NCBI GenBank assembly: GCA_025765595.1
Contig: JAIVFH010000023.1
Span: 307,610 to 371,609 of the forward strand
Length of the DNA: 64,000 bases
Direction: 5' to 3'
Origin: Obelidium mucronatum
Taxonomy: Eukaryota; Chytridiomycota; Chytridiomycetes; Chytridiales; Chytriomycetaceae
In this document: one piece after another, positions 1 through 64,000 of the stretch
Position numbering within the stretch: the first letter of the stretch is position 1
Layout: each line of letters opens with the position of its first letter
Notes under the pieces: generated by a model
What the model saw: only the letters and a program-made list of their open reading frames with translations
What the model was told of the DNA's origin: nothing
The model's database searches: none
Translations under genes and position numbers: made by a program

Positions 1-76
1 CTTCGCCAGGTGTGCAGTCTCCAGCAAAAGCGACGGACGCGAGCAAGAAGGCACCTGTGATAAGCTTCCAAGCCAT
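1..76 (-). CDS. secreted protein, N-terminus only (cut by window edge)
   Basis: An ATG at 74-76 (minus strand) opens a frame running off the window start. The 25 visible residues are a clear signal peptide (MAWKLITGAFLLASVAFA) followed by GDCTPGE. That is the same arrangement as the next gene upstream, whose mature start reads CAPGEGGPT, so this is probably another member of the same small GPI-anchored family. Nothing beyond the signal peptide can be judged. Confidence 0.6.
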   Translation of the reverse strand, partial: MAWKLITGAFLLASVAFAGDCTPGE

Positions 77-267
77 TTTCGATTGTTTTTTTTCTCAGGC
101 TTGAACAAAATAGTAGATTGAGAAACAAAAAAGTAAGATATCATCGAAAAAAAACGTCTCTATTCTCATAAAATCAGGCACACAGATAAAGAAGGATAAA
201 ACGTAAGGAAATCGCGCATAGGGGATATAGAGAACGAAGAAAAGAACCATTCTAATTGTTTTTTTTT

Positions 268-977
268 TCAAAGGACAAGAGCTCCGGCAATGGCAACGGC
301 AGCAGCGGCAGCAGCAGAAACACGGTCAGCTCCACTCTTCTTGGTGGCGATAACAGTGGCATTTGCCACTGAACCAGTTCCTCCAGAAACAGTGAAAGTG
401 TTTCCAAAGCAGAAGACCCACTTGTTAGACAGAGCATCACTGTAAGACGATTTGATGGTGTATTTGGTTCCGGCAGTGAGACCACTTGGAACGGTCGCAG
501 TGGTTTTCAAAGAGCTGACAACAGGTGGTTGGGCAAATGTCAATTGACCTGCAGAAATGGATTGAACGTTCGTCGGAATGGAAGCATCCTACAATAAAAA
601 CAAATATAATAATAAGGCCAAAACGGAAATGCGAGTTGGTAAGGGTGCTTGACTAGACGCTTTTGGCCAAAGACGCATCACTCCAAAAAATACACTTACA
701 GCAATTTCGAACGAGATTGTGGATTTGAGGAAGGTTGGATCCTGACCGCAAACATCCCAGCTGATTTCCTGAATGTCTCTTTGTGTTAGGGCGTTGTGTT
801 CTGAAGGCACGTCACACTCACGAAGGGTTGACCGGCAGCAAGAGTTGCACCAGCATATGGTGAAATCATGTAGAGCCAGGAACCTCCACTGGTGATACAG
901 GTTGGACCACCTTCTCCCGGGGCACATGCAAAGACAGAGGCAGCAGCGAGGACAAGAGCAGCAATAGTGGCCTTCAT
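268..977 (-). CDS. Kre9/KNH-like GPI-anchored cell-surface protein
   Basis: Three exons (822-977, 700-768, 268-588) joined by GT-AG introns in phase 0 give a protein of about 181 residues. It begins with a signal peptide ending near FACAPG. It then has an Ig-like Kre9/KNH-type N-terminal module (motif SGGSWLYMISPYAGATLAAGQ, then EISWDV) and ends in a short hydrophobic alanine-rich tail (AVAIAGALVL), as expected for a GPI-attachment signal. Proteins with this architecture sit in the fungal wall or on the plasma membrane; family members have been linked to beta-1,6-glucan, but no enzymatic activity can be inferred here. It is flanked by two proteins of the same type on the same strand, so the group looks like a local expansion. 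The fold assignment rests on motif resemblance only. Confidence 0.72.
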
Positions 978-1275
978 GATTTTTTTTTTTCGATTTTTTT
1001 TTTATCAGATGTGATTTCTTGCAATGTGGGATTAATATTTACTCACGTGACTGGCTTTTTGAGCCTTTTTGAAATAATAAGTCTCCTTCTGTTGCAGAAT
1101 TGGGAAACAGCTTGAGTAATTTGAATGACTTTTTTTTTTGCATGTCAATCATGTAAATTTATTGAATGCCCCCCTCTCAAAAAAGACTTGAAAAAAATTA
1201 ATATACGCTCTATATGACTTGAATTTTATGCAAGTTTTGTGTATTGACTCCGTTTTTTCTTTCCTTTTCACTCTT

Positions 1276-1924
1276 TCAAAGCACCAAAGCGGCAGCAACA
1301 GCGGCGGCGGCAGCAACGAAACCAACGTCAGCAGCACCACTCTTGGATGTAGTCGCAACAGCAGTAGTGGCTGGAGCAGTACCAGTGATGGAGAAAATGG
1401 TTGAGAAACAGTATCTCCACGCGTTTCCGTCCTTGTATTCAGATCTCAGGGCGTATTTGGAGCTAGTAGTGATAGTGGCTGGGATAGTAGCAGAGGCAGT
1501 CAAGGCAGACACAGCTGGGTTCTTTGTGAAGCTCAAGGCGGCGATTGGTTGCGCGTTGTTTGGGTTGGTGGCATCCTAAGTAATTTGGAATTTTTTTTGG
1601 TCAGGATGTGTTGTGTGAGCATTGTTTTTGTAATGTACTACTTACGACAATGGAGAAACCAATTGTTGCGTTTTGGAATGCTGGATCAGCTCCGTTGCTT
1701 TGCCATGTGATCGTGACGCTGGAACCGGCTTGGTTGGATGATCCTTGGAATGGAGAAACAATAGAAAGACGGCCTCCTCCGCTGGTGGTACATCCATCAG
1801 TACCGACTGGGGCAGCAGCAGTAGTAGTGGCAGCGGCACCAGAAACAGTGGTGGTGGCAACAGTGCTTGAGGATTGCGCAGAGACAAAGGCAGCGGCAGC
1901 AATGAGGGAGGCAATGATCTGCAT
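1276..1924 (-). CDS. Kre9/KNH-like GPI-anchored cell-surface protein
   Basis: Two exons (1646-1924 and 1276-1575) give about 192 residues. The start at 1924 was chosen because it opens directly onto a signal peptide (MQIIASLIAAAAFVSAQ). A Ser/Thr/Ala-rich stretch (residues about 18-40) follows, likely O-glycosylated. The Kre9/KNH-type module comes next (GGRLSIVSPFQGSSNQAGSS, then VTITWQSNG). The C-terminus (VAAAAAVAAALVL) is hydrophobic, as in a GPI signal. After the splice, the second exon starts with DATNP, matching DASIP at the same place in the neighbouring paralogue, so the intron position is conserved. It is probably an extracellular structural protein. Confidence 0.72.
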
Positions 1925-2080
1925 TTTTGGTATATTTCTTGTAACGGTCTTTTGGTTGTTTGGCAATTTGTATGTCTCCGGGAAATTGACCACGCCGTAA
2001 ACAAGGGAGACACACGTCATAGCAAAAATTTATTGAGACCAAAAAACAAGAAACAAGAAAAAAGAAAACGACTTGATTTC

Positions 2081-3710
2081 TCAGGCCAATACAGGTTTGA
2101 TTCTTCCGTGGGTTGCTTGCTCATAAGCATAAGCAATAGAAAGTAGGGTGGGCTCACTCCAAGCCAACCCAATCAAACCAATGAAGCTGGGATAAGTCCC
2201 ATTTCCAGGTGCGGGAACAGACATGACAGGGTAGCCCGCCAAGGCAGCAGTATGTCCCATATCCAAGTAAGTTCCTTCCAAATCATTTGGTTTGCCCACA
2301 ACGGCATCGAGCTTGTGTTCCTTGAATAAGGCATCAACTCCATTCTCTCTGGCACCACTCAGCTGCCACTTCAAGGCATCCAAATAAACGGGATCACTCA
2401 TGCTTCCAGTATAATTTGCTTGGATCTCATCCCAGAGCGAAGTTCCCCAAGACCCTTCTCGTGGATCGCTGTTGGTCGCGGCAATCAAATCTGCCAAATT
2501 CTTGTGTGGACAGTTTGCCAGCTCACTCAAGTACACCGCGATATCATACTTGAAGTCGTTGAACAAAACGGTAATTTCCGTGTTGTTGTCAACGTTGGGG
2601 AACACAATATCCACAACAGTTGCACCCAAACTCTCAAACACTGCTTTACTTGCAAGACTGGCTGCGTCCGTCATGTTTGCGTCCAAGCCAATACGCTTTC
2701 CTTTCAAACTACCTGGACCTGAAACGAGAAAAGATGTGTAAGAGTTGGTTGGTTTCATGGAATCAGCCAATGCCGTTGCAGGGTCGCGGGAGTCCGTGCC
2801 AGCAATAACGTCCATTAATACTGCAGCATCGGCAACGGTCCTGACCATCGGACCCACGCTGTCCTGTGTGTGTGAGATTGGTATCACGCCTGCACGCGAA
2901 ACCAGGCCGATGGTGGGTTTGAGACCAACAACGCCGTTGAGGGACGAGGGACACGCGATTGAGCCGTCGGTTTCAGAGCCGAGGGTTACGGCGGCAAAGT
3001 TGGCAGTCGCGGCGACAGCGGAGCCGGATGATGATCCGCAAACTTCGCCTCCGTATGGGTTGATGGTTTGGCCACCTCTACCGGACCATCCGTTTGGGAC
3101 TGTGCCGCGAAAGTTGGCCCATTCAGACAAGTTGGCTTGCAAAGGAGTAGAAATGTTTGATTAAAAGAAAAAAGCAATTTTTGTATTAATAAGTGATCAC
3201 CTTTTCCCAAGAGAATCGCACCAGCCTTTCTCAGACGGCTGACAACAAAAGAGTCTCGGGGAACAATACTTCCGTAGAGAACCCAGCTACCGGCTGTGGT
3301 TTGCATCTTGTCGGCACTTGCAATGTTGTCCTTCAGCAAGATTGGGATTCCATGCATTTGAGGGATTGTGCAGCCATATGTGGTGTGGCACTTGACTCTC
3401 TCGGCATCAGCTGCTGCTGCCAAAAGCAAGGCATCCGGGTTGGTTTCAATAACGGCGTGAAGAGACGCTCCTTTGTCGTTGTGGGCAGCAATTCTGTTGA
3501 GCTTGAGAAGGAGAGGTGCGTCAAAACAAACCCAACGACTGATTGTATACTTACGTAGAACTGAACAAGTTCGACGCTTGTCAAGAACCCGCCGTCTAAG
3601 GCATTGCGGAGCTCGGCAACTGTTGCTTCTTCAATCGGAAACTGGCAGGCAGCCAATGCAGAGATATGTAGCGCTGCAAGTACGACCAAAAGGAGAGAGA
3701 ATGTCTTCAT
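2081..3710 (-). CDS. secreted amidase (amidase-signature family)
   Basis: Three exons (3555-3710, 3201-3501, 2081-3135) give about 503 residues. A signal peptide (MKTFSLLLVVLAALHISALA) leads into the amidase-signature fold, which hydrolyses C-N bonds in amides. The catalytic Ser-cisSer-Lys triad is visible: Lys in ILLKDNIASADKMQTTAGS, and the serines in the Gly/Ser-rich block CGSSSGSAVAATANF followed by LGSETDGSI. Exon 2 supplies the conserved RIAAHND...IETNPDALLLAA segment; its acceptor (TCTCAAG) was chosen because it restores L-N-R-I. The C-terminal YPVMSVPAPG segment is also typical of the family. The substrate cannot be told; many secreted fungal members act on amides or lactams. The gene looks intact. 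Confidence 0.88.
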
Positions 3711-3890
3711 ATTTTGGAACTAAAAAAAAGGTAAGGTGGCGTTTGGTAGATCACAGATACCTATTCTTCAAAAATTGTTGGGAGATCGGGAACCATTGCT
3801 CAAGCCAATGTCGCCGATTATTCCGATCCGAAGCCAACAAAATAAAAAGGTTCTTTCTCATTATCATTATTATTAATATATTCCATGTAT

Positions 3891-5365
3891 TTAATAGAAG
3901 GCTTGATCTCCTCTGACTCCGGGCGGAACGCAAACACACATGGACCAACCCGAGTCCTTATGCGTCTCCCAGTACGTTGTTAGAATTTTCGAAAGCATAG
4001 TTGTTAAATGATTCAAGACCCTTTCTCGATCACAATCAGGCTCCATTTGTTTCAAGACACGTGCGACCGTGCCCTGTGAATAACCGTTGAGTATTGGAGA
4101 TAAATTCACATTATACGTACATTCTCGGTGCAATGTCCGCACAAATACACAGTCGTTGTAGATGCCTTGACATCAAGTTCGGGGCACAGCAGACCGTTTA
4201 GCCAAACCCCAAACAACGGCAGCAGATTTATCTGAGCCATTGACAGTGCAGCAATCGCCGACTGCTTGGTAAGCATCTTGTCGGTCAATTTGCATTTTGT
4301 GTAGGGACTTCGCAGTATAGAATCTACAATCATTAGTGCATCTGCTGGGTCGCTCACTAGTTTTTTCGCAATTTCATCGACATTTGGTATGACAATATGG
4401 TGTTCATAGACTTTGACTCGTCGGAGTTCATCTCCTGTTTCAGGATCAATGAATGGTCGACCAACAGTCATGACGTGAAGAGAAGTTTTATCTGCCATAG
4501 TTTCGGGATTCAGTTTCCATTGCGGAATGGGAGAGGTAATGAATGAATCAGACCAAGGACCATTCTTTTCAGTACCAGGACTTCCGGGAGCTTTAATTGA
4601 AGATAGTCAAGAGAAACTGTCAGAACACCATAGCATTAGATTAAGTGCAGCAGAGAACTTACGCGCAATTTTAATGACCTTGTCGTAATTCACCAGCTTG
4701 ATAAAGGCGTCCTTCAAATGCTCAGCCGTTTGTTTCAGATCTGATATTGACTGTGCCAGACTCATTCTGCTCATGGACTTTCCCGAGGCCAAGCTTACGT
4801 CCTGGTTCTCTTTATCCGCGCCGCCAGGCCCACCGCCGGCAATTTCCAGTTCCGACTTTACACGCGCCAAAGGCACCATCTTGGCATTGATGGAGCGCGT
4901 GCTTTTGGACATTGTCACGCTCCGCCGCAGGGTGTTCATTTCGCCGCCAAAGGCGCAGCTGTCGTCCAGACTGGCGGGGGCCAGCAGCTGCGGGCGCTCG
5001 ACGGGCTTGTACTCGGCCGCGAAGCTCAGCGAAATGGGGCGCGTGCGGGCGTGGCTGTGGGCGTGGGCGTGGAGGGCTTGGCGCGGGCGTGCGGGGGCGG
5101 GCTTGCGCAGACTGGGCGCACGTGACACGGACGCGCGGTCGCGCGCGCTGCCGCCGCCGGCGTCGGCCTCGGGCGCCGACCGCAGCTGCGCGTCGCCGGC
5201 GAGCGAGCCGTCCGAGGTGCGCGCGCTCGCGCTGTCGGCGTCGGCGACCGACGTGGCTGTGCTGAGCGGACTGCAGCTTGTCGCGCTGCCGTCAAAGTCG
5301 CGCTTGCTGCCGTCTTTGGATTTGCGGCGAAACAGCCCGCGGAATGTGTGAGCCAGAGGTTTCAT
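3891..5365 (-). CDS. unrecognised protein, tandem paralogue A
   Basis: Three exons (4663-5365, 4121-4590, 3891-4073) give about 451 residues. The first ~170 residues are low-complexity (Ser/Ala/Arg/Pro-rich, sharply GC-rich DNA around 5025-5290) and probably disordered. A conserved C-terminal region starts at GPWSDSFITSPIPQWKL. It continues with a hydrophobic module (VKVYEHHIVIPN; ILRSPYTKCKLTDKMLTK; INLLPLFGVWLN) and ends MCVCVPPG. I do not recognise the domain. The gene immediately upstream on the same strand is a clear paralogue with identical intron phases and a final exon of exactly the same length (183 nt), so the conserved half is a real folded domain. No signal peptide or membrane segment is evident. 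Confidence 0.75.
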
Positions 5366-5483
5366 TGATGCGATGATGATGATGGTGAGACAATGGCCAA
5401 TCCGAAATCCATCTCTGATCTCAGAAAATCTGCGCCAGTCAGTTGATTACTGCACGCCACGTTTAATTATTAATAATAACCAA

Positions 5484-6790
5484 TTATGCAAATAGAGTGC
5501 TTCCTTTTCTGCCTGGAGGAGTGACGACACATAAGGAAAACCCCATATTCCCTTGCATCTCCCAGGTTGAAAGAATACATCCTGGAACCACTGACATTAA
5601 TTGGGACTGCACAACATCTCTATTGCAATTTTCATCCAGAGATGTGAACACATGGGCAACAGCTCCCTATACAGAAAAGAGTGAGCCGTTTTCAACACAA
5701 AAAATAATCTTTACATCACGTGGATTGTGGGTACAAACAAAGACATTTGCAGATGACGCTTTCACATCGGCTTCCAGACACAGCAGTGGATTCAACCATG
5801 TTCCAAAAACAGGTGCTAAATCCAATTGAGCCAGTCCCAATGAAGAAATTGCAGCCGACTTGGTCAAAATTTTGTCTGTCAATTTAAACGGCGATTCGGG
5901 TGACCGCAAGATTGGATCCACAACCAAACGAAGCGCGTCTGCGAGGCTTTCTTCAGAGCTGTTTCGCATCAATACCAGCGCGCTTGCAATACGTTCCAAA
6001 TCGGCATTGGCAATCTCCAACATGTGTTCGTAGATTTTGATTCTGCGGCATTCTTGTCCAGTTTCAATGTCGATTCCAGGCTTTCCGAAAGTGACCACGT
6101 GTACGCATGTTTTTCCTTCCAGTAGTATGTCAAGGTCTAGTTGCCATTTTGGGCAAGGTGTTGGATCGAAATCGTCGTCCCATGGCCCAGATCCTTCGAG
6201 TCCACCGGCTAAATTTTTGTACCAAGTAAGAAAAAAATTCAACGAGCAAAAGAAACAATCTCTTCCAACAAAAAAAAACAACCTGATATTTTGATTATAT
6301 GTTCCTGACTCGGTACAGTCTTCTTGAATCGTTCAAACAGCTCGTTAGAAAGTGCTCGGCATCGACTCAAAGTTGTGTTTCGGGAGCTGTTTCGCTGGGC
6401 GCCGCCACCGCCGCTGCCCCCCGCTGCAGTATCAACACTTTTGGTTGAAACGTTCCTCGATACTTGCAACTTTGATGACTTGAAACCCAACACCAGTGGA
6501 GTTGGTGGGCCGTAATCAATATGTAATTGTGAACCAGTTGCGGAATTTTTCCTGCTTCCACCAAAACCACCAGCCGCAGCCGCCGCCGCTGTCGTGCCCC
6601 CCTTGATGGAATCCAACTCATTTTCTGATGATAAAACAAGAGTGTTTGAAGATTGAATGGTATTCTTTGTACTCTCTCTGGTAACAGCAATGTATGGTGT
6701 TGACCAGGACGAATCTTGATCAACAGCTGTGGCTGTCGTCTTGTTGGACCTGCGAAAGATCTTGACGACAGAGTACCAAGAATTCTTCAT
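5484..6790 (-). CDS. unrecognised protein, tandem paralogue B
   Basis: Three exons (6283-6790, 5715-6208, 5484-5666) give about 394 residues. The N-terminal ~165 residues are Ser/Thr/Gly-rich and look disordered. The C-terminal domain parallels the downstream gene: GPWDDDF...CPKWQLDLD, ECRRIKIYEHMLEIAN, DPILRSPESPFKLTDKILTK, LDLAPVFGTWLNPLLC, and an end segment FSLCVVTPPGRKG. Intron positions and phases match the paralogue. Only 118 bases separate its stop (5484) from the paralogue's start (5365), as expected from tandem duplication. Function unknown. Confidence 0.75.
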
Positions 6791-7091
6791 GACTGGGATT
6801 TTTGATTGAGTGCTATTATTGTGTATAATTTATTGTTATTGTTAGTATTACTATTCTTTTTCTGGGGGGGGCATGAGGGTCTATGCCGAACCAACGACAA
6901 AGAACCAAAGACAATGGCGGTGTGGGGGCTAGATCACGAAACAAAAAAAAACGAAAGAAAAAGAGAAAGATGACATGACTCGGAATACTTGCGGTCATGG
7001 TACTGTTACTGCTGTACCATTGTAAAAAAAAAACAATTGTAAGTCAAGTTTATATATTATTATTAAGTAATTAAAAAAAATCCGCAAGAAA

Positions 7092-9791
7092 TCAATTTAT
7101 CTCCAACATATCAACAATCATGCTATATGCATCTTTGAATTTAATAGCACTACCTCCCTGTTTCTTGATTCTGACACCATGTAAATTGAGCAACCAGACT
7201 TTACACACTTCAACGTCAAACTCAACCTCATCTCCATCAGCCGTCATACGGCATTGAATTAAGTAATAGTCTTGTTTTCTCTTGAATTGCAATTGACCAT
7301 CTATTAGTTTCTGCATTGACACCAAAACCCGATGAACATCTTGAAAAATATAACTAGGCGAAAGCGTTGACGTTGTTTTGGGGTTAAAAGAATACCGCGC
7401 GGTACGTATCTCTTTGGGTGGCTTGTTAAACTCGTGCCATTTTTCGATTTCATTGTCAGACATGATGGCAGTGGTAGTGGAGGTTGGTGAAAACGTGGAT
7501 TGAATTGGTGAAAAGAAACTGTTTGTCTCTGAATTGGCTTCAGATAAGCTTATTCCAAAGCTTCTCGATTGGTCAACGACGCTGGCGAGTCCAGAGACTG
7601 TGGATTTAATGGGGCTGGTGACAGTTGTTCCACCCCCTGTTTCGGGGCTGACCATGGCCATCCGTTTCATGACAATTAGCTCGCGGTCTTCTTCCATAAG
7701 CGCGTTGGGTGGTTTGAAGGCAGATTTCCTTCGCCCGTGTATTGAAGTTGTGGAGTAATCGGGCGTTGTGCTTCGTGATGCGCTTGGTGTTTCGTCGACG
7801 CTTTTTGTTGTTTGCTTTCTACCTCTCTGGAAGAAATCCAGGTTGATGGAAGCGCGGCGGTTCTTTCCTCCCGCACCCCCAGAGGAAGGTTCTGGTGATT
7901 GAGGTGGTGGGCTTGCAATGTTGACGGCTCCGGGGAGCTCAGAAGGATTGGGATTCTGATACTTTTCTGGAAGCGGTGGTACTTTTGGCATATTGGTATC
8001 TTGAAGAGACATTCGACGCGGATCGCGCGGACTTTTGACTGAATTGGATGAAGGAAGCGGACTGATGCTATCTTCTTGTCCTGGTAATGGTGGCATCGGC
8101 GGCACTGCCTCGACGACACTAATAACAGTACCGACGTTGCTAAACCGCCGACCACCAACTTTAGGCCTCCCCAAACTGCTTGGATTTGCCATGGCCGACA
8201 TTGGCTGCACTGAAAGACTCTTTCGCCGTGCCTGAACACTCTTGTTTTTCTCTTCACTTGCCCCTTCCATGCTTGTTCCATCTCGCGTATGTTGTCGAAT
8301 GGTGTAGAGAGTGTAATCGGGAGTTTTTGTAATCGAAGAAATGAATTGAGTGATTTGAGCTGCAGATGCGATTCCAGTGACTCGCGGGATAAGTCTCAAT
8401 GGCCATTCGACTTCTTCAAAGTTGACCCAGGGGTCGGCGCGTAGCGCTTCCATGTCTGCTCGTTTAGTTGGATCTTTTTTGAGCATTTTGGCGAGAAGGG
8501 ATTTCAAGTCTAATGTGGGCGGCTTTTTTAAAAAAGAACATGAGAATATAGACAACTATTGCCTACCTCCAGAAAAATAGTCAGGGCATTTGTAATCAAC
8601 TGCTTTGATTTTGCTATATAGCTGGGATATTGTTGCTCCAGTGAAGGGAGTCTTTCCTGTCATCATAACATAGAGCGCAACACCCATTGCCCAAATATCG
8701 GATTTGATTCCATTATACGGTATTCCTGAAATAAGCTCAACGGCCGCATAATTTGGTGTCCCGCAAAATGTCTTGGGAGTGAAATATAAGAGAGGGGGCA
8801 AAGTTAAGAAAGCATAATAAAAGAAACCGCATAATACCTTTAAATACTCTTGAACTTCCGGGTTATACGTTCTCCCCAAACCAAAATCAGAAATCAGGAT
8901 ATCTCTATTATCGTTCAGCAGCTTGAAAAGGTTTGCATTAACTTAGTTGTAAAAACATAGAATAGATTCAAAAATACCAGATTCTCGAGTTTGAGATCTC
9001 GATGGACTACACTGGCCATGTGACAGTGATCCATAGCCGATATAATTTGTCTAAAAAATCTGCGGGCCTCTCGCTCACTGAGATAATTCCGAGCGGCGAT
9101 ATATTCAATGAGTTCACCGCCCGCAGCATATTCCCTGAGTTAAGGCGTTTTTCAGTAGCTGACATGCGCGTCAAAGGGGGCATACATGACAACAAAGCAC
9201 TCATCCTCGGTCTCCATGATGGAATACAGGTTGATGATGTTTGGATGGTCCAGCCGCATCATCAGCTGCACCTCGAGCTGCAGCGACGCGACGAACGACG
9301 GCGCGTCCTGCGCAATTCCAGGCGGCGGCGGCGCGGCGGCGTCGTCCTTCGGCGGCGGCGCGGCGACCGAGCTGCGCTTCGACGACGGCGCGCTGCCGCT
9401 GCCCGCTGCGGGCGCGCCGCTTCCGGGCGTTCCGGTTCCGGTTCCGGCTCCGGCTCCGGCTCCCGTTCCGGGCCGCCCGGCGGTGCTCGGCCGCTGCTGC
9501 GCCTGCTGCTGCTGCTGCTGCTTCTCTGCGTGTTCCTTCTTCTTGCGCCGCTCCTCCTCCGTCTTCTTGGCCTTGGCCGCCTTCTGCGCCATCATCTTTT
9601 TGTCGATGATCTTGATTGCAACCTGCGTCAATGTGTCAATAGTCGTTGGAAAATAGCTACTGTACAGTAGAATTTTTAAGTGCCTTTTGCCCAGTCTCCT
9701 TGTGAACCCCCAGCTTCACTTTCGAGAACGCCCCTTGCCCAACTGTTTTGCCAACGTTGTAGTTGCCCAGCACTTTCTTTCGCGCGAGCAT
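7092..9791 (-). CDS. Ser/Thr protein kinase with C-terminal KA1 domain (MARK/KIN-like)
   Basis: Six exons (9684-9791, 9186-9622, 8978-9134, 8838-8921, 8567-8771, 7092-8509) keep frame and give about 802 residues. Visible kinase elements: glycine loop [20 protein letters not shown] (ATP lysine), [14 protein letters not shown] (helix C Glu), [29 protein letters not shown] and [20 protein letters not shown] ~75-residue Gln/Gly/Ala-rich insertion splits beta3 from helix C. A long Ser/Pro-rich linker leads to a C-terminal KA1-type domain ([32 protein letters not shown]), which binds acidic phospholipids in this family. Exon 1 seems to end at a GC donor (AAG|GCACTT); using the nearby GT instead would insert six residues before VAIK. 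Likely role: polarity or cortex signalling, by family. Confidence 0.85.
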
Positions 9792-9987
9792 CGTAAAATG
9801 ATCCGCGGGTCGCGTTGAAGTTTGGATTTTTTTTTTCTTCTTAAGAAACAATGGAACGAATGGCAAAGTGTGCGGCCAATCAGAAAGGCCGTAAAGTTTC
9901 GGTCTCGTTTCCTTGGTGTGATCCACTCCCTGGGTTCCCTGTTTTTTTCAATGAGGGTGTGACTTGCAAAAAATAAACACTTCAAAA
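9792..9987. promoter_or_regulatory. divergent intergenic region between kinase and hydroxylase/glycosyltransferase
   Basis: Only 196 bases separate the kinase start (minus) from the start of the fusion gene (plus), so both promoters and 5' UTRs must share this stretch. It contains a T-rich run (9829-9838) and no recognisable core motif that I would name. Confidence 0.4.
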
Positions 9988-12015
9988 ATGAATCCAGCAT
10001 CCCTTCCCTCCAACGTCCAATTGCAAATCCTGCAACTACTGAATGCCACCTCCAATCGTACTCCATCTGCTGCAGCTGGACCATCATCCACAGTCAATGC
10101 AGTCTCCGATGCTCTTAGCGATCGCGTCCTCAACTCTCTCAAAAGTGTTCCCTCGAATGGATATGCTGTTATTGACTCCTTCCTGCCATCCAATGTGAGC
10201 ACGAGAGCATCATCTCTGTTGTCGAAGCCGTCTGTAAAAGATTCATTGAGGCCTGCTCAGATTGGGACTGGGTCGTTGAAAATCAGAGACGAAACAGTTC
10301 GAAGCGACTACATTCGCTTTGTGCATTCGAAAACCGGCGATAGCCAGGACACTGATGGCGAATTTCAAAAAGTGGTGGATTTGATTTCAGAAGAATTGGA
10401 CAAGGTTATCGCTGGCGTCAATTCAGCATTTGGTTTACACGAAAGGGATACCAAATTAAGGTCAAACAACACACTCCAACTTGGATTCTATTCAAACGGA
10501 GCAAAGTATCGCAAGCATAGGGATTCTTCAGCTTTTATGCCTGGGCGTTTGATCACACTCATTATATATTTTGTTCAAGATTGGAAAGAAAGCGATGGTG
10601 GACACTTGCGTCTCCACTTTCCTACGAGCAGTGGTAGCAGTGGCGGAGACATACAACAACCTAGTTACAAGGATATTTCCCCACTCTTCAACCGGCTCCT
10701 TGTTTTCAAAAGCCACTACGAGCATGAAGTTCTCCCCACTTTCTGTGATCGCTTTGCACTCACCATGTGGTTGTATTCAGAAACACCTTCTACCGTGGCG
10801 GCTATTTGTCGACAAGTTGGCGCCCCTTTGCAAGATGAAGAGGAAGGAAACAAAGACGACAATGCAGACGAAAAGTCGACAATATTCGTGTCCATTGCGA
10901 GTTACAGGGATCCAGACACGAATCCAACCATCCAATCCCTCATTTCTACCGCAAAGTATCCATCTCGCATTAAAATCGGTGTCCTGTACCAAGATCATCC
11001 AACCCAAGATATTGATTTGCATCCTTTTCCTCTGCCAGACGGTCCCACTCAAGTGATTTCCAAGACCATTGACTCGAGAACTGCTTGTGGGCCTTATACT
11101 GCTCGACGCGAAATTGCAAAGTCGCTCCATCTGCAAACAAAACAAGGCCAACCGACAGCCGATTACTTTCTCCAACTTGATTCGCATCTGCGATTCACGC
11201 AAGACTGGGACGTGAATTTATTGAAACTCATGAAAGATGCGGAAGGTGTACATTTGAAGAGCGTGTTGAGTTTCTATCCACCGCCGTTTGGAGACGGTGA
11301 TTTTGACAGGGTTGGTGGTGGCGGTGGTAACGAGTTTGTGGCGCCACCTGGTCCATATAACCCGATTTTGATGCAAGTTTTGGGCGGGACTGATGATGAT
11401 GGTGCTACAGCTATAGACAAAGATGGAATGATCCGTGTTAAGGGGAGGTTGGTATTTCCTCCTCCTGCTCCGGCTATATTTGATGGAGTTATGGAGCCCA
11501 AGAGTATTGTTGGACAAAAGTTTGTGGCGGGCGGGTTTTTGTTTGGGAAGAGCGATGTTGTGTATGATTTGTTTGGGATCCCAAAGGATGGCGAAGTGAC
11601 GGCGGAACCCGCCACAACGGGAAGCAATTCAAAAGATTTTGATTTGAGGGGTTTGTTTTTTGGGGAGGAGGTCTTGTGTACAGCACGCATTTGGACGAGA
11701 GGGTGGAAGGTTTGGGGGCCACGAGATCCTGAGATGAGCATTTGCTTCCATCGGTGGGATCGAACATATAGAAGAACGTTTTGGGAGAATATGACTAATG
11801 ATCGGAAATTGGAGGTGACCGGAAAAGAAGAGGAGAAGGAAGATTCGCTTGCATTGCTCAAGAAGCGGTCGCAAGATTGTGTAAAGTTTGTAATCTCTGG
11901 CGCTACTGATGTCCATTGCAAGTTTCAAGAATGGGAACGCGGGTCACTTAATGGTGTTGGGTTGGAGAGAAGTGTTGAAGAATTTTTGGAGTTTACCGGA
12001 ATTCCGAAAGTGTGA
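9988..12015 (+). CDS. fusion of prolyl-4-hydroxylase-like dioxygenase and GlcNAc-transferase
   Basis: A single exon encodes 675 residues, taking the first in-frame ATG (9988). Residues ~30-260 form a P4H-type 2OG-Fe(II) dioxygenase: NTLQLGFYSNGAKYRKHRDS supplies the H-x-D iron ligands (His near 176), SHYEHEVLP the distal His, and RFALTMWLY the 2-oxoglutarate Arg. After an acidic linker, residues ~295-675 match the GlcNAc-transferase family of Dictyostelium Skp1 Gnt1: IFVSIASYRDPDTNPTIQSL, YFLQLDSHLRFTQDWD (metal/UDP-sugar site), FFGEEVLCTARIWTRGW and MSICFHRWDRTYRRTFW. In Dictyostelium, PhyA hydroxylates a Skp1 proline and Gnt1 adds GlcNAc to it; here both steps seem joined in one chain. There is no signal peptide, which fits a cytoplasmic enzyme. 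That Skp1 is the substrate is inference. Confidence 0.85.
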   Translation: MNPASLPSNVQLQILQLLNATSNRTPSAAAGPSSTVNAVSDALSDRVLNSLKSVPSNGYAVIDSFLPSNVSTRASSLLSKPSVKDSLRPAQIGTGSLKIRDETVRSDYIRFVHSKTGDSQDTDGEFQKVVDLISEELDKVIAGVNSAFGLHERDTKLRSNNTLQLGFYSNGAKYRKHRDSSAFMPGRLITLIIYFVQDWKESDGGHLRLHFPTSSGSSGGDIQQPSYKDISPLFNRLLVFKSHYEHEVLPTFCDRFALTMWLYSETPSTVAAICRQVGAPLQDEEEGNKDDNADEKSTIFVSIASYRDPDTNPTIQSLISTAKYPSRIKIGVLYQDHPTQDIDLHPFPLPDGPTQVISKTIDSRTACGPYTARREIAKSLHLQTKQGQPTADYFLQLDSHLRFTQDWDVNLLKLMKDAEGVHLKSVLSFYPPPFGDGDFDRVGGGGGNEFVAPPGPYNPILMQVLGGTDDDGATAIDKDGMIRVKGRLVFPPPAPAIFDGVMEPKSIVGQKFVAGGFLFGKSDVVYDLFGIPKDGEVTAEPATTGSNSKDFDLRGLFFGEEVLCTARIWTRGWKVWGPRDPEMSICFHRWDRTYRRTFWENMTNDRKLEVTGKEEEKEDSLALLKKRSQDCVKFVISGATDVHCKFQEWERGSLNGVGLERSVEEFLEFTGIPKV

Positions 12016-12149
12016 GTGAAAAAAATAAAACAAATAAGCTTGAAACGCTCAACTCTTATTACAAACGATGATCGCTGAGAACCTCTCTTTATTGTGCCAT
12101 ATTCCAAAGGCATTCATTCCAATGAAGTCAATCATTCCTTGTGCCCTGT

Positions 12150-15100
12150 TCAAGAAGAATACGCTTGTTTCAACTTGGTCATTGGAGCATCCCACTTGCT
12201 AATCACTGACTTCAATTCATGTTCGACACTTTGTTTAATGGCTTCAACAACTTTCTTTGCAATCGACTTTTCAAATGCACGGTAGACAGCACTAGAACAT
12301 GGAGGTATTTAGAACCAAATGAGAAAAAAAGGACAGACAGATTGAAAGTACTCAACTCATTCTTGGTTCCGTAAATGCGCAACATCACATCCTCGACTTC
12401 AACCTTCACATCATTTACAGTCACGGTTTTCGAACTAGTCACACGCGAGTCAAGCTCAAGATGGACTGAGACAGTGATTCCACGGTTTGCAACCTTTTAT
12501 TTTTCGAGTGTACAGAATTAAGTGGAGGGTAAAACAAAAAACACAAGAAAAAAAAGCACTCAAACCGAAACATCCATGAATCCTTCTTCAGACATGCGCA
12601 TACATCCAGAACGACGAGCTCTAAATGGAATTCCCACCATATTCGAATGGATTTGGAATCTAAAGCCAAGGACAAATTCACGGCTTTAGAAAAGAAAAAG
12701 GGTCTTAAATAACTCACAACTTGACTGTGATCCCATGAGTATATTCCACAGCAACACGCTTACTAAATCCAAACAAAACGCCTGTTTCAAGCCTCATCTG
12801 ACAAAGGTTTGGCATCATGGCCTCCACGTCAATGATCTGAAAAAAAAAAGATGAGTCAAGAGTAACAGTGTTGCACTTCAAACACCCCATTCATACCACA
12901 TTCTCCAGATCAAACTTAATTTTATCATCGGTATAACTAAGCTTGGGAAACGTCAGAGTCTTAAAATCGACTAAAATGGCCTGTCATTCAAGTTAAGAAT
13001 TAGTGCCAGCGAGAAGGCTTTTTTTCCCCTCTAGATGAAAGTTTAAGAACTCAACTGGCAAGACAAGATTGGTGAAATCCTTCCAAAGAGAAAGTTTGAT
13101 TACAACGGCACCCTCTCTTGTAATTCGGTACCGCGTTAGGCATTACGGAAAAAAAATTACAATAATAAAAAGACAACTCACTCATCAACAAACAAAGCCT
13201 TCCACCATTCAACCCCATCCAAAGCAACTGCGCGAATAAACTCATTTTCTCCTGCCTCCTTCCATACATTCTTGACGACACCGGCAACCATTCCAATCTC
13301 TTCACCCACACTACCAGAACTCAAGTACTTTGTCTCGCCAACGGGTGGCGGAAGTGGAACAGAATTGAAATCAAAAACCATTTGACGGAAATCTGAGGCC
13401 GTTTGGTGGAGCTGGTCGGGTTGATTGACGGCCAATTCGGGGTTGCTGAACGATTCGCGAAGGCATTGAAGGGTGTGAAGGATAATGGGTCGATGCTTTG
13501 GAATTATGTCGGTGGTCATGAGAGACGTTAGCTGAACAAGCGAGTTCTTGAGAGGATTGATTGATGTTGTGACGAAACGTTGTAGGAATTTCTGAACGTC
13601 ACACAGTCAGCCAAAAAATAAGACCAAGAGAATAAATTGAAAATCATACCAAAAATAAGTCAATGGCAATAATCAAATTCCCTCTTCCAGGAGTTTCTTC
13701 TGCGTTAAGTTTGTCGTCCAAGAAGTGGTTGGCAAAGATGTATAATATCTCAACACTTTCCAATAACGTGGTCATTTGTTCTTTTAACTGGTCACATTCC
13801 GCGTCATTCTCTGCGTTCGCCATTGTGGTAAGAATGTTGATCAGATCCTGGGCTGGTGCCGTCGTAACATCATTTTTCTCATCGATATCCCGTGATTCGA
13901 TTGCTGCAAGAGTTTTGGATAGTGGAGTCACTGGTTTGGCTTTGATTGGTGGCTCGTCGCTATTCTCGGAAGTCTTTTCCAAGGGACGTTTGAATAAATT
14001 TGGCGGGAGAAAGTGAGAAGCAAGCACTTTCACAATATCTGCAAGAACTGCGTGTGGTACGGCTATGGCGGACTGTTGCTTTTTATCCTCGTTACGCGGT
14101 TTCAATCCTTGCTTCCTATTGATTTGTTGGGAGTTAGTTTGCTGGGCTCACATCCATGCATAATACTTACTTGTCTTTGGATTCTGCAATAATATCTTCT
14201 TCTTTAACATTAGCATGCTGTGAGGTTGATGAAACCGATGAAATGGACGACCCAGGTGCACTTGGCGTGGCCGCACGCAACTCCTTGGTTGAATTGTCAT
14301 CATCACGGACAGCGGATCCAAACAGCACGTCATAAACAATTCGAAGGACGTTAACCATCAGTTCGGTGGCGCTTTTACTCAACAAGACTTGCGCAGCAAG
14401 TTTCAAAAGATCCTTGAATGCTGGAATACAATCATATTCAGTGAGAAGCAGTACGAGAATCAAAAAACCAACCATGAACCACATCCTTCTTTTTAACAGA
14501 AGCTCCGTCGTCTGCGTGTTCGACCGAAGGGATACTCTCGTGCTGTCTGGCACTCTCTTTTTCGGTGGCAATCTTCAAATTGGAGAAGACATTTTGAAGA
14601 AGTTCTCCTTCATTTTTGGTAATCACAAACTCTTCCAGTCTTTGCAAGCTCCTAAATTTTTAAAAAGTTATAACTAAAAAGAGCTAAAAAGGCAAGCAAC
14701 AGAAACTCATAGAAACGTGGACGCGACCGAACGACATACCTTTTGAAGCATTCCACAACTCTTGCACCGTCGTCACTAACTGTCGACGAATTATCGGCAG
14801 CTTCCCCCGCGAAACTACTTCTTTTAGCTTTCTGGCTCTGGTCACTATGGCCGCTTTCGTTTACTTGGTCAATGAAGTTCTTGGTCATGCTAATCAACTT
14901 GAGAATTCTACTGTTACTGGGGAGTGTGGAGCTGTCAATCATCTCAGTAAGCTTGGAAATAAGAGTGAAAGAATCCAACGATGTGTAGAAATCTGGGTTG
15001 GATGGATCATTGTCGGTCGCACTGGAAGGTGGGGCTGGTGGGATTTGGGAGACAGGCTGGTGGTGGTGACGACGGTTCTTCGGAGTGGATGGATGTTGAT

Positions 15101-15416
15101 GAATGTTATTGTTGTTGTTACTGTGTGGATGAATAAGGGAGGGGTTCTGAAGGAGTTCTGAAGGAGAAATCAGTGTATTGCCACCTTTGGGTTTTGCTGT
15201 AGATTTTTGGCCGAAAGAAGGAGGATGCTGAAGAGACACGGAAAGATGTGGGTTTGGGTGAAAAAAGGATACTTTTGCATGAGGTGGATGCTGGTCAATT
15301 GGCTCTGTTTGTTCCGACGCTGCAATGGTTGCAGAGCTTGACGAGCGCGTCGAATGGCTAGGAATAAAACTGAATCGTTTCTTAGCGGAAGCATGTGTGC
15401 TAAATGGCGAAGACAT
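12150..15416 (-). CDS. HAM1-like protein (BPI-type fold suspected)
   Basis: Eleven exons (14740-15416, 14473-14651, 14171-14420, 13650-14115, 13182-13591, 13056-13116, 12897-12980, 12718-12836, 12566-12659, 12357-12493, 12150-12291) stay in phase throughout and give about 872 residues. The first ~190 residues are Ser/Pro/His/Asn-rich and disordered. A long helical middle follows (TEKESAR..., LLKLAAQVLLSKSA, VLADIVKVLASHFLP, LHTLQCLRESFSNPELA). The C-terminal part matches the fungal HAM1-like pattern: LTFPKLSYTDDKIKFDLENV, MMPNLCQMRLETGVLFGFS, GITVSVHLELDS, VNDVKVEVEDVMLRIYGTKN, then a helical tail with AIKQSVEHELKS. Related folds bind lipids, but no activity is proven for this family. Assignment is from recalled family pattern. 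Confidence 0.72.
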
Positions 15417-15531
15417 TTTCGTGTTGATTCAAAACACGCTTGCTTTTTCTGTAAGAAACAAACAAACACAGTTGCGCCACTCCACCACCCAACCCACAAA
15501 AAAAAAACTGCAAAGCAATATTTCCAAGTTA

Positions 15532-18380
15532 CTTTATCTAAAAGTGTACATTCTATTTAATGACAAGGGGTAACAGATAAGGATAATGAGCCAACAAGAA
15601 AGAGAAAGTCAAGCCAATAACGACACTACGTGCATTTCACTGGTTTTGAATCACCACAACGCCGTTTCCAGCACCACTATGCCCCATATGCTTCATGGCA
15701 ATGTGCAACATCAACTGCTTGTTTCCATCAAACCCAAGCCCACATCCTCCCCAGTTGCAAACCACCTTTGTTCCCGAAGCACTAGCCCCATAGTCTTCCT
15801 CCAGCTCGCTCTCCTCAATATCGTCAAAATCGTCCAGCCCCAGCATTCGCGGGGATCCCGAGTTTGCCTCAAACCGTTTCGCCATTGTTGGCGGCAGCGA
15901 CCATTGCCCCTGTGCCAGAGGACTGGTCGCCAGCCCCCCAGTACCCACAGGGACACTCCTTCGGTTTGCGTTTGCAGCGACGCTGGGCACCATTCCTGCA
16001 CTCCCAGTCACCGGAACGCTCCGGCGGTTCCCAGCACCGCCAAACCAACTGGACAACCCTTCCGTCTCAGATTCGCCAACAGACGCGCCGCTTGCCCCAT
16101 TTCCACGCATGTGGATCCCGCTCATTGTCCGCACCAGGCCTTTAAACACCCCGCCCACGCTTTCCACTACGTCTTCGTTGAATCGACTCGCAGCGCTGCT
16201 TATCACGCTGGTGTTGTCAATGCTCTTGCGCCGATGGTTGCTGCTGAAGCCAGAGCTTTCAGCGGCAAATTGCTGGTATTCGTCATCGTCGTCGTCGTCG
16301 CTGAATTGCAACGTCGGCGTAACTGGTGGACTAAAGAACCCAGAGGATTCGAGGTCTTGAATGTGCTGGTGGTCCTCGAATTCGGTAATGGGTGAGTTTG
16401 GCGACGCGGCTGCCGCTTCGGGGATGATTGCAGGAGCTTCTGTAAAGACTTGTGGGAAATGACGGACAAGATCGTACGCAAGTTTCTGTGGGAGGCGTTC
16501 CTGCAGGGTGGACAGTGTTTCAAGTTTGGGACGGAGGAATAGCGGTGCAAGGGAGTTTAGGAGGGGAAGCAGGAGAGGGCTGGTGTCTGTCACGTCTTGC
16601 GTGGTTCTAGTTGTGTTGATGTCAGTAAAAACAAACACCACTCCGAATCAGACTTACTTGAACAAAAGACCACAAACGAGCTTCAGCGTCTCGAAATGCG
16701 ATTCGGGAATTGTGGCCAGAAGGTTCGAGACCGACTTGAGGCGGATTTCCTCGTCTTCGTCCATGTCAACCGCTTCATAGGCATCATAAATGAGCTTGAG
16801 AGTATCGTAAATGTCTGAAGGAACAACACTGGACGGTAGCTCGATGAGAAACTGTTTGAGAATGCCTGCAATCACAACGGGACTTTCCTATTGTTTGAAA
16901 GGACAGCAAGTCAATCACAGAGTTGCCCTTAATAGAGAAATTTTCCAATTCTATTCCTTACCCTCCGCACCCGACTGTAGTGAAGACCGATTCCACCGCA
17001 AGTGGCATTGGCCTCGCTGCGCAGAAACTGCATTGCAACAACATCCCCCATCCCCCCTCCTAAGCCGCCACCGTTGGTAGACCCGCTGCTGCCCCCACTT
17101 CCGTTAGAATAGGCGGGCGAGATCCATGCATCCAACCCGCTTTTGACTCGTCGCATCATCAAACCTTCGTACAAGCAGGCAACGCATTTACGCAAGAATG
17201 GCGGAATCGGATCGCCAGTAGCAGCGTGGAGCGCTTCCAGAGATATTCCAAACGCCTGCAACGGAGTGGTGGGTGGGTGGTGTGGGGAGACAGAAATCAG
17301 GGTGGGGGAATGCGATGTTCCTGTTTGCAAATTGTGTGCAATATCAAGGACGCCTTGAGTGGGGTCCAGCGGGGTCAGAAAGTCTCCATATGCTTGCGTC
17401 GTAGAAGAAGATGAGTTCGTGGAGTCGCTCAGTTGGCTATCACCGCTGCTCCGTTTGTTGGCAGGCTTCACATTCATTTGAGACGCCCATAATTGGAGCT
17501 GAGACTCCAGGAACGATGTTTGCGCCGATTCAATGACGCCCATGACTTCCTTTATCAAAACCAGACGGCTGAACGATGTCTCTTGGGCATATTGAAGGAA
17601 ATCGGTGATATGGAATTCAAGCGAGGACCGGGCATGGTCAGCGGCCTGGAACAGCTGATGGTAGTCTCGCTTCGGACACATTCGATTCAAATATTCACGC
17701 TCTTTGGTGGCGAGATCCACGAGCGATCTCGAGTACACTTGGAAGTGTTGCTCGACCTCCTTGTTCTTGTGATCCAAGATCCGCTTGTGTTTTGCAACAA
17801 ACGATTTAATGGGCGCGATTGCATTGAGTGAGAGCTTCTCGGCATGCGCCCGATGAAGCGTGGCTGTGATAGATTGGGTGGCGGACCATTGGGAAACCGC
17901 AGACATGATGGAGGCCACCACTGTTGATTCACGTCTGGACCACCACATGAAACAGGGATTATTAAGACAGTACCGCGAGTAAACACAGAAGACTGAGAAC
18001 TAACGTTTTCGCCAGATCGTCCAGCGACTTTGCCGATGCTTCTTCAAGGGTAACCTTCTTCGACAGAGCCAGCGCCAGAGTTTCAAGCTCGTCAAAGTGC
18101 GACGCCAGAAGCGCGCAAAGAACGGCGACGCCCTTTGTTGGTGCGGCGCCGGACTGTGCGGCGTCTTCGAAAGGCGCCCGGAACACAGTGACAAACGCTA
18201 CTTCTGGCGCCGCTGTTTGCGCACTGCGCGGACTCTGGCGCCCGAGCGACACCGATCGCGCCTGAGACTCGCTCGACCAGCGCTTCGTGCCTAGCTGGCG
18301 ATGCAGCGTCATTCTGTTTGAATTCTTGTAAGGGAGTATAAAGTAAATTGATACACTGCACACTGTCGCACACAAGCACG
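15532..18380. repeat. left arm of a ~2.85 kb inverted duplication
   Basis: This arm is the reverse complement of about 19210-22064. Coordinates sum to 37590 across the pair, from the start codons (18312/19278) through every splice site. The only shift is one 3-nt difference in an Asp-repeat (GAC) tract near the 3' end. Similarity begins near CACTTTTAGATAAAGTAA outside the 3' end and fades just upstream of the start codon. About a dozen amino-acid differences separate the arms, so they are not identical copies. Confidence 0.93.
15637..18312 (-). CDS. F-BAR protein with RhoGAP-like and C2H2 zinc-finger regions, left copy
   Basis: Four exons (18005-18312, 16962-17934, 16658-16887, 15637-16606) encode about 826 residues. 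An F-BAR/FCH-type helical module covers roughly residues 45-270 (SIMSAVSQWSATQSI; APIKSFVAKHKRILDHKNKEVE; SLVDLATKEREYLNR; FLQYAQETSFSRLVLIKEVM). A RhoGAP-like region follows (FGISLEALHAATGDPIPPFLRK; VVIAGILKQFLIELPSSVVP; LLATIPESHFETLKLVCGLL). The expected G-x-F/Y-R-x-S-G arginine-finger motif is not seen. The end carries a C2H2 finger with C-x4-C-x12-H-x4-H spacing (CNWGGC...HIAMKH). F-BAR/RhoGAP proteins shape membrane and control Rho GTPases at the cortex or septum. The gene is intact and head to head with a near-identical copy. Confidence 0.82.
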
Positions 18381-19209
18381 AGTATCACAAAGTAGATTTG
18401 CTACAGATACTAAATTTGAAGTCTTAATGTTAGAGGCAATAATAGTTATAATTCCATTATTCTTCTTCAATTAAGTGCTGATTCCTGATCAGTGATGGAA
18501 GATGAGATGTATGAGACTATGAAAACATCATTTATCCTGATATTGGGACAGAGGTTATTGGCAATAGCTACCTGGCAAATCGGGGTGGAGGCCTTGGTCG
18601 AATACAGCTCGGCATTTTGCCTTTGATAAACCCTTCTTTCCTTCCTTTTATTGCAATAAACGGTCAAGAGTCTTGCAAGACAAAACCAAACACACAAACA
18701 CACAAACACACAGTTTTGATACCTAGGAGCAACACTGGCGGTTTCTGGTTTTTCTCTCTGGCGGTGAACAATCCACCTCTGCTTCCAACCAACTCCACAT
18801 CATTGGTATCGCGTCGATCAGCAGCAAGTTCTCAATTCGTGGGGTGTACAGTTCTTGGGGCGTAATAACAGGGTTATTGCAAAATGATATTCAATCGAGG
18901 CAGGATAAGTGATTTGGCAGTCGGCAATCAGTGCACACTTATGACCGGAAAATCATACAAGGTAATTGGCACTATTCACGTGGGCTTGAAAGAGCATCAT
19001 CAATAAATGTCGCCCACCAAACTCTGGTCACTCCAAAACTACATAATGACAGCCAGCTGTTTACGTTAGTTGATATTTGACTTGAATGAGTAAATTCAAG
19101 CAATGGCATCTGCGTGTTTCTCTAAATTAAAAGAGATATCTGCAATAACAAAACTATTTTTTTTGAGTTTCTTAGCTTCTCATTTGTGCTGCTGGTGTAG
19201 AGTGCCTTG
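18381..19209. other. spacer of the inverted duplication
   Basis: This ~830-base unique stretch lies between the two arms and contains the shared upstream region of the divergent gene pair. I see a short CA-rich run (ACACACAAACACACAAACACAC near 18690) but no convincing gene, RNA or transposon end. Open frames here are short and look random. Confidence 0.6.
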
Positions 19210-22064
19210 TGTGCTTGTGTGTGACAGTGTGCAGTGTATCAATTTACTTTATACTCCCTTACAAGAATTCAAACAGAATGACGCTGCATCGCCAGCTAGG
19301 CACGAAGCGCTGGTCGAGCGAGTCTCAGGCGCGATCGGTGTCGCTCGGGCGCCAGAGTCCGCGCAGTGCGCAAACAGCGGCGCCAGAAGTAGCGTTTGTC
19401 ACTGTGTTCCGGGCGCCTTTCGAAGACGCCGCACAGTCCGGCGCCGCACCAACAAAGGGCGTCGCCGTTCTTTGCGCGCTTCTGGCGTCGCACTTTGACG
19501 AGCTTGAAACTCTGGCGCTGGCTCTGTCGAAGAAGGTTACCCTTGAAGAAGCATCGGCAAAGTCGCTGGACGATCTGGCGAAAACGTTAGTTCTCAGTCT
19601 TCTGTGTTTACTCGCGGTACTGTCTTAATAATCCCTGTTTCATGTGGTGGTCCAGACGTGAATCAACAGTGGTGGCCTCCATCATGTCTGCGGTTTCCCA
19701 ATGGTCCGCCACCCAATCTATCACAGCCACGCTTCATCGGGCGCATGCCGAGAAGCTCTCACTCAATGCAATCGCGCCCATTAAATCGTTTGTTGCAAAA
19801 CACAAGCGGATCCTGGATCACAAGAACAAGGAGGTCGAGCAACACTTCCAAGTGTACTCGAGATCGCTCGTGGATCTCGCCACCAAAGAGCGTGAATATT
19901 TGAATCGAATGTGTCCGAAGCGAGACTACCATCAGCTGTTCCAGGCCGCTGACCATGCCCGGTCCTCGCTTGAATTCCATATCACCGATTTCCTTCAGTA
20001 TGCCCAAGAGACATCGTTCAGCCGTCTAGTTTTGATAAAGGAAGTCATGGGCGTCATTGAATCGGCGCAAACATCGTTCCTGGAGTCTCAGCTCCAATTA
20101 TGGGCGTCTCAAATGAATGTGAAGCCTGCCAACAAACGGAGCAGCGGTGATAGCCAACTGAGCGACTCCACGAACTCATCGTCTTCTACGACGAAAGCAT
20201 ATGGAGACTTTCTGGCGCCGCTGGACCCCACTCAAGGCGTCCTTGATATTGCACACAATTTGCAAACAGGAACATCGCATTCCCCCACGCTGATTTCTGT
20301 CTCCCCACACCACCCACCCACCACTCCGTTGCAGGCGTTTGGAATATCTCTGGAAGCGCTCCACGCTGCTACTGGCGATCCGATTCCGCCATTCTTGCGT
20401 AAATGCGTTGCCTGCTTGTACGAAGGTTTGATGATGCGACGAGTCAAAAGCGGGTTGGATGCATGGATCTCGCCAGCCTATTCTAACGGGAGTGGGAGCA
20501 GCAGCGGCTCTGCCAACGGTGGCGGGTTAGGAGGGGGGATGGGGGATGTTGTTGCAATGCAGTTTCTGCGTAGCGAGGCCAATGCCACTTGCGGTGGAAT
20601 CGGTCTTCACTACAGTCGGGTGCGGAGGGTAAGGAATAGAATTGGGAAATTTCTCTATTAAGGGCATCTCTGTGATTGACTTGCTGTCCTTTCAAACAAT
20701 AGGAAAGTCCCGTTGTGATTGCAGGCATTCTCAAACAGTTTCTCATCGAGCTACCGTCCAGTGTTGTTCCTTCAGACATTTACGATACTCTAAAGCTCAT
20801 TTATGATGCCTATGAAGCGGTCGACATGGACGAAGATGAGGAAATCCGCCTCAAGTCCGTCTCGAACCTTCTGGCCACAATTCCCGAATCGCATTTCGAG
20901 ACGCTGAAGCTCGTTTGTGGTCTTTTGTTCAAGTAAGTCTGATTCGGAGTGGTGTTTGTTTTTACTGACATCAACACAACTAGAACCACGCAAGACGTGA
21001 CAGACACCAGCCCTCTCCTGCTTCCCCTCCTAAACTCCCTTGCACCGCTATTCCTCCGTCCCAAACTTGAAACACTGTCCACCCTGCAGGAACGCCTCCC
21101 ACAGAAACTTGCGTACGATCTTGTCCGTCATTTCCCACAAGTCTTTACAGACGCTCCTGCAATCATCCCCGAAGCGGCAGCCGCGTCGCCAAACTCACCC
21201 ATTACCGAATTCGAGGACCACCAGCACATTCAAGACCTCGAGTCCTCTGGGTTCTTTAGTCCACCGGTTACCCCGACGTTTCAATTCAGCGACAACGACG
21301 ACGACGATGACGAATACCAGCAATTTGCCGCTGAAAGCTCTGGCTTCAGCAGCAACCATCGGCGCAAGAGCATCGACAATACCAGCGTGATAAGCAGCGC
21401 TGCGAGTCGATTCAACGAAGACGTAGTGGAAAGTGTGGGCGGGGTGTTTAAAGGTCTGGTGCGGACAATGAGCGGGATCCATATGCGTGGAAATGGGGCA
21501 AGCGGCGCGTCTGTTGGCGAATCTGAGACGGAAGGGTTGTCCAGTTGGTTTGGCGGTGCTGGGAACCGCCGGAGCGTTCCGGTGACTGGGAGTGTGGGGA
21601 TGGTGCCCAGCGTCGCTGCCAATGCAAACCGAAGGAGCGTCCCTGTGGGTACGGGGGGGCTGGCGACCAGTCCTCTGGCACAGGGGCAATGGTCGCTGCC
21701 GCCAACAATGGCGAAACGGTTTGAGCCAAACTTGGGATCCCCTCGAATGCTGGGGCTGGACGATTTTGACGATATTGAGGAGAGCGAGATGGAGGAAGAT
21801 TATGGGGCTAGTGCTTCGGGAACAAAGGTGGTTTGCAACTGGGGAGGATGTGGGCTTGGGTTTGATGGAAACAAGCAGTTGATGTTGCACATTGCCATGA
21901 AGCATATGGGGCATAGTGGTGCTGGAAACGGCGTTGTGGTGATTCAAAACCAGTGAAATGCACGTAGTGTCGTTTATTGGCTTGACTTTCTCTTTCTTGT
22001 TGGCTCATTCTTATCTGTTACCCCTTGTCATTGAATAGCATGTACACTTTTTTAGATAAAGTAA
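19210..22064. repeat. right arm of the ~2.85 kb inverted duplication
   Basis: This is the mirror copy of 15532-18380. Exon and intron lengths are equal in both arms apart from one 3-nt insertion in the GAC/Asp tract of exon 4. Substitutions are scattered over coding and intron sequence, so the copies have diverged slightly. Confidence 0.93.
19278..21956 (+). CDS. F-BAR protein with RhoGAP-like and C2H2 zinc-finger regions, right copy
   Basis: Four exons (19278-19585, 19656-20628, 20703-20932, 20984-21956) encode about 827 residues with the same domains as the left-arm gene. Differences seen by eye include TTKAYGDFLAP versus TTQAYGDFLTP, SGSSSGSANGG versus SGGSSGSTNGG, VFTDAP versus VFTEAP, TGSVGM versus TGSAGM, FEPNLGS versus FEANSGS, EESEM versus EESEL, and one extra Asp in the Asp run. 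No stop or splice-site damage appears in either copy, so both look functional and recently duplicated. As in the other copy, the RhoGAP-like region lacks a recognisable arginine finger. Confidence 0.82.
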
Positions 22065-22192
22065 AACTTTTGATTTCGGGATTCGACTTCATAAACTTTT
22101 ATTAAGGAGGGAGAGTTGGGAAAATTCAACAGAGACAAAGAACGACCAAAAAAAAAAAAAGAAAAGAAAAAAAAGTAGCTGACAAAGTAGCC

Positions 22193-22798
22193 CTATTCTG
22201 GTGCTCTCTCAAACAACCATGAAACAGATTCCCCATTGTGTGTTCTACGGATAGCTTCAGCAAATGTTGCTGCCACGTCGATAGTGTCGATTTTGTTACA
22301 AAGAAGTTTCTTTTCAGCATGTGGGATAGTATTGGTCTTGAGAGAAGAAATTTTGAACAGGTTCAGAACAACCAAGATAAAACCACAACACAAAAATTGC
22401 ACCCTTACCACCACGACTTTCGTCAGCACAGAGTCATTGATAACACTAATCGCCTTTCCAGATAGAACTAAACAACGTTTTGGTGATCAGTGCCACAGAC
22501 AAAAACACGACTTGTTGAAATTGTATCACCTCCGTGGGTCACAATGGCATATACAGCAGTCGCTCCATTCTCCAAAAGAGTCTTTGCGGCCAGCCCCAAA
22601 GTTCCACATGTATCGGCCATATCGTCTACTAAAACACATGGACGTCCCTTTACGTCTCCCACCAAAACCATCCGAGAAACTTCATTTGCTCTCTTGCGTT
22701 CCTTGTGAATAAGAGCAAAGTCAACATCCAACTTATCGGCAATAGCTGTGGCTCTACAAAAAAAAAGAAGGAGAAGAAAAAACAACTCCATTGAGAAC

Positions 22799-22841
<43 letters not shown>

Positions 22842-23564
22842 AAGGGGCCACACCTTTTTGCACCACCCGCATCTGGAGACACGATAATCACTTCACTATG
22901 GTTTTCGATATTCTCGCGAATGTATTTCAGGGTGCATGGCTCGGCATAAAGGTTGTCGACGGGGATGTTGAAGAAGCCCTGGATCTGCGAGGCGTGCAGG
23001 TCCATGGTGATGACGTGGTTTGCGCCGGCGACCGTCAGCATGTTTGCGACGAGCTTTGCGGTGATTGGCGCGCGCGACTTGTCCTTCTTGTCTGCGCGCG
23101 CATACGGAAAGCACGGAATGACGGCGGTGATGCGGCGCGCGGACGCTGTTTTGCAGGCGTTGATCATGATGAGGAGCTCCATCAGATTGTCGTTGATTTG
23201 GTCGCAGCCGCTCTGGATGATGAACACATCTTCGTCGCGCACTGGCGGCGGGCGGGTGCGGGGGCGGGTGGTTAGGCCGGTGGACAAGGGCGGTCGCTCC
23301 AAAGCCACTCACCGGACTCTCCGATAGTTACTGACGTTTCCTGGTTCGAGTATTTAAGTACCACGCACTTGGCGAGTTCCAGGCCCAGCTTCCTGTCAAA
23401 CAGAGCAAGCGAGAAAGAGAGAGTGAGGAAGAGAGAGATGTCGTTAATATCCAGACTATCCCCACCACGCCACGCACTACAAAACCGCCTCCTTACTTTG
23501 CAACTAGTTTGGCAAATTCAATGTGCGAGTTTCCTGCAAAGATTTTGATAGAATTGCTAGGCAT
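22193..23564 (-). CDS. ribose-phosphate pyrophosphokinase (PRPP synthetase)
   Basis: Six exons (23497-23564, 23313-23392, 22854-23241, 22530-22753, 22409-22467, 22193-22336) give 320 residues, the usual length of the family. The enzyme makes PRPP from ribose-5-phosphate and ATP for purine, pyrimidine, His, Trp and NAD synthesis. Visible signatures: [14 protein letters not shown] at the N-terminus, [49 protein letters not shown], the PRPP-binding loop [13 protein letters not shown], and VTNTIP split across the last intron. The intron after exon 3 carries a 41-base homopolymer (A on the plus strand, T in sense). Intact. Confidence 0.95.
22800..22840. repeat. A41 homopolymer inside a PRPP synthetase intron
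   Basis: Forty-one consecutive A on the plus strand, equal to poly-T on the coding strand, lie in the intron between exons 3 and 4 of the minus-strand gene. Confidence 0.95.
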
Positions 23565-23758
23565 CGTTGACATGCAAATCAAGTTTAAAAAAAAATGTGA
23601 GAAAAAAAAAAAAAAAAGAAAGGTAACTTAGAACCCGACATACTCCGAATTTGTTTCAGTTCGAGACCACACATGGAACTCAAGGGTTCGGAAAAAAAAA
23701 ACACAGTTGCATGCACATATACTGGGTTTCTACGAGGCCAATTTATTTCCTTGTACTT

Positions 23759-26519
23759 TTATTGCTTTGACAAAGTGGAAGAGGAAGATGAGGAAGAAGC
23801 AACAGCAGCAACACCCTCGTCTTTTTTCAAAGGAGCCCCTGCTCCTGCAGTCGTTGCGTTCCCTGATCCAACAACAACTTTTTCTGTCTCAGAAACAAAC
23901 GCCAACACTTCTGGAATACTAACAACTCCATCCCCATCACTATCTAATCGCTTGATAATCTTTTTGATACGTTCATCACCTGGGTTGTCTTTCACCATAC
24001 TCAATGCGGAATGAATCTCGTCCACAGAAAGCTGTCCCTCAGCGTTTGGTTGAATCACGTTCATCTTGGATCCAATTTCAGAATCAATCTTGGAAATTTC
24101 GGCTTCAATCTTGGAAATCATCTTTTCGACCTGTGTTGATACAGCAGTAGCAGCCTTGGATTCCTTTTGGGTAACTTGCTTGAGTTCCTCAATATCCTAC
24201 AAACGAAAAAAAGAAATGAGTTCTCTCTTCCTCTCTCAAAAAACAACATAAAACACGTTTTTTTATATACCTCTTTGATCTCCTTCTGCTCTTCCTTCAA
24301 GCCTTCCAAAGTAGCCTTGACGTCATCCAAAGCAGAGTTGGATACCATGACCTTGATGGCCTCTCCAACCTTTTTGAGTTCGTCCTTTGAAATTTCTTCC
24401 ACAATTGGCAAAGCGGCACTGGCGGCAGCAGTAGCATCAGAGTGTACGGAGGAGGTCGTGGTACTTTCAGACTTTCCATCAATGGTAGAGGCAGTAACGA
24501 CCGTTTCCTTCACAGGAGCAGGAGCGGCGGCGGCAGCCGCAGCAGCGGCGGCAGCGGCATCTGCAGCTTTCTGTTTTATTTTTCAATTTTTTTAATGATG
24601 AGTCATGTCAAATAATCATAAATAAAATAAAATTAAGTACCTTGTCCTGTTCAAGTTCATCCTCAATAAGCTCTTCTTGCTCCTTGATGACATTCAACTT
24701 TTGACTGCTAGTAGCAGTACCAGAGACGTGGTCGACTTGCAACTGAGCTTCGTGAACCTAAAAGGCAAGAAATCAATAAAAAATTAAAAATAAATAAATA
24801 AAAAAACAAAAACTAATGATTCAACTTACAACTTGCTGTGGAAGAGAAGAAAGAGTGGCTTGCAAAGCCCCCGCACTCTCCTTCAAAGCCTCTTCAGTAC
24901 TCAAAGGAATCTTTTCACTGATTGTGAAAGCGCGACTCAAAATCAACAAACTTCCAGGAACACCATGCGTCAAATGCAAATCCAGCCACTGTGTCAATTC
25001 ACTCTTTAATCGAGCAGGACTTGCTCCGATTGTTTTAATTCCACGGTTTTGACAAGCCTGTTGCAGTTCTGGAATCGTCAAAGCTTCCACGCCTTCTTTT
25101 GCAATGGCAGCGTCGTCGATTTTGAGGGAAATCAGTTGGTCGTTGATTTGGTTGCGGAGATAGGTGTCGGTTCCGAAAGCATTGAGATTCATGTATCGCG
25201 CCATTGAGACGAGTTGTGGACGAGAGAGAGAGTTCAAAGTCAAGTCATCCTGGAACTTTTTGGCAATGGCGAGAATTTCGTTGGTCGGGGCAAGAGCACC
25301 AGAGGTACGGTACTATAAATAAAAGTAGATAATGATAAAAATTTCCCATTAGAGATAGATAAACAGACTAGCAAGACCAAACACAGTAATACCTTTTCAA
25401 AAAACTGGCTAAATTCTTTTGCTTTGGCGGCACGAGATGTTCCCGTGACGGCAACTTCAGCAACAGTATCCTGAAGAAACTTTGCCATTTCCAAACGAAC
25501 CTTTAACAATTTCTTTTTCTTTTCCTCCTATTTTGTTTTTGATGGTCGATGGGTGTAAGATGCAGATGTTGAGGGTTATAAAAGAATCCCATCATCGGTG
25601 GATGATAGACTACCGCCTCCGGCGGAAACGAAAAAGAAAAAAAAAAAAAAAAGAAATAATACTCAACAGCTTGGAACTTGCTTTCAAAAGTAGAAGGCAG
25701 CATATTAGGGAAAATGTAGAGCAAGAAAGGTAACGCGAGTTCCAAAAAGGGGATAATAAGGATAATAATCATTGGAACCAGACGCAAGAGATCAGCAACA
25801 GTGCGTTTGAGTTGCATATCTTCACGACGAGAGAGAGAGTTTCCTTGCATGAGCTTCTTGAGCAGACGTGATGAGATACGAGTCTCTGCGCCCAGCAGCT
25901 TCATCCCGACCCAGATGTGATGGGCTTCGTCTTTGATGCGTTGAACCAGCGACTTTTTCGGCTGTTCGACCGCAGCGGTTGTTGCGGCCGCCGCCGCCGC
26001 CGCCGCGGGGGCAGCCGCCGGATCGCTCGACGCAGGAGCAGCGGCAGCGGCAGCAGGCGTGATCGCGGGCACGGGCGTGGCGCCTGCTGACGCGGCGACG
26101 GCGGCGGGCGCGGCGGCGGCATCTGTGGCGTGCGAGGCGGCCTTCTCCTCCTTCTGCTGCACCTGGTCTTCCTTGACTTCGCGGATCGCCTTCTCGATCG
26201 GATTCTCGGGCTTGTCGGGCTTGTCGGGCTTCTTGTCCGGCGTCGACTGCGGCTGCGACAGCGCAGACGCCGACGACGACAGCGATCGGCGCGCCGCGCC
26301 GCCCAGCGCAGACAGCGCCAGCGTCGACACGGACCGCCGCTGCGGCAGCGCCACCGCAGGCGCAAGCGGGTGCGGGCGCGCCGCCGCCGCCGACAGACGC
26401 GCGCGATCGCCGGCCGTCGAGGCTACAGCGCCGACGGCCACGCGGCTGCTGCTGGTCGCGCAGCGGAGCGACGCCGTGCCGGACGCCCGCGACAGTCGCT
26501 GCGTGGTTGATCGGAGCAT
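23759..26519 (-). CDS. LETM1-family mitochondrial inner-membrane protein
   Basis: Six exons (25668-26519, 25393-25527, 24830-25312, 24641-24757, 24271-24570, 23759-24196) in phase 0 give about 774 residues. The N-terminus is an Arg/Ser/Ala-rich presequence (MLRSTTQRLSRASG), fitting import into mitochondria. An Ala-rich spacer precedes the core: WVGMKLLGAETRISSRLL, a membrane helix (LVPMIIILIIPFLELALPFLLY), FPNMLPSTFESKF and the LETM1 ribosome-binding-like domain (LSRPQLVSMARYMNLN; ELQQACQNRGIKTIG; LTQWLDLHL). A coiled coil and an EF-hand (DSDGDGVVSIPE) end the protein. LETM1/Mdm38 proteins control K+/H+ or Ca2+/H+ exchange and cristae shape. The first exon is a sharply GC-rich block. Confidence 0.93.
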
Positions 26520-26686
26520 TGCTGGTGGTGGTGGTTGTGGTGGTTTGGTTGTTGGGGGAAAAAACGATGGACGATGAAAACAACACTGACAGTCAAACAA
26601 ACCCACGCCGGAAAAAAAAACACGTGGGTGTGAATTGAGAAAAAAAAAAAAATAAATTAAATGTAATAACAAATAATAGATGGTTC

Positions 26687-27520
26687 TTATACACTGGCAA
26701 AGTAGTCGCAGCCCGTACATGCGAGCAAGTTGCCCACTGCTTCTTCACGGACAAAGATAACATGTCCTGCTGAACACTCTCTTCCATGGCTTCTCGCCAA
26801 TCCATCCACAGCCTCTACCCACGAATCTAAGCCGATCTGAGATTGGACTGCCAGAGGACACGCAGTACATGCGAATCTGTTGGAAATGTTGTGCCCAAGA
26901 GGGGCTAATGCTGAACTGTCGACAGCATTATTATAGAAAGGAGAAGATGACGGCGAAACAGAGCACAAGAATCCTTGGTGACACGAAGGGCATTGATGTT
27001 GTTGTTGTTGCTGTTGCTGCTGCTGCTGTTGTTGCTGTTGTTGTTGCTGTGACTGTTCCAGCAACGCTAGATCCTGCTGCACAATCTGTGCCTCTCCCAT
27101 GAGATACTCTTCTGCCATTTCAATTTCTTGAGCAGCTAAAGATGCCCCACGTGTCGCACCCTGCCCCAGAGAGAGCGAGTTGCTTTGCGTGCGATGCAAA
27201 GCCTCCATCTCAGCCAACTCTTGCAGCATCTCCCGCTCCAGCTCAACGGCGACATCAGGATCCAAGTACGGCGGCATGGATGCCAACAAGTCGCCGCCGT
27301 TGAAGTTGTTGTTGGACAGTGAGTTGTATTCTTGGTAGAGGAGTTGCTGGACCTGCTGAGTGGTGTCATCTGTCTTTGCACTTGACAGACTCCTGTTGCG
27401 GTCATACGACGACGCTCGCGCATCCTTGATTCGCTGCATGCATTTGGCTTTGAGCGAGTTGCGCCAGGTGTTTGAGAAGGATGCTTGCTGCTTGACTGGT
27501 GTCCGATTTGGACGTTGCAT
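26687..27520 (-). CDS. RPA-interacting protein (RPAIN-like)
   Basis: One exon gives 277 residues from the ATG at 27520; longer versions would need a non-ATG start. The N-terminus (FSNTWRNSLKAKCMQRIKDARASSYDRNR) matches the RPA-interacting N-terminal region, a short helix that binds replication protein A. A mid-protein acidic helical segment includes a run of ~16 Gln encoded by CAG/CAA. The C-terminus has paired cysteines of a zinc-ribbon type (CPSCHQGFLC; FACTACPLAV; CSAGHVIF; CTGC). The family escorts RPA into the nucleus in animals. The assignment is by N-terminal motif and zinc-ribbon architecture. Confidence 0.75.
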   Translation of the reverse strand: MQRPNRTPVKQQASFSNTWRNSLKAKCMQRIKDARASSYDRNRSLSSAKTDDTTQQVQQLLYQEYNSLSNNNFNGGDLLASMPPYLDPDVAVELEREMLQELAEMEALHRTQSNSLSLGQGATRGASLAAQEIEMAEEYLMGEAQIVQQDLALLEQSQQQQQQQQQQQQQQQQQHQCPSCHQGFLCSVSPSSSPFYNNAVDSSALAPLGHNISNRFACTACPLAVQSQIGLDSWVEAVDGLARSHGRECSAGHVIFVREEAVGNLLACTGCDYFASV

Positions 27521-27737
27521 TTCTTTTTTTGATGACAAATATTTTATTATTACTCTCCCCTTTTGGATTTAAATACCTAACTTCTAAATAATAATATTTA
27601 TATAAAAATAATCACCCTTTGATATTCTTTCATGAATCATATATATATAATTTGTTGAGACAGAGAAATTGAGAGAAATTGTTTCAAAACACGGAATTTT
27701 TTGTTTGATCTTCATAAATATTTAAAAAGCAGAAAAG

Positions 27738-28804
27738 ATGAAGGTTGGGCTTGTTGTCCTTCTTGCGGTAGCAGCAGCGGCAGTTGTTGCAGAACAGACA
27801 TCGACGCCCAAGAGCGGGTCAGGCGTTGCCGTGGGTGTCCAGGAAGACTTTGACGTTGACTTTGACGCCGTGGCCTTTGACGACGACGACGTAGACGACG
27901 CCGCCGACGGCCTCGCACGGCGCCTCGAGCACGGACGCGCGGCGGCGGCGGCGCCGACGGTCCTCGAGCGCGGCGGGCGGCTGCTTGCGGCGGCGGCGGC
28001 GTGGGTCGACGCGCACAAGCGCGCGGTGCTCGCGGTGCTCTGCGCGCTGCTCGCGGCGAACGGCGTGTTTGTGGCGTGGGTGCTGGGCTACCTGCTGCGC
28101 GAGGAGCACTTTGTCGTGCGCGCCCTGCGCCTGCCGCGCTCGCCGCCGCCGCGCGTGTTCCGCGTGCTCGCCGACTTTGCCGCCTATCCGCTGTGGCGCT
28201 CGCGCGCGCGGTCCGCTGCCGCGCTCCCGGGCGGCTTTACGCTGGATGCGACAAGCTACACGGTGACGGAGCTGGTAAGTCTTCTTTCTTTCTTTTTTTT
28301 TTTTTTTTGTTAACACATGCACAGAAGGAAAACGAGTCTCTGGTCTTCCGTACTCACCCGGAATACGAACCGAAACAGTACGCAATGCCTTTGGTCATGA
28401 AAGGTGCGCCAGTCCCAGAAAATATCAACCAAGTCGAGAAAAAGAAACACGAGGAAAAGGTGGCAAAACTCAAGGAACAAGGAATCGATGCAACTTCCCA
28501 TATCCCAAAACACAGGCCAAAGAATATTCTCGATCTGGAAGTCGCCCCCATCTTTTTGCCTCCTGGAATCCCATGGTCAACACAAGTCTGGACAATTGAA
28601 CTGGAGCAAACAAAGGACAAGAAGGGATCAATTGTATACGTGACTTACCGTGGAACATATCGCAGTCGTATTTATCGATTCCTCGTTTCCCTGGTCGGTT
28701 TTGATCGGAGCGTTGAAGGCTTTCTGGGTGATTTGGCTGCTTTCTTGGGCGAATCAAGTCCAACTGTGAAGCCACATTTGGGTAAATTGCCGGATTTGGA
28801 TTAA
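27738..28804 (+). CDS. START/SRPBCC-like membrane-anchored protein
   Basis: Two exons (27738-28274, 28325-28804) give 338 residues. A signal peptide (MKVGLVVLLAVAAAAVVAEQ) is followed by an acidic stretch (DFDVDFDAVAFDDDDVDDAAD) and a hydrophobic helix (AVLAVLCALLAANGVFVAWVLGYLL). The rest looks like a START/polyketide-cyclase-type fold: PRVFRVLADFAAYPLWRSRA, as in the opening of SRPBCC domains, then VTELKENESL and a C-terminal SRIYRFLVSLVGFDRSVEGFLGDL helix. Such folds bind hydrophobic ligands; no ligand can be named. Exon 1 is strongly GC-rich, unlike exon 2. Confidence 0.6.
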
Positions 28805-29058
28805 AACTCCTGGATTAGGATTGAATTCTGTTGGAGTTGTCCCTTCGCGACTTGCTTTTCTTTCGTTACTTTACTCTTTGTCACTTGTCTCTATTCTTTT
28901 CTATTGCATTCCGGTCTCTAATTTGTCTAATTCGCAATAAAAGTACGCTTGAAGAAAGTATTAATATTCCAACATTTAAAAAATATTTACTGGAAGACCG
29001 TGGAATTGCGAATCCTTCCATACTTACTTAATCCCCTCAGTCCTAAACTTTAAGACAA

Positions 29059-29715
29059 ATGGCTGCACAACGAAAGCTTGTTGCAGCTGCTCTCCAAATG
29101 ACATCTACTCCAACGTCGATTTCTGAGAATATTGCAACAGTTCGACGTTTGATTCAAAAGGCAACTGCAACCCACAATGCTTCCGTAATTGTTCTGCCCG
29201 AATATTGGGCAACCCTTGGTATGAAGCAAGTACATACCATTGCCGAACCGCTTGCTTCAGCCGTGGCAAGTGACGAGGACAAAGGAACGCCAATCCAGAA
29301 CGCAATGGCGTCCCTCGCCAAAGAATTCAACGTGACCCTCATTGGCGGGACGATACCAACCCAATCCACACTCGCAGCAGCCAAAAATACACCAAGTCAT
29401 GAGAAGTTCCACAACTCGCTGCTCGTGTACAACACCTTGGGCGCGCGGATCGCCGATTACAACAAAATACATCTCTTCAAATTCGAAGGTCCGCCTGCTT
29501 TTGATGAAGGAGTGACTGTGGATGGTGGATCATCTATTCCTGTCACCTGTTCTGTGGCTGATGGTTGGGATGTGAGGTTGAGTGTCTGCTATGACATGCG
29601 ATTCCCTGAGTTGTATAGACAAGGAAGTGGAGATTTCAATGTGATTGTTGTTCCTGCTGCCTTTACTGTTGAAACTGGGAAAGCTCATTGGGGTAAAAAC
29701 CTTGATTCTGTTTTC

Positions 29716-29766
<51 letters not shown>

Positions 29767-30047
29767 CGTGGTTGCCATCGTGGTTTAAAAAACATTTCTT
29801 GGCAGAATGTCTTCTTCGCGCACGGGCTATTGAGAATCAAGCCTACGTGATTGCGTCTGCTCAAGTTGGTATTCATCCAGTGACGAACCGTGCTACTTAT
29901 GGGCATTCCATGATTATTGATCCCTGGGGCCGTGTTGTCAGTGAAGTTGTGGAGGATGTTGAGGGATTGGCTGTGTGGGAGATGGATTTGGATGTTGTAG
30001 CAGATGTGAGGCATCGTCTGCCTGCACTTCAACATCGTCGGTTGTGA
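29059..30047 (+). CDS. nitrilase-superfamily amidase (Nit1/Nit2-like)
   Basis: Two exons (29059-29692, 29806-30047) give 291 residues, normal for the Nit branch. The catalytic triad is visible: Glu in SVIVLPEYWATLG, Lys in DYNKIHLFKF and Cys in LSVCYDMRFPELYR. The second exon restores ECLLRARAIENQAYVIASAQ and SMIIDPWGRVVSE. Nit1 removes the amide from deaminated glutathione and Nit2 is an omega-amidase; the sequence alone does not settle which, though the GAxxAxYNKIHLF context suits either. The intron contains a T46 run directly upstream of its acceptor region. Intact. Confidence 0.92.
29721..29766. repeat. T46 homopolymer inside the nitrilase intron
   Basis: Forty-six consecutive T on the coding strand make up nearly half of the 113-base intron and lie upstream of its acceptor (GGCAG at 29801-29805). 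Confidence 0.95.
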
Positions 30048-30131
30048 GGTTTGAAAAGGTTCTTGGCAATAAGTCACTGCACAATGTTTAAAAAATGCAG
30101 GAACAGTTAATTGAAATAGTAGATCTTTGTA

Positions 30132-30135
<4 letters not shown>

Positions 30136-30165
<30 letters not shown>
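30136..30165. repeat. T30 homopolymer between nitrilase and ABC transporter genes
   Basis: A run of 30 T lies 90 bases after the nitrilase stop codon, within the short gap before the ABC transporter. Confidence 0.9.
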
Positions 30166-30166
<1 letters not shown>

Positions 30167-30254
30167 AATTTGTCAAGGTTTTGCATTCCGGGCCGGAAGG
30201 AACGGAAACGCCACTACTTTCGATCCGGCTGTAAAAAAAAAAACGTCAAGGGAG

Positions 30255-31176
30255 ATGACCCAGCACCGTGATCCACGCCCAGAAGATGCCCCTAAAGTCT
30301 TGAACGATATCCCATCAAAGTCAAAGTCATCTCCGGCAAGGACTGATTCGCCTCAATTTGCACCCACCATACCAGCTCCCGATCAGATTGTTCCCTGGGC
30401 AACTGCATCGGCAGTTTCTCGATTCTTCTTCTTTTGGGTGACTCCGCTGGTGAGAAGAGGCTGGAGATCGCCGTTGCAGCAATCGGATTTGTGGAGGTCG
30501 TTGGGCCCTGTGATGGATGCTGACCGCTTGGCAGATGAGTTTGATCAAGAACTGCAGCGAGAGTTTGCAAAGAGATTAGTAGCTGAAGGAGCTGGCAAGA
30601 GGGATAAGCCAGGGTTGGCTGTTCGAAGGGCCATGTGGACACTCTATTTCCGCGCCTTGTTTCCGGCTGGATTCCTCAACCTCACTTGTAACATGTTAAG
30701 TTTGGTTACTTCCTTGATTGGTGTACTTTCCTGTGACTGATACTTTGAAAGTATAGTTGTTTGACTTTTTCGCCCTTGGTTGTTAAGTCGATCATCCAGT
30801 TTGCTCAACGTCGGTACTCTGGAGATCCAAATGCAACACTTGCTGAAGGGTATGGTTCAACTACCGCCATTAATTCAGTGTCGTCGGTATCTATTCTTAT
30901 TTGCTGACATAGGTTTCTTCTCGTTATCGCCTTGTTTTTCTTACAATTGCTTTCGGCACTGCTCATGCCAAATTTTGTTAATCTGACACAAGTAATTGGG
31001 TTGAAAGTCCGGACCGCACTATCGGCCCTTATTTATCGCAAATCATTGCGTTTGTCAGCAGCAGCACGTCGAGACTTTAGTTCAGGCAGAGTAATCTCAA
31101 TGGTGGCTGTTGATTGTGCTCGCATTGAACTGTTTTTGATGTTTGTAAATGTATGTGTTTCTTGTGATGCGTTTTG

Positions 31177-31214
<38 letters not shown>

Positions 31215-31411
31215 GGTTTTGCTGATTTTCGAATTCCGAAAAAAAGGTCTTTTGGACTTCTCCGTTCAATATTTCCTTGATGTTGGGTTTTTTATTCAGT
31301 CAGATTGGATGGTCTGCGATTTGCGGAGTTGGGATCCTGCTTCTGATCATAGTAAGGGGGAATCCATTTTAACCGGAAACAATGCTGGTAATTAACTTCC
31401 CCATCATCACG

Positions 31412-31460
<49 letters not shown>

Positions 31461-32245
31461 AAAAAGCCAATCCAAGGCTACATTTTCCGAACAATGACAA
31501 GGGTTCGAGAAGCCGTTGCTCCACTCACAGACAAGCGAGTAAAAATCACAACCGAAATCCTCTCTGGAATCCGAATCATCAAATTCTTTGCCTGGGAAGT
31601 CCCATTCCTTGAACGCATCGAATCGATTCGGAATTCCGAAATGGGGGTTGATTCTGAAGCGGTCGATATTCACAACGTTGGGGCAAACGGTTGCAAGTGT
31701 GACGCCGATTGTTGCGGCTTCTCTTTCGTTTGTAGTGTATAGCACTTATAATGTGTTGGATGCGGCGACTGTTTTTTCTGCCTTGTCGTGGTTTAGTATG
31801 TTGCAAGGGCCTTTGAGTTTCTATCCGCAATTGATCAATAGTTGGGCGGATTTTCATGTGGCGATTGCGAGAATTGAAGATTTTTTGGTGGCGCCAGAGC
31901 TGGATGAGCAGAGTGCCATCACAGAGGATTCCTCATATGCGGTCCGTGTATCGAATGGGGAGTTTGTTTGGGAGGTTCTTGCAGATGCGATTGTTGAGAC
32001 ACCAGCTACAGCCGCCGCGGCGATTGAAATGAGGACCCAGAAAAATGTTGCTACTCCTACCTTGTTGGAAGGTTTACAGAACGTGAACTTGAATATCGAA
32101 AAGGGGTCTTTTGTGGCCATTGTGGGAGCTGTTGGTAGTGGAAAGTCTTCTCTCCTCAATGCGATTTTAGGGGAAATGAAGCGAGTCAAAGGGGAAGTAC
32201 TGTTTTCTGGAACTACGGGATATGCTCCTCAAAGTGCTTGGATTC

Positions 32246-32342
<97 letters not shown>

Positions 32343-35082
32343 TTGATTCTGACACCACTTCTTTCAGAACGCTACTTTGAAAGAAAACATCCTATTTGGT
32401 CGTCCTTACGATGAAACTCGATACAAAAACACGATTCGAACTTGTTGTCTCGAACCCGATTTACGGGTCCTACCCCAAGGCGACCAAACAGCCATCGGCG
32501 AACGCGGAATCAACCTCTCTGGCGGTCAAAAACAAAGAGTCAATTTGGCTCGACTTGTTTATTCTGATCCCGATATTGTGCTTATGGATGATCCTCTTTC
32601 GGCTGTTGACGCGCATGTTGGACGGGCGCTATACAATAACTGTTTTCAAGGAGCTTTGAAAGGGAAAACACGGATTTTGGTCACGCATCAAGTGCATTTA
32701 CTATCATCTGAAATCGATCATGTTATTCTCATGAAGAATGGGGCTATTGCTGAGCAAGGGTCGTTTAATGACCTTATGAAATTGCGGGGTGGAGAATTTG
32801 CCCAAATGATGGCGAACTTTGGCAACAGTAAGAGTGAAGATGAAAAAGAATCGAGCAAGAAATCGGATGAAAAAGGCAGTCAGATTGTGGAGAATGCGGG
32901 CATTGAAAAGAAACCAGATGCTCCTGTTGGTAGCGGTGGTATGGCTGTGGAAGAGAGAGAAATTGGTGCCGTTGCGTCACACATTTGGTGGTCATACATT
33001 CGAGCAATGGGCGGAACTTCATTTTTGATGCTTGGTGGATTGATGATTCTACTAATGCAAGGGTCTGCGCTTGTAAGTAACTTGTGGTTATCCTGGTGGG
33101 CATCGGGAAAATTCGACTATGAGTTAAATACTGAAAATTACATGGAGGTGTACATTGGATTAGGTTTGTTGATGTTTTCTAGAAGTTTTTGTTGTATTAA
33201 TTAACGTTTTGATTTGATTGAACAGGAGTGTTGAACATTCTTGGGACATTGTTTTATGGATTAGTTTTTGCATTTGGAGCAACGAAAGCCGCTCGACTTC
33301 TGCAAGAGAGTGCTCTTTCCAGAGTCATCAGAGCCCCAACAAGCTTTTTCGACACCAATCCTTTGGGTCGCATTGTCAACCGTTTCAGCAAGGACCAAGA
33401 CGTTGTCGATAATACCCTCCTCGCCAGTTTTGTTCAGACTGTTACCAACTTTGGTCAAGCCGTGACAACGTTTTCTCTTATTGTTGCATCCACTCCTCTG
33501 TTTTCGATTCCACTTGTTCCGATCATGGGAATTTACTATATCCTGCAAAGAATTTATCGGACAACAGCTAGAGAGTTAAAGCGAATCGATTCGATATCCC
33601 GTTCACCGCTGTATGCAAGTTTTGTAAGTCGATTTTTCTGGTGATACATCTGTCGCAGATATATTAAACCAAATTTCACAACATTGATAGGGTGAGACTT
33701 TGACAGGTCTCCCAACAATTCGTGCCTACCGACAAGAAGCCCGCTTCATCACTCAAAACACGATTGCCACAAATGCCAACAACGTTCCTTACTTTTGTCT
33801 CTTCCAAACTCAAATGTGGTTTAGTTTCCGACTTGGATCAATCAGTGCAGTGTTGGTGTTCTTTGCAGCTGCGTTCGGAGTCCTTGGGTCTTCGTGGCTG
33901 TCTCCAGCGATTCTTGGGCTTTCGTTGACGTATGCACTTCAAGTAACTCAAGTTTTGACGTGGGGAATCCGGCAATTCACTGATTTGGAGGTGGCAATGA
34001 ATTCTGTGGAGAGAATGGATCACTATGCCAAGAACATTGACAATGAAGCCGCGCCAGTTGTTGAAGATCATCGCCCGCCTCCTGGATGGCCGTCAAAGGG
34101 AACGATTGAGTTCAAGGACCTGGAGATGAGATATGCGCCTGAACTTCCTCTTGTGGTAAAGGGAGTCTCGTTTGAGGTTGGGAATGCAGAAAAGATTGGA
34201 ATTGTGGGACGCACTGGATCTGGAAAATCTTCTTTGATGCAGGCGTTGTTTCGTATTGTGGAACCGTGCTCTGGTAGCATTATTATTGATGGAGTTGACA
34301 TTTGTCAGATTGGATTGAGTGACTTGCGAAAGGGGATAGTAAGTTTTATGCATTATTTTTTCTTTTGTGTTTGATTTTGATAACGTGAGAACAGGCTATA
34401 ATTCCGCAAGATCCAATCTTGTTTACGGGTACTTTCCGCTCCAATTTAGATCCATTTAATGAGCACCAAGACTCTGAGCTTTGGGACGCACTTGACAGAG
34501 CGGGGCTTAAGCCCAAGATACAGCAAAGTTCGGATGGTCTTGATGGGAAAGTTGATGATGGCGGAGAAAACCTTTCTGTTGGTGAGTTCCCTTTTTTTTG
34601 TCGACGGTAATTTTTTAATTCAGCGATATGAAATAGGGGAACGTCAGTTGGTGTGTCTCGCAAGGGCAATGTTGAAAAAGCCACGAATCTTGATTATGGA
34701 TGAAGCGTGAGTTAACTCTTTTACGGGTTATCACCAACTAAACAGGAGAAAAAAAATAGCACTGCAAACGTGGATTTCAGTACCGATGATTTCATTCAAA
34801 AAGCTCTTCGTAAACATTTCAAAGACGCTTCCATTCTCACAAGTAAGCTTCATGCCATTTGTCCGCCATTATTGATCTAAACAAAATTCAAACAATGCAA
34901 CAGTCGCACATCGACTGAATACGATTATCGACTATGACAGAATCTTGGTCTTGGATGGCGGAGTAGTTTCCGAATACGCAACTCCGCGTGATCTTCTTGC
35001 GGACAACAACTCGCGATTCTATGGAATGGTAGCGGAAACAGGCCCTTCCAACCTGCAACTGTTGAAGGGAATGGTTTTGTGA
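30255..35082 (+). CDS. ABCC/MRP-type ABC transporter (frame break near 31640)
   Basis: A multi-exon gene with the full TMD1-NBD1-TMD2-NBD2 layout of a short ABCC exporter. TMD1 begins near [13 protein letters not shown] and includes [27 protein letters not shown] and [22 protein letters not shown]1 has Walker [15 protein letters not shown], signature [10 protein letters not shown] and Walker [17 protein letters not shown]2 includes [24 protein letters not shown]2 has Walker [36 protein letters not shown], signature ENLSVGERQL, Walker B RILIMDEA and the H-loop IAHRLNT. Family members export glutathione conjugates and other anions. Introns carry T32, C47 and (TG)n tracts. One extra G in a G5 run near 31641-31646 shifts the frame; removing it joins EMG to [12 protein letters not shown]. 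Confidence 0.88.
31181..31212. repeat. T32 homopolymer inside an ABC transporter intron
   Basis: Thirty-two T on the coding strand lie between LMFVN (donor GTATGT) and the exon beginning [11 protein letters not shown]. Confidence 0.92.
31412..31458. repeat. C47 homopolymer inside an ABC transporter intron
   Basis: Forty-seven consecutive C are followed by A7 and the acceptor AG. The intron begins GTAAGG after GVGILLLII, and the next exon begins [12 protein letters not shown], so the run fills the 3' half of the intron. Confidence 0.92.
32248..32341. repeat. (TG)n microsatellite forming most of an ABC transporter intron
   Basis: About 47 TG units start right at the 5' splice site after [10 protein letters not shown] (CAG|GTGTGT) and end shortly before the acceptor CTTTCAG at 32361-32367. 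The donor itself is therefore part of the repeat. Confidence 0.95.
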
Positions 35083-35133
35083 GACTGTGTATTTAATTGA
35101 AAATAAAATCACAACGTGACTTAATCTACTTTA

Positions 35134-37982
35134 TTATTTAGAGTACACTTCTTCCATAGGTTTTACAGATGTGCGTTGATTCTCTTGCACAATTCCTTTT
35201 TGATTCTCATTATTTTGGTCAATACGTTCAACGATTTCCCCAAAGTCTGCAACCTTTATCAGAACTCCAAGGTTGGCGTGTTTAGTGGCTCCCTTCAAGA
35301 CTGGAACAATGTTGCGAATGTTTCCTGCGTCGTCGTCCAAATCATCAATAGCTGTAATGAGATCTGTAATGCCAGGATCGCTAACGTCAGCAAAGACCTC
35401 TCGTGCATAATCCGCAACTGCCGGGGGCCCACCATCTGAAATTTGATTAAAGTCGAGTTTCTCTACTTTAGAATTGTATCGAGCTCCCATCTCGTGAATG
35501 ATATCTACGAGCTTCTCAAGGCGAAAGTTTCCACTTCTGTCGATTCCATCTCCTATGTCGAGTTGACCCGCGGGAATCGCAACAGCAGCTGCACTGGCAT
35601 CGACGCCAGCATCTTGAACGACTGCTTCATTGTCATGAGTCGCTGGAACGAAATCCACTTGACCCCATTCCTGATTACCAACAAAAGAGGTGAAACCAAG
35701 ATCAGCTGCCAATGGTATGCTGCTAATGCTTTGATGAGTAACAGGAAAACCAACAGAGGATGCTTGCGCTTCCAAAGCATAAGACGCTGTCATTGCACCA
35801 CCCGCAACAAGGACAGCAGCGACTGCCAAAGTAGATACGCGACGAAGAGTGGAAAAGTTCTTTGGTTTAACGAAACCTTCAACGACCTTATACTTGTTCC
35901 ACTCGTTTTTCACAGGGTCGGGAACTTCGCTTTTGGGGATAACTGCAACAGATAAATTTTTAAATTGTATTGCGCCAAACGCAAAAAAATTAAAAAAAAA
36001 AGCGACTCAACTGATTTGTTCTGGACTGTTTTGCGCCACTTTGGAAGCATTCAATCCACTTGCTGCAACAGTAGCAGCTGAATTCAGTTTGTACTGGTCG
36101 TCGGACGTGTGAAGGACAAAGTCGCCGTTCTCGTTTACCGTTGCGATTCCCGTGCGATGATAAATCTGATCATTATTCATACAGAATACAGGAAACCCTG
36201 TGCGTTCTGAAACAACTTCGTGGTGGGCTGGGTTGGTTGGATTTGTTCCTGTGAACTTGGTGCTGGCTTCTTCGAAAATTTGAGTGCTGATATACAACTT
36301 TTGGCCTCGTTCAGTGTATCTGTTTCAAAACAAAAAAAAAGTTTTTTTAATGCCTGAGTAGAAACGATTAGAATTCCTTACTACCTGTCCTTCAACTCAA
36401 CAAACCGGGTGGAACCCGTCAGTTCACTACTGATTGCTGTGGCGCTCCATTCACTCGCCCCCACTGCCTTAGCAACTGTTTCTATTCCAGACGCAATTGA
36501 ACTCTGCTCAACCATGGCTTGATCCACAAAACTGTTTCTAGTGGTTGGCGGTTTGCCTGCCGCAATTGCTTTAGAGCAACGGTCAGCAGCACATTCCTGA
36601 GGAGTAAGCTTTTTATCTCCAGTAAGTTTGTCAAAAAATGTGGCAGTGGATTTAAACTTGGTACTGTGGTCCGGTATGGCCTTCCTGGGATCAATTTTGG
36701 TAGTTGCAGTGGGCTCTGAGGTGGCAAGATCCAGCGGTTTCTGAATACTACCGTAGGCTTGTTGTGATGCCTGTAGGGCGATATTGGCTTTGGTTTGAAG
36801 ATCTTTTGCCGCGTCCAGTGCAGCTATAGCAGTTGTTTCGGCAACAGTTACTCCAGGAGGAATAATCGTGGCAGTATCAGCTGTGGCTCGAGCCACTGCT
36901 GCATCGGCCGAATTTTTTGCGGCAAGGGCGTCATTAAGGGCAGCTTTCACTGCATTGACGGCGGCAAAGGAAGCGGCGTCGTTAAGTCGATCCAAGGAAT
37001 ATGCGCACACAGTCCTGGCTGCCAAATCGCTTGAATTCTTTGCTTTGGCTGCAGCAGCACATGCATTGGCAATTGGTACAGTCTGAAAGGTAGGGTTCAA
37101 CGCCGCTGCTGCAATTGCCCCATTGTTGGCCGCAGCTGCACTGGTGGCGGCGACGGTAGCCGCTTCAGCGGAAGCGAATCCGATAGCCGTAGCAGCCCGT
37201 TGCGACGTGTCGGTGCTAGCAAAGGCCGTGGAATACGCCGTGTTTGCGGCCGCCACGTCGGCCTTGCGCGCCGCCACGGCCGCCGGACTACCGAGCACCG
37301 CAGCGTCCAGCGCCTTCTGCGCGGCCTGCGCGGCGTACTTGAGCGCGGCCAGCTGGAAGCCGGACGCGCGCTCGAACTGCGCGGCATTGTCCTTGGTCGG
37401 CGCTGCTACCGCCAGGTCCGCACGCGCCTGCGCTGCCACGGGGCTTGAAAACGCCACAAAGTCAGCCGCGGCGACCGACACGCCGACCAGCGCGGCATCG
37501 ACCGCCGCCTGGCTCGCCGCGACGCGCGCCTGCGCCGCCGCGCTGTTCGCGGCGTTGGCCGCGGCCTGGGCGTCCGCCAGCGCAGCCAGCGCTACGTCGT
37601 GGCGGTCCATTGCGGCCTTGGTGGCGGCGTCGTGCGCGTCGCAGGCCGCGTTGTTTGCCTTGCGGTCGCCCGGCGCTGCGCCCGCCACCGCCACGCGTAG
37701 CCGCACCGCTTCGAGCTGGATGCCAGCGAGCGCATCGGCCGCCGCTGTCGCTGCTGCCGCCGCTGTCTCGCGGTCTGCGTGACCCGCGGCCTTCGTCGCC
37801 TGTTCCTGCTGGAACCTCGCCCGCCCAGCCGCCAGGTCCGCCTTGGCGCTGCCTACTGCCGCCTGTGTTGATGTCCCTGCCAGCTGCAGCGCCGCCTTTT
37901 TGGCTTTTGCCGGAGCCGCCGGAGCCACCGTGTATGCTGTAATGTCCGCAGTAGCCGTTGCTATCAATCCAGCCGTGGCCAT
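35134..37982 (-). CDS. unrecognised alanine-rich protein with one membrane segment
   Basis: Three exons (36385-37982, 36012-36319, 35134-35942) in phase give about 904 residues. The first ~400 residues are extremely Ala-rich (about half Ala) with regular Lys/Asp/Arg and probably form long helices or a coiled coil; the DNA there (37100-37950) is GC-rich. A middle region follows (TKIDPRKAIPDHSTKFKSTA; CAADRCSKAIAAGKPPTTR). One probable membrane helix (VSTLAVAAVLVAGGAMTASYAL) lies in the last exon, followed by ~200 mostly hydrophilic residues. There is no recognisable signal peptide at the start. I do not recognise the family. The gene starts 83 bases from a divergent plus-strand gene. Confidence 0.65.
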
Positions 37983-38065
37983 TTGACGTTTTTAATCAAG
38001 CAAATTGGATTGAACATGAGCCATGTTTCATCCAAAAAACTTTGTGAAATAATCGTGCCGTTCCA
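37983..38065. promoter_or_regulatory. very short divergent promoter region
   Basis: Only 83 bases lie between the start codons of two divergent genes (37982 minus, 38066 plus), so they must share promoter sequence or overlap in their 5' ends. The stretch contains AT-rich blocks but no motif I can name. Confidence 0.4.
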
Positions 38066-39374
38066 ATGGCACCACTACCCCCTACAGACTTTGCTGAGGC
38101 TTCTCAGGAGATATTCGAAGCAACTCTCTTGGTTGCAGTGTACTCGGGAATCGCAACCATCAATGGCGAGCAGTGGCTGGAGGGTGGCGCACCAACTCTG
38201 GACTTCTCGGTCAGTGAGGACAACGAGACGCAAAGACTCATGATGCGAGTGAGTGTATCTTCTCTTGACTAGTTAGCGTCTCTAGGTCTAATTCTAGGAC
38301 CCGTGGAACACAGGCGGCAAACCAGATGTACGCAGCGTTGGCTGAGAAGCAAAGCGCTTTGGATGCAGCAACCGACGCTCTGTATCTGCTGTGTCGCTCA
38401 ATCACTTACTACTGCAAGAGAGAGGAGCTGCGGGTGGAGAGCCGGTAAGGGTCGTGCAATTTGCTTTCTGTATGTTCATTCTCTGTCTACCATTGCGCCC
38501 ACCCCATCAGACCACTGTCTCCCGCCTCCATCGTTTCTGCACTATCGATAGCTCTTAAAGATGTTCGTGCTATGGGTCCACTTGTTGAGCTTTTGCAGCG
38601 TCTCCCTGACAACCTTCAATTGTTTCCATCCATTCTCAAACCAGCGATTGACGCAACGTTTTCTTTCTTTCCGGGATTTATTATGAATCAATTAGCTTTC
38701 AATGTCGTTGATGGCTTCGCTGCCGGCGTTAGCAAGGTCGAGCCAAAGTTAGACTGGACTGCACCTCTCAAAGTTTCAACTGCCTTCCGGGCACTCTACA
38801 TGGGTGTCGACATGATGCGCTTAATCAATACTAGCATTCAAACCAATGATTTGTCTGTCTGGGCCACCCCTCAAAATGTCACTGACAAGACCAAGATTGT
38901 TTTAGCGAATGATATCAAGGTTGTCGAGATCAGTGTGATTCAGCAGGCTGGGGTGTTATCACCGAGTGTGTATCGCGCTCAACATGATGGATTCGACAAG
39001 TTTCTGGAATTTGTAACGTGTGAGTTGTTTTTGCTTGTCAATGTCTGCCTCTCCTCTATTCCGTTTACTGATGACGAAATGGGACAGATAAATGCAAGCA
39101 ATCTGCTGTCTACACATTCTCCAACTACTCTTCTCATATAAAAGGCAATGGTTCTGGGCAATTTGAAGCAAGGTATACGTTGCACACGAGTGTTTCGCGA
39201 AATGCAGGAATAGTTGAAGGGTACATTGGCAATATTGCAGGCGAGTTTGGTGAAGGTGGGGTTCTTCTTGAACTGGAGATGGTTCATGGAATAACGCAAC
39301 CGGACTTTGAATTTGAGAATGAGAATGAGAATGAGAGTGAGAGTGAGAGTGAGAAGGATGGCAGTGATCAATAA
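38066..39374 (+). CDS. unrecognised protein with acidic Glu/Asn/Ser repeat tail
   Basis: Four exons (38066-38248, 38314-38444, 38511-39019, 39088-39374) give about 369 residues. The body is a mixed alpha/beta sequence: EATLLVAVYSGIATINGEQWLEGGAPTLDFSVSEDNE, helical YAALAEKQSALDAATDALYLLC, LKVSTAFRALYMGVDMMRLI and IKVVEISVIQQAGVLSPS. It ends in ENENENESESESEKDGSDQ, encoded by GAGAAT then GAGAGT hexamer repeats. The acceptor at 38313 was chosen to keep the helical AANQMYAAL frame. No family is recognised. Confidence 0.65.
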
Positions 39375-39414
39375 CGTGCCAGAAATTTGACTCTGATATA
39401 ATAATAAAGCGGCA

Positions 39415-42400
39415 ATGGACGCACCAGCAAGCGCAGCGGCAGCGCCTGCCGCACCGACAGCCGCGGCCGAGAAGAGCAGCGCGGCGCCCAGTCCCGCGCC
39501 GGCGCCGCCGCCGCCGCAGCAACAGCCGCAGCCGCAGCCGCAGCTCGGCCTCGGCTTGGCCGCGCTGGCCGCCGCCGCCGGGCCGGGCGCAGTCGCCGCC
39601 GTCGCCGCGGACAAAGACGCAAAGCTGCTGAAGCAACGCGTGGCGGACCTCGAAAAGGTGACTGCGGCCGACGCCTAAACACAACCAACTCACACCAAAC
39701 TGCGACAAATCCCAGGAAAACGCGGTGCTCAAAAAGAGCCTCTTTGATCTGTCAATCAAGTTCAACGCGTTTGTCCACGCCCTGAATTCAAAAGACCACT
39801 TGCAGCAGCCTTCGCTGGGCTCACACAGGCCGCTGACACACAAGCAGTCGTCATTCACCTTCGAACTCGATGCCCTGGAAGACGATGCTGAACTGATTGA
39901 TTCGCTGGTCGGCGATGTCGTGCTCGGATACTCGCACCAGCTCCCAAAAGACTCGCTTGCTCTTGCACTCAACAACCCACACTCACATTCACACGGAGCA
40001 TCAAACGCACAGCAACAGCAACAACAACAACAGCAACAACATACACATCAACAACAGATGCTGAATCAAATAGAGCGCGATTTTGTGTCTCCGCCTCCGC
40101 CAACATCGGCATTCTCAACGTCAGGAGCCAATTTGATCCCATCATCCAATACTGAAGCGCACCAAGTTACATCTCAGGGTCACAATGAATCGAATTTGTC
40201 AGCTTCTGTATCTGCATCTAATTCGGCCTCCGATGTTCTTGGAGATTCCTTTCTGGCATCGAATTCATCAGCCCCTCCCTCTGATTTCAACCCCAATTCC
40301 AGCTTTGGAACATCTGCTTCATCCGGAGCTCCTGTTCCTGCTCCTGCAACCAGCAACGCGACTATTTCGGCTAATTCAGGTCTTGCATCACCTCCTAATG
40401 CTGTATCTCTGACAAATAGTCTCAACTTGAAAAAGACAACCGACGCAGCATTGGAATATGGTACCAGTTTTTGTTCTTTTTTTTAAATTCTTCTTTTATA
40501 TCTTACTTGTTATTTCTTGTCAGGTGATGCCGATCTTGCCGCTATCAAAACTTCCAGTAACAACAGGGAAAATCGGAACTTTTATCTCAAACAAGAACTT
40601 AAGGTTTGAATCCAATTATTGTTTGGCGATTTATCTGCCACCGCCGAAGTCGGTGTTTGTTTTTTGGTCCTCTTTCTTTACCGCCACGTCTCCTACTTGT
40701 CCTTTTCCATTCGCAACCACCCACAAGCTATGCATCATCTTCTTGCTCCTTTTTTTCTTCTCTCGGCTGCCTATGGCAAGCTATTTTTTTTTTAAGTTCG
40801 TTAGAAAATTTCTAAAAATGACTTGATGATTAGGGCCATACTGGGGCTATTTATGCAATTCAATTTTCGCCTTGTGGCAAGTTTGTGGCGACGGGATCCT
40901 TCGACAAGACTGTCCGAATCTGGGAAGGACCATCCACAGCAACCACTCAAAAAGAATTGTCTATACTCAAAAGGCACACACTCAACATTTCTGATTTGTG
41001 TTGGTCTGAAGATTCGAGTCTTCTTCTCTCTGGAGTTAGTATTGTTTGATTTTTTTTTTTTTCGTCCGAGTCAGATTGAGACTCATAATTTATCACACAT
41101 TTTCTCGCAAACAGGGTTATGATCAAACTTGCAAAACGTGGGATGTTGAGAATGGGAAATTTCTTGAATCTTTTGATTGTGATGGTTTTGTGCAATGTGT
41201 CATGTTCAATCCTGCAGGTATGTTGTTCCCGATTTTAACAACCAAACCATTAACCCCCCCGAAAATAAAAAGACAAGAACCAATTTTACTTTGGAACGAC
41301 TCGAAACGTTCTGGGAATGACGGACCGTCGGAAACCTGAAAGTGCTATATCTATTCATAACGACGGAATGATCAATTCTGTTCATGTGTTTAAGGATAAT
41401 AGCTATGTTTTGACTGCAGATTCAAACGGGTTTCTAAAAACTTGGGATGTTCGAACAGGTGATTTTCTTGAGCATTAAAATTTCAAAGTGTAGTTTTTTT
41501 TTTTTTTTTACCAGAAAAATTTTTTAACGTTATTCTTCAAAAAAAAAAAAGGAAAAACGGTGCAAGTCGTTTTGAACGAACCCACTCGGAAACCTATTTC
41601 TCATATTAGTGTTTGTCCCATGACGAATGGTTTTTTTCTTTTTTTTTTTTTTTTTTTTTTTTCCAAAAATCTTGTTATACAAGTTTCTCATTGTGTTTTC
41701 TCAATCAAAATAGCCGAGGAAGAGCCAAGATATATTGGAATCAACAGTTATGATAATGGTATGCAATCTTTTAAAGTGAGTTATTCCTAACCGCAGTCCG
41801 TTGTTTTAGTTATGAGGGTGTACGACAGGGGGCTCAATCCACCTGATAATCCACCAAGAATGGTACACGCCTTGAAGGGACACAAGAATAAAAATTGGCC
41901 AATTAAAAGCTCGTTCCATCGTTTGAAAGATGGTTTGTGATTTTTTTTTTTATGTTCTTGAAGCATACTAAAAACGCACACACACACACACACATACATG
42001 TACTCACTCACACAGGCGGCTCATCAACAAAAAGAACAGGCAGCACCGACGATTTGTATTCTAAAGGAGAATCCTTGTTTGATGTTCCAGATTCTACGTG
42101 AGTATTGGGTTTTTTTTTTCTTAAAATGTCAAAATTCACTGTTTTTTTTTCCTCGTCAGTGACAAATGCTCGGATCCAATCATGCTTCTCGCTACAGGCA
42201 GTGCAGATCCATATGTCTACATTTATGGCATAAGTGCGACTCAGGTACAGGATCTTTTGAGTTTGTGATATTTTTTAATCCGTCAAAAAAAGGGAGCGAA
42301 CGAATTAATCCAGAAACTGGAAGGTCACACTGACCGTGTCTATGCCACCAGTTTTCATCCTACTGAAGGCATTTTGGCGAGTTGTAGTGCTGATTGCACT

Positions 42401-42446
42401 GTTAAGTTCTGGTATAGTGGAAGGAGGAAGGCTCGACAATTATAGA
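39415..42446 (+). CDS. WD40-repeat protein with N-terminal coiled coil
   Basis: A multi-exon gene whose first two exons are 39415-39657 and 39716-40459. The N-terminus is Ala/Pro/Gln-rich and GC-rich. A leucine-zipper-like coil spans the first splice (LLKQRVADLEKENAVLKKSLFDLSIKF). A Ser/Asn/Gln-rich linker with a poly-Gln/His patch follows. At least six WD40 blades are visible: GHTGAIYAIQFSPCGKFVATGSFDKTVRIW, NISDLCWSEDSSLLLSGGYDQTCKTWD, DGMINSVHVFKDNSYVLTADSNGFLKTWD, YIGINSYDNVMRVYD, IMLLATGSADPYVYIY and GHTDRVYATSFHPTEGILASCSADCTVKFW. Coil plus WD40 is the layout of co-repressor and scaffold proteins; the specific orthologue is not clear. Confidence 0.82.
41639..41662. repeat. T-run inside a WD40-gene intron
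   Basis: A near-pure T run of about 24 bases on the coding strand lies in an intron of the WD40 gene, in line with similar tracts in other introns of this window. Confidence 0.8.
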
Positions 42447-42498
42447 GATTTTGATGATTCAAATATATTCATGTGAATTCTCATTTTTCCTCTCAAAT

Positions 42499-45384
42499 TC
42501 AAACCGAAGCATAAAAGTAAATATAAGCCTCCCCAATCGCCTTCTCCACATCAGGAACCTCCGCAACTTTGTTATCGTTAAACAAAACCCATTGATCTCC
42601 CTTCTTGACATGTGCAACGTAGTGACCGCAATGGGCACTTGTTCCACGATGAGAAATAAAACCAATCAACTGGTAACGAGGAGAAGCGGAGGAAGCATCT
42701 TCGGACGACGACGACGACGCAGGCGCAGCTTCATCTATTGCCATGTCGTCACCGGCATGGCTAAAGAGCCAATCGACAGCGCGCTCCATGTCATTTCCCT
42801 ACAATTTGGAGTTTAGAGAAAAACAGCTACACAGAAGTGAACGTCGAGCAAAAGAAGAAACATACAGTCTGGGACATGGCTTTCTTTGCTTGTGCCAACG
42901 TGAAGCCCATATCCATCAATGAGCTATAATCAATACCGGCATCTGCAATGGGGGCTCCGGTTTCAATAGGATCATCGATATCTGATTGTATTATTGAGCC
43001 ATTGAGTTAGCGATTGGGGAGTGACATACCTGGATCCTCCATGTGTTCAAACAACCAGTTCATGGCAATTTCGGCGCCGTTATTCCCTGTTTTGATCAAA
43101 GCTTTTTTGCAACGCTGTTCTGGGAAGCCCATTCCCATCAATTGCTCAATAGCGTTGGCATCAATCGTTGGTTCACTTGCAACGCCTTAAAAAATGTTGA
43201 GTATGATTCCATAGCGTTAATAAATACTCGACTCAACTGGACTCTTCCGGGAACAATATTTCACCATCTTGAGCACCATTGCTCTTGTAACCGCTCAAGT
43301 CGAGTGCCAAAGGAGCCGCAATATTAACATCTGGCCAAAAAAATAGGAACTGCATTAGCGTCTCACGTATTTAAATTCAACACCAACTCACTAAGCTTCT
43401 TCATGACGTAATCAGACCCTTGAATAAACCGGCTCATGGGCATCACCAGAATTTCTGGAAAAGAACTAAACCTGGTCGAACTGTGTGACCGTGATAAGTA
43501 CCACTAAACACCGATTTCCACCCAGAATGCAATCTCACCAAGTCAGAGCTGTTTTTGTTGCACATTTGGGGCACTGGAATTCTCTCACTTCCTCTCCAAA
43601 CAACTGGCCCAAACAAGCGTCAAAACCAACAGTAACATCCTTGTCATCGCCTTCTTTGGCCGGAACAGGAACTTGGAGTGATTCCGTCACAGGCTCTTTA
43701 ACATATTTCACGCAACCACAACCGGTGCATTGCAATCTCTGTTCCATACTGAACTTGAAAACTTTACTCGGGTCACGTCCTCCCGCTCGCTCTTTCTGTT
43801 CAATAAGCTTCAAAATGTGGGACAGATATTCTTGCGCATCCTGCTGGCGCATGGTGGAGAATTCGGAATGCCCTTTGGATGTCAAAGTTTTGAACATTGA
43901 CGGCGAGATTCCGTCTTGCCCAGTTCCCTGTTCGGTGGGAAGGGAATAGTCACCGCTCAACAGACCGTTTGCAAGTTTGGCCATTTGACATTGGAAGCAA
44001 TTGGCAGCAATATCTTTGCACACTGAAATATGATGTTGTCCTTGCTGGAAATAACGCTCTTGGAAGGACGGAAGGGTGAAGAGTACTTGGAGCACTGAGG
44101 CCATATAACAGCTGAAAGAACAAAAAACCCTTAAGAGACATAAAAAAACCAAGAGTTTGAATACGAACGTGTTTCCCAAATTCTTGAGACCAGTGTATCC
44201 AGGACCAAATAGAGGAGCAAGTTCCTTTCCGTCTTCAGTGGTCATGCTGAAATCAAACTTCATGTTTTGCTCAAGTTGCTGAGATGATTTATGAGTTTGT
44301 TTGCTTCTACAACAAATGGCACAAACCAGCTCAGTAAGGGACTTTTCAGTCTTTTCCTGCACATTAATATTGATACCAAACGCTTTCAGATGAGTTCCCA
44401 ATAGAGGATCCAAACGTTCTTCATTGCAAACATAGCAGTAGACATCCGCTCCACCCTCAGGAGTGATTGTTCCCAACTTCACCGAAACTGGGTGGAAGCA
44501 AGAATCAAAATGAGCCATGCCATGACCGTTTCCACCAACGCCCCCAAACTGCTGACGCCCACAACCCAAGTTTCCACATGTAAGACAGAGCCACAAGTTT
44601 TCTTTCAAATCGCAAGAATTACAATGTGCGAGTGCTAAAACAAACATAGTAAAAAGACGAGATTGGGAAAAAGGAGGGCGATACTGGGCGTACTTTGACG
44701 TTCAAGCATTTTCGCTTCTCCTTGAACAAGGGTGGTAGTATGTTCGCATGCCGTCACTACTTCCTCCCAAGCTTGGATATCCGACTTTTTTTGGGACGAT
44801 GTAGCATTCAGGACATTGCTGATAAGAGAAGCGAGCTGTTGCAATTCATAAGCATGAGTATAGTATAATACAAGAAGCACAAGGAGCATACTGCAGGGGT
44901 GGCATCAGTTGCCACGGGGCCACAGACAAAACACGAGACGGACGTGACAAAGTCAAACGCCTCGGCCTCGCTGGGCTCGGCCTCGATTGCAATCTTCTTC
45001 AGCGGCGGCGGAGACACGGGATCCTAGGTGAGAATGAGGGTGAGGGAGCAGGTCGCCCGAGAACGCAACGCACCTCGCACGCAGCGGCGCGCCTGACGCG
45101 TCTGATGTTCAGCGCCAGCGGGTGGCCGAAGTTCGCAAAGTGCGCCTGCGAGTGGCCGTTGCGCGCACACGCGCCGTTGAAGCACGCCAGACACACGTCG
45201 ACGCCCGTGTCCGCGTCCTGCCGCAAAAACAAGTAAGGACACGTTAGTAAGGACGCCGACTGCGCGCGGACACGCAACGCACACCCACCTGGTTCACAAA
45301 GCAGTGCGTGCATTCGTCCTTGTGCACGCCGCCGCGCAGACTGGCTGCTGACTGGGATATCGTTGGAAGATGTGTACAAGTCAT
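42499..45384 (-). CDS. ubiquitin carboxyl-terminal hydrolase, USP5/UBP14 type
   Basis: A multi-exon gene; exon 1 is 45289-45384 with start at 45384. The layout is that of isopeptidase T, which recycles free polyubiquitin chains. It has an N-terminal variant zinc-finger region (GGVHKDECTHCFVNQ; VCLACFNGACARNGHSQAHFANFGHPL). A canonical ZnF-UBP follows (CNSCDLKENLWLCLTCGNLGCGRQQ; GNGHGMAHF). The USP core has the catalytic Cys box GLKNLGNT|CYMASVLQ, split by an intron with no stop in this frame. Two UBA domains follow (AIEQLMGMGFPEQRCKKAL; SLMDMGFTLAQAKKAMSQTGNDMERAVDWLF). The catalytic His lies in GTSAHCGHYVAHVK. The zinc-binding CTGCGCVKYV...QCPKCATKT pair is also present. It appears intact. 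Confidence 0.94.
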
Positions 45385-45829
45385 TCAATTCAATCTTCCT
45401 GCAATCTTCCACACAAAATAAATTTGTATTGAATTCGGTTTGTTTTCATATATTTTTCTTCAGGTTGTATTGGGTTTGGAAGAGGAGACGACGTAGGCAG
45501 TAAGGAAGTACGTGAATAATAAGTTTTGGAATTTATTGTGAAAAGTCGTGCGATGCTTTCCAGTTGCTGGTCCTTGCTCTGATCTCAGATACTTGTTATT
45601 TACAAGAATTTAGCGAATAGTTCGCTTTGCGGTGGTTGTTCAACTGTTTATGGATGGATGGATGGTTAGAAAGTGAATCAGAAAGTCAGGTACTTTATTG
45701 AACAAGAAGGAAGAACCAAAAAAAATTAGATTCTTGAATGAAACACCCCCCTAAAAATTTAATTACAATTGTAAAAACACCTACCAGATTTCTCTGTATA
45801 CTCGTCTGGGACGTGTCCGGGTATGTCAT
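45385..45829. other. gene-free stretch between USP5-type gene and Fanzor
   Basis: About 445 bases with AT-rich sequence and a short GGATGGATGGATGG run (near 45654). It holds the USP5-type promoter side and the 3' flank of the Fanzor. No transposon terminal repeat could be identified by eye. Confidence 0.4.
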
Positions 45830-48800
45830 TTAAAAACCAGCAGGTCTGTTCCCATAAAGACTATAATGAAACAACAAGTGCCTCATGAGGCAACTTGCTG
45901 AAACATCTTTATCCATAATCTGTTGTTCTCTTTAGCCACAATAAACTCAAATTAAAGAATACTCAAGAAAAAACTTACAGGAGCAACTAGTGGTTGAGGC
46001 AAACCTGGAGCAACGAACCCCGGAGCGGGAAGTCCTGGAACGAGAGGGCACTCGACAAGACCGTACACTGGGCGTACGTGGTTGGTTTGGTCTGGGCATT
46101 CAAAGAAGGGGTGCATTGGCTGTTTGTTGGCATCAATGCACCACCTTCTCCACTGTGGGCGGGGGTTGGCAGCAGGAGGGACAAGGGGAAGACGAAACTT
46201 GCGCTTCTTGTGGGGGCACCTCCTGGTGGGACGCCGGACCTATAAATATGCAATAACATTACTAACAATGCAGAAGGCAATTTTAATGAACTGAAATACA
46301 ACTTACAGCAGTGTGTTGGGGATACTGGAATACTCCACCATTTTCATAGCCAGCACAATACAAACTCGATTTTTGAGACGTGTTTCTCTCATTAATCAAG
46401 AGGACAATGTGTTGACTTGCCATCTTTTCTCTCACACGCTAATTGGAAAATATAGAGTCTTTTAAATAGCCGAAATCACTAATCAAATCAATAGAAAAAC
46501 ATACCACATTGGGAACAGGTGCCCATGGACGTTGATGATCCCAGCTCCCATCACCATAAGCAAAGATGACTGGGGTATCAGGAAATGGTCCAATACCAGC
46601 TGCACGACGAAAGCGGCGTCTCCGGTGGCGATCTCTTGGCTGGATTCGGCGTTGGGCATTGACCACAAAGTCATGCTCGGTAGTCCTTCTCGCATTCCAA
46701 TTGATGAGCATCGCCTCAGCCCTTTGGTGTCTCATGAATGTTCGCTGCTTCCACTTTCTGTGCTGAGGACGGCGGTATTCCTGTAGCAAGCAATCGTGCA
46801 TGCATGTATTCACCAGCCAATTCCAAAAACACCAGTCCTCCGTACTACGATGGCCAAACCTTCTGGGGGAATTGGCAGCAAGCAAGTCGTACGACGCATT
46901 GATTCGTGGGTCATTGTCACGGAATCTCTCGCACAACTTCTCACTGGCCTTTGAGTGGTTGATTTGTCTCATTTGGCCATGAGAGACAGAGACAACATGG
47001 TCGTGTAGCACATCTACAAGTAAAATGATTAATTAACATTGTGCTCAAAACTTTCTCTAAAAAGTGCTACTCACGTGAGATATGTTCCTCCTGAGTAACA
47101 GCTGGTGGGCGTGCTACAGGAAGGGGATGTGGAGCTATCGGACCTGCAAGTGGTGGCAAGGGTTGCGGTGCCGGTGGTGGAAGTGGTTGTGGTGGCAGTG
47201 GTCGTGGTGGTCGCACTGGAGGTGGTGGTGGAACAGGTCCGACCGGAGGAGGAGGAGGACCCTGATTGATGAGATGAGTAATATCTCTGTTGGTAGAAGT
47301 GATGACGTGTCTGATTCCTGTATCATTGCAGGGAAAGTATTTGTTAAACTCATTTCAAGAACAAAGAATCATAAAAACTTTAAACAAACCTGGATCAACT
47401 CCGATAATATCCTCAACAGCAATTTGTTGGTTGTTGATCCGTACATTCAGGTCCAAATTCAAAATTCCCTTATCAACCATGAAAATTCCTCGCCTCCAAT
47501 CCACAATGTCGTTAAAGTCAATGTTGTTTCCAAGAGTGTGGGCATTATCATGCCAGTTGGTTTTGACAAACAAGAGAGGATTTGCCCCATTGGCAGCATT
47601 ATGGGCAATTAGGTCATCGTGATTTGTCTGGAACGTCCAGCGGAAACCTCTTCCATCACTTTGGACAAAGTAGGATGCTGTTGAATAAAAACACGGTTTT
47701 AGCAAACATTGAATAAAGACAATTAATTCCAAAGAAGCTTACCATTTCTTTGAGTCCTCATCCTTACAGGCCACTTGATGCAAGTTGGGTCAAAAAAGAG
47801 ATGGAGCAATTCCCTTCTTCGGTCTTCGTGGTTTGGTCCCTCAATGTGTCCCATATGTGCACGAGGATTTATGCCAGCTTGGGTCAGGATGTCAACTGCT
47901 GGCAATACTACCCCCACAAAATACTGGGCCGCCAAGAGTGTAGGGTGACCAGCGTGACCGGGAGGGAAAAGATGGGGAGTTGCTGCAATAGCTGGCAAGC
48001 CAACATAAGGCAATGGTTGAACTGCTCCTTGAGGCAAGTTTTGCGGAGGATCCTTCAGTACATTGACAATGTACTGAACCAAGACACGGTAATCCATTCC
48101 AATAAAGATTGGTTGGGCAGTAGTGGAGTTGGTTGGAAGGATAGTAATTGGGACAAAAGTTTCATAGCCCAGACCTTCAAGCGTTGGACGAACAAAGCTT
48201 GTAAGGAAAAAAATTTGGTTACTAAACACTAATGTGTGATACACAAGGAGATTTTGATAACTTACTCTCGGGTGTAGGCCAGAATATTGGGTGCCATTCT
48301 TCGCCCAGCACTGATGAGGTTGGCTTCAAAGTGACCACCACGTACAAGGTTGTTCCAAGGCATTACTTCCAAGAAATCCCTGTGAGGAGCAAGAAAGTCA
48401 ATAATGACTTGCTCAACCCACACTGGAACTGTGGCTGGAAGTCCAATGTTTGCCCCAACCAAAAATGGAGGAGTCAAGTAGTTGTAGATGGCAATCTTGG
48501 CAGCACCATTTTCAGCTGGTGTGGGAGCATGGGGAATAGCTGGCAGATTTGCTCCAGCCCGCAACGCGCAAACCTCTCTGAACACCTATAGCACAGGAAA
48601 TCATAGGGTTAATAAGTGGTAGTAGTGAGTAACCAAATTTCATTGTTGCCTACCAATTGAGCCAATCTAGCAGCATTCATGATGAATCTTCGAGCCATAG
48701 CATTCTTGAAGTCCTTCAGCATCCGGATGGCTTGGATGCTAATAATTTGTTCCCAATTCCTGTTGAGAGCTGGAACAAGGGGAACTAATCGGTTGGCAGG

Positions 48801-49352
48801 GCGGTTGGCGTGGTTGATGGGGACTGGAACTGGAGCAACTCCCCACTGGTAGTTTGGCAATGACGACGGGTCCACTTTTTCCTTGATGGTGCGGAGTAGA
48901 AAGTGTTTGGCAATGTCTCTCTCACGGCCCTCGGCAGGACTCCCTACAATGGGAGCAAAGTAGGGAGTGCCAGGCGGGTTCATGGGGAGACGCTGGTAGT
49001 TGGCTGGCAGCCCCACAACATAGCCAGGTGTGATGAGATTATACGAGCAGTACTTTAGAAGAAACTCAAAAAAGGATTGTGACATTTGAATGTCTCCATG
49101 GGAAGTACCTGAGATGACATGAATGGGTGATGTTAGTTTTATTTCATTTTAATGAAGGGGAAAACCAAAAACCCAAATACCGGTTGGATTGCTCTCCAAG
49201 TGAATAGCCAAAGCTATTTGAGCTCTGGATACAATTAGAGTAAGGTCTTGGGCTAGAGTACTGATGACTGCAGGGAGCACAGGGAGAAGCTGGTGGACCA
49301 CTGCTCGGTTGAGCCCACACGCATGGGTGCGTATGTGATCTCTGGCAGCCAT
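45830..49352 (-). CDS. Fanzor (eukaryotic TnpB-like RNA-guided RuvC nuclease family)
   Basis: Ten exons (49181-49352, 48654-49108, 48266-48585, 47743-48197, 47390-47677, 47075-47317, 46505-47013, 46307-46438, 45979-46239, 45830-45919) join with every phase correct to give 974 residues and no internal stop. RuvC-I is EDIIGVDPGIRHVITSTNRD (Asp ~562, across an intron). The usual RuvC-II area reads FAYGDGSW (~796-802) without the canonical Glu. The alternative Glu sits ~30 residues on in LLINERNTSQ (Glu ~831), followed by Cys-rich zinc-ribbon remnants (LYCAG, RRCPHKK, RWC, FFECPD). RuvC-III is DKDVSASCLMRHLL (Asp ~950). This order is the Fanzor/TnpB hallmark; related proteins cut DNA guided by an RNA encoded at the element end. 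A ~50-residue proline-rich insert follows RuvC-I. Activity is inferred, not shown. Confidence 0.87.
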
Positions 49353-49794
49353 GGCAGCCAATGGTCTTGAGCTTGAAGGAGTAAGTAGAAGGAGGCTAGT
49401 AGCTGAGTTGAGAAGGAGGTTGGTTGTTTTGTTTTGATTCTTTTGTTTTGATGCTCAATTCCACCTATTTATACCTCTTTTTGTCCCCTTGAAAATTTGA
49501 TTCAAGTTGTGATGATGAAAGGGGATTGGCTAGAATCTTTTTTTCTGAGAATTGGGATTGGCTAGAATCTTTTTCTGATGAAGGGGAACTTGTAAAACAA
49601 TTTCAACCAATTAAGAGAGTTGCAAGAGTTGGTTATCTACCAAATGAAGAATGAAGACAATGGAAGTACTTTAATCAAAACATAAGTTTATTGCTTTTCT
49701 CTCTGTCCTGCAATACAGCACCAGCAAAACTTGAAAACTAACCCAACCAATAAAACAAACTCCTCACAAGCAAACATTCCTCAAAAGCAAACAT
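49353..49794. other. intergenic stretch upstream of Fanzor with short direct repeat
   Basis: About 440 bases with the Fanzor promoter side. The phrase GATTGGCTAGAATCTTTTT occurs twice (about 49522-49541 and 49554-49573). No gene is seen. Confidence 0.4.
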
Positions 49795-51327
49795 TCATTC
49801 CAAGCAAATTCCACAAAAGCACTTTTCTTTGTCTTTGTTTTCAGGTTGCCTGGAATTCTGCAACTTTGCTTGGTAGTCAAGAGTACATGCCTGGAAGTTG
49901 ACCTGTTGTTCTTGATGCCACCTCATTAAAAGCCAAGATGCATCCTGTCTCCCGTACAAGGAGTCTGGATCCCTGGTAGCGTAGTTGGTATGAGTAAAGA
50001 TGCGATGGATAGTCATCATGTGCCTGGCATTGGTTGAAGGGTTGGACCAGACGTCGGACCCAGTAATCACTCCATCGTAGCGTGCAATGGAATCAGGTTC
50101 CCCCACCCAACCATCCAAGGCAAGAGCTTTCTGGAGTGCATTGTAGCGAGCCGCAAGAATGGGAAGACGACGCAACTCTCTTTCCATTTCTGGAGTAAAC
50201 TGTCTTGGAGGATTTGCTGCGATTGAAGGAGGAAGAGGAGGTGCCTGAGTAACATTTGGCTCTGGAATAAACGGTGGTGGTGGTGGGTGGAATGGTGGAG
50301 CTTTTGGGAAGTAGACTTGATGACCAGCTGTCCCAGAAGTTCCTTTGCCTTTACCGCCACGTTTGGCCTTGGCCTTGGAGCCTGCTTGTTCAGCCTTGGG
50401 TCCCAATGCAGTAGCAGGGGGGGAATCAGTAGCACCCTCCTGTTGAGCCACCTTGTAAAGTTTTCTTGGTTTTTTAGCAGTTGATGGTGGAGTTTCCAAG
50501 TCGTCGGTATAGCTCTCCCTCTTGATTTTGTTCCTGCTTGATGATCCAAAATCATCAACATCATCCCAGTCATCGGAATATCCAGCATCGTCCAATTCCA
50601 TGTACCTCCTTGTAGTCCTCCTTGTAGTCCTAACCCTCACAGAAGATAGCTTTGGCTTTGTGTTGGTTGCCGTTCCAGACACAGCGGCATCGGGCTCTAT
50701 AATCCTGCCAATTTTTCGAAGTGTCCCCCCAGGCAAAGATGACTGAAGTGGCCCACCAAACTTGACGCCACTATTCAGTGGACCGGAATTGTACACGGGA
50801 TCTTGTAGCTTGCGAAAGTTTAGGTCAACTGAACCACCAGGAGCTGAATCAATCGGATGACCAATGACGTCCTCCATGTCCTCTGCAATAAAGTCATCCA
50901 TGTCATCGTCAATTAATTCATTGTTTATGGCCTTGGAGGTGGCGTTTTCCATGATGGCGGCCAGTTGCTTAACGTGAAAAGAATTGAGTGCTTCACTCGG
51001 AGTTTCAAGGGCAAAGGCATTATCATGCGAGTCTTTAGAATTAACATTGGATGCACCGTCTGACGCGTCGTCGTCCTCATCATGTTCAGAATCAATTCCT
51101 TCCTTGGTTTCCATGGACTCAAACTTGACGCAATCATTCATTGGACTGGATGAAGCAGGGATGGACGTCGCGTTCAGGTGGTCATTGTCCTCCTTGAATT
51201 CAATCTTGGGGACAAGAGGTGCTGGGAGTGGCGGTTGGGTTGGTTGGTTGTCAATGGCTTTGTCAGAATCAGAGTCATGCACAGTGTAGATGACAGTCTT
51301 GCCAGCATTCCTTGATGATCTTCTCAT
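49795..51327 (-). CDS. orphan acidic/basic nuclear-type protein next to Fanzor
   Basis: A single long open frame of 510 residues starting at ATG 51327. The N-terminal ~170 residues are acidic (HDEDDDASDGAS; INNELIDDDMDDFIAEDMED). A basic middle follows (VRVRTTRRTTRRYMELDD; RNKIKRE; KAKAKRGGKGKG), then a Pro-rich segment. The C-terminal ~140 residues look folded (LPILAARYNALQKALALDGWVGE; MMTIHRIFTHTNYATRDPDSLYG; SWLLMRWHQEQQVNFQA) and end in a Cys pair (CFCGICLE). Charge pattern suggests a nuclear or chromatin role, which is inference. It is co-oriented with the Fanzor and faces away from the dioxygenase gene. I do not recognise a family. Confidence 0.65.
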   Translation of the reverse strand: MRRSSRNAGKTVIYTVHDSDSDKAIDNQPTQPPLPAPLVPKIEFKEDNDHLNATSIPASSSPMNDCVKFESMETKEGIDSEHDEDDDASDGASNVNSKDSHDNAFALETPSEALNSFHVKQLAAIMENATSKAINNELIDDDMDDFIAEDMEDVIGHPIDSAPGGSVDLNFRKLQDPVYNSGPLNSGVKFGGPLQSSLPGGTLRKIGRIIEPDAAVSGTATNTKPKLSSVRVRTTRRTTRRYMELDDAGYSDDWDDVDDFGSSSRNKIKRESYTDDLETPPSTAKKPRKLYKVAQQEGATDSPPATALGPKAEQAGSKAKAKRGGKGKGTSGTAGHQVYFPKAPPFHPPPPPFIPEPNVTQAPPLPPSIAANPPRQFTPEMERELRRLPILAARYNALQKALALDGWVGEPDSIARYDGVITGSDVWSNPSTNARHMMTIHRIFTHTNYATRDPDSLYGRQDASWLLMRWHQEQQVNFQACTLDYQAKLQNSRQPENKDKEKCFCGICLE

Positions 51328-52169
51328 GTCGTTGTTGTTGTTGTATCTTTTTCTTTTAATTGATTGAGCAAATCGGGTCTCTTATACTTTCCTTTCTCAG
51401 GGGTTGACACGACAACTTGGCATCACATCGAAAACAAAAACAAAAACAAAAACAAGATTAGTCAACACACACACACACAATTACTCCAATTTATGTCCCA
51501 TCACTCTGTTCCAATACTCAAAAAAAAAGTTTAAAAAAGTTTTTTGGTTGCTTTTTGTAATGACGCTCACTTGATATACCACAACACGGTTCTTTGTGTT
51601 GTTCATCAATCTCTTTGCATCAAAACAATAAAAGCGGGAAGTTGAGAGACCGCGGGGGACGTTGGACTGCTTTTGGTTCATTAAAAACAGTCTTAGCATG
51701 GAACCCCAAACCATGCGCGTCAACAAAGACGGTTCAAACTCAACGGACCTCAACTTCCCTCAGTCGCAACATGAAATGAACCCTCAGTTTAACCCATAGA
51801 TCCCTCAGTCAACCATAGAGCCGTCACCCAAAAAAAAACCCCAGCCCTCAGACATGCAAACGTGTAGCTTAGAGTACTTTGCAATTTTGCCCCACTGTGA
51901 AGGATTCGCATTCCAATGCCGACGGTTTAGAGCATGCCATCATTGGGGGGAGTTGTTGGGGGGGAAGGGAGGTGGAAGCCCTCCCTTTATATACCCCTCC
52001 CTTTTTCAAATAACCAAGCATCCCAAATGACAAACCGAGGGAAAATTTTTGTCAAGGAGCTCATATTGGAGGAAGCAACAGACCAACCGAGGCTCTGCCA
52101 TTCACACACCGAGTTTTCCCCTCGAGTTGGTTTGATTTCTTTCCCCAAAAGAAAAAAAAAAGGAAAAAA
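51328..52169. other. intergenic region between orphan gene and dioxygenase gene
   Basis: About 840 bases between two divergent starts. It contains short (CA)n and AAACAA-type runs near 51425-51480 and a repeated CCCTCAG motif around 51780-51850. A minus-strand open frame at 51481-51753 has no recognisable features and is probably chance. Confidence 0.35.
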
Positions 52170-53353
52170 ATGAAAATCCCGGCGCTGAAAAGGGCCCAAC
52201 ACAATTGCCATGACCGCCAGCACCCATCACTGCCTTTGCCACCACGTACCAAAAAGCCAAGATGGCACAAACTATTTGACAATCCTTCCTCAGTAAAAGC
52301 CTCCAGAGTCCCTAGGCCTGGAAGATCAGCAAAACAAACCATGGCTGACCACTTTATGGCCACCAACTTGGACGCTGAAACTGCAAAATGGACCACTATC
52401 TATTTGAACAAGACTGGCTCCCATAATCAAGAGCTTGAGAATGTCCCAGAAGATCGGCTTGTCCGCCTTGTTGATGAAACAACTGGAAGAGTCATTGCCT
52501 TAATGTAAGCCACTAAGCAACTGTTTTTTATTGCAATTCTGAACACCTATTCAAGATATAGGAATGTGATTCCTTTGGATCTCCTTGATCACATTGCCCT
52601 GGCGGAATACCTACGAAATGCCCCCATCACTGCTAAAGATTGCAGCAACCTTTCAAAGCATCTGGGGATTTGGAAGAGATATTGTAAATTCTTGTTTGCC
52701 ACCAAGGATTTGTACAATCTTACTACAGCAGACGTTCCAAGTTCTTTAAAATACGACCAAGACGCAGCCATCAAATCCTTGGATGGAATTACAGAATACA
52801 TGACCGAGTTCTACAGGGCGTACCTCCCAGGTCTTTACGATTTTTATGCAAGGATTCGTCGCAAACTCAAGGAATACAAGGAGGTTGTGGTCAAAGACCC
52901 TTCCAGTGTCGAAGCCAAAACAAAACTCGCCTCTGCACTTTTGTCGCAACTGGATGACAAGTTTTTGAATGTATTTTCCACATGTGCTGTCTCGTACAAC
53001 TCTCCACGGGCAGCCAAAAGTCATCGGGACCTAAACAACTATGCTTACGCCATGGACGCCTGTATTCCCTTTGGCCCCTTTTCTGGAGGTGATATAATTT
53101 TTCCACAGTATAGAAAAGCTGCAAAGCTATCTCCGGGAGACTTTATTCTCATGGATGCATACCATTTTGATCACAAGGTGGGACCATTGAAGGAGACAGA
53201 TTTGCCGTCATTCTTTTTGCGGACAAGTGGGCCACCGACTTTTTGTTTAACCCAAAGAAAAAGAAGGGGGAAAAGAATCGTACATTTAGGGGCAACCTGA
53301 GCTTCCCATTAGAGGAGATGGGATTGAGAATGAAGTTTAAACTGCCTGAATAA
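52170..53353 (+). pseudogene. JBP1/TET-type 2OG-Fe(II) dioxygenase with a one-base frameshift
   Basis: Exon 1 is 52170-52504 and exon 2 begins at 52562, joined in phase. The C-terminal half has a 2-oxoglutarate/iron dioxygenase core resembling the JBP1/TET-like domain common in fungal genomes. HRDLNN gives the H-x-D ligands (His ~266), FGPFSGGDIIFPQYRKAAKLSPGDFILMDAY the central strands, and HFDHKVGP the distal His (~316). Right after KVGPL the frame used upstream turns into unrelated sequence and stops at 53300. Shifting by one base at about 53187-53191 gives EGDRFAVILFADKW, the expected 2OG-binding Arg strand, and runs to a stop at 53353. It is therefore either a decayed copy or carries a sequencing deletion. 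Family members oxidise modified bases; activity here is unknown. Confidence 0.65.
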
Positions 53354-53500
53354 ATTGTTCTTTTTTTCCAAGTATTAAATCTCATACTGCCGCAGTATCA
53401 GAATCTTTACTCTGCAGGGTTGACGTTCAGGAAGACTTTAACTTCCAGTTGGATGAAGTGGGGTGGAGAGTGTAGCTTAAACTGCCTGAATAAATGACGT
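53321..53500. repeat. duplicated tail of the dioxygenase gene
   Basis: The gene end (AGTTTAAACTGCCTGAATAAAT at about 53333-53354) recurs at about 53474-53495 as AGCTTAAACTGCCTGAATAAAT. It is preceded by a related coding-like stretch (GTTGACGTTCAGGAAGACTT...GGGGTGGAGAGTG), so the 3' end was duplicated and has decayed. Confidence 0.55.
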
Positions 53501-53913
53501 GAACTTGGTATTGTTGAGTCATTGTTTGTTGGAAAGGGTTTGACTTGTTTTATGATTATTGCCTGCCTTGGGGTACAGGGACAAGGAATCTGAGACCATA
53601 ATTTGTTATTACGTATCTATTAATGCTAGATCAAGTGTCATTTTGTGATTTTAGGGCCGCGGTCGCGGTAATACTGTTGAGAGGTAAAACTCACCCAAAC
53701 ATTTAGGCAAGCACAAAAATCTTTGCAACGCTTACCAATAGATTTTAATGGTTGCTTTGTATTGGTTTGCATGGTTTTGGAGAGTTGGGCCCATGGTGAT
53801 TTTTTGTGAGATGAAGACTTGTTTATTCCGGGTAAATGTCTTGCCACTATTCGGCTCAAGGGGGTGCTCATTTTTTATTAAAATCAAAACAGGGATAAAG
53901 AGACGGCAAAGTC

Positions 53914-55029
53914 TCAGTGCCAAAGTACCCTTTGCCATGTTCTCAGCTCCCATTGAGAATTTGCATTTAAGTAATCCCAAGGAAGAGGGGGTTTTCCTTC
54001 CTCACTAAATTCGTCAGGGATCAAATCCTGAACGTCTCCCAGTTGACTGTAGAGGAATGCATGGTTGTAGGAAGTACCCTGCACAAAATTCTCTCCATTC
54101 CGCTTCATGAGAGTAATCTCACCCACATAGATAAATAGAGTTTGAGCGTATAAGTACTCTGACTCGCTCAGCCTACAAGCAAACGCCAGGGCTGGCTTCA
54201 CACACTTGTAAAGCCATACCCTTTCCACTTCATCCCGTAGCATTGCCTCCCACACATATCGTAATGCGTATATATTTCTTTGAATGACCGAGAACAATAG
54301 GAGATTCATGCAATTCCCCAAGCGGCGGAAAACATCACCATCAATCTTGCTTTGTATCATATCAAAAGATGTGTCTGCTGCAATAGAGGACAATACAAGC
54401 AGCAGGCAACCTTCGTTCTTGCTTCCTCCAATACAGAGATGTCCATTGTTGAGTGGGTAGTGGGGTAGATTTCCATGATGGAGGCCAATTTCCCTGGGTG
54501 TAATCTCCACCAAGACTCCTTTCGTTTTAGGAAACCAATAAATGTGCCAGAGAGACTGAGCAATCTTGATTGGAATGATTGCTTCCTGACAAAAGATTCT
54601 TGATAGAACCCCCAGATGCAATTCCAGATTTGGCCTACCGCCAACTGTAACTAATAATTCAGGGCTTCTGATACTGTAATGGCGTCTTGCATAAGCCCTG
54701 GCAAATTGTGGGCTTCCGTATATTGAGTTGAAGATTGGGAATGATAGGATCCAGATGTTGGGGAGATCGCTGGTATCCAAATAGAGAAGGATTGACTGGC
54801 ACAACTCAGTGCTATTCAACACCCCTCTCATTGCGGGGTCTTGATCTTGGGAGGGAAAGAGGCCTGATGTGATGTCACCCAATTTGATTCGGTTTCCCCC
54901 CCAAGATCTAACAATGACTCAGGCATCTTCATGGTCTCCAGAAGGATGGCTACTCTGTCGATATAGTCTTGGGTGATGTGGTGCCCGTTGTTGCGGTCTG
55001 ATCTTTGCTGTCTTCTTTGTGTGTGCCAT
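53914..55029 (-). CDS. F-box-like protein of the island
   Basis: A two-exon model (54954-55029 and 53914-54863) keeps phase and gives about 341 residues. Exon 2 alone has no suitable ATG before residue 44, which is why the upstream ATG at 55029 was joined to it; the splice is unproven. An F-box-like segment is visible (NSTELCQSILLYLDTSDLPNIW; FPIFNSIYGSPQFARAYARRHY). The rest is mainly helical (FRRLGNCMNLLLFSVIQRNIYALRYVWEAML; KCVKPALAFACRLSESEYLYAQTL). Fungi often have large F-box families that select ubiquitination targets. The first residues, MAHTKKTAK, resemble the histone H3 tail, probably by chance. The start lies 12 bases from a copy of the palindromic repeat. Confidence 0.5.
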
Positions 55030-55040
55030 TTTAAGAAACA

Positions 55041-55071
55041 AAAATTAACGCCGTCAGACGGCGTTAATTTT
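55041..55071. repeat. GC-rich palindrome, copy 1
   Basis: AAAATTAACGCCGTC and its exact reverse complement meet around a central A/T base, a perfect 15-bp inverted repeat. The same core recurs at least four more times in the next 1.8 kb. Confidence 0.9.
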
Positions 55072-55580
55072 ATTGATAAATCAAATCGACACCAACTGAC
55101 TTTGTTTCAACCTCCCAACTTTTATTGAATTTCAAAAATGCTATTTTGACACTCACACAAAGTCCTCTGTTTGTTCATAATAATAAAGCAAATCTTATTT
55201 CCAAATAATGAACGAATCATCTCGGTTTCTTCGACATCGGCCGCAAAACTTCCATACACATCTCAATGGTGATTTGAATTGTCCCTGTTGACCTGGTATC
55301 TATTAACAAACCCAATTAGCGAAGATGATGCAATTATTATTCAAAACAACCTAGCGGCTACAAAGATGATGCCGTTCAACGCCCAAATCGGTCAGCGAAT
55401 AACCAACAGTTTCGGTCAGAATTGACACGACGGTTAGCAGCGGTTTGTTGTTGTCGCCGATGTCTTTGATATCTTCGGTCGAAGTCGCTGCGAGCAACGC
55501 CCGCAAGCAGTCGCTGCGCGACGCTGCGGTAGAGTGCGTTGTCCGCCTGGTTTGTTTGGTGATTGGTGTTTTTTTATGGT
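55072..55580. other. gene-fragment stretch between palindrome copies
   Basis: About 500 bases with no intact gene. The minus strand at 55351-55560 reads a helical peptide-like fragment (DCLRALLAATSTEDIKDIGD; LLTVVSILTETVGYSL) that runs into a palindrome copy and is then lost. It looks like a broken piece of a gene I cannot name. Confidence 0.35.
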
Positions 55581-55582
55581 CA

Positions 55583-55616
55583 ATAAAAATAACGCCGTCT
55601 GACGGCGTTATTTTAT
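55583..55616. repeat. GC-rich palindrome, copy 2
   Basis: AATAACGCCGTCTGACGGCGTTATT core with AT-rich flanks. The flanking phrases TTTTATGGTCAATAAAA and GTTCACAAAATGCCAACAAAA also surround copy 3, so the repeat unit is larger than the palindrome itself. Confidence 0.88.
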
Positions 55617-55891
55617 TTCGTTCACAAAATGCCAACAAAATGCCGCAATGTGATTTGGGAAAGAGTCTTGTCAAACTGCACATGACCGTCAACGGAGTAG
55701 TTGGTACTTCCAGCAGTCAGCAGTGGGACAGTAAACTCAGCTGGCTTGAAATACTTTCCACCGCCGACTTTAACAGTGTGTGTGTGTGTGGCTGTTTTTA
55801 TGTGGAAGTCGCCGCCGCGCAGCAGCGCAAGGTGCACCGCGTCCATTCCATTAGTAAGCCATTACTAATCCTCTTTCTTTCTTGCTGACAG

Positions 55892-56165
55892 ATCGAGCTC
55901 GAACGCGTCGAAGACGTCGAAGACAGAAAAGTCGCACACGAGCGGGAACTCGAGGGCAAGGAGTTCAAGGACGCCTTTGTCACTGATGCATTCAAGAAGC
56001 ACAAGGACGACATGCGCAAGCTGGAAGAGGAGGAAGAGCGGCGCCGCCCGCCGTCGACGATGCGACGGACGCCGACAGCGACACGGCGACGGGCGAACTC
56101 CGGCGCGACGAGTCCGCGGACGGCGCCGCCTCGTGCGCCGCGGCGGCGGCGTCGACAGTGAGGCT
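55892..56165 (+). pseudogene. exon fragment resembling NSRP1/CCDC55 splicing regulator
   Basis: After an acceptor-like TTGCTGACAG, the plus strand reads IELERVEDVEDRKVAHEREL, then EGKEFKDAFVTDAFKKHKDD and a Glu-rich run. This parallels the conserved core of nuclear speckle splicing regulatory protein 1 (REREMEKGEFDDKEAFVTSAYKKK type). Shortly after the Glu run the acidic continuation (DDATDADSDTATGELRRDES) is only found in another frame, so the fragment is broken. No start, earlier exons or end are present. Confidence 0.5.
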
Positions 56166-56429
56166 TGAAAAAATTAAGCAAAACTTCTTCACCAACTTAC
56201 ATTTCGAGTCGTACAATTCATGGTATTGTTGAGCACTGGTACGAGGTCGGCTTGTTTGGCTGCAGCCAGAAACTTGCGTCTAGGCACCTGCTCCTGGTCC
56301 TTCAGCAGGAAGCTGCGCAGCTGCTCAATGCCGTAGGCGCCTTCCGCCACTGTCGAGCACACGTCGGACTGCTCGAAGTCGGACGTGGTTGGTGTTTGTT
56401 TATGGTCAATAGGTGTTTGTTTATGGTCA

Positions 56430-56464
56430 ATAAAATTAACGCCGTCTGACGGCGTTATTTTATT
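56430..56464. repeat. GC-rich palindrome, copy 3
   Basis: Same core, AACGCCGTCTGACGGCGTT, with flanks almost identical to copy 2 (TTATGGTCAATAAAA before; TTTGTTCACAAAATGCCAAC after). Confidence 0.88.
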
Positions 56465-56659
56465 TTGTTCACAAAATGCCAACAAAATGCCGCAATCCCA
56501 AGGCCAAGGAAGCTAAAGCCCAAGGTCACGGCAACTGAATCAGTGGCGCTTCATTGGCCGCCGAAACGGAGATTGTATATTATTAAATTAAATATTACAA
56601 TGCATCTCCGACGCCACCACCACATGCAACGCCTTCGTCTGCACGCTCTGGTGGTGGTT

Positions 56660-56745
56660 TAATGCCGTCTGACGGCGCAAACGGCATGAATTTTATTTTA
56701 TTCACAATGTAATGACCAAATTAATGCCAGCTGACGGCGGTAATC
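56660..56745. repeat. two degenerate copies of the palindrome core
   Basis: TAATGCCGTCTGACGGCGCAAACGG (from ~56660) and TTAATGCCAGCTGACGGCGGTAATC (from ~56720) keep most of the core but are imperfect, as expected of older copies. Confidence 0.7.
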
Positions 56746-56779
56746 ATTTAGTTCAATTTGAATCATTCATTATTTTTAT

Positions 56780-56815
56780 CAATAAAAATTAACGCCGTCT
56801 GACGGCGTTAATTTT
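56780..56815. repeat. GC-rich palindrome, copy 4 (full)
   Basis: AAAAATTAACGCCGTCTGACGGCGTTAATTTTT, a perfect inverted repeat of 16 bp per arm, again preceded by a TCAATAAAA phrase. Confidence 0.9.
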
Positions 56816-57162
56816 TTTTTTTTGTTGATTTTGCTCAAACTGCAAACTGACGCCACGCCATCTAACGTGCTGGCTGCGTCCCGTCTATTCTTGTTCGTTA
56901 TGGAAAGTGACACACCTTGATGGAAGAAAGGGACATTAAGAGGGAAGTCTGTGATCGCCTGTACATTATTAAATAAATTCAAAAGTATATTCAAATCATT
57001 CAAATCTGCGGAAAGAAGATCACTCAAAAATAACTCTGGCAAATTGGATTCACCAAAAAAATCCCAAGGTTTGGTGTGTTGTGCCAGCATCACGTTCTTG
57101 GCTAAACTACACGACCAATCAAAGCAGGTTTCTTTATTGTTCTTTATCGACAGAAAGCAACA

Positions 57163-59880
57163 ATGAACCAAGGTACAGGGGTGTTTGAATGAGTGATCTT
57201 GATTGGATCACACCTTTGACACTTGATTGTTTACAAACAGGATCATCTTCCACCTCAAATGTGTCAGCCACTTCATTGACTTTGGCAAACGACGTTGATG
57301 AACAGCGTTTGTATCTTCCTTTTGTTTTTTTGGGCATCTACAACAATGCCATGATCTAACATATACATCCACACCCACACCCCAACATACAGGTTTGTAT
57401 TTTGTTGAAAATGTACTCAGTAGCATGGCAAATGTCCAAAACCCCGATGGTGGAATTTTGGATTTCATGGTTGATTTTTGGAAAAAGGTTGATAACAGTG
57501 TTGGAAAGTTGACGGAACACACAAACACATTGATGTTGATCATCCTCATGTTTGGACACATGACAAAGGTTCTTGATTTTCTGGAACCCAGCAAACGTAC
57601 TACAAACAGATCTGGATCTGGAGCCGTTGTCACATTTCAGGCCTCTCAAAACGCGTACCAAATGTTGACCAAAGAAACATCGGCAAGCAAAGCAACTAGA
57701 GCCAATAAGGCAAGTGGAAACAATCACATGTATTTTACAGATAATAAACATATTTAACCTTCTAAATAGATTGCTGTTATGTTGCAACTTCTGATCAACA
57801 ACAAGATTGAACCATTCGCCGCCTTGGATCTCTGTATAAAACGTGATAAGTCTGTAATAGATTCCCTCACCCCAAGGGATATTGCAACGCGATTAGCCAA
57901 AGATTCAAGGGCTATTCTCATGGCCTTTGAGAAACTGTTGCCTGAAGGGAGTGTTATCAACAGCAAGACGGTTGATAAGTTGTATTCAGTCCTTATTGAA
58001 TTAGAACAGGATGATTGGGATGTTGCGGATTTTGAGGCGTTGGTCAGCGCAAAATTGAGTTCTATACAACCACGGGTACAAAGACAACAGGTAAGATATC
58101 ATTTTAATCATCAAAATGCCTTCTCCACTTTCGTTCAATTTTATTTCAAAATTAAAACCCAGGCTCCCGAATCCTATCACATTATTGGGGGTGATGGGGG
58201 AGGAAGAAGAAAACCCAAGAGAAAGGCAGCTTCCTCCAGCTCTCCATCACAAGCAAAACCTCCAACAAAACGAGTAATAGAGGACACCACAAGTGAATCG
58301 GAAGGCGGTGGTGATGGTGGGGGGGATCCTAAGGGGAAACAGACAGGTCCCCCAAAGGGGAAGGGGAAGGGGAGGGAGAAAGCTGCTCCCAAGGAGCAGG
58401 AGATAAATGAAATTGAAGAGGGTGAAGACTTTTATTATGGGGGAAACAGTCCGTATAACTCCAAAGCAAGGGGGCGAGATTCGCGCCAAAAGGAAAAGGA
58501 GTATTCTGTAGAGGACATGGAGCTAATCAAGGAATTGCTACAGACCAAAGAGAGCAGGAACTACAAAGCCACCACACAGATGACTCAGCATACTTTGATC
58601 GCAATGATTTGGAATTTAGAAACGATACGAATTCATCTTTGACATCAACGGCTTTTGTGCCAACAGTTTCGTATGAAACCCAAGTGTGAGGCTGAAGGAG
58701 GATGTTGTTCACTTCTAAATCCATTCTTACTGACAGAGTCGTTATTTTTCCAAGAACGGGAACAAACCAAGTTACTATCCACAAGGAAGACTTGGAGCGG
58801 TTACAGGAAGGGGAATTCCTGAATGATACTTTAATCGAATTCTATATACGGTGGGGCTGGAGGACCAAACTTCTTTTTTCTCATCTTTCCTTTCCTTGGA
58901 AATACTTACTTTTTGCTTCAATTTTGTCAGATACACCACCTTAACGTATAACAGCGATCGACTGGACAAGTTTCATATTTTCAACACATTCTTTTTCCAA
59001 ACATTAACAACAAAAGACCAGGGTGCTGAGTAAGTTTGCTAATTCTTTCTTTTGAATTCAAAAAAAACGCCGACTTTTAATCTGCCAGGAAACTTACCAT
59101 TGCCCATACATATAAAAAACTTCAACGATGGACACGAAAAATAGATATATTCAAGAAGCGATTCTTGATTATACCCATCAATGAGCGCATTCATTGGTAT
59201 TTGACTGTGATTTGGAAACCAGGAGCCATTTTGGCCAAGGAACCTGATTCAAAGGCAGCAGATGCAGTGATTGTTTTGGATGATGATGATGATGATGGCG
59301 GGTCAGTGATTGTCGAAAACACGGTTGGCTTGGAACAGAAAACTAAAGACGCGGGAGACAAGTTGAGTTGTACTTACAAGTTGGCAATTGGTGCAATATC
59401 CTTACACCAATCTCAGCTGCACTATTTTTATTTTCGACTCCTTGGCAGGAAAACACCCTCACGTTGGGACAAATTTGGTCGCTTATTTGGCGGCTGAAGC
59501 AAAGGATAAACTTAATTGCAGCACTATCAAAGAGACGCCAACAGTGATTTATGCAAAGGTTTGCTTTTTATTTTGAGAGGCCGCCGGTATTGATTGATAT
59601 AAATCATAATAGGTACAGCATCAGAAAAACTTTTGCGACTGTGGATTGTTTCTGCTTCATTACATTGCTGTGATGCTCAGATGTCCCGATAAAGTCTCGT
59701 CTGCCATTATGGTAATTTTGGTAGTAGTTCTTTGCATTATTTTTTCTCAATTCATTTTTTGTCTAGAACGGAGAGCCTTTGAATACAGCCGAGTTTGGGA
59801 CGTTGCTTGAAATACGAGCAATACGGCAGTTTATGAAGAACAAATTGGGAGAGCTCATTGCTACAGGCACACAAGAATAA
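57163..59880 (+). CDS. Ulp1/SENP-type SUMO protease with long disordered N-terminus
   Basis: A gene of about a dozen exons; start 57163 is tentative (a 10-base first exon). The middle introns are clearer. One, after SKATRANK, uses a GC donor (AAG|GCAAGT) and resumes at IAVMLQLL. Residues before the protease are helical, then charged and low-complexity (GGRRKPKRKAASSSSPSQ; GEDFYYGGNSPYNSKARGRD). The C48 domain follows: VTIHKEDLERLQEGEFLNDTLIEFY, FHIFNTFFFQTL, IDIFKKRFLIIPINERIHWYLTVIWKPG (catalytic His), IFIFDSLAGKHP (Asp) and HQKNFCDCGLFLLHY (Gln and Cys). All catalytic residues are present. An acidic insert (DDDDDDGGS) sits after the His strand. Such proteases remove SUMO-like modifiers and are also carried by several eukaryotic DNA transposons. 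Confidence 0.83.
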
Positions 59881-59889
59881 AAATCTTTC

Positions 59890-60222
59890 TCATGCATTTG
59901 ATTTAAAATGTATGCAAATTGCAATTGGTGGGAAGCTTGTTTTGTTTCCAGCCAGTTGTTTGCCCCAACCAAGGTGAGTAGCCTTGGTCCCTCTTTTCTT
60001 TAAATCTTGCTTGATTACACTCAAGGATCTCACCCATTTGGAGAGCATTGATCGATTAATGTTCAGGCTTGATGCTACCCTGCTTAGTGCCCCAGTTCGT
60101 TGTAGACGTGCTTGCGGATTCTCCTTTTGCAATACATTAGCCAGACTCAAGACCTGATTGACTGCTTTTTCTTTGTACTTGAGGCTGTATTGCTTTCTCA
60201 GTGATTGAGGGGGGTGTTTCAT
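59890..60222 (-). CDS. small helix-turn-helix protein, transposase-like fragment
   Basis: A 110-residue frame with ATG at 60222. The N-terminal half reads LRKQYSLKYKEKAVNQVLSL and ALSRVASSLNINRSMLSKWV, the spacing of a pogo/CENP-B-like or Brinker-like DNA-binding helix-turn-helix. There is no catalytic domain. It is convergent with the protease gene and ends 10 bases after it. It may be the stump of a transposase or a stand-alone DNA-binding protein. Confidence 0.45.
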   Translation of the reverse strand: MKHPPQSLRKQYSLKYKEKAVNQVLSLANVLQKENPQARLQRTGALSRVASSLNINRSMLSKWVRSLSVIKQDLKKRGTKATHLGWGKQLAGNKTSFPPIAICIHFKSNA

Positions 60223-60968
60223 GTCAGTTTCTTGACAATTGTTTTTGTTTCTTCTTTTGTGTAAAAGACTTTAGTTACTTCGTAATCCCGTGAGATCTCC
60301 TGAAAGAAATAAACTTTTTACCCGAAGTACATTGTAGTTTCACGGAATTGCAAAGAAAGAAATAAGCCCTTCATTGAAATTGGTCTTGAACTCTAGGGCC
60401 CTCTGTTCATCGCCGTAACTCGCGAATCTTCCAGGAGTACAAATTTTCACTGTGAGGTTATGTACGGTGGTTATGGGAAGTGAAGAAAGTTTTATGGAAC
60501 GTTTGGAAAGACCATGTTGAAGCAAGACACTATGAATGAGGAAAGAGGGGAAACATGAACGAGACTTTCTTCCTCTAAGTTTAATTGAAAATACCCGTAA
60601 AGTAAAGGTGGAAGAAGGTGATCTTTTTCATCTCACTGCTTGTCATCTCACAAGATGAATTCCTTTCTTTCACCTCATTTTCCTGAAAAATCGTAATACC
60701 TTTCTTTCTTTTCGTCGGATCTAGACAAACAAAGTGGCTGGGGAATTTCCCCGTGTAGGATACTCATTTGGACAAGATATGCTTTCTTGTGTTTTGGGAA
60801 AGGGAGAGGGGAGAGGGAAAAGTCTCGTGCCTCCTTTTTTTTGATGAATGGCTCAGGGAGGTTCTGGGTGACAGAGGTGGGTTGCACACAATGTTTGTTT
60901 GTCTTTCTGTTAAAAAGAGATAATCATTGTTATCTTCCAAAAACAAGTGACGTTGAAGAAACCGCAAG
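60223..60968. other. gene-poor stretch with a 3'-UTR-like repeat
   Basis: About 745 bases without a recognisable gene. The segment at ~60296-60362 (CTCCTGAAAGAAATAAACTTTTTACCC...GTAGTTTCACGGAATTGC) nearly repeats the sequence just after the LRR gene stop (~61889-61960). It is probably the remnant of the 3' end of an older copy of that gene. Confidence 0.5.
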
Positions 60969-61862
60969 ATGGACGGTTGCAAGGACTTAAAAGTTCGGCT
61001 GTCTGGCCTTCCGGTGGAGGTGGTGGAACAAGTACTCAGCTGGGTCCATCCTCGCGCGGCCATGAAACTTCGATTGCTCTCACGGTCCTTCTATGCATGT
61101 TTATCCAGTCGATCTTTCTGGGTGAAAAACTTTCTTCGCTTCCCTCCAAAGCTTTTCATGGGTATTTTGAACGCCTGTGATTTTCTGTTTTTTCCAGTTG
61201 GGTATCAAGAAGCACTTGCTTCGCGGGTTGGGGATAAAGTAACAAAAATCAATTGGTTCGGGCTACAAGAGGGAAAGACTGCAAACATCCCAAACTGCAT
61301 CAACCAATTTTCTCTTCTTCAGAGCTTATCCATTTGTGGCGTGAAGATGTTGGGTGGAATTCCAAAAGAAATCGGAGACTTAACCAACCTGAAAGGGCTA
61401 TTTCTTGGATCCAATCACTTGACTGGCGAAATACCAGACTCGCTTGGATGTTTATTGAATTGCAAAATTTTGAATTTGGCTGACAACAGTCTTACTGGGA
61501 TGATTCCTGGTTCCCTTGGAAACCTGTTGAAATTGAAAGATTTGATCTTGTATAGCAATCTGTTGACAGGGCCCATTTCACCCGCGTTAGGCAGTCTGAA
61601 ATCGCTGGAGAATCTCTTTTTGTCTAATAACTTTTTGACTGGCCCTATTCCTGAGAGTCTGGCTTCTCTGGGGCGGCTTGGAAATTTGTGGCTCGACAAA
61701 AATCGCTTGACTGGAACGATCCCAGAGAGTTTCTCTCAAATGAGACACCTGAATACTTTCGTTTTCGATAAAACCCCAGAGCTTATACTTTCACCAGTTC
61801 TCGAGGCTGGACTCCGGGCTAATGGAGTTGTTGATAGATTTGCCAACTTCATAATCTCATAA
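60969..61862 (+). CDS. F-box protein with plant-type leucine-rich repeats
   Basis: A single exon of 297 residues. An F-box opens the protein (LKVRLSGLPVEVVEQVLSWV; AMKLRLLSRSFYACLSSRSFW). From about residue 105 there are at least six tandem ~24-residue LRRs of the plant-specific type, with consensus L-x-x-L-x-L-x-x-N-x-L-T-G-x-I-P-x-x-L-G. Clear examples are NHLTGEIPDSLGCL, NSLTGMIPGSLGNL, NLLTGPISPALGSL, NFLTGPIPESLASL and NRLTGTIPESFSQM. The F-box would dock onto Skp1 in an SCF ubiquitin ligase while the LRRs choose targets. The combination with plant-type LRRs is seen in chytrids, by recollection. Confidence 0.83.
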   Translation: MDGCKDLKVRLSGLPVEVVEQVLSWVHPRAAMKLRLLSRSFYACLSSRSFWVKNFLRFPPKLFMGILNACDFLFFPVGYQEALASRVGDKVTKINWFGLQEGKTANIPNCINQFSLLQSLSICGVKMLGGIPKEIGDLTNLKGLFLGSNHLTGEIPDSLGCLLNCKILNLADNSLTGMIPGSLGNLLKLKDLILYSNLLTGPISPALGSLKSLENLFLSNNFLTGPIPESLASLGRLGNLWLDKNRLTGTIPESFSQMRHLNTFVFDKTPELILSPVLEAGLRANGVVDRFANFIIS

Positions 61863-61884
61863 GTGGGTTGTTGGGATGAATTGA

Positions 61885-61962
61885 TCTCCTGAAAGCCTTC
61901 CCTGAAAGAAATAAAACTTTTTACCCAAAGTACTGAATATTGTAGTTTCATGGAATTGCTTT
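61885..61962. repeat. 3'-flank repeat of the LRR gene (second copy)
   Basis: CCTGAAAGAAATAAAACTTTTTACCCAAAGTACTGAATATTGTAGTTTCATGGAATTGC matches ~60300-60360 with a few changes and one 5-base insertion. The pair flanks the LRR gene as direct repeats. Confidence 0.7.
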
Positions 61963-62064
61963 CAAACAAAGCAGACTACAAGCGCTTCTATGAGCGTGAA
62001 AAAAATACTTACAAACTACATAATATATTACAAAAAGCTATAGAACAAAATTCAATCAATTGAA

Positions 62065-63261
62065 TTATGACAGTCCATTTTCATGCTCGAAATTCTTCTC
62101 CATCACCTCCTCTTCCTTCTTCTTGTATATCTTGTCCACCAATGACCGAATATCACTGAAAAACACTTGTCGAAACTCTTGCTGAAACAATAGAATCACT
62201 GATAGCGTCAAAAGTGGATCGAAAGCGGGTATCACAGACGCAGCAAACAAGAGCCACGTTGTTCGAAGAGAGAGCTGAAAAAAATTGGGATTCCATATCG
62301 ACAGATACATCATGACTATGCTTGGAGCGTATAAAGATAGTTGGAATACGGACATGAAGATGCATCGGAGCAACACGGACCTTGTTTTTAAGCAGCAAAA
62401 TTTTAACTTCATTTTTGACTTGGCTGGTCAATATCTTTGTACATTACCGATGAAGCCGTGTCCGAGTATTTAAGGCTCTATTCTCGGACCATCTGGCCTC
62501 AGGGTCGTCGTAAATATCGGCAATCAAGAAGTAAGTGTTTTCGTAGACAACACATATTGCCAAGGAAATCAGCGGAAAAAAAGGAGATTCCAATAATAAA
62601 CAGGACGCCATAAGCTTCGCCTGGCCTCAGTACATAGCCTTCGGTTTCGTTGCCAGTAACAGGGATACCCAACGGTAAAAAGTCCCAGCTCACAAGACCA
62701 TCCTGAAAAAAGTAGTTTCACATTTTAGAAAACCCGCAGCCACCATATTCTTGGGGAAAAAGTTGATTTTTCTCTCACATAGATTATGAACGATGTGATA
62801 AACATGCACCAGAAAGGTATCCCACAACACGCCGCCACCCCCAAAATCCACACCCAAGATAAGCGCTGTTTCCATCGAACCAAGCAATGCCGCTCCATCG
62901 ATAGCAATAGATTCCCCGTAAACAATATAGTCAGAAGAAGGTATCCCAGGCAAGACAGGCAATCGGCAGTTATCGGATCATGAAGAACCTTGACTGTATG
63001 GAATGCATCATAGACCCACAGCTCATCGACAACCACCATATACACGCCATTGAGTACTGAAGCGACAATCATGAGAATCACAATCGCTGCAATGTTGTTT
63101 TCTGTTGACAATAGCTCTTTGCGATGTCGAAAGACAGACACCAGGACACATAGATTTGCAAAGACTCCAATGGAACAGACGCCTGATGCTATATGTGATG
63201 CTTTGACGTTGATGTCTAAAAAGAAGCCGTAGAGTGGATCTTCTGGAAGACTTGCGTTCAT
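62065..63261 (-). pseudogene. rhodopsin-like 7TM receptor gene with single-base frameshift
   Basis: Three exons (62779-63261, 62448-62702, 62065-62380). Seven hydrophobic segments are visible: VCSIGVFANLCVLVSVF, AIVILMIVASVLNGVYMVVV, LGYLLLTILFTGNLLLSMERH (ERH at the DRY position), WVWILGVAACCGIPFWCMFI, VLFIIGISFF/PLISLAICVVYEN, CIFMSVFQLSLYAPSIVMMYL and LFAASVIPAFDPLLTLSVILLF. Exon 2 is 255 nt where 254 is needed. A T7 run (A7 at ~62576-62582 on the plus strand) shifts the frame inside TM5, and T6 would restore GISFFPLISLAICVVYENTYF. The neighbouring paralogue reads through the same site (GMSYFLIVSLVICGIYENSYF). Either a disabled receptor or a sequencing insertion. Ligand unknown. Confidence 0.78.
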
Positions 63262-63410
63262 GGTTTCACTTAGAATTTATTTTTATCAGTAATACCCCTT
63301 TTTTTCCCCCAACCAAGCCCAAATCGGATTAATGCTTTTATTTTAATTTTTTTTGTACATGCATGTATAAAAGAAAGGGACATAGAAAAAAAACGACACT
63401 CAAGCCTTGT

Positions 63411-64000
63411 TCACAAAACTTGTTTCTGCGAGGATGAAGGCCAACACCTCCTCCATAAACTCTTGAAAGCCTCCACAAACGCCTCTTTAAACTCTTGCTG
63501 AAATAGTAAAATCATGATGGGAGACCATAGCGGATCAAACGCGGGTATTAATGTAATGCAAAAAAGCAGCGTTTGGTTGATTGAGATTGTGTAGAGGAGA
63601 TCATGGTTGAAGGCTGTGACGAACATGAGAATAATGGATGGGATATAGAAAATCACGAGACCGATCGACATGAGAATGCATCGAACAAGTGCCACCCTGA
63701 ATAAAAAAAAGATGTCAACAACCAAAAAAAAAAAAAAGAGCAAGAAATATCGAGCGATTCCCACCTTTGAACCTTGACATTCTCATGCACCAATCTCTTC
63801 CCCGTCACAACATCATACTCTGGATCCTCCTCCGTATCAAACACGGTTGCAATCAAGAAATACGAGTTTTCATAGATCCCGCAAATCACCAACGAGACAA
63901 TCAAGAAATACGACATTCCCGCATGAATAAAACAGCCTGTGTGTTGTCATTGTGCAGAGTCCTATATCATAGTCCCCAAGTGCATGGCTTGCCCAAAGGA
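63411..64000 (-). CDS. 7TM receptor paralogue, C-terminal part (runs off window)
   Basis: Two exons are visible (63765-63936 and 63411-63696); the 5' part lies beyond the window end. They encode TM5 (GMSYFLIVSLVICGIYENSYFL), TM6 (VALVRCILMSIGLVIFYIPSIILMFV) and TM7 (LLFCITLIPAFDPLWSPIMILLFQQEF), then a short cytoplasmic tail. The intron after KVQR sits at the same codon as in the neighbouring receptor and includes T-rich runs. The shared IPAFDPL motif in TM7 and LLFQQEF after it identify a tandem pair. Intact as far as visible. Confidence 0.78.

Follow-up and report, generated by a model that had tools for sequence, protein, structure and literature searches.

A Divergent Fanzor1-Like Gene at the Putative Right End of a Mobile Element in the Chytrid Obelidium mucronatum

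A ten-exon gene of Obelidium mucronatum probably encodes a divergent Fanzor1-like nuclease; it is under purifying selection and probably belongs to a mobile element, whose right end it occupies. New here are what looks like that right end, at position 45691, a proline-rich insertion after RuvC-I and a linked TET/JBP-like gene; the points worth pursuit are this neighbour, the precise right end, the proline loop and the loss of the zinc ribbon. A literature search, with most subscription papers outside its reach, found no paper pairing Fanzor with Obelidium or Rhizoclosmatium, and a search for Fanzor with "TET JBP" likewise found none, in a wording where the slash of TET/JBP may defeat the term.

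Gene structure and coding constraint

The window, meaning the whole 64,000-nucleotide stretch analysed, covers positions 307610–371609 of contig C23 and reaches the contig end, in a genome of 48.3 Mb; coordinates below are those of the window unless a contig is named. Rebuilding the gene from the window DNA joined ten minus-strand exons (45830–49352; Table 1) in phase into exactly 974 residues, as originally predicted, and all nine introns, of 59–72 nt each, are GT...AG.

Table 1. Features of the Fanzor1-like locus and its neighbours, in window coordinates.
Feature	Position	Strand	Remarks
Terminus TTGTTCAATAAAGTA	45691..45705	-	Minus-strand reading; DNA below 45691 varies between copies
Conserved non-coding DNA between stop codon and element end	45691..45829	-	139 nt; candidate omega-RNA scaffold / right end
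Exon 10	45830..45919	-	RuvC-III DKDVSAS; D950 codon 45905-45907; stop codon ends 45830
Exon 9	45979..46239	-	Degenerate zinc-ribbon (TNB) region
Exon 8	46307..46438	-	INERNTS; E831 codon 46388-46390
Exon 7	46505..47013	-	RuvC core with YRRPQHRKWKQRTFMRHQRAEAMLIN (segment matching SpuFz1) and GDGSW
Exon 6	47075..47317	-	Largely taken up by the proline-rich insertion, shortly after RuvC-I (52% Pro over residues 583-640)
Exon 5	47390..47677	-	SDG motif inside; RuvC-I GVDPG at its end; D562 codon 47394-47396
Exon 4	47743..48197	-	Rebuilt from window DNA
Exon 3	48266..48585	-	Rebuilt from window DNA
Exon 2	48654..49108	-	Rebuilt from window DNA
Exon 1	49181..49352	-	Start codon begins at 49352; matching exon in C21 copy
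TATAAATA box	49466..49473	-	Some 115 nt before the start codon; the C21 copy is preceded by one too; read directly
Linked gene, no Pfam family	49795..51381	-	528-aa frame; 510 aa when counted from the first Met used
TET/JBP-like dioxygenase (2OG-Fe) gene	52170..53300	+	Two exons modelled, 359 aa

A copy on contig C21 is also open from start to stop (992 residues, ten exons as in the window gene), and both open copies keep D562, E831 and D950. Comparison of the two by the NG86 method gave dN/dS of 0.19/0.96 overall and about 0.19 (0.255/1.37) for exons 1–5, and 0.12 (0.122/1.04) for exon 7, all without a significance test; in exon 9 (0.031/0.066) divergence is too small to judge constraint. Because dN/dS is low between two open copies, most of the Fanzor-like protein appears constrained. 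Judged by this pair of sequences, the window gene is protein-coding and most of its product has evolved under constraint, which backs the earlier description of the gene as apparently intact.

The rest of the family is in poorer condition. At least 54 matching stretches were found on nine contigs, that of the window included (E ≤ 0.01, among the best-scoring candidates). Besides the two open copies, eight were read (two on C39, two on C16 and one each on C41, C42, C53 and C14; a match on C24 lies outside this set), and every one is broken or partial. The first C39 copy, for example, matches C21 at 96% identity along 8.9 kb and is broken in exon 4. Loss of acidic residues from the broken C41 copy was considered and rejected, Glu being read in place of Asp at both 948 and 950, beside a one-base deletion; with this reading a small argument for a working Fanzor-like nuclease falls away.

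Fanzor1 signatures and the missing zinc ribbon

All of the predicted motifs were read in the predicted order: GVDPG at residues 560–564, GDGSW from 798, INERNTS with E831, and DKDVSAS with D950. GDGS is a Fanzor feature. The RuvC-I DPG signature of Fanzor1 takes the form GVDPG in the window and C21 copies and SVDPG in P0002, a relative from Rhizoclosmatium. The alternative RuvC-II Glu of Fanzor1, followed by two Thr/Ser residues, is present as E831-R-N-T834-S835; Glu and TS recur in C21, C39 and one C16 copy, and the second C39 copy keeps the Glu but reads MS. RuvC-III is K949 D950, with KD in place of the RD of Fanzor1 and the Asp present. The site had been described as rearranged; by the accessible text of PMC10711439, the source also of the DPG signature, the alternative Glu is general to Fanzors, and the position of the Glu is thus the family norm. 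A candidate WED-domain motif reads SDG in the window and C21 copies and TDG in P0002, TDG being the Fanzor1 WED signature in the same portion of that source (PMC10711439).

The zinc ribbon is where the protein departs from the published picture. Downstream of this Glu, neither the strict nor the widened pattern finds a C4 zinc finger (ExxxxxxCxxC...CxxC) in the window protein, and the positions expected to hold the first CxxC, 838 and 841, read S..Y. Position 838 is Ser in all five readable copies (window, C21, C39, one C16 copy and the second C39 copy), and 841 is Tyr in four of these and Phe in C39. The zinc-ribbon remnants that had been noted are there, in degenerate form: Cys and His between E831 and D950 are C842, H856, C866, H868, C892, H901, C906, H912 and C922. 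Spacing gives a divided answer. From D562 to E831 there are 269 residues, outside the 120–160 of the pattern in the available part of PMC10711439 and long partly because of the proline insertion, whereas D562 to T834 falls within the D-X(125,275)-[TS][TS] given in that of PMC3627910. As far as those parts give them, the complete patterns of both papers fail on the window protein for want of the zinc finger, which the former ascribes to "many" TnpBs and Fanzors and the latter includes in its strictly conserved motif. Since the protein lacks the C4 finger that the published motif calls for, it is, on its sequence, best filed as a divergent Fanzor1-like variant outside strict membership, unusual but no kind of its own. 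The TNB C4 zinc ribbon contacts omega-RNA in solved Fanzors, according to the accessible text of PMC11423790; if the present protein is active, that ribbon would seem dispensable.

Degeneration of this region also bears on whether the protein still cuts. We regard as somewhat unlikely the alternative of a Fanzor descendant that has lost cutting along with the zinc ribbon, whether it has been retained to bind, for instance in RNA-guided regulation or binding, or is simply a relict of recent date. Retention of all three acidic residues in both open copies and the low dN/dS between them speak against such a descendant, which would nevertheless fit the Ser at 838 throughout, the breakage or truncation of every other copy read, the Lys rather than Arg before D950, and the substitutions and deletion in the C41 copy.

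Remote homology

Database comparison suggests a remote relation to Fanzor1. When a RuvC-core profile (A3) was compared with 177,635 PDB sequences, the sole match at E ≤ 10 was SpuFz1 (8gkh, E = 0.12), the Fanzor1 of Spizellomyces punctatus, likewise a chytrid. A core segment of SpuFz1 is alignable with the window protein (YSHPAHTRWKWHSFINRQKSESDLI versus YRRPQHRKWKQRTFMRHQRAEAMLI), and the D-E-D order is alike in the two. SpuFz1 also came second of two PDB matches in a single-sequence search with the C-terminal third (E = 1.5) and fourth of eight with a whole-length profile (E = 1.1); its match spans just 37–78 residues and alone is not significant. The full-length sequence gave no Fanzor among its six PDB matches at E ≤ 10.

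Family models were silent or nearly so. The whole protein matched no Pfam family, PF07282 included. With the core, OrfB_IS605 appeared at E = 0.16 in one of three members, not the window's own, as one of three chance-level Pfam matches, and NCBIfam returned two chance-level matches only, none of them in the window's member. Several full-protein or profile matches in the Pfam and PDB scans fell on the proline stretch. Genome searches with PF07282 and PF01385 gave no signal at the Fanzor loci; a weak PF01385 place on C166 was read and judged to be chance, and two more weak places lie on C69 and C72.

Relatives in the protein databases were limited to P0001 and P0002, from two species, among the best 8000 candidates by shared words (or 1438) that were scored, the 8000-candidate lists probably being swamped by prolines; a scan of viral contigs found no relative. 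A database protein from Obelidium mucronatum itself resembles the C16 copy. P0002 (BCR33DRAFT_848342, a hypothetical protein of Rhizoclosmatium globosum) belongs to the same family up to GDGSW. Similarity in its deposited model ends after GDGSW..RPWA, so that counterparts of E831 and D950 are not covered, and its proline stretch is short. AlphaFold2 applied to P0002 and exon 7 (a two-sequence alignment) gave a mean pLDDT of 31.5, too low for use.

Lack of a significant family match and an unusable structure model are what one would expect if this were no Fanzor at all, and instead a transposon protein peculiar to chytrids and of unrelated origin, whose DPG, ExxTS and KD fell into order by chance. 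We consider this very unlikely. SpuFz1 is the only match of the core profile in the whole PDB set, the locus has the right-end architecture described below, and DPG / G[DN][GW]S / E..[TS][TS] / [RK]D stood in this order in 0 of 20,000 protein shuffles, or in 54 of 20,000 once the GDGS element was dropped, a rough control only, with patterns composed after the protein was seen. Fanzor homology is therefore probable but remote: ancestry within the family, as originally predicted, stands as the best reading of the core profile, motif order and right end, whereas the published C4 motifs, Pfam and the full-length PDB search do not bear out membership in its ordinary form. So remote a sequence, with no Pfam match and two species among the matches listed, suggests that surveys built on strict zinc-finger patterns miss Fanzors.

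The proline-rich insertion

Soon after RuvC-I the family carries a proline stretch that ranges from about 15 residues in P0002 to about 100 in C21, and this variation in length suggests a tolerated or docking loop. We propose the docking role by analogy with PpFz1, the Fanzor1 of Parasitella parasitica, in which an insertion in the RuvC domain likewise contains prolines and touches cyclophilin through two of them (PMC11423790, accessible text). The same text describes this FRI as a folded, cyclophilin-binding domain of about 100 residues, unlike the low-complexity stretch found here, and reports it in Parasitella and Rhizopus. If the present protein is active, proline-bearing RuvC insertions would seem to arise outside those two genera as well.

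A probable element terminus

Downstream of the gene, alignment of the window, C39, C21, C41 and C14 copies shows identity that passes the stop codon and ends abruptly at 45691, with a different last base in C14. A genome search with 45660–45860 gave a consistent picture: of the 20 matches listed (window included), 12, none of them the window's own, start no more than 4 nt from 45691. A pattern written for this end occurs at eight places in the genome, seven on the plus and one on the minus strand, and its reversed control at none. The eight termini read lead into seven distinct flanks, C187 and C95 having one in common, and the window and C41 flanks are identical in their first four bases beyond the terminus. 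The C21 terminus cuts short a paralogue of the F-box/LRR gene that the window carries at 60957–61862 (+); the break falls some six codons ahead of where that window gene stops. Position 45691 thus has the look of a transposon's right end, and the flank beyond it lies where TnpB/Fanzor guides originate.

Two other origins of this border have to be weighed, namely that it is a transcript 3′ end or the edge of a segmental duplication. An AATAAA sits 3 nt from the end, copies with a common 3′ end vary in 5′ length in the manner of retrocopies, and window positions 51074–64000, a 12.9-kb block beside the gene, are 98.5% identical to C21:263985–276876. Ordinary cleavage does not occur so close to its signal, at 3 nt; moreover, introns are kept in the C21 and C39 copies, none of the eight flanks read is an A-tail, and a single end meets seven different flanks, one of them within an LRR gene. 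On balance we find both origins unlikely and keep the transposon right end as the preferred reading.

The search for copies, suggested at the outset as a way to define the element's boundaries, yielded a probable right one but not the left, which was not found in the window, the flanks of the copies or the eight genome places. Even with up to three mismatches allowed, the 45691 end has no inverted counterpart near the gene in the window or in the copies' flanks, and no inverted pair shares a contig among the eight places. A left-end candidate lies near 53417, where the C16 copy stops, adjoining another repeat. SPu-1-1p we take to be SpuFz1. In the accessible part of PMC3627910, SPu-1 has 33-bp terminal inverted repeats, of which none was found here, and SPu-1-1p is a single ORF of 633 residues, against ten exons and 974 residues for the window gene. 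The latter also differs from SpuFz1 in its proline insertion and in having no C4 zinc finger.

Solo pieces of the Fanzor 3′ end (L044–L047: L044, L045, L046 and L047) occur on C187, C95, C25 and C159, three of them, all except that on C25, with the terminus. They have no counterpart among the at least 54 Fanzor protein matches (best candidates scored). We regard them as candidate ghost guide-RNA loci, resembling the "ghost loci" described for S. punctatus in the available text of PMC10432273.

A possible guide RNA

The layout invites comparison with SpuFz1, in which, by the same portion of PMC10432273, an RNA arises from the gene's own 3′ end and DNA like the flank is cut. As there, the window gene finishes close to the element end, and the guide position would lie past it. 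By this analogy, the protein would most likely bind a guide RNA made from the 3′ end of its gene, taking in the 139 nt between stop codon and terminus and perhaps part of the last exon, with host DNA beyond 45691 as its spacer; the RuvC site D562-E831-D950 would then cut DNA matching the flank, and such cutting could favour retention or spread of the element.

Conservation of the 3′ stretch has a competing explanation. Between the window and C21, identity is 99.3% over the 139-nt non-coding stretch, 96–97% in exons 9–10, 98% in intron 9 and 100% in intron 7, against 89% in exon 8, 79% in exon 7, 62–73% in exons 1–6 and 43–68% in the remaining introns. Because near-identity extends over about 500 nt and a separate intron, patchy gene conversion probably accounts for it more simply than RNA constraint, and as an alternative cause of the 3′-end conservation it may count against the guide-RNA reading. 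Possible conversion tracts are visible as patchy near-identity over 45691–47013. A stable omega-RNA fold of the 139-nt stretch was unsupported (z-score –0.09, no better than shuffles).

Linked genes

Two genes accompany the Fanzor-like gene (Table 1). The 528-aa frame recurs, as a counterpart or in traces, next to Fanzor copies on C21, C39, C16 and C53. Divergent to it in the window is the TET/JBP-like gene, which matched Pfam Tet_JBP at E = 5.6e-6 (26.1 bits, under the gathering score of 34.9) and has counterparts near the Fanzor copies on C21, C39 and C16; C21 and C39 are close duplicates and hence not independent for linkage. Since the protein was matched in more than one frame on all three contigs, these copies may be broken. 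The block starting at 51074 also shares 94% identity with C39 as far as 54786, where C39 ends, and from 51074 to the contig end is probably a large segmental duplication.

TET/JBP-carrying DNA transposons are known from fungi, and there too a TET/JBP-like gene is tied to a repeated block (PMC12730594, accessible text). Those transposons are from Pucciniomycetes, Agaricomycetes and Pezizomycetes, whereas the present host is a chytrid, and Fanzor, Obelidium, Rhizoclosmatium and Chytridiomycota do not occur in the accessible main text of that paper. The linked gene raises the possibility that guided nucleases are tied to the avoidance of DNA methylation. As a speculation that we hold to be quite unlikely, these features may mark a separate chytrid branch of Fanzor1, with no C4 ribbon and a length-variable proline docking loop in RuvC, that shares one element with a TET/JBP dioxygenase, pairs guided cutting with removal of DNA methylation and draws guides in trans from ghost right ends.

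Ulp1-type protease domains are frequent cargo of eukaryotic transposons. A fragment of this type lies at 59081–59497 (+; Peptidase_C48, 27.7 bits, cut-off 20.7). Closer to the TET/JBP-like gene, at 53361–53412, is a repeat of about 40–50 bp that recurs on C118, C54, C35, C136 and C75; on C75 it stands in both orientations about 6.9 kb apart, possibly as the inverted ends of another transposon.
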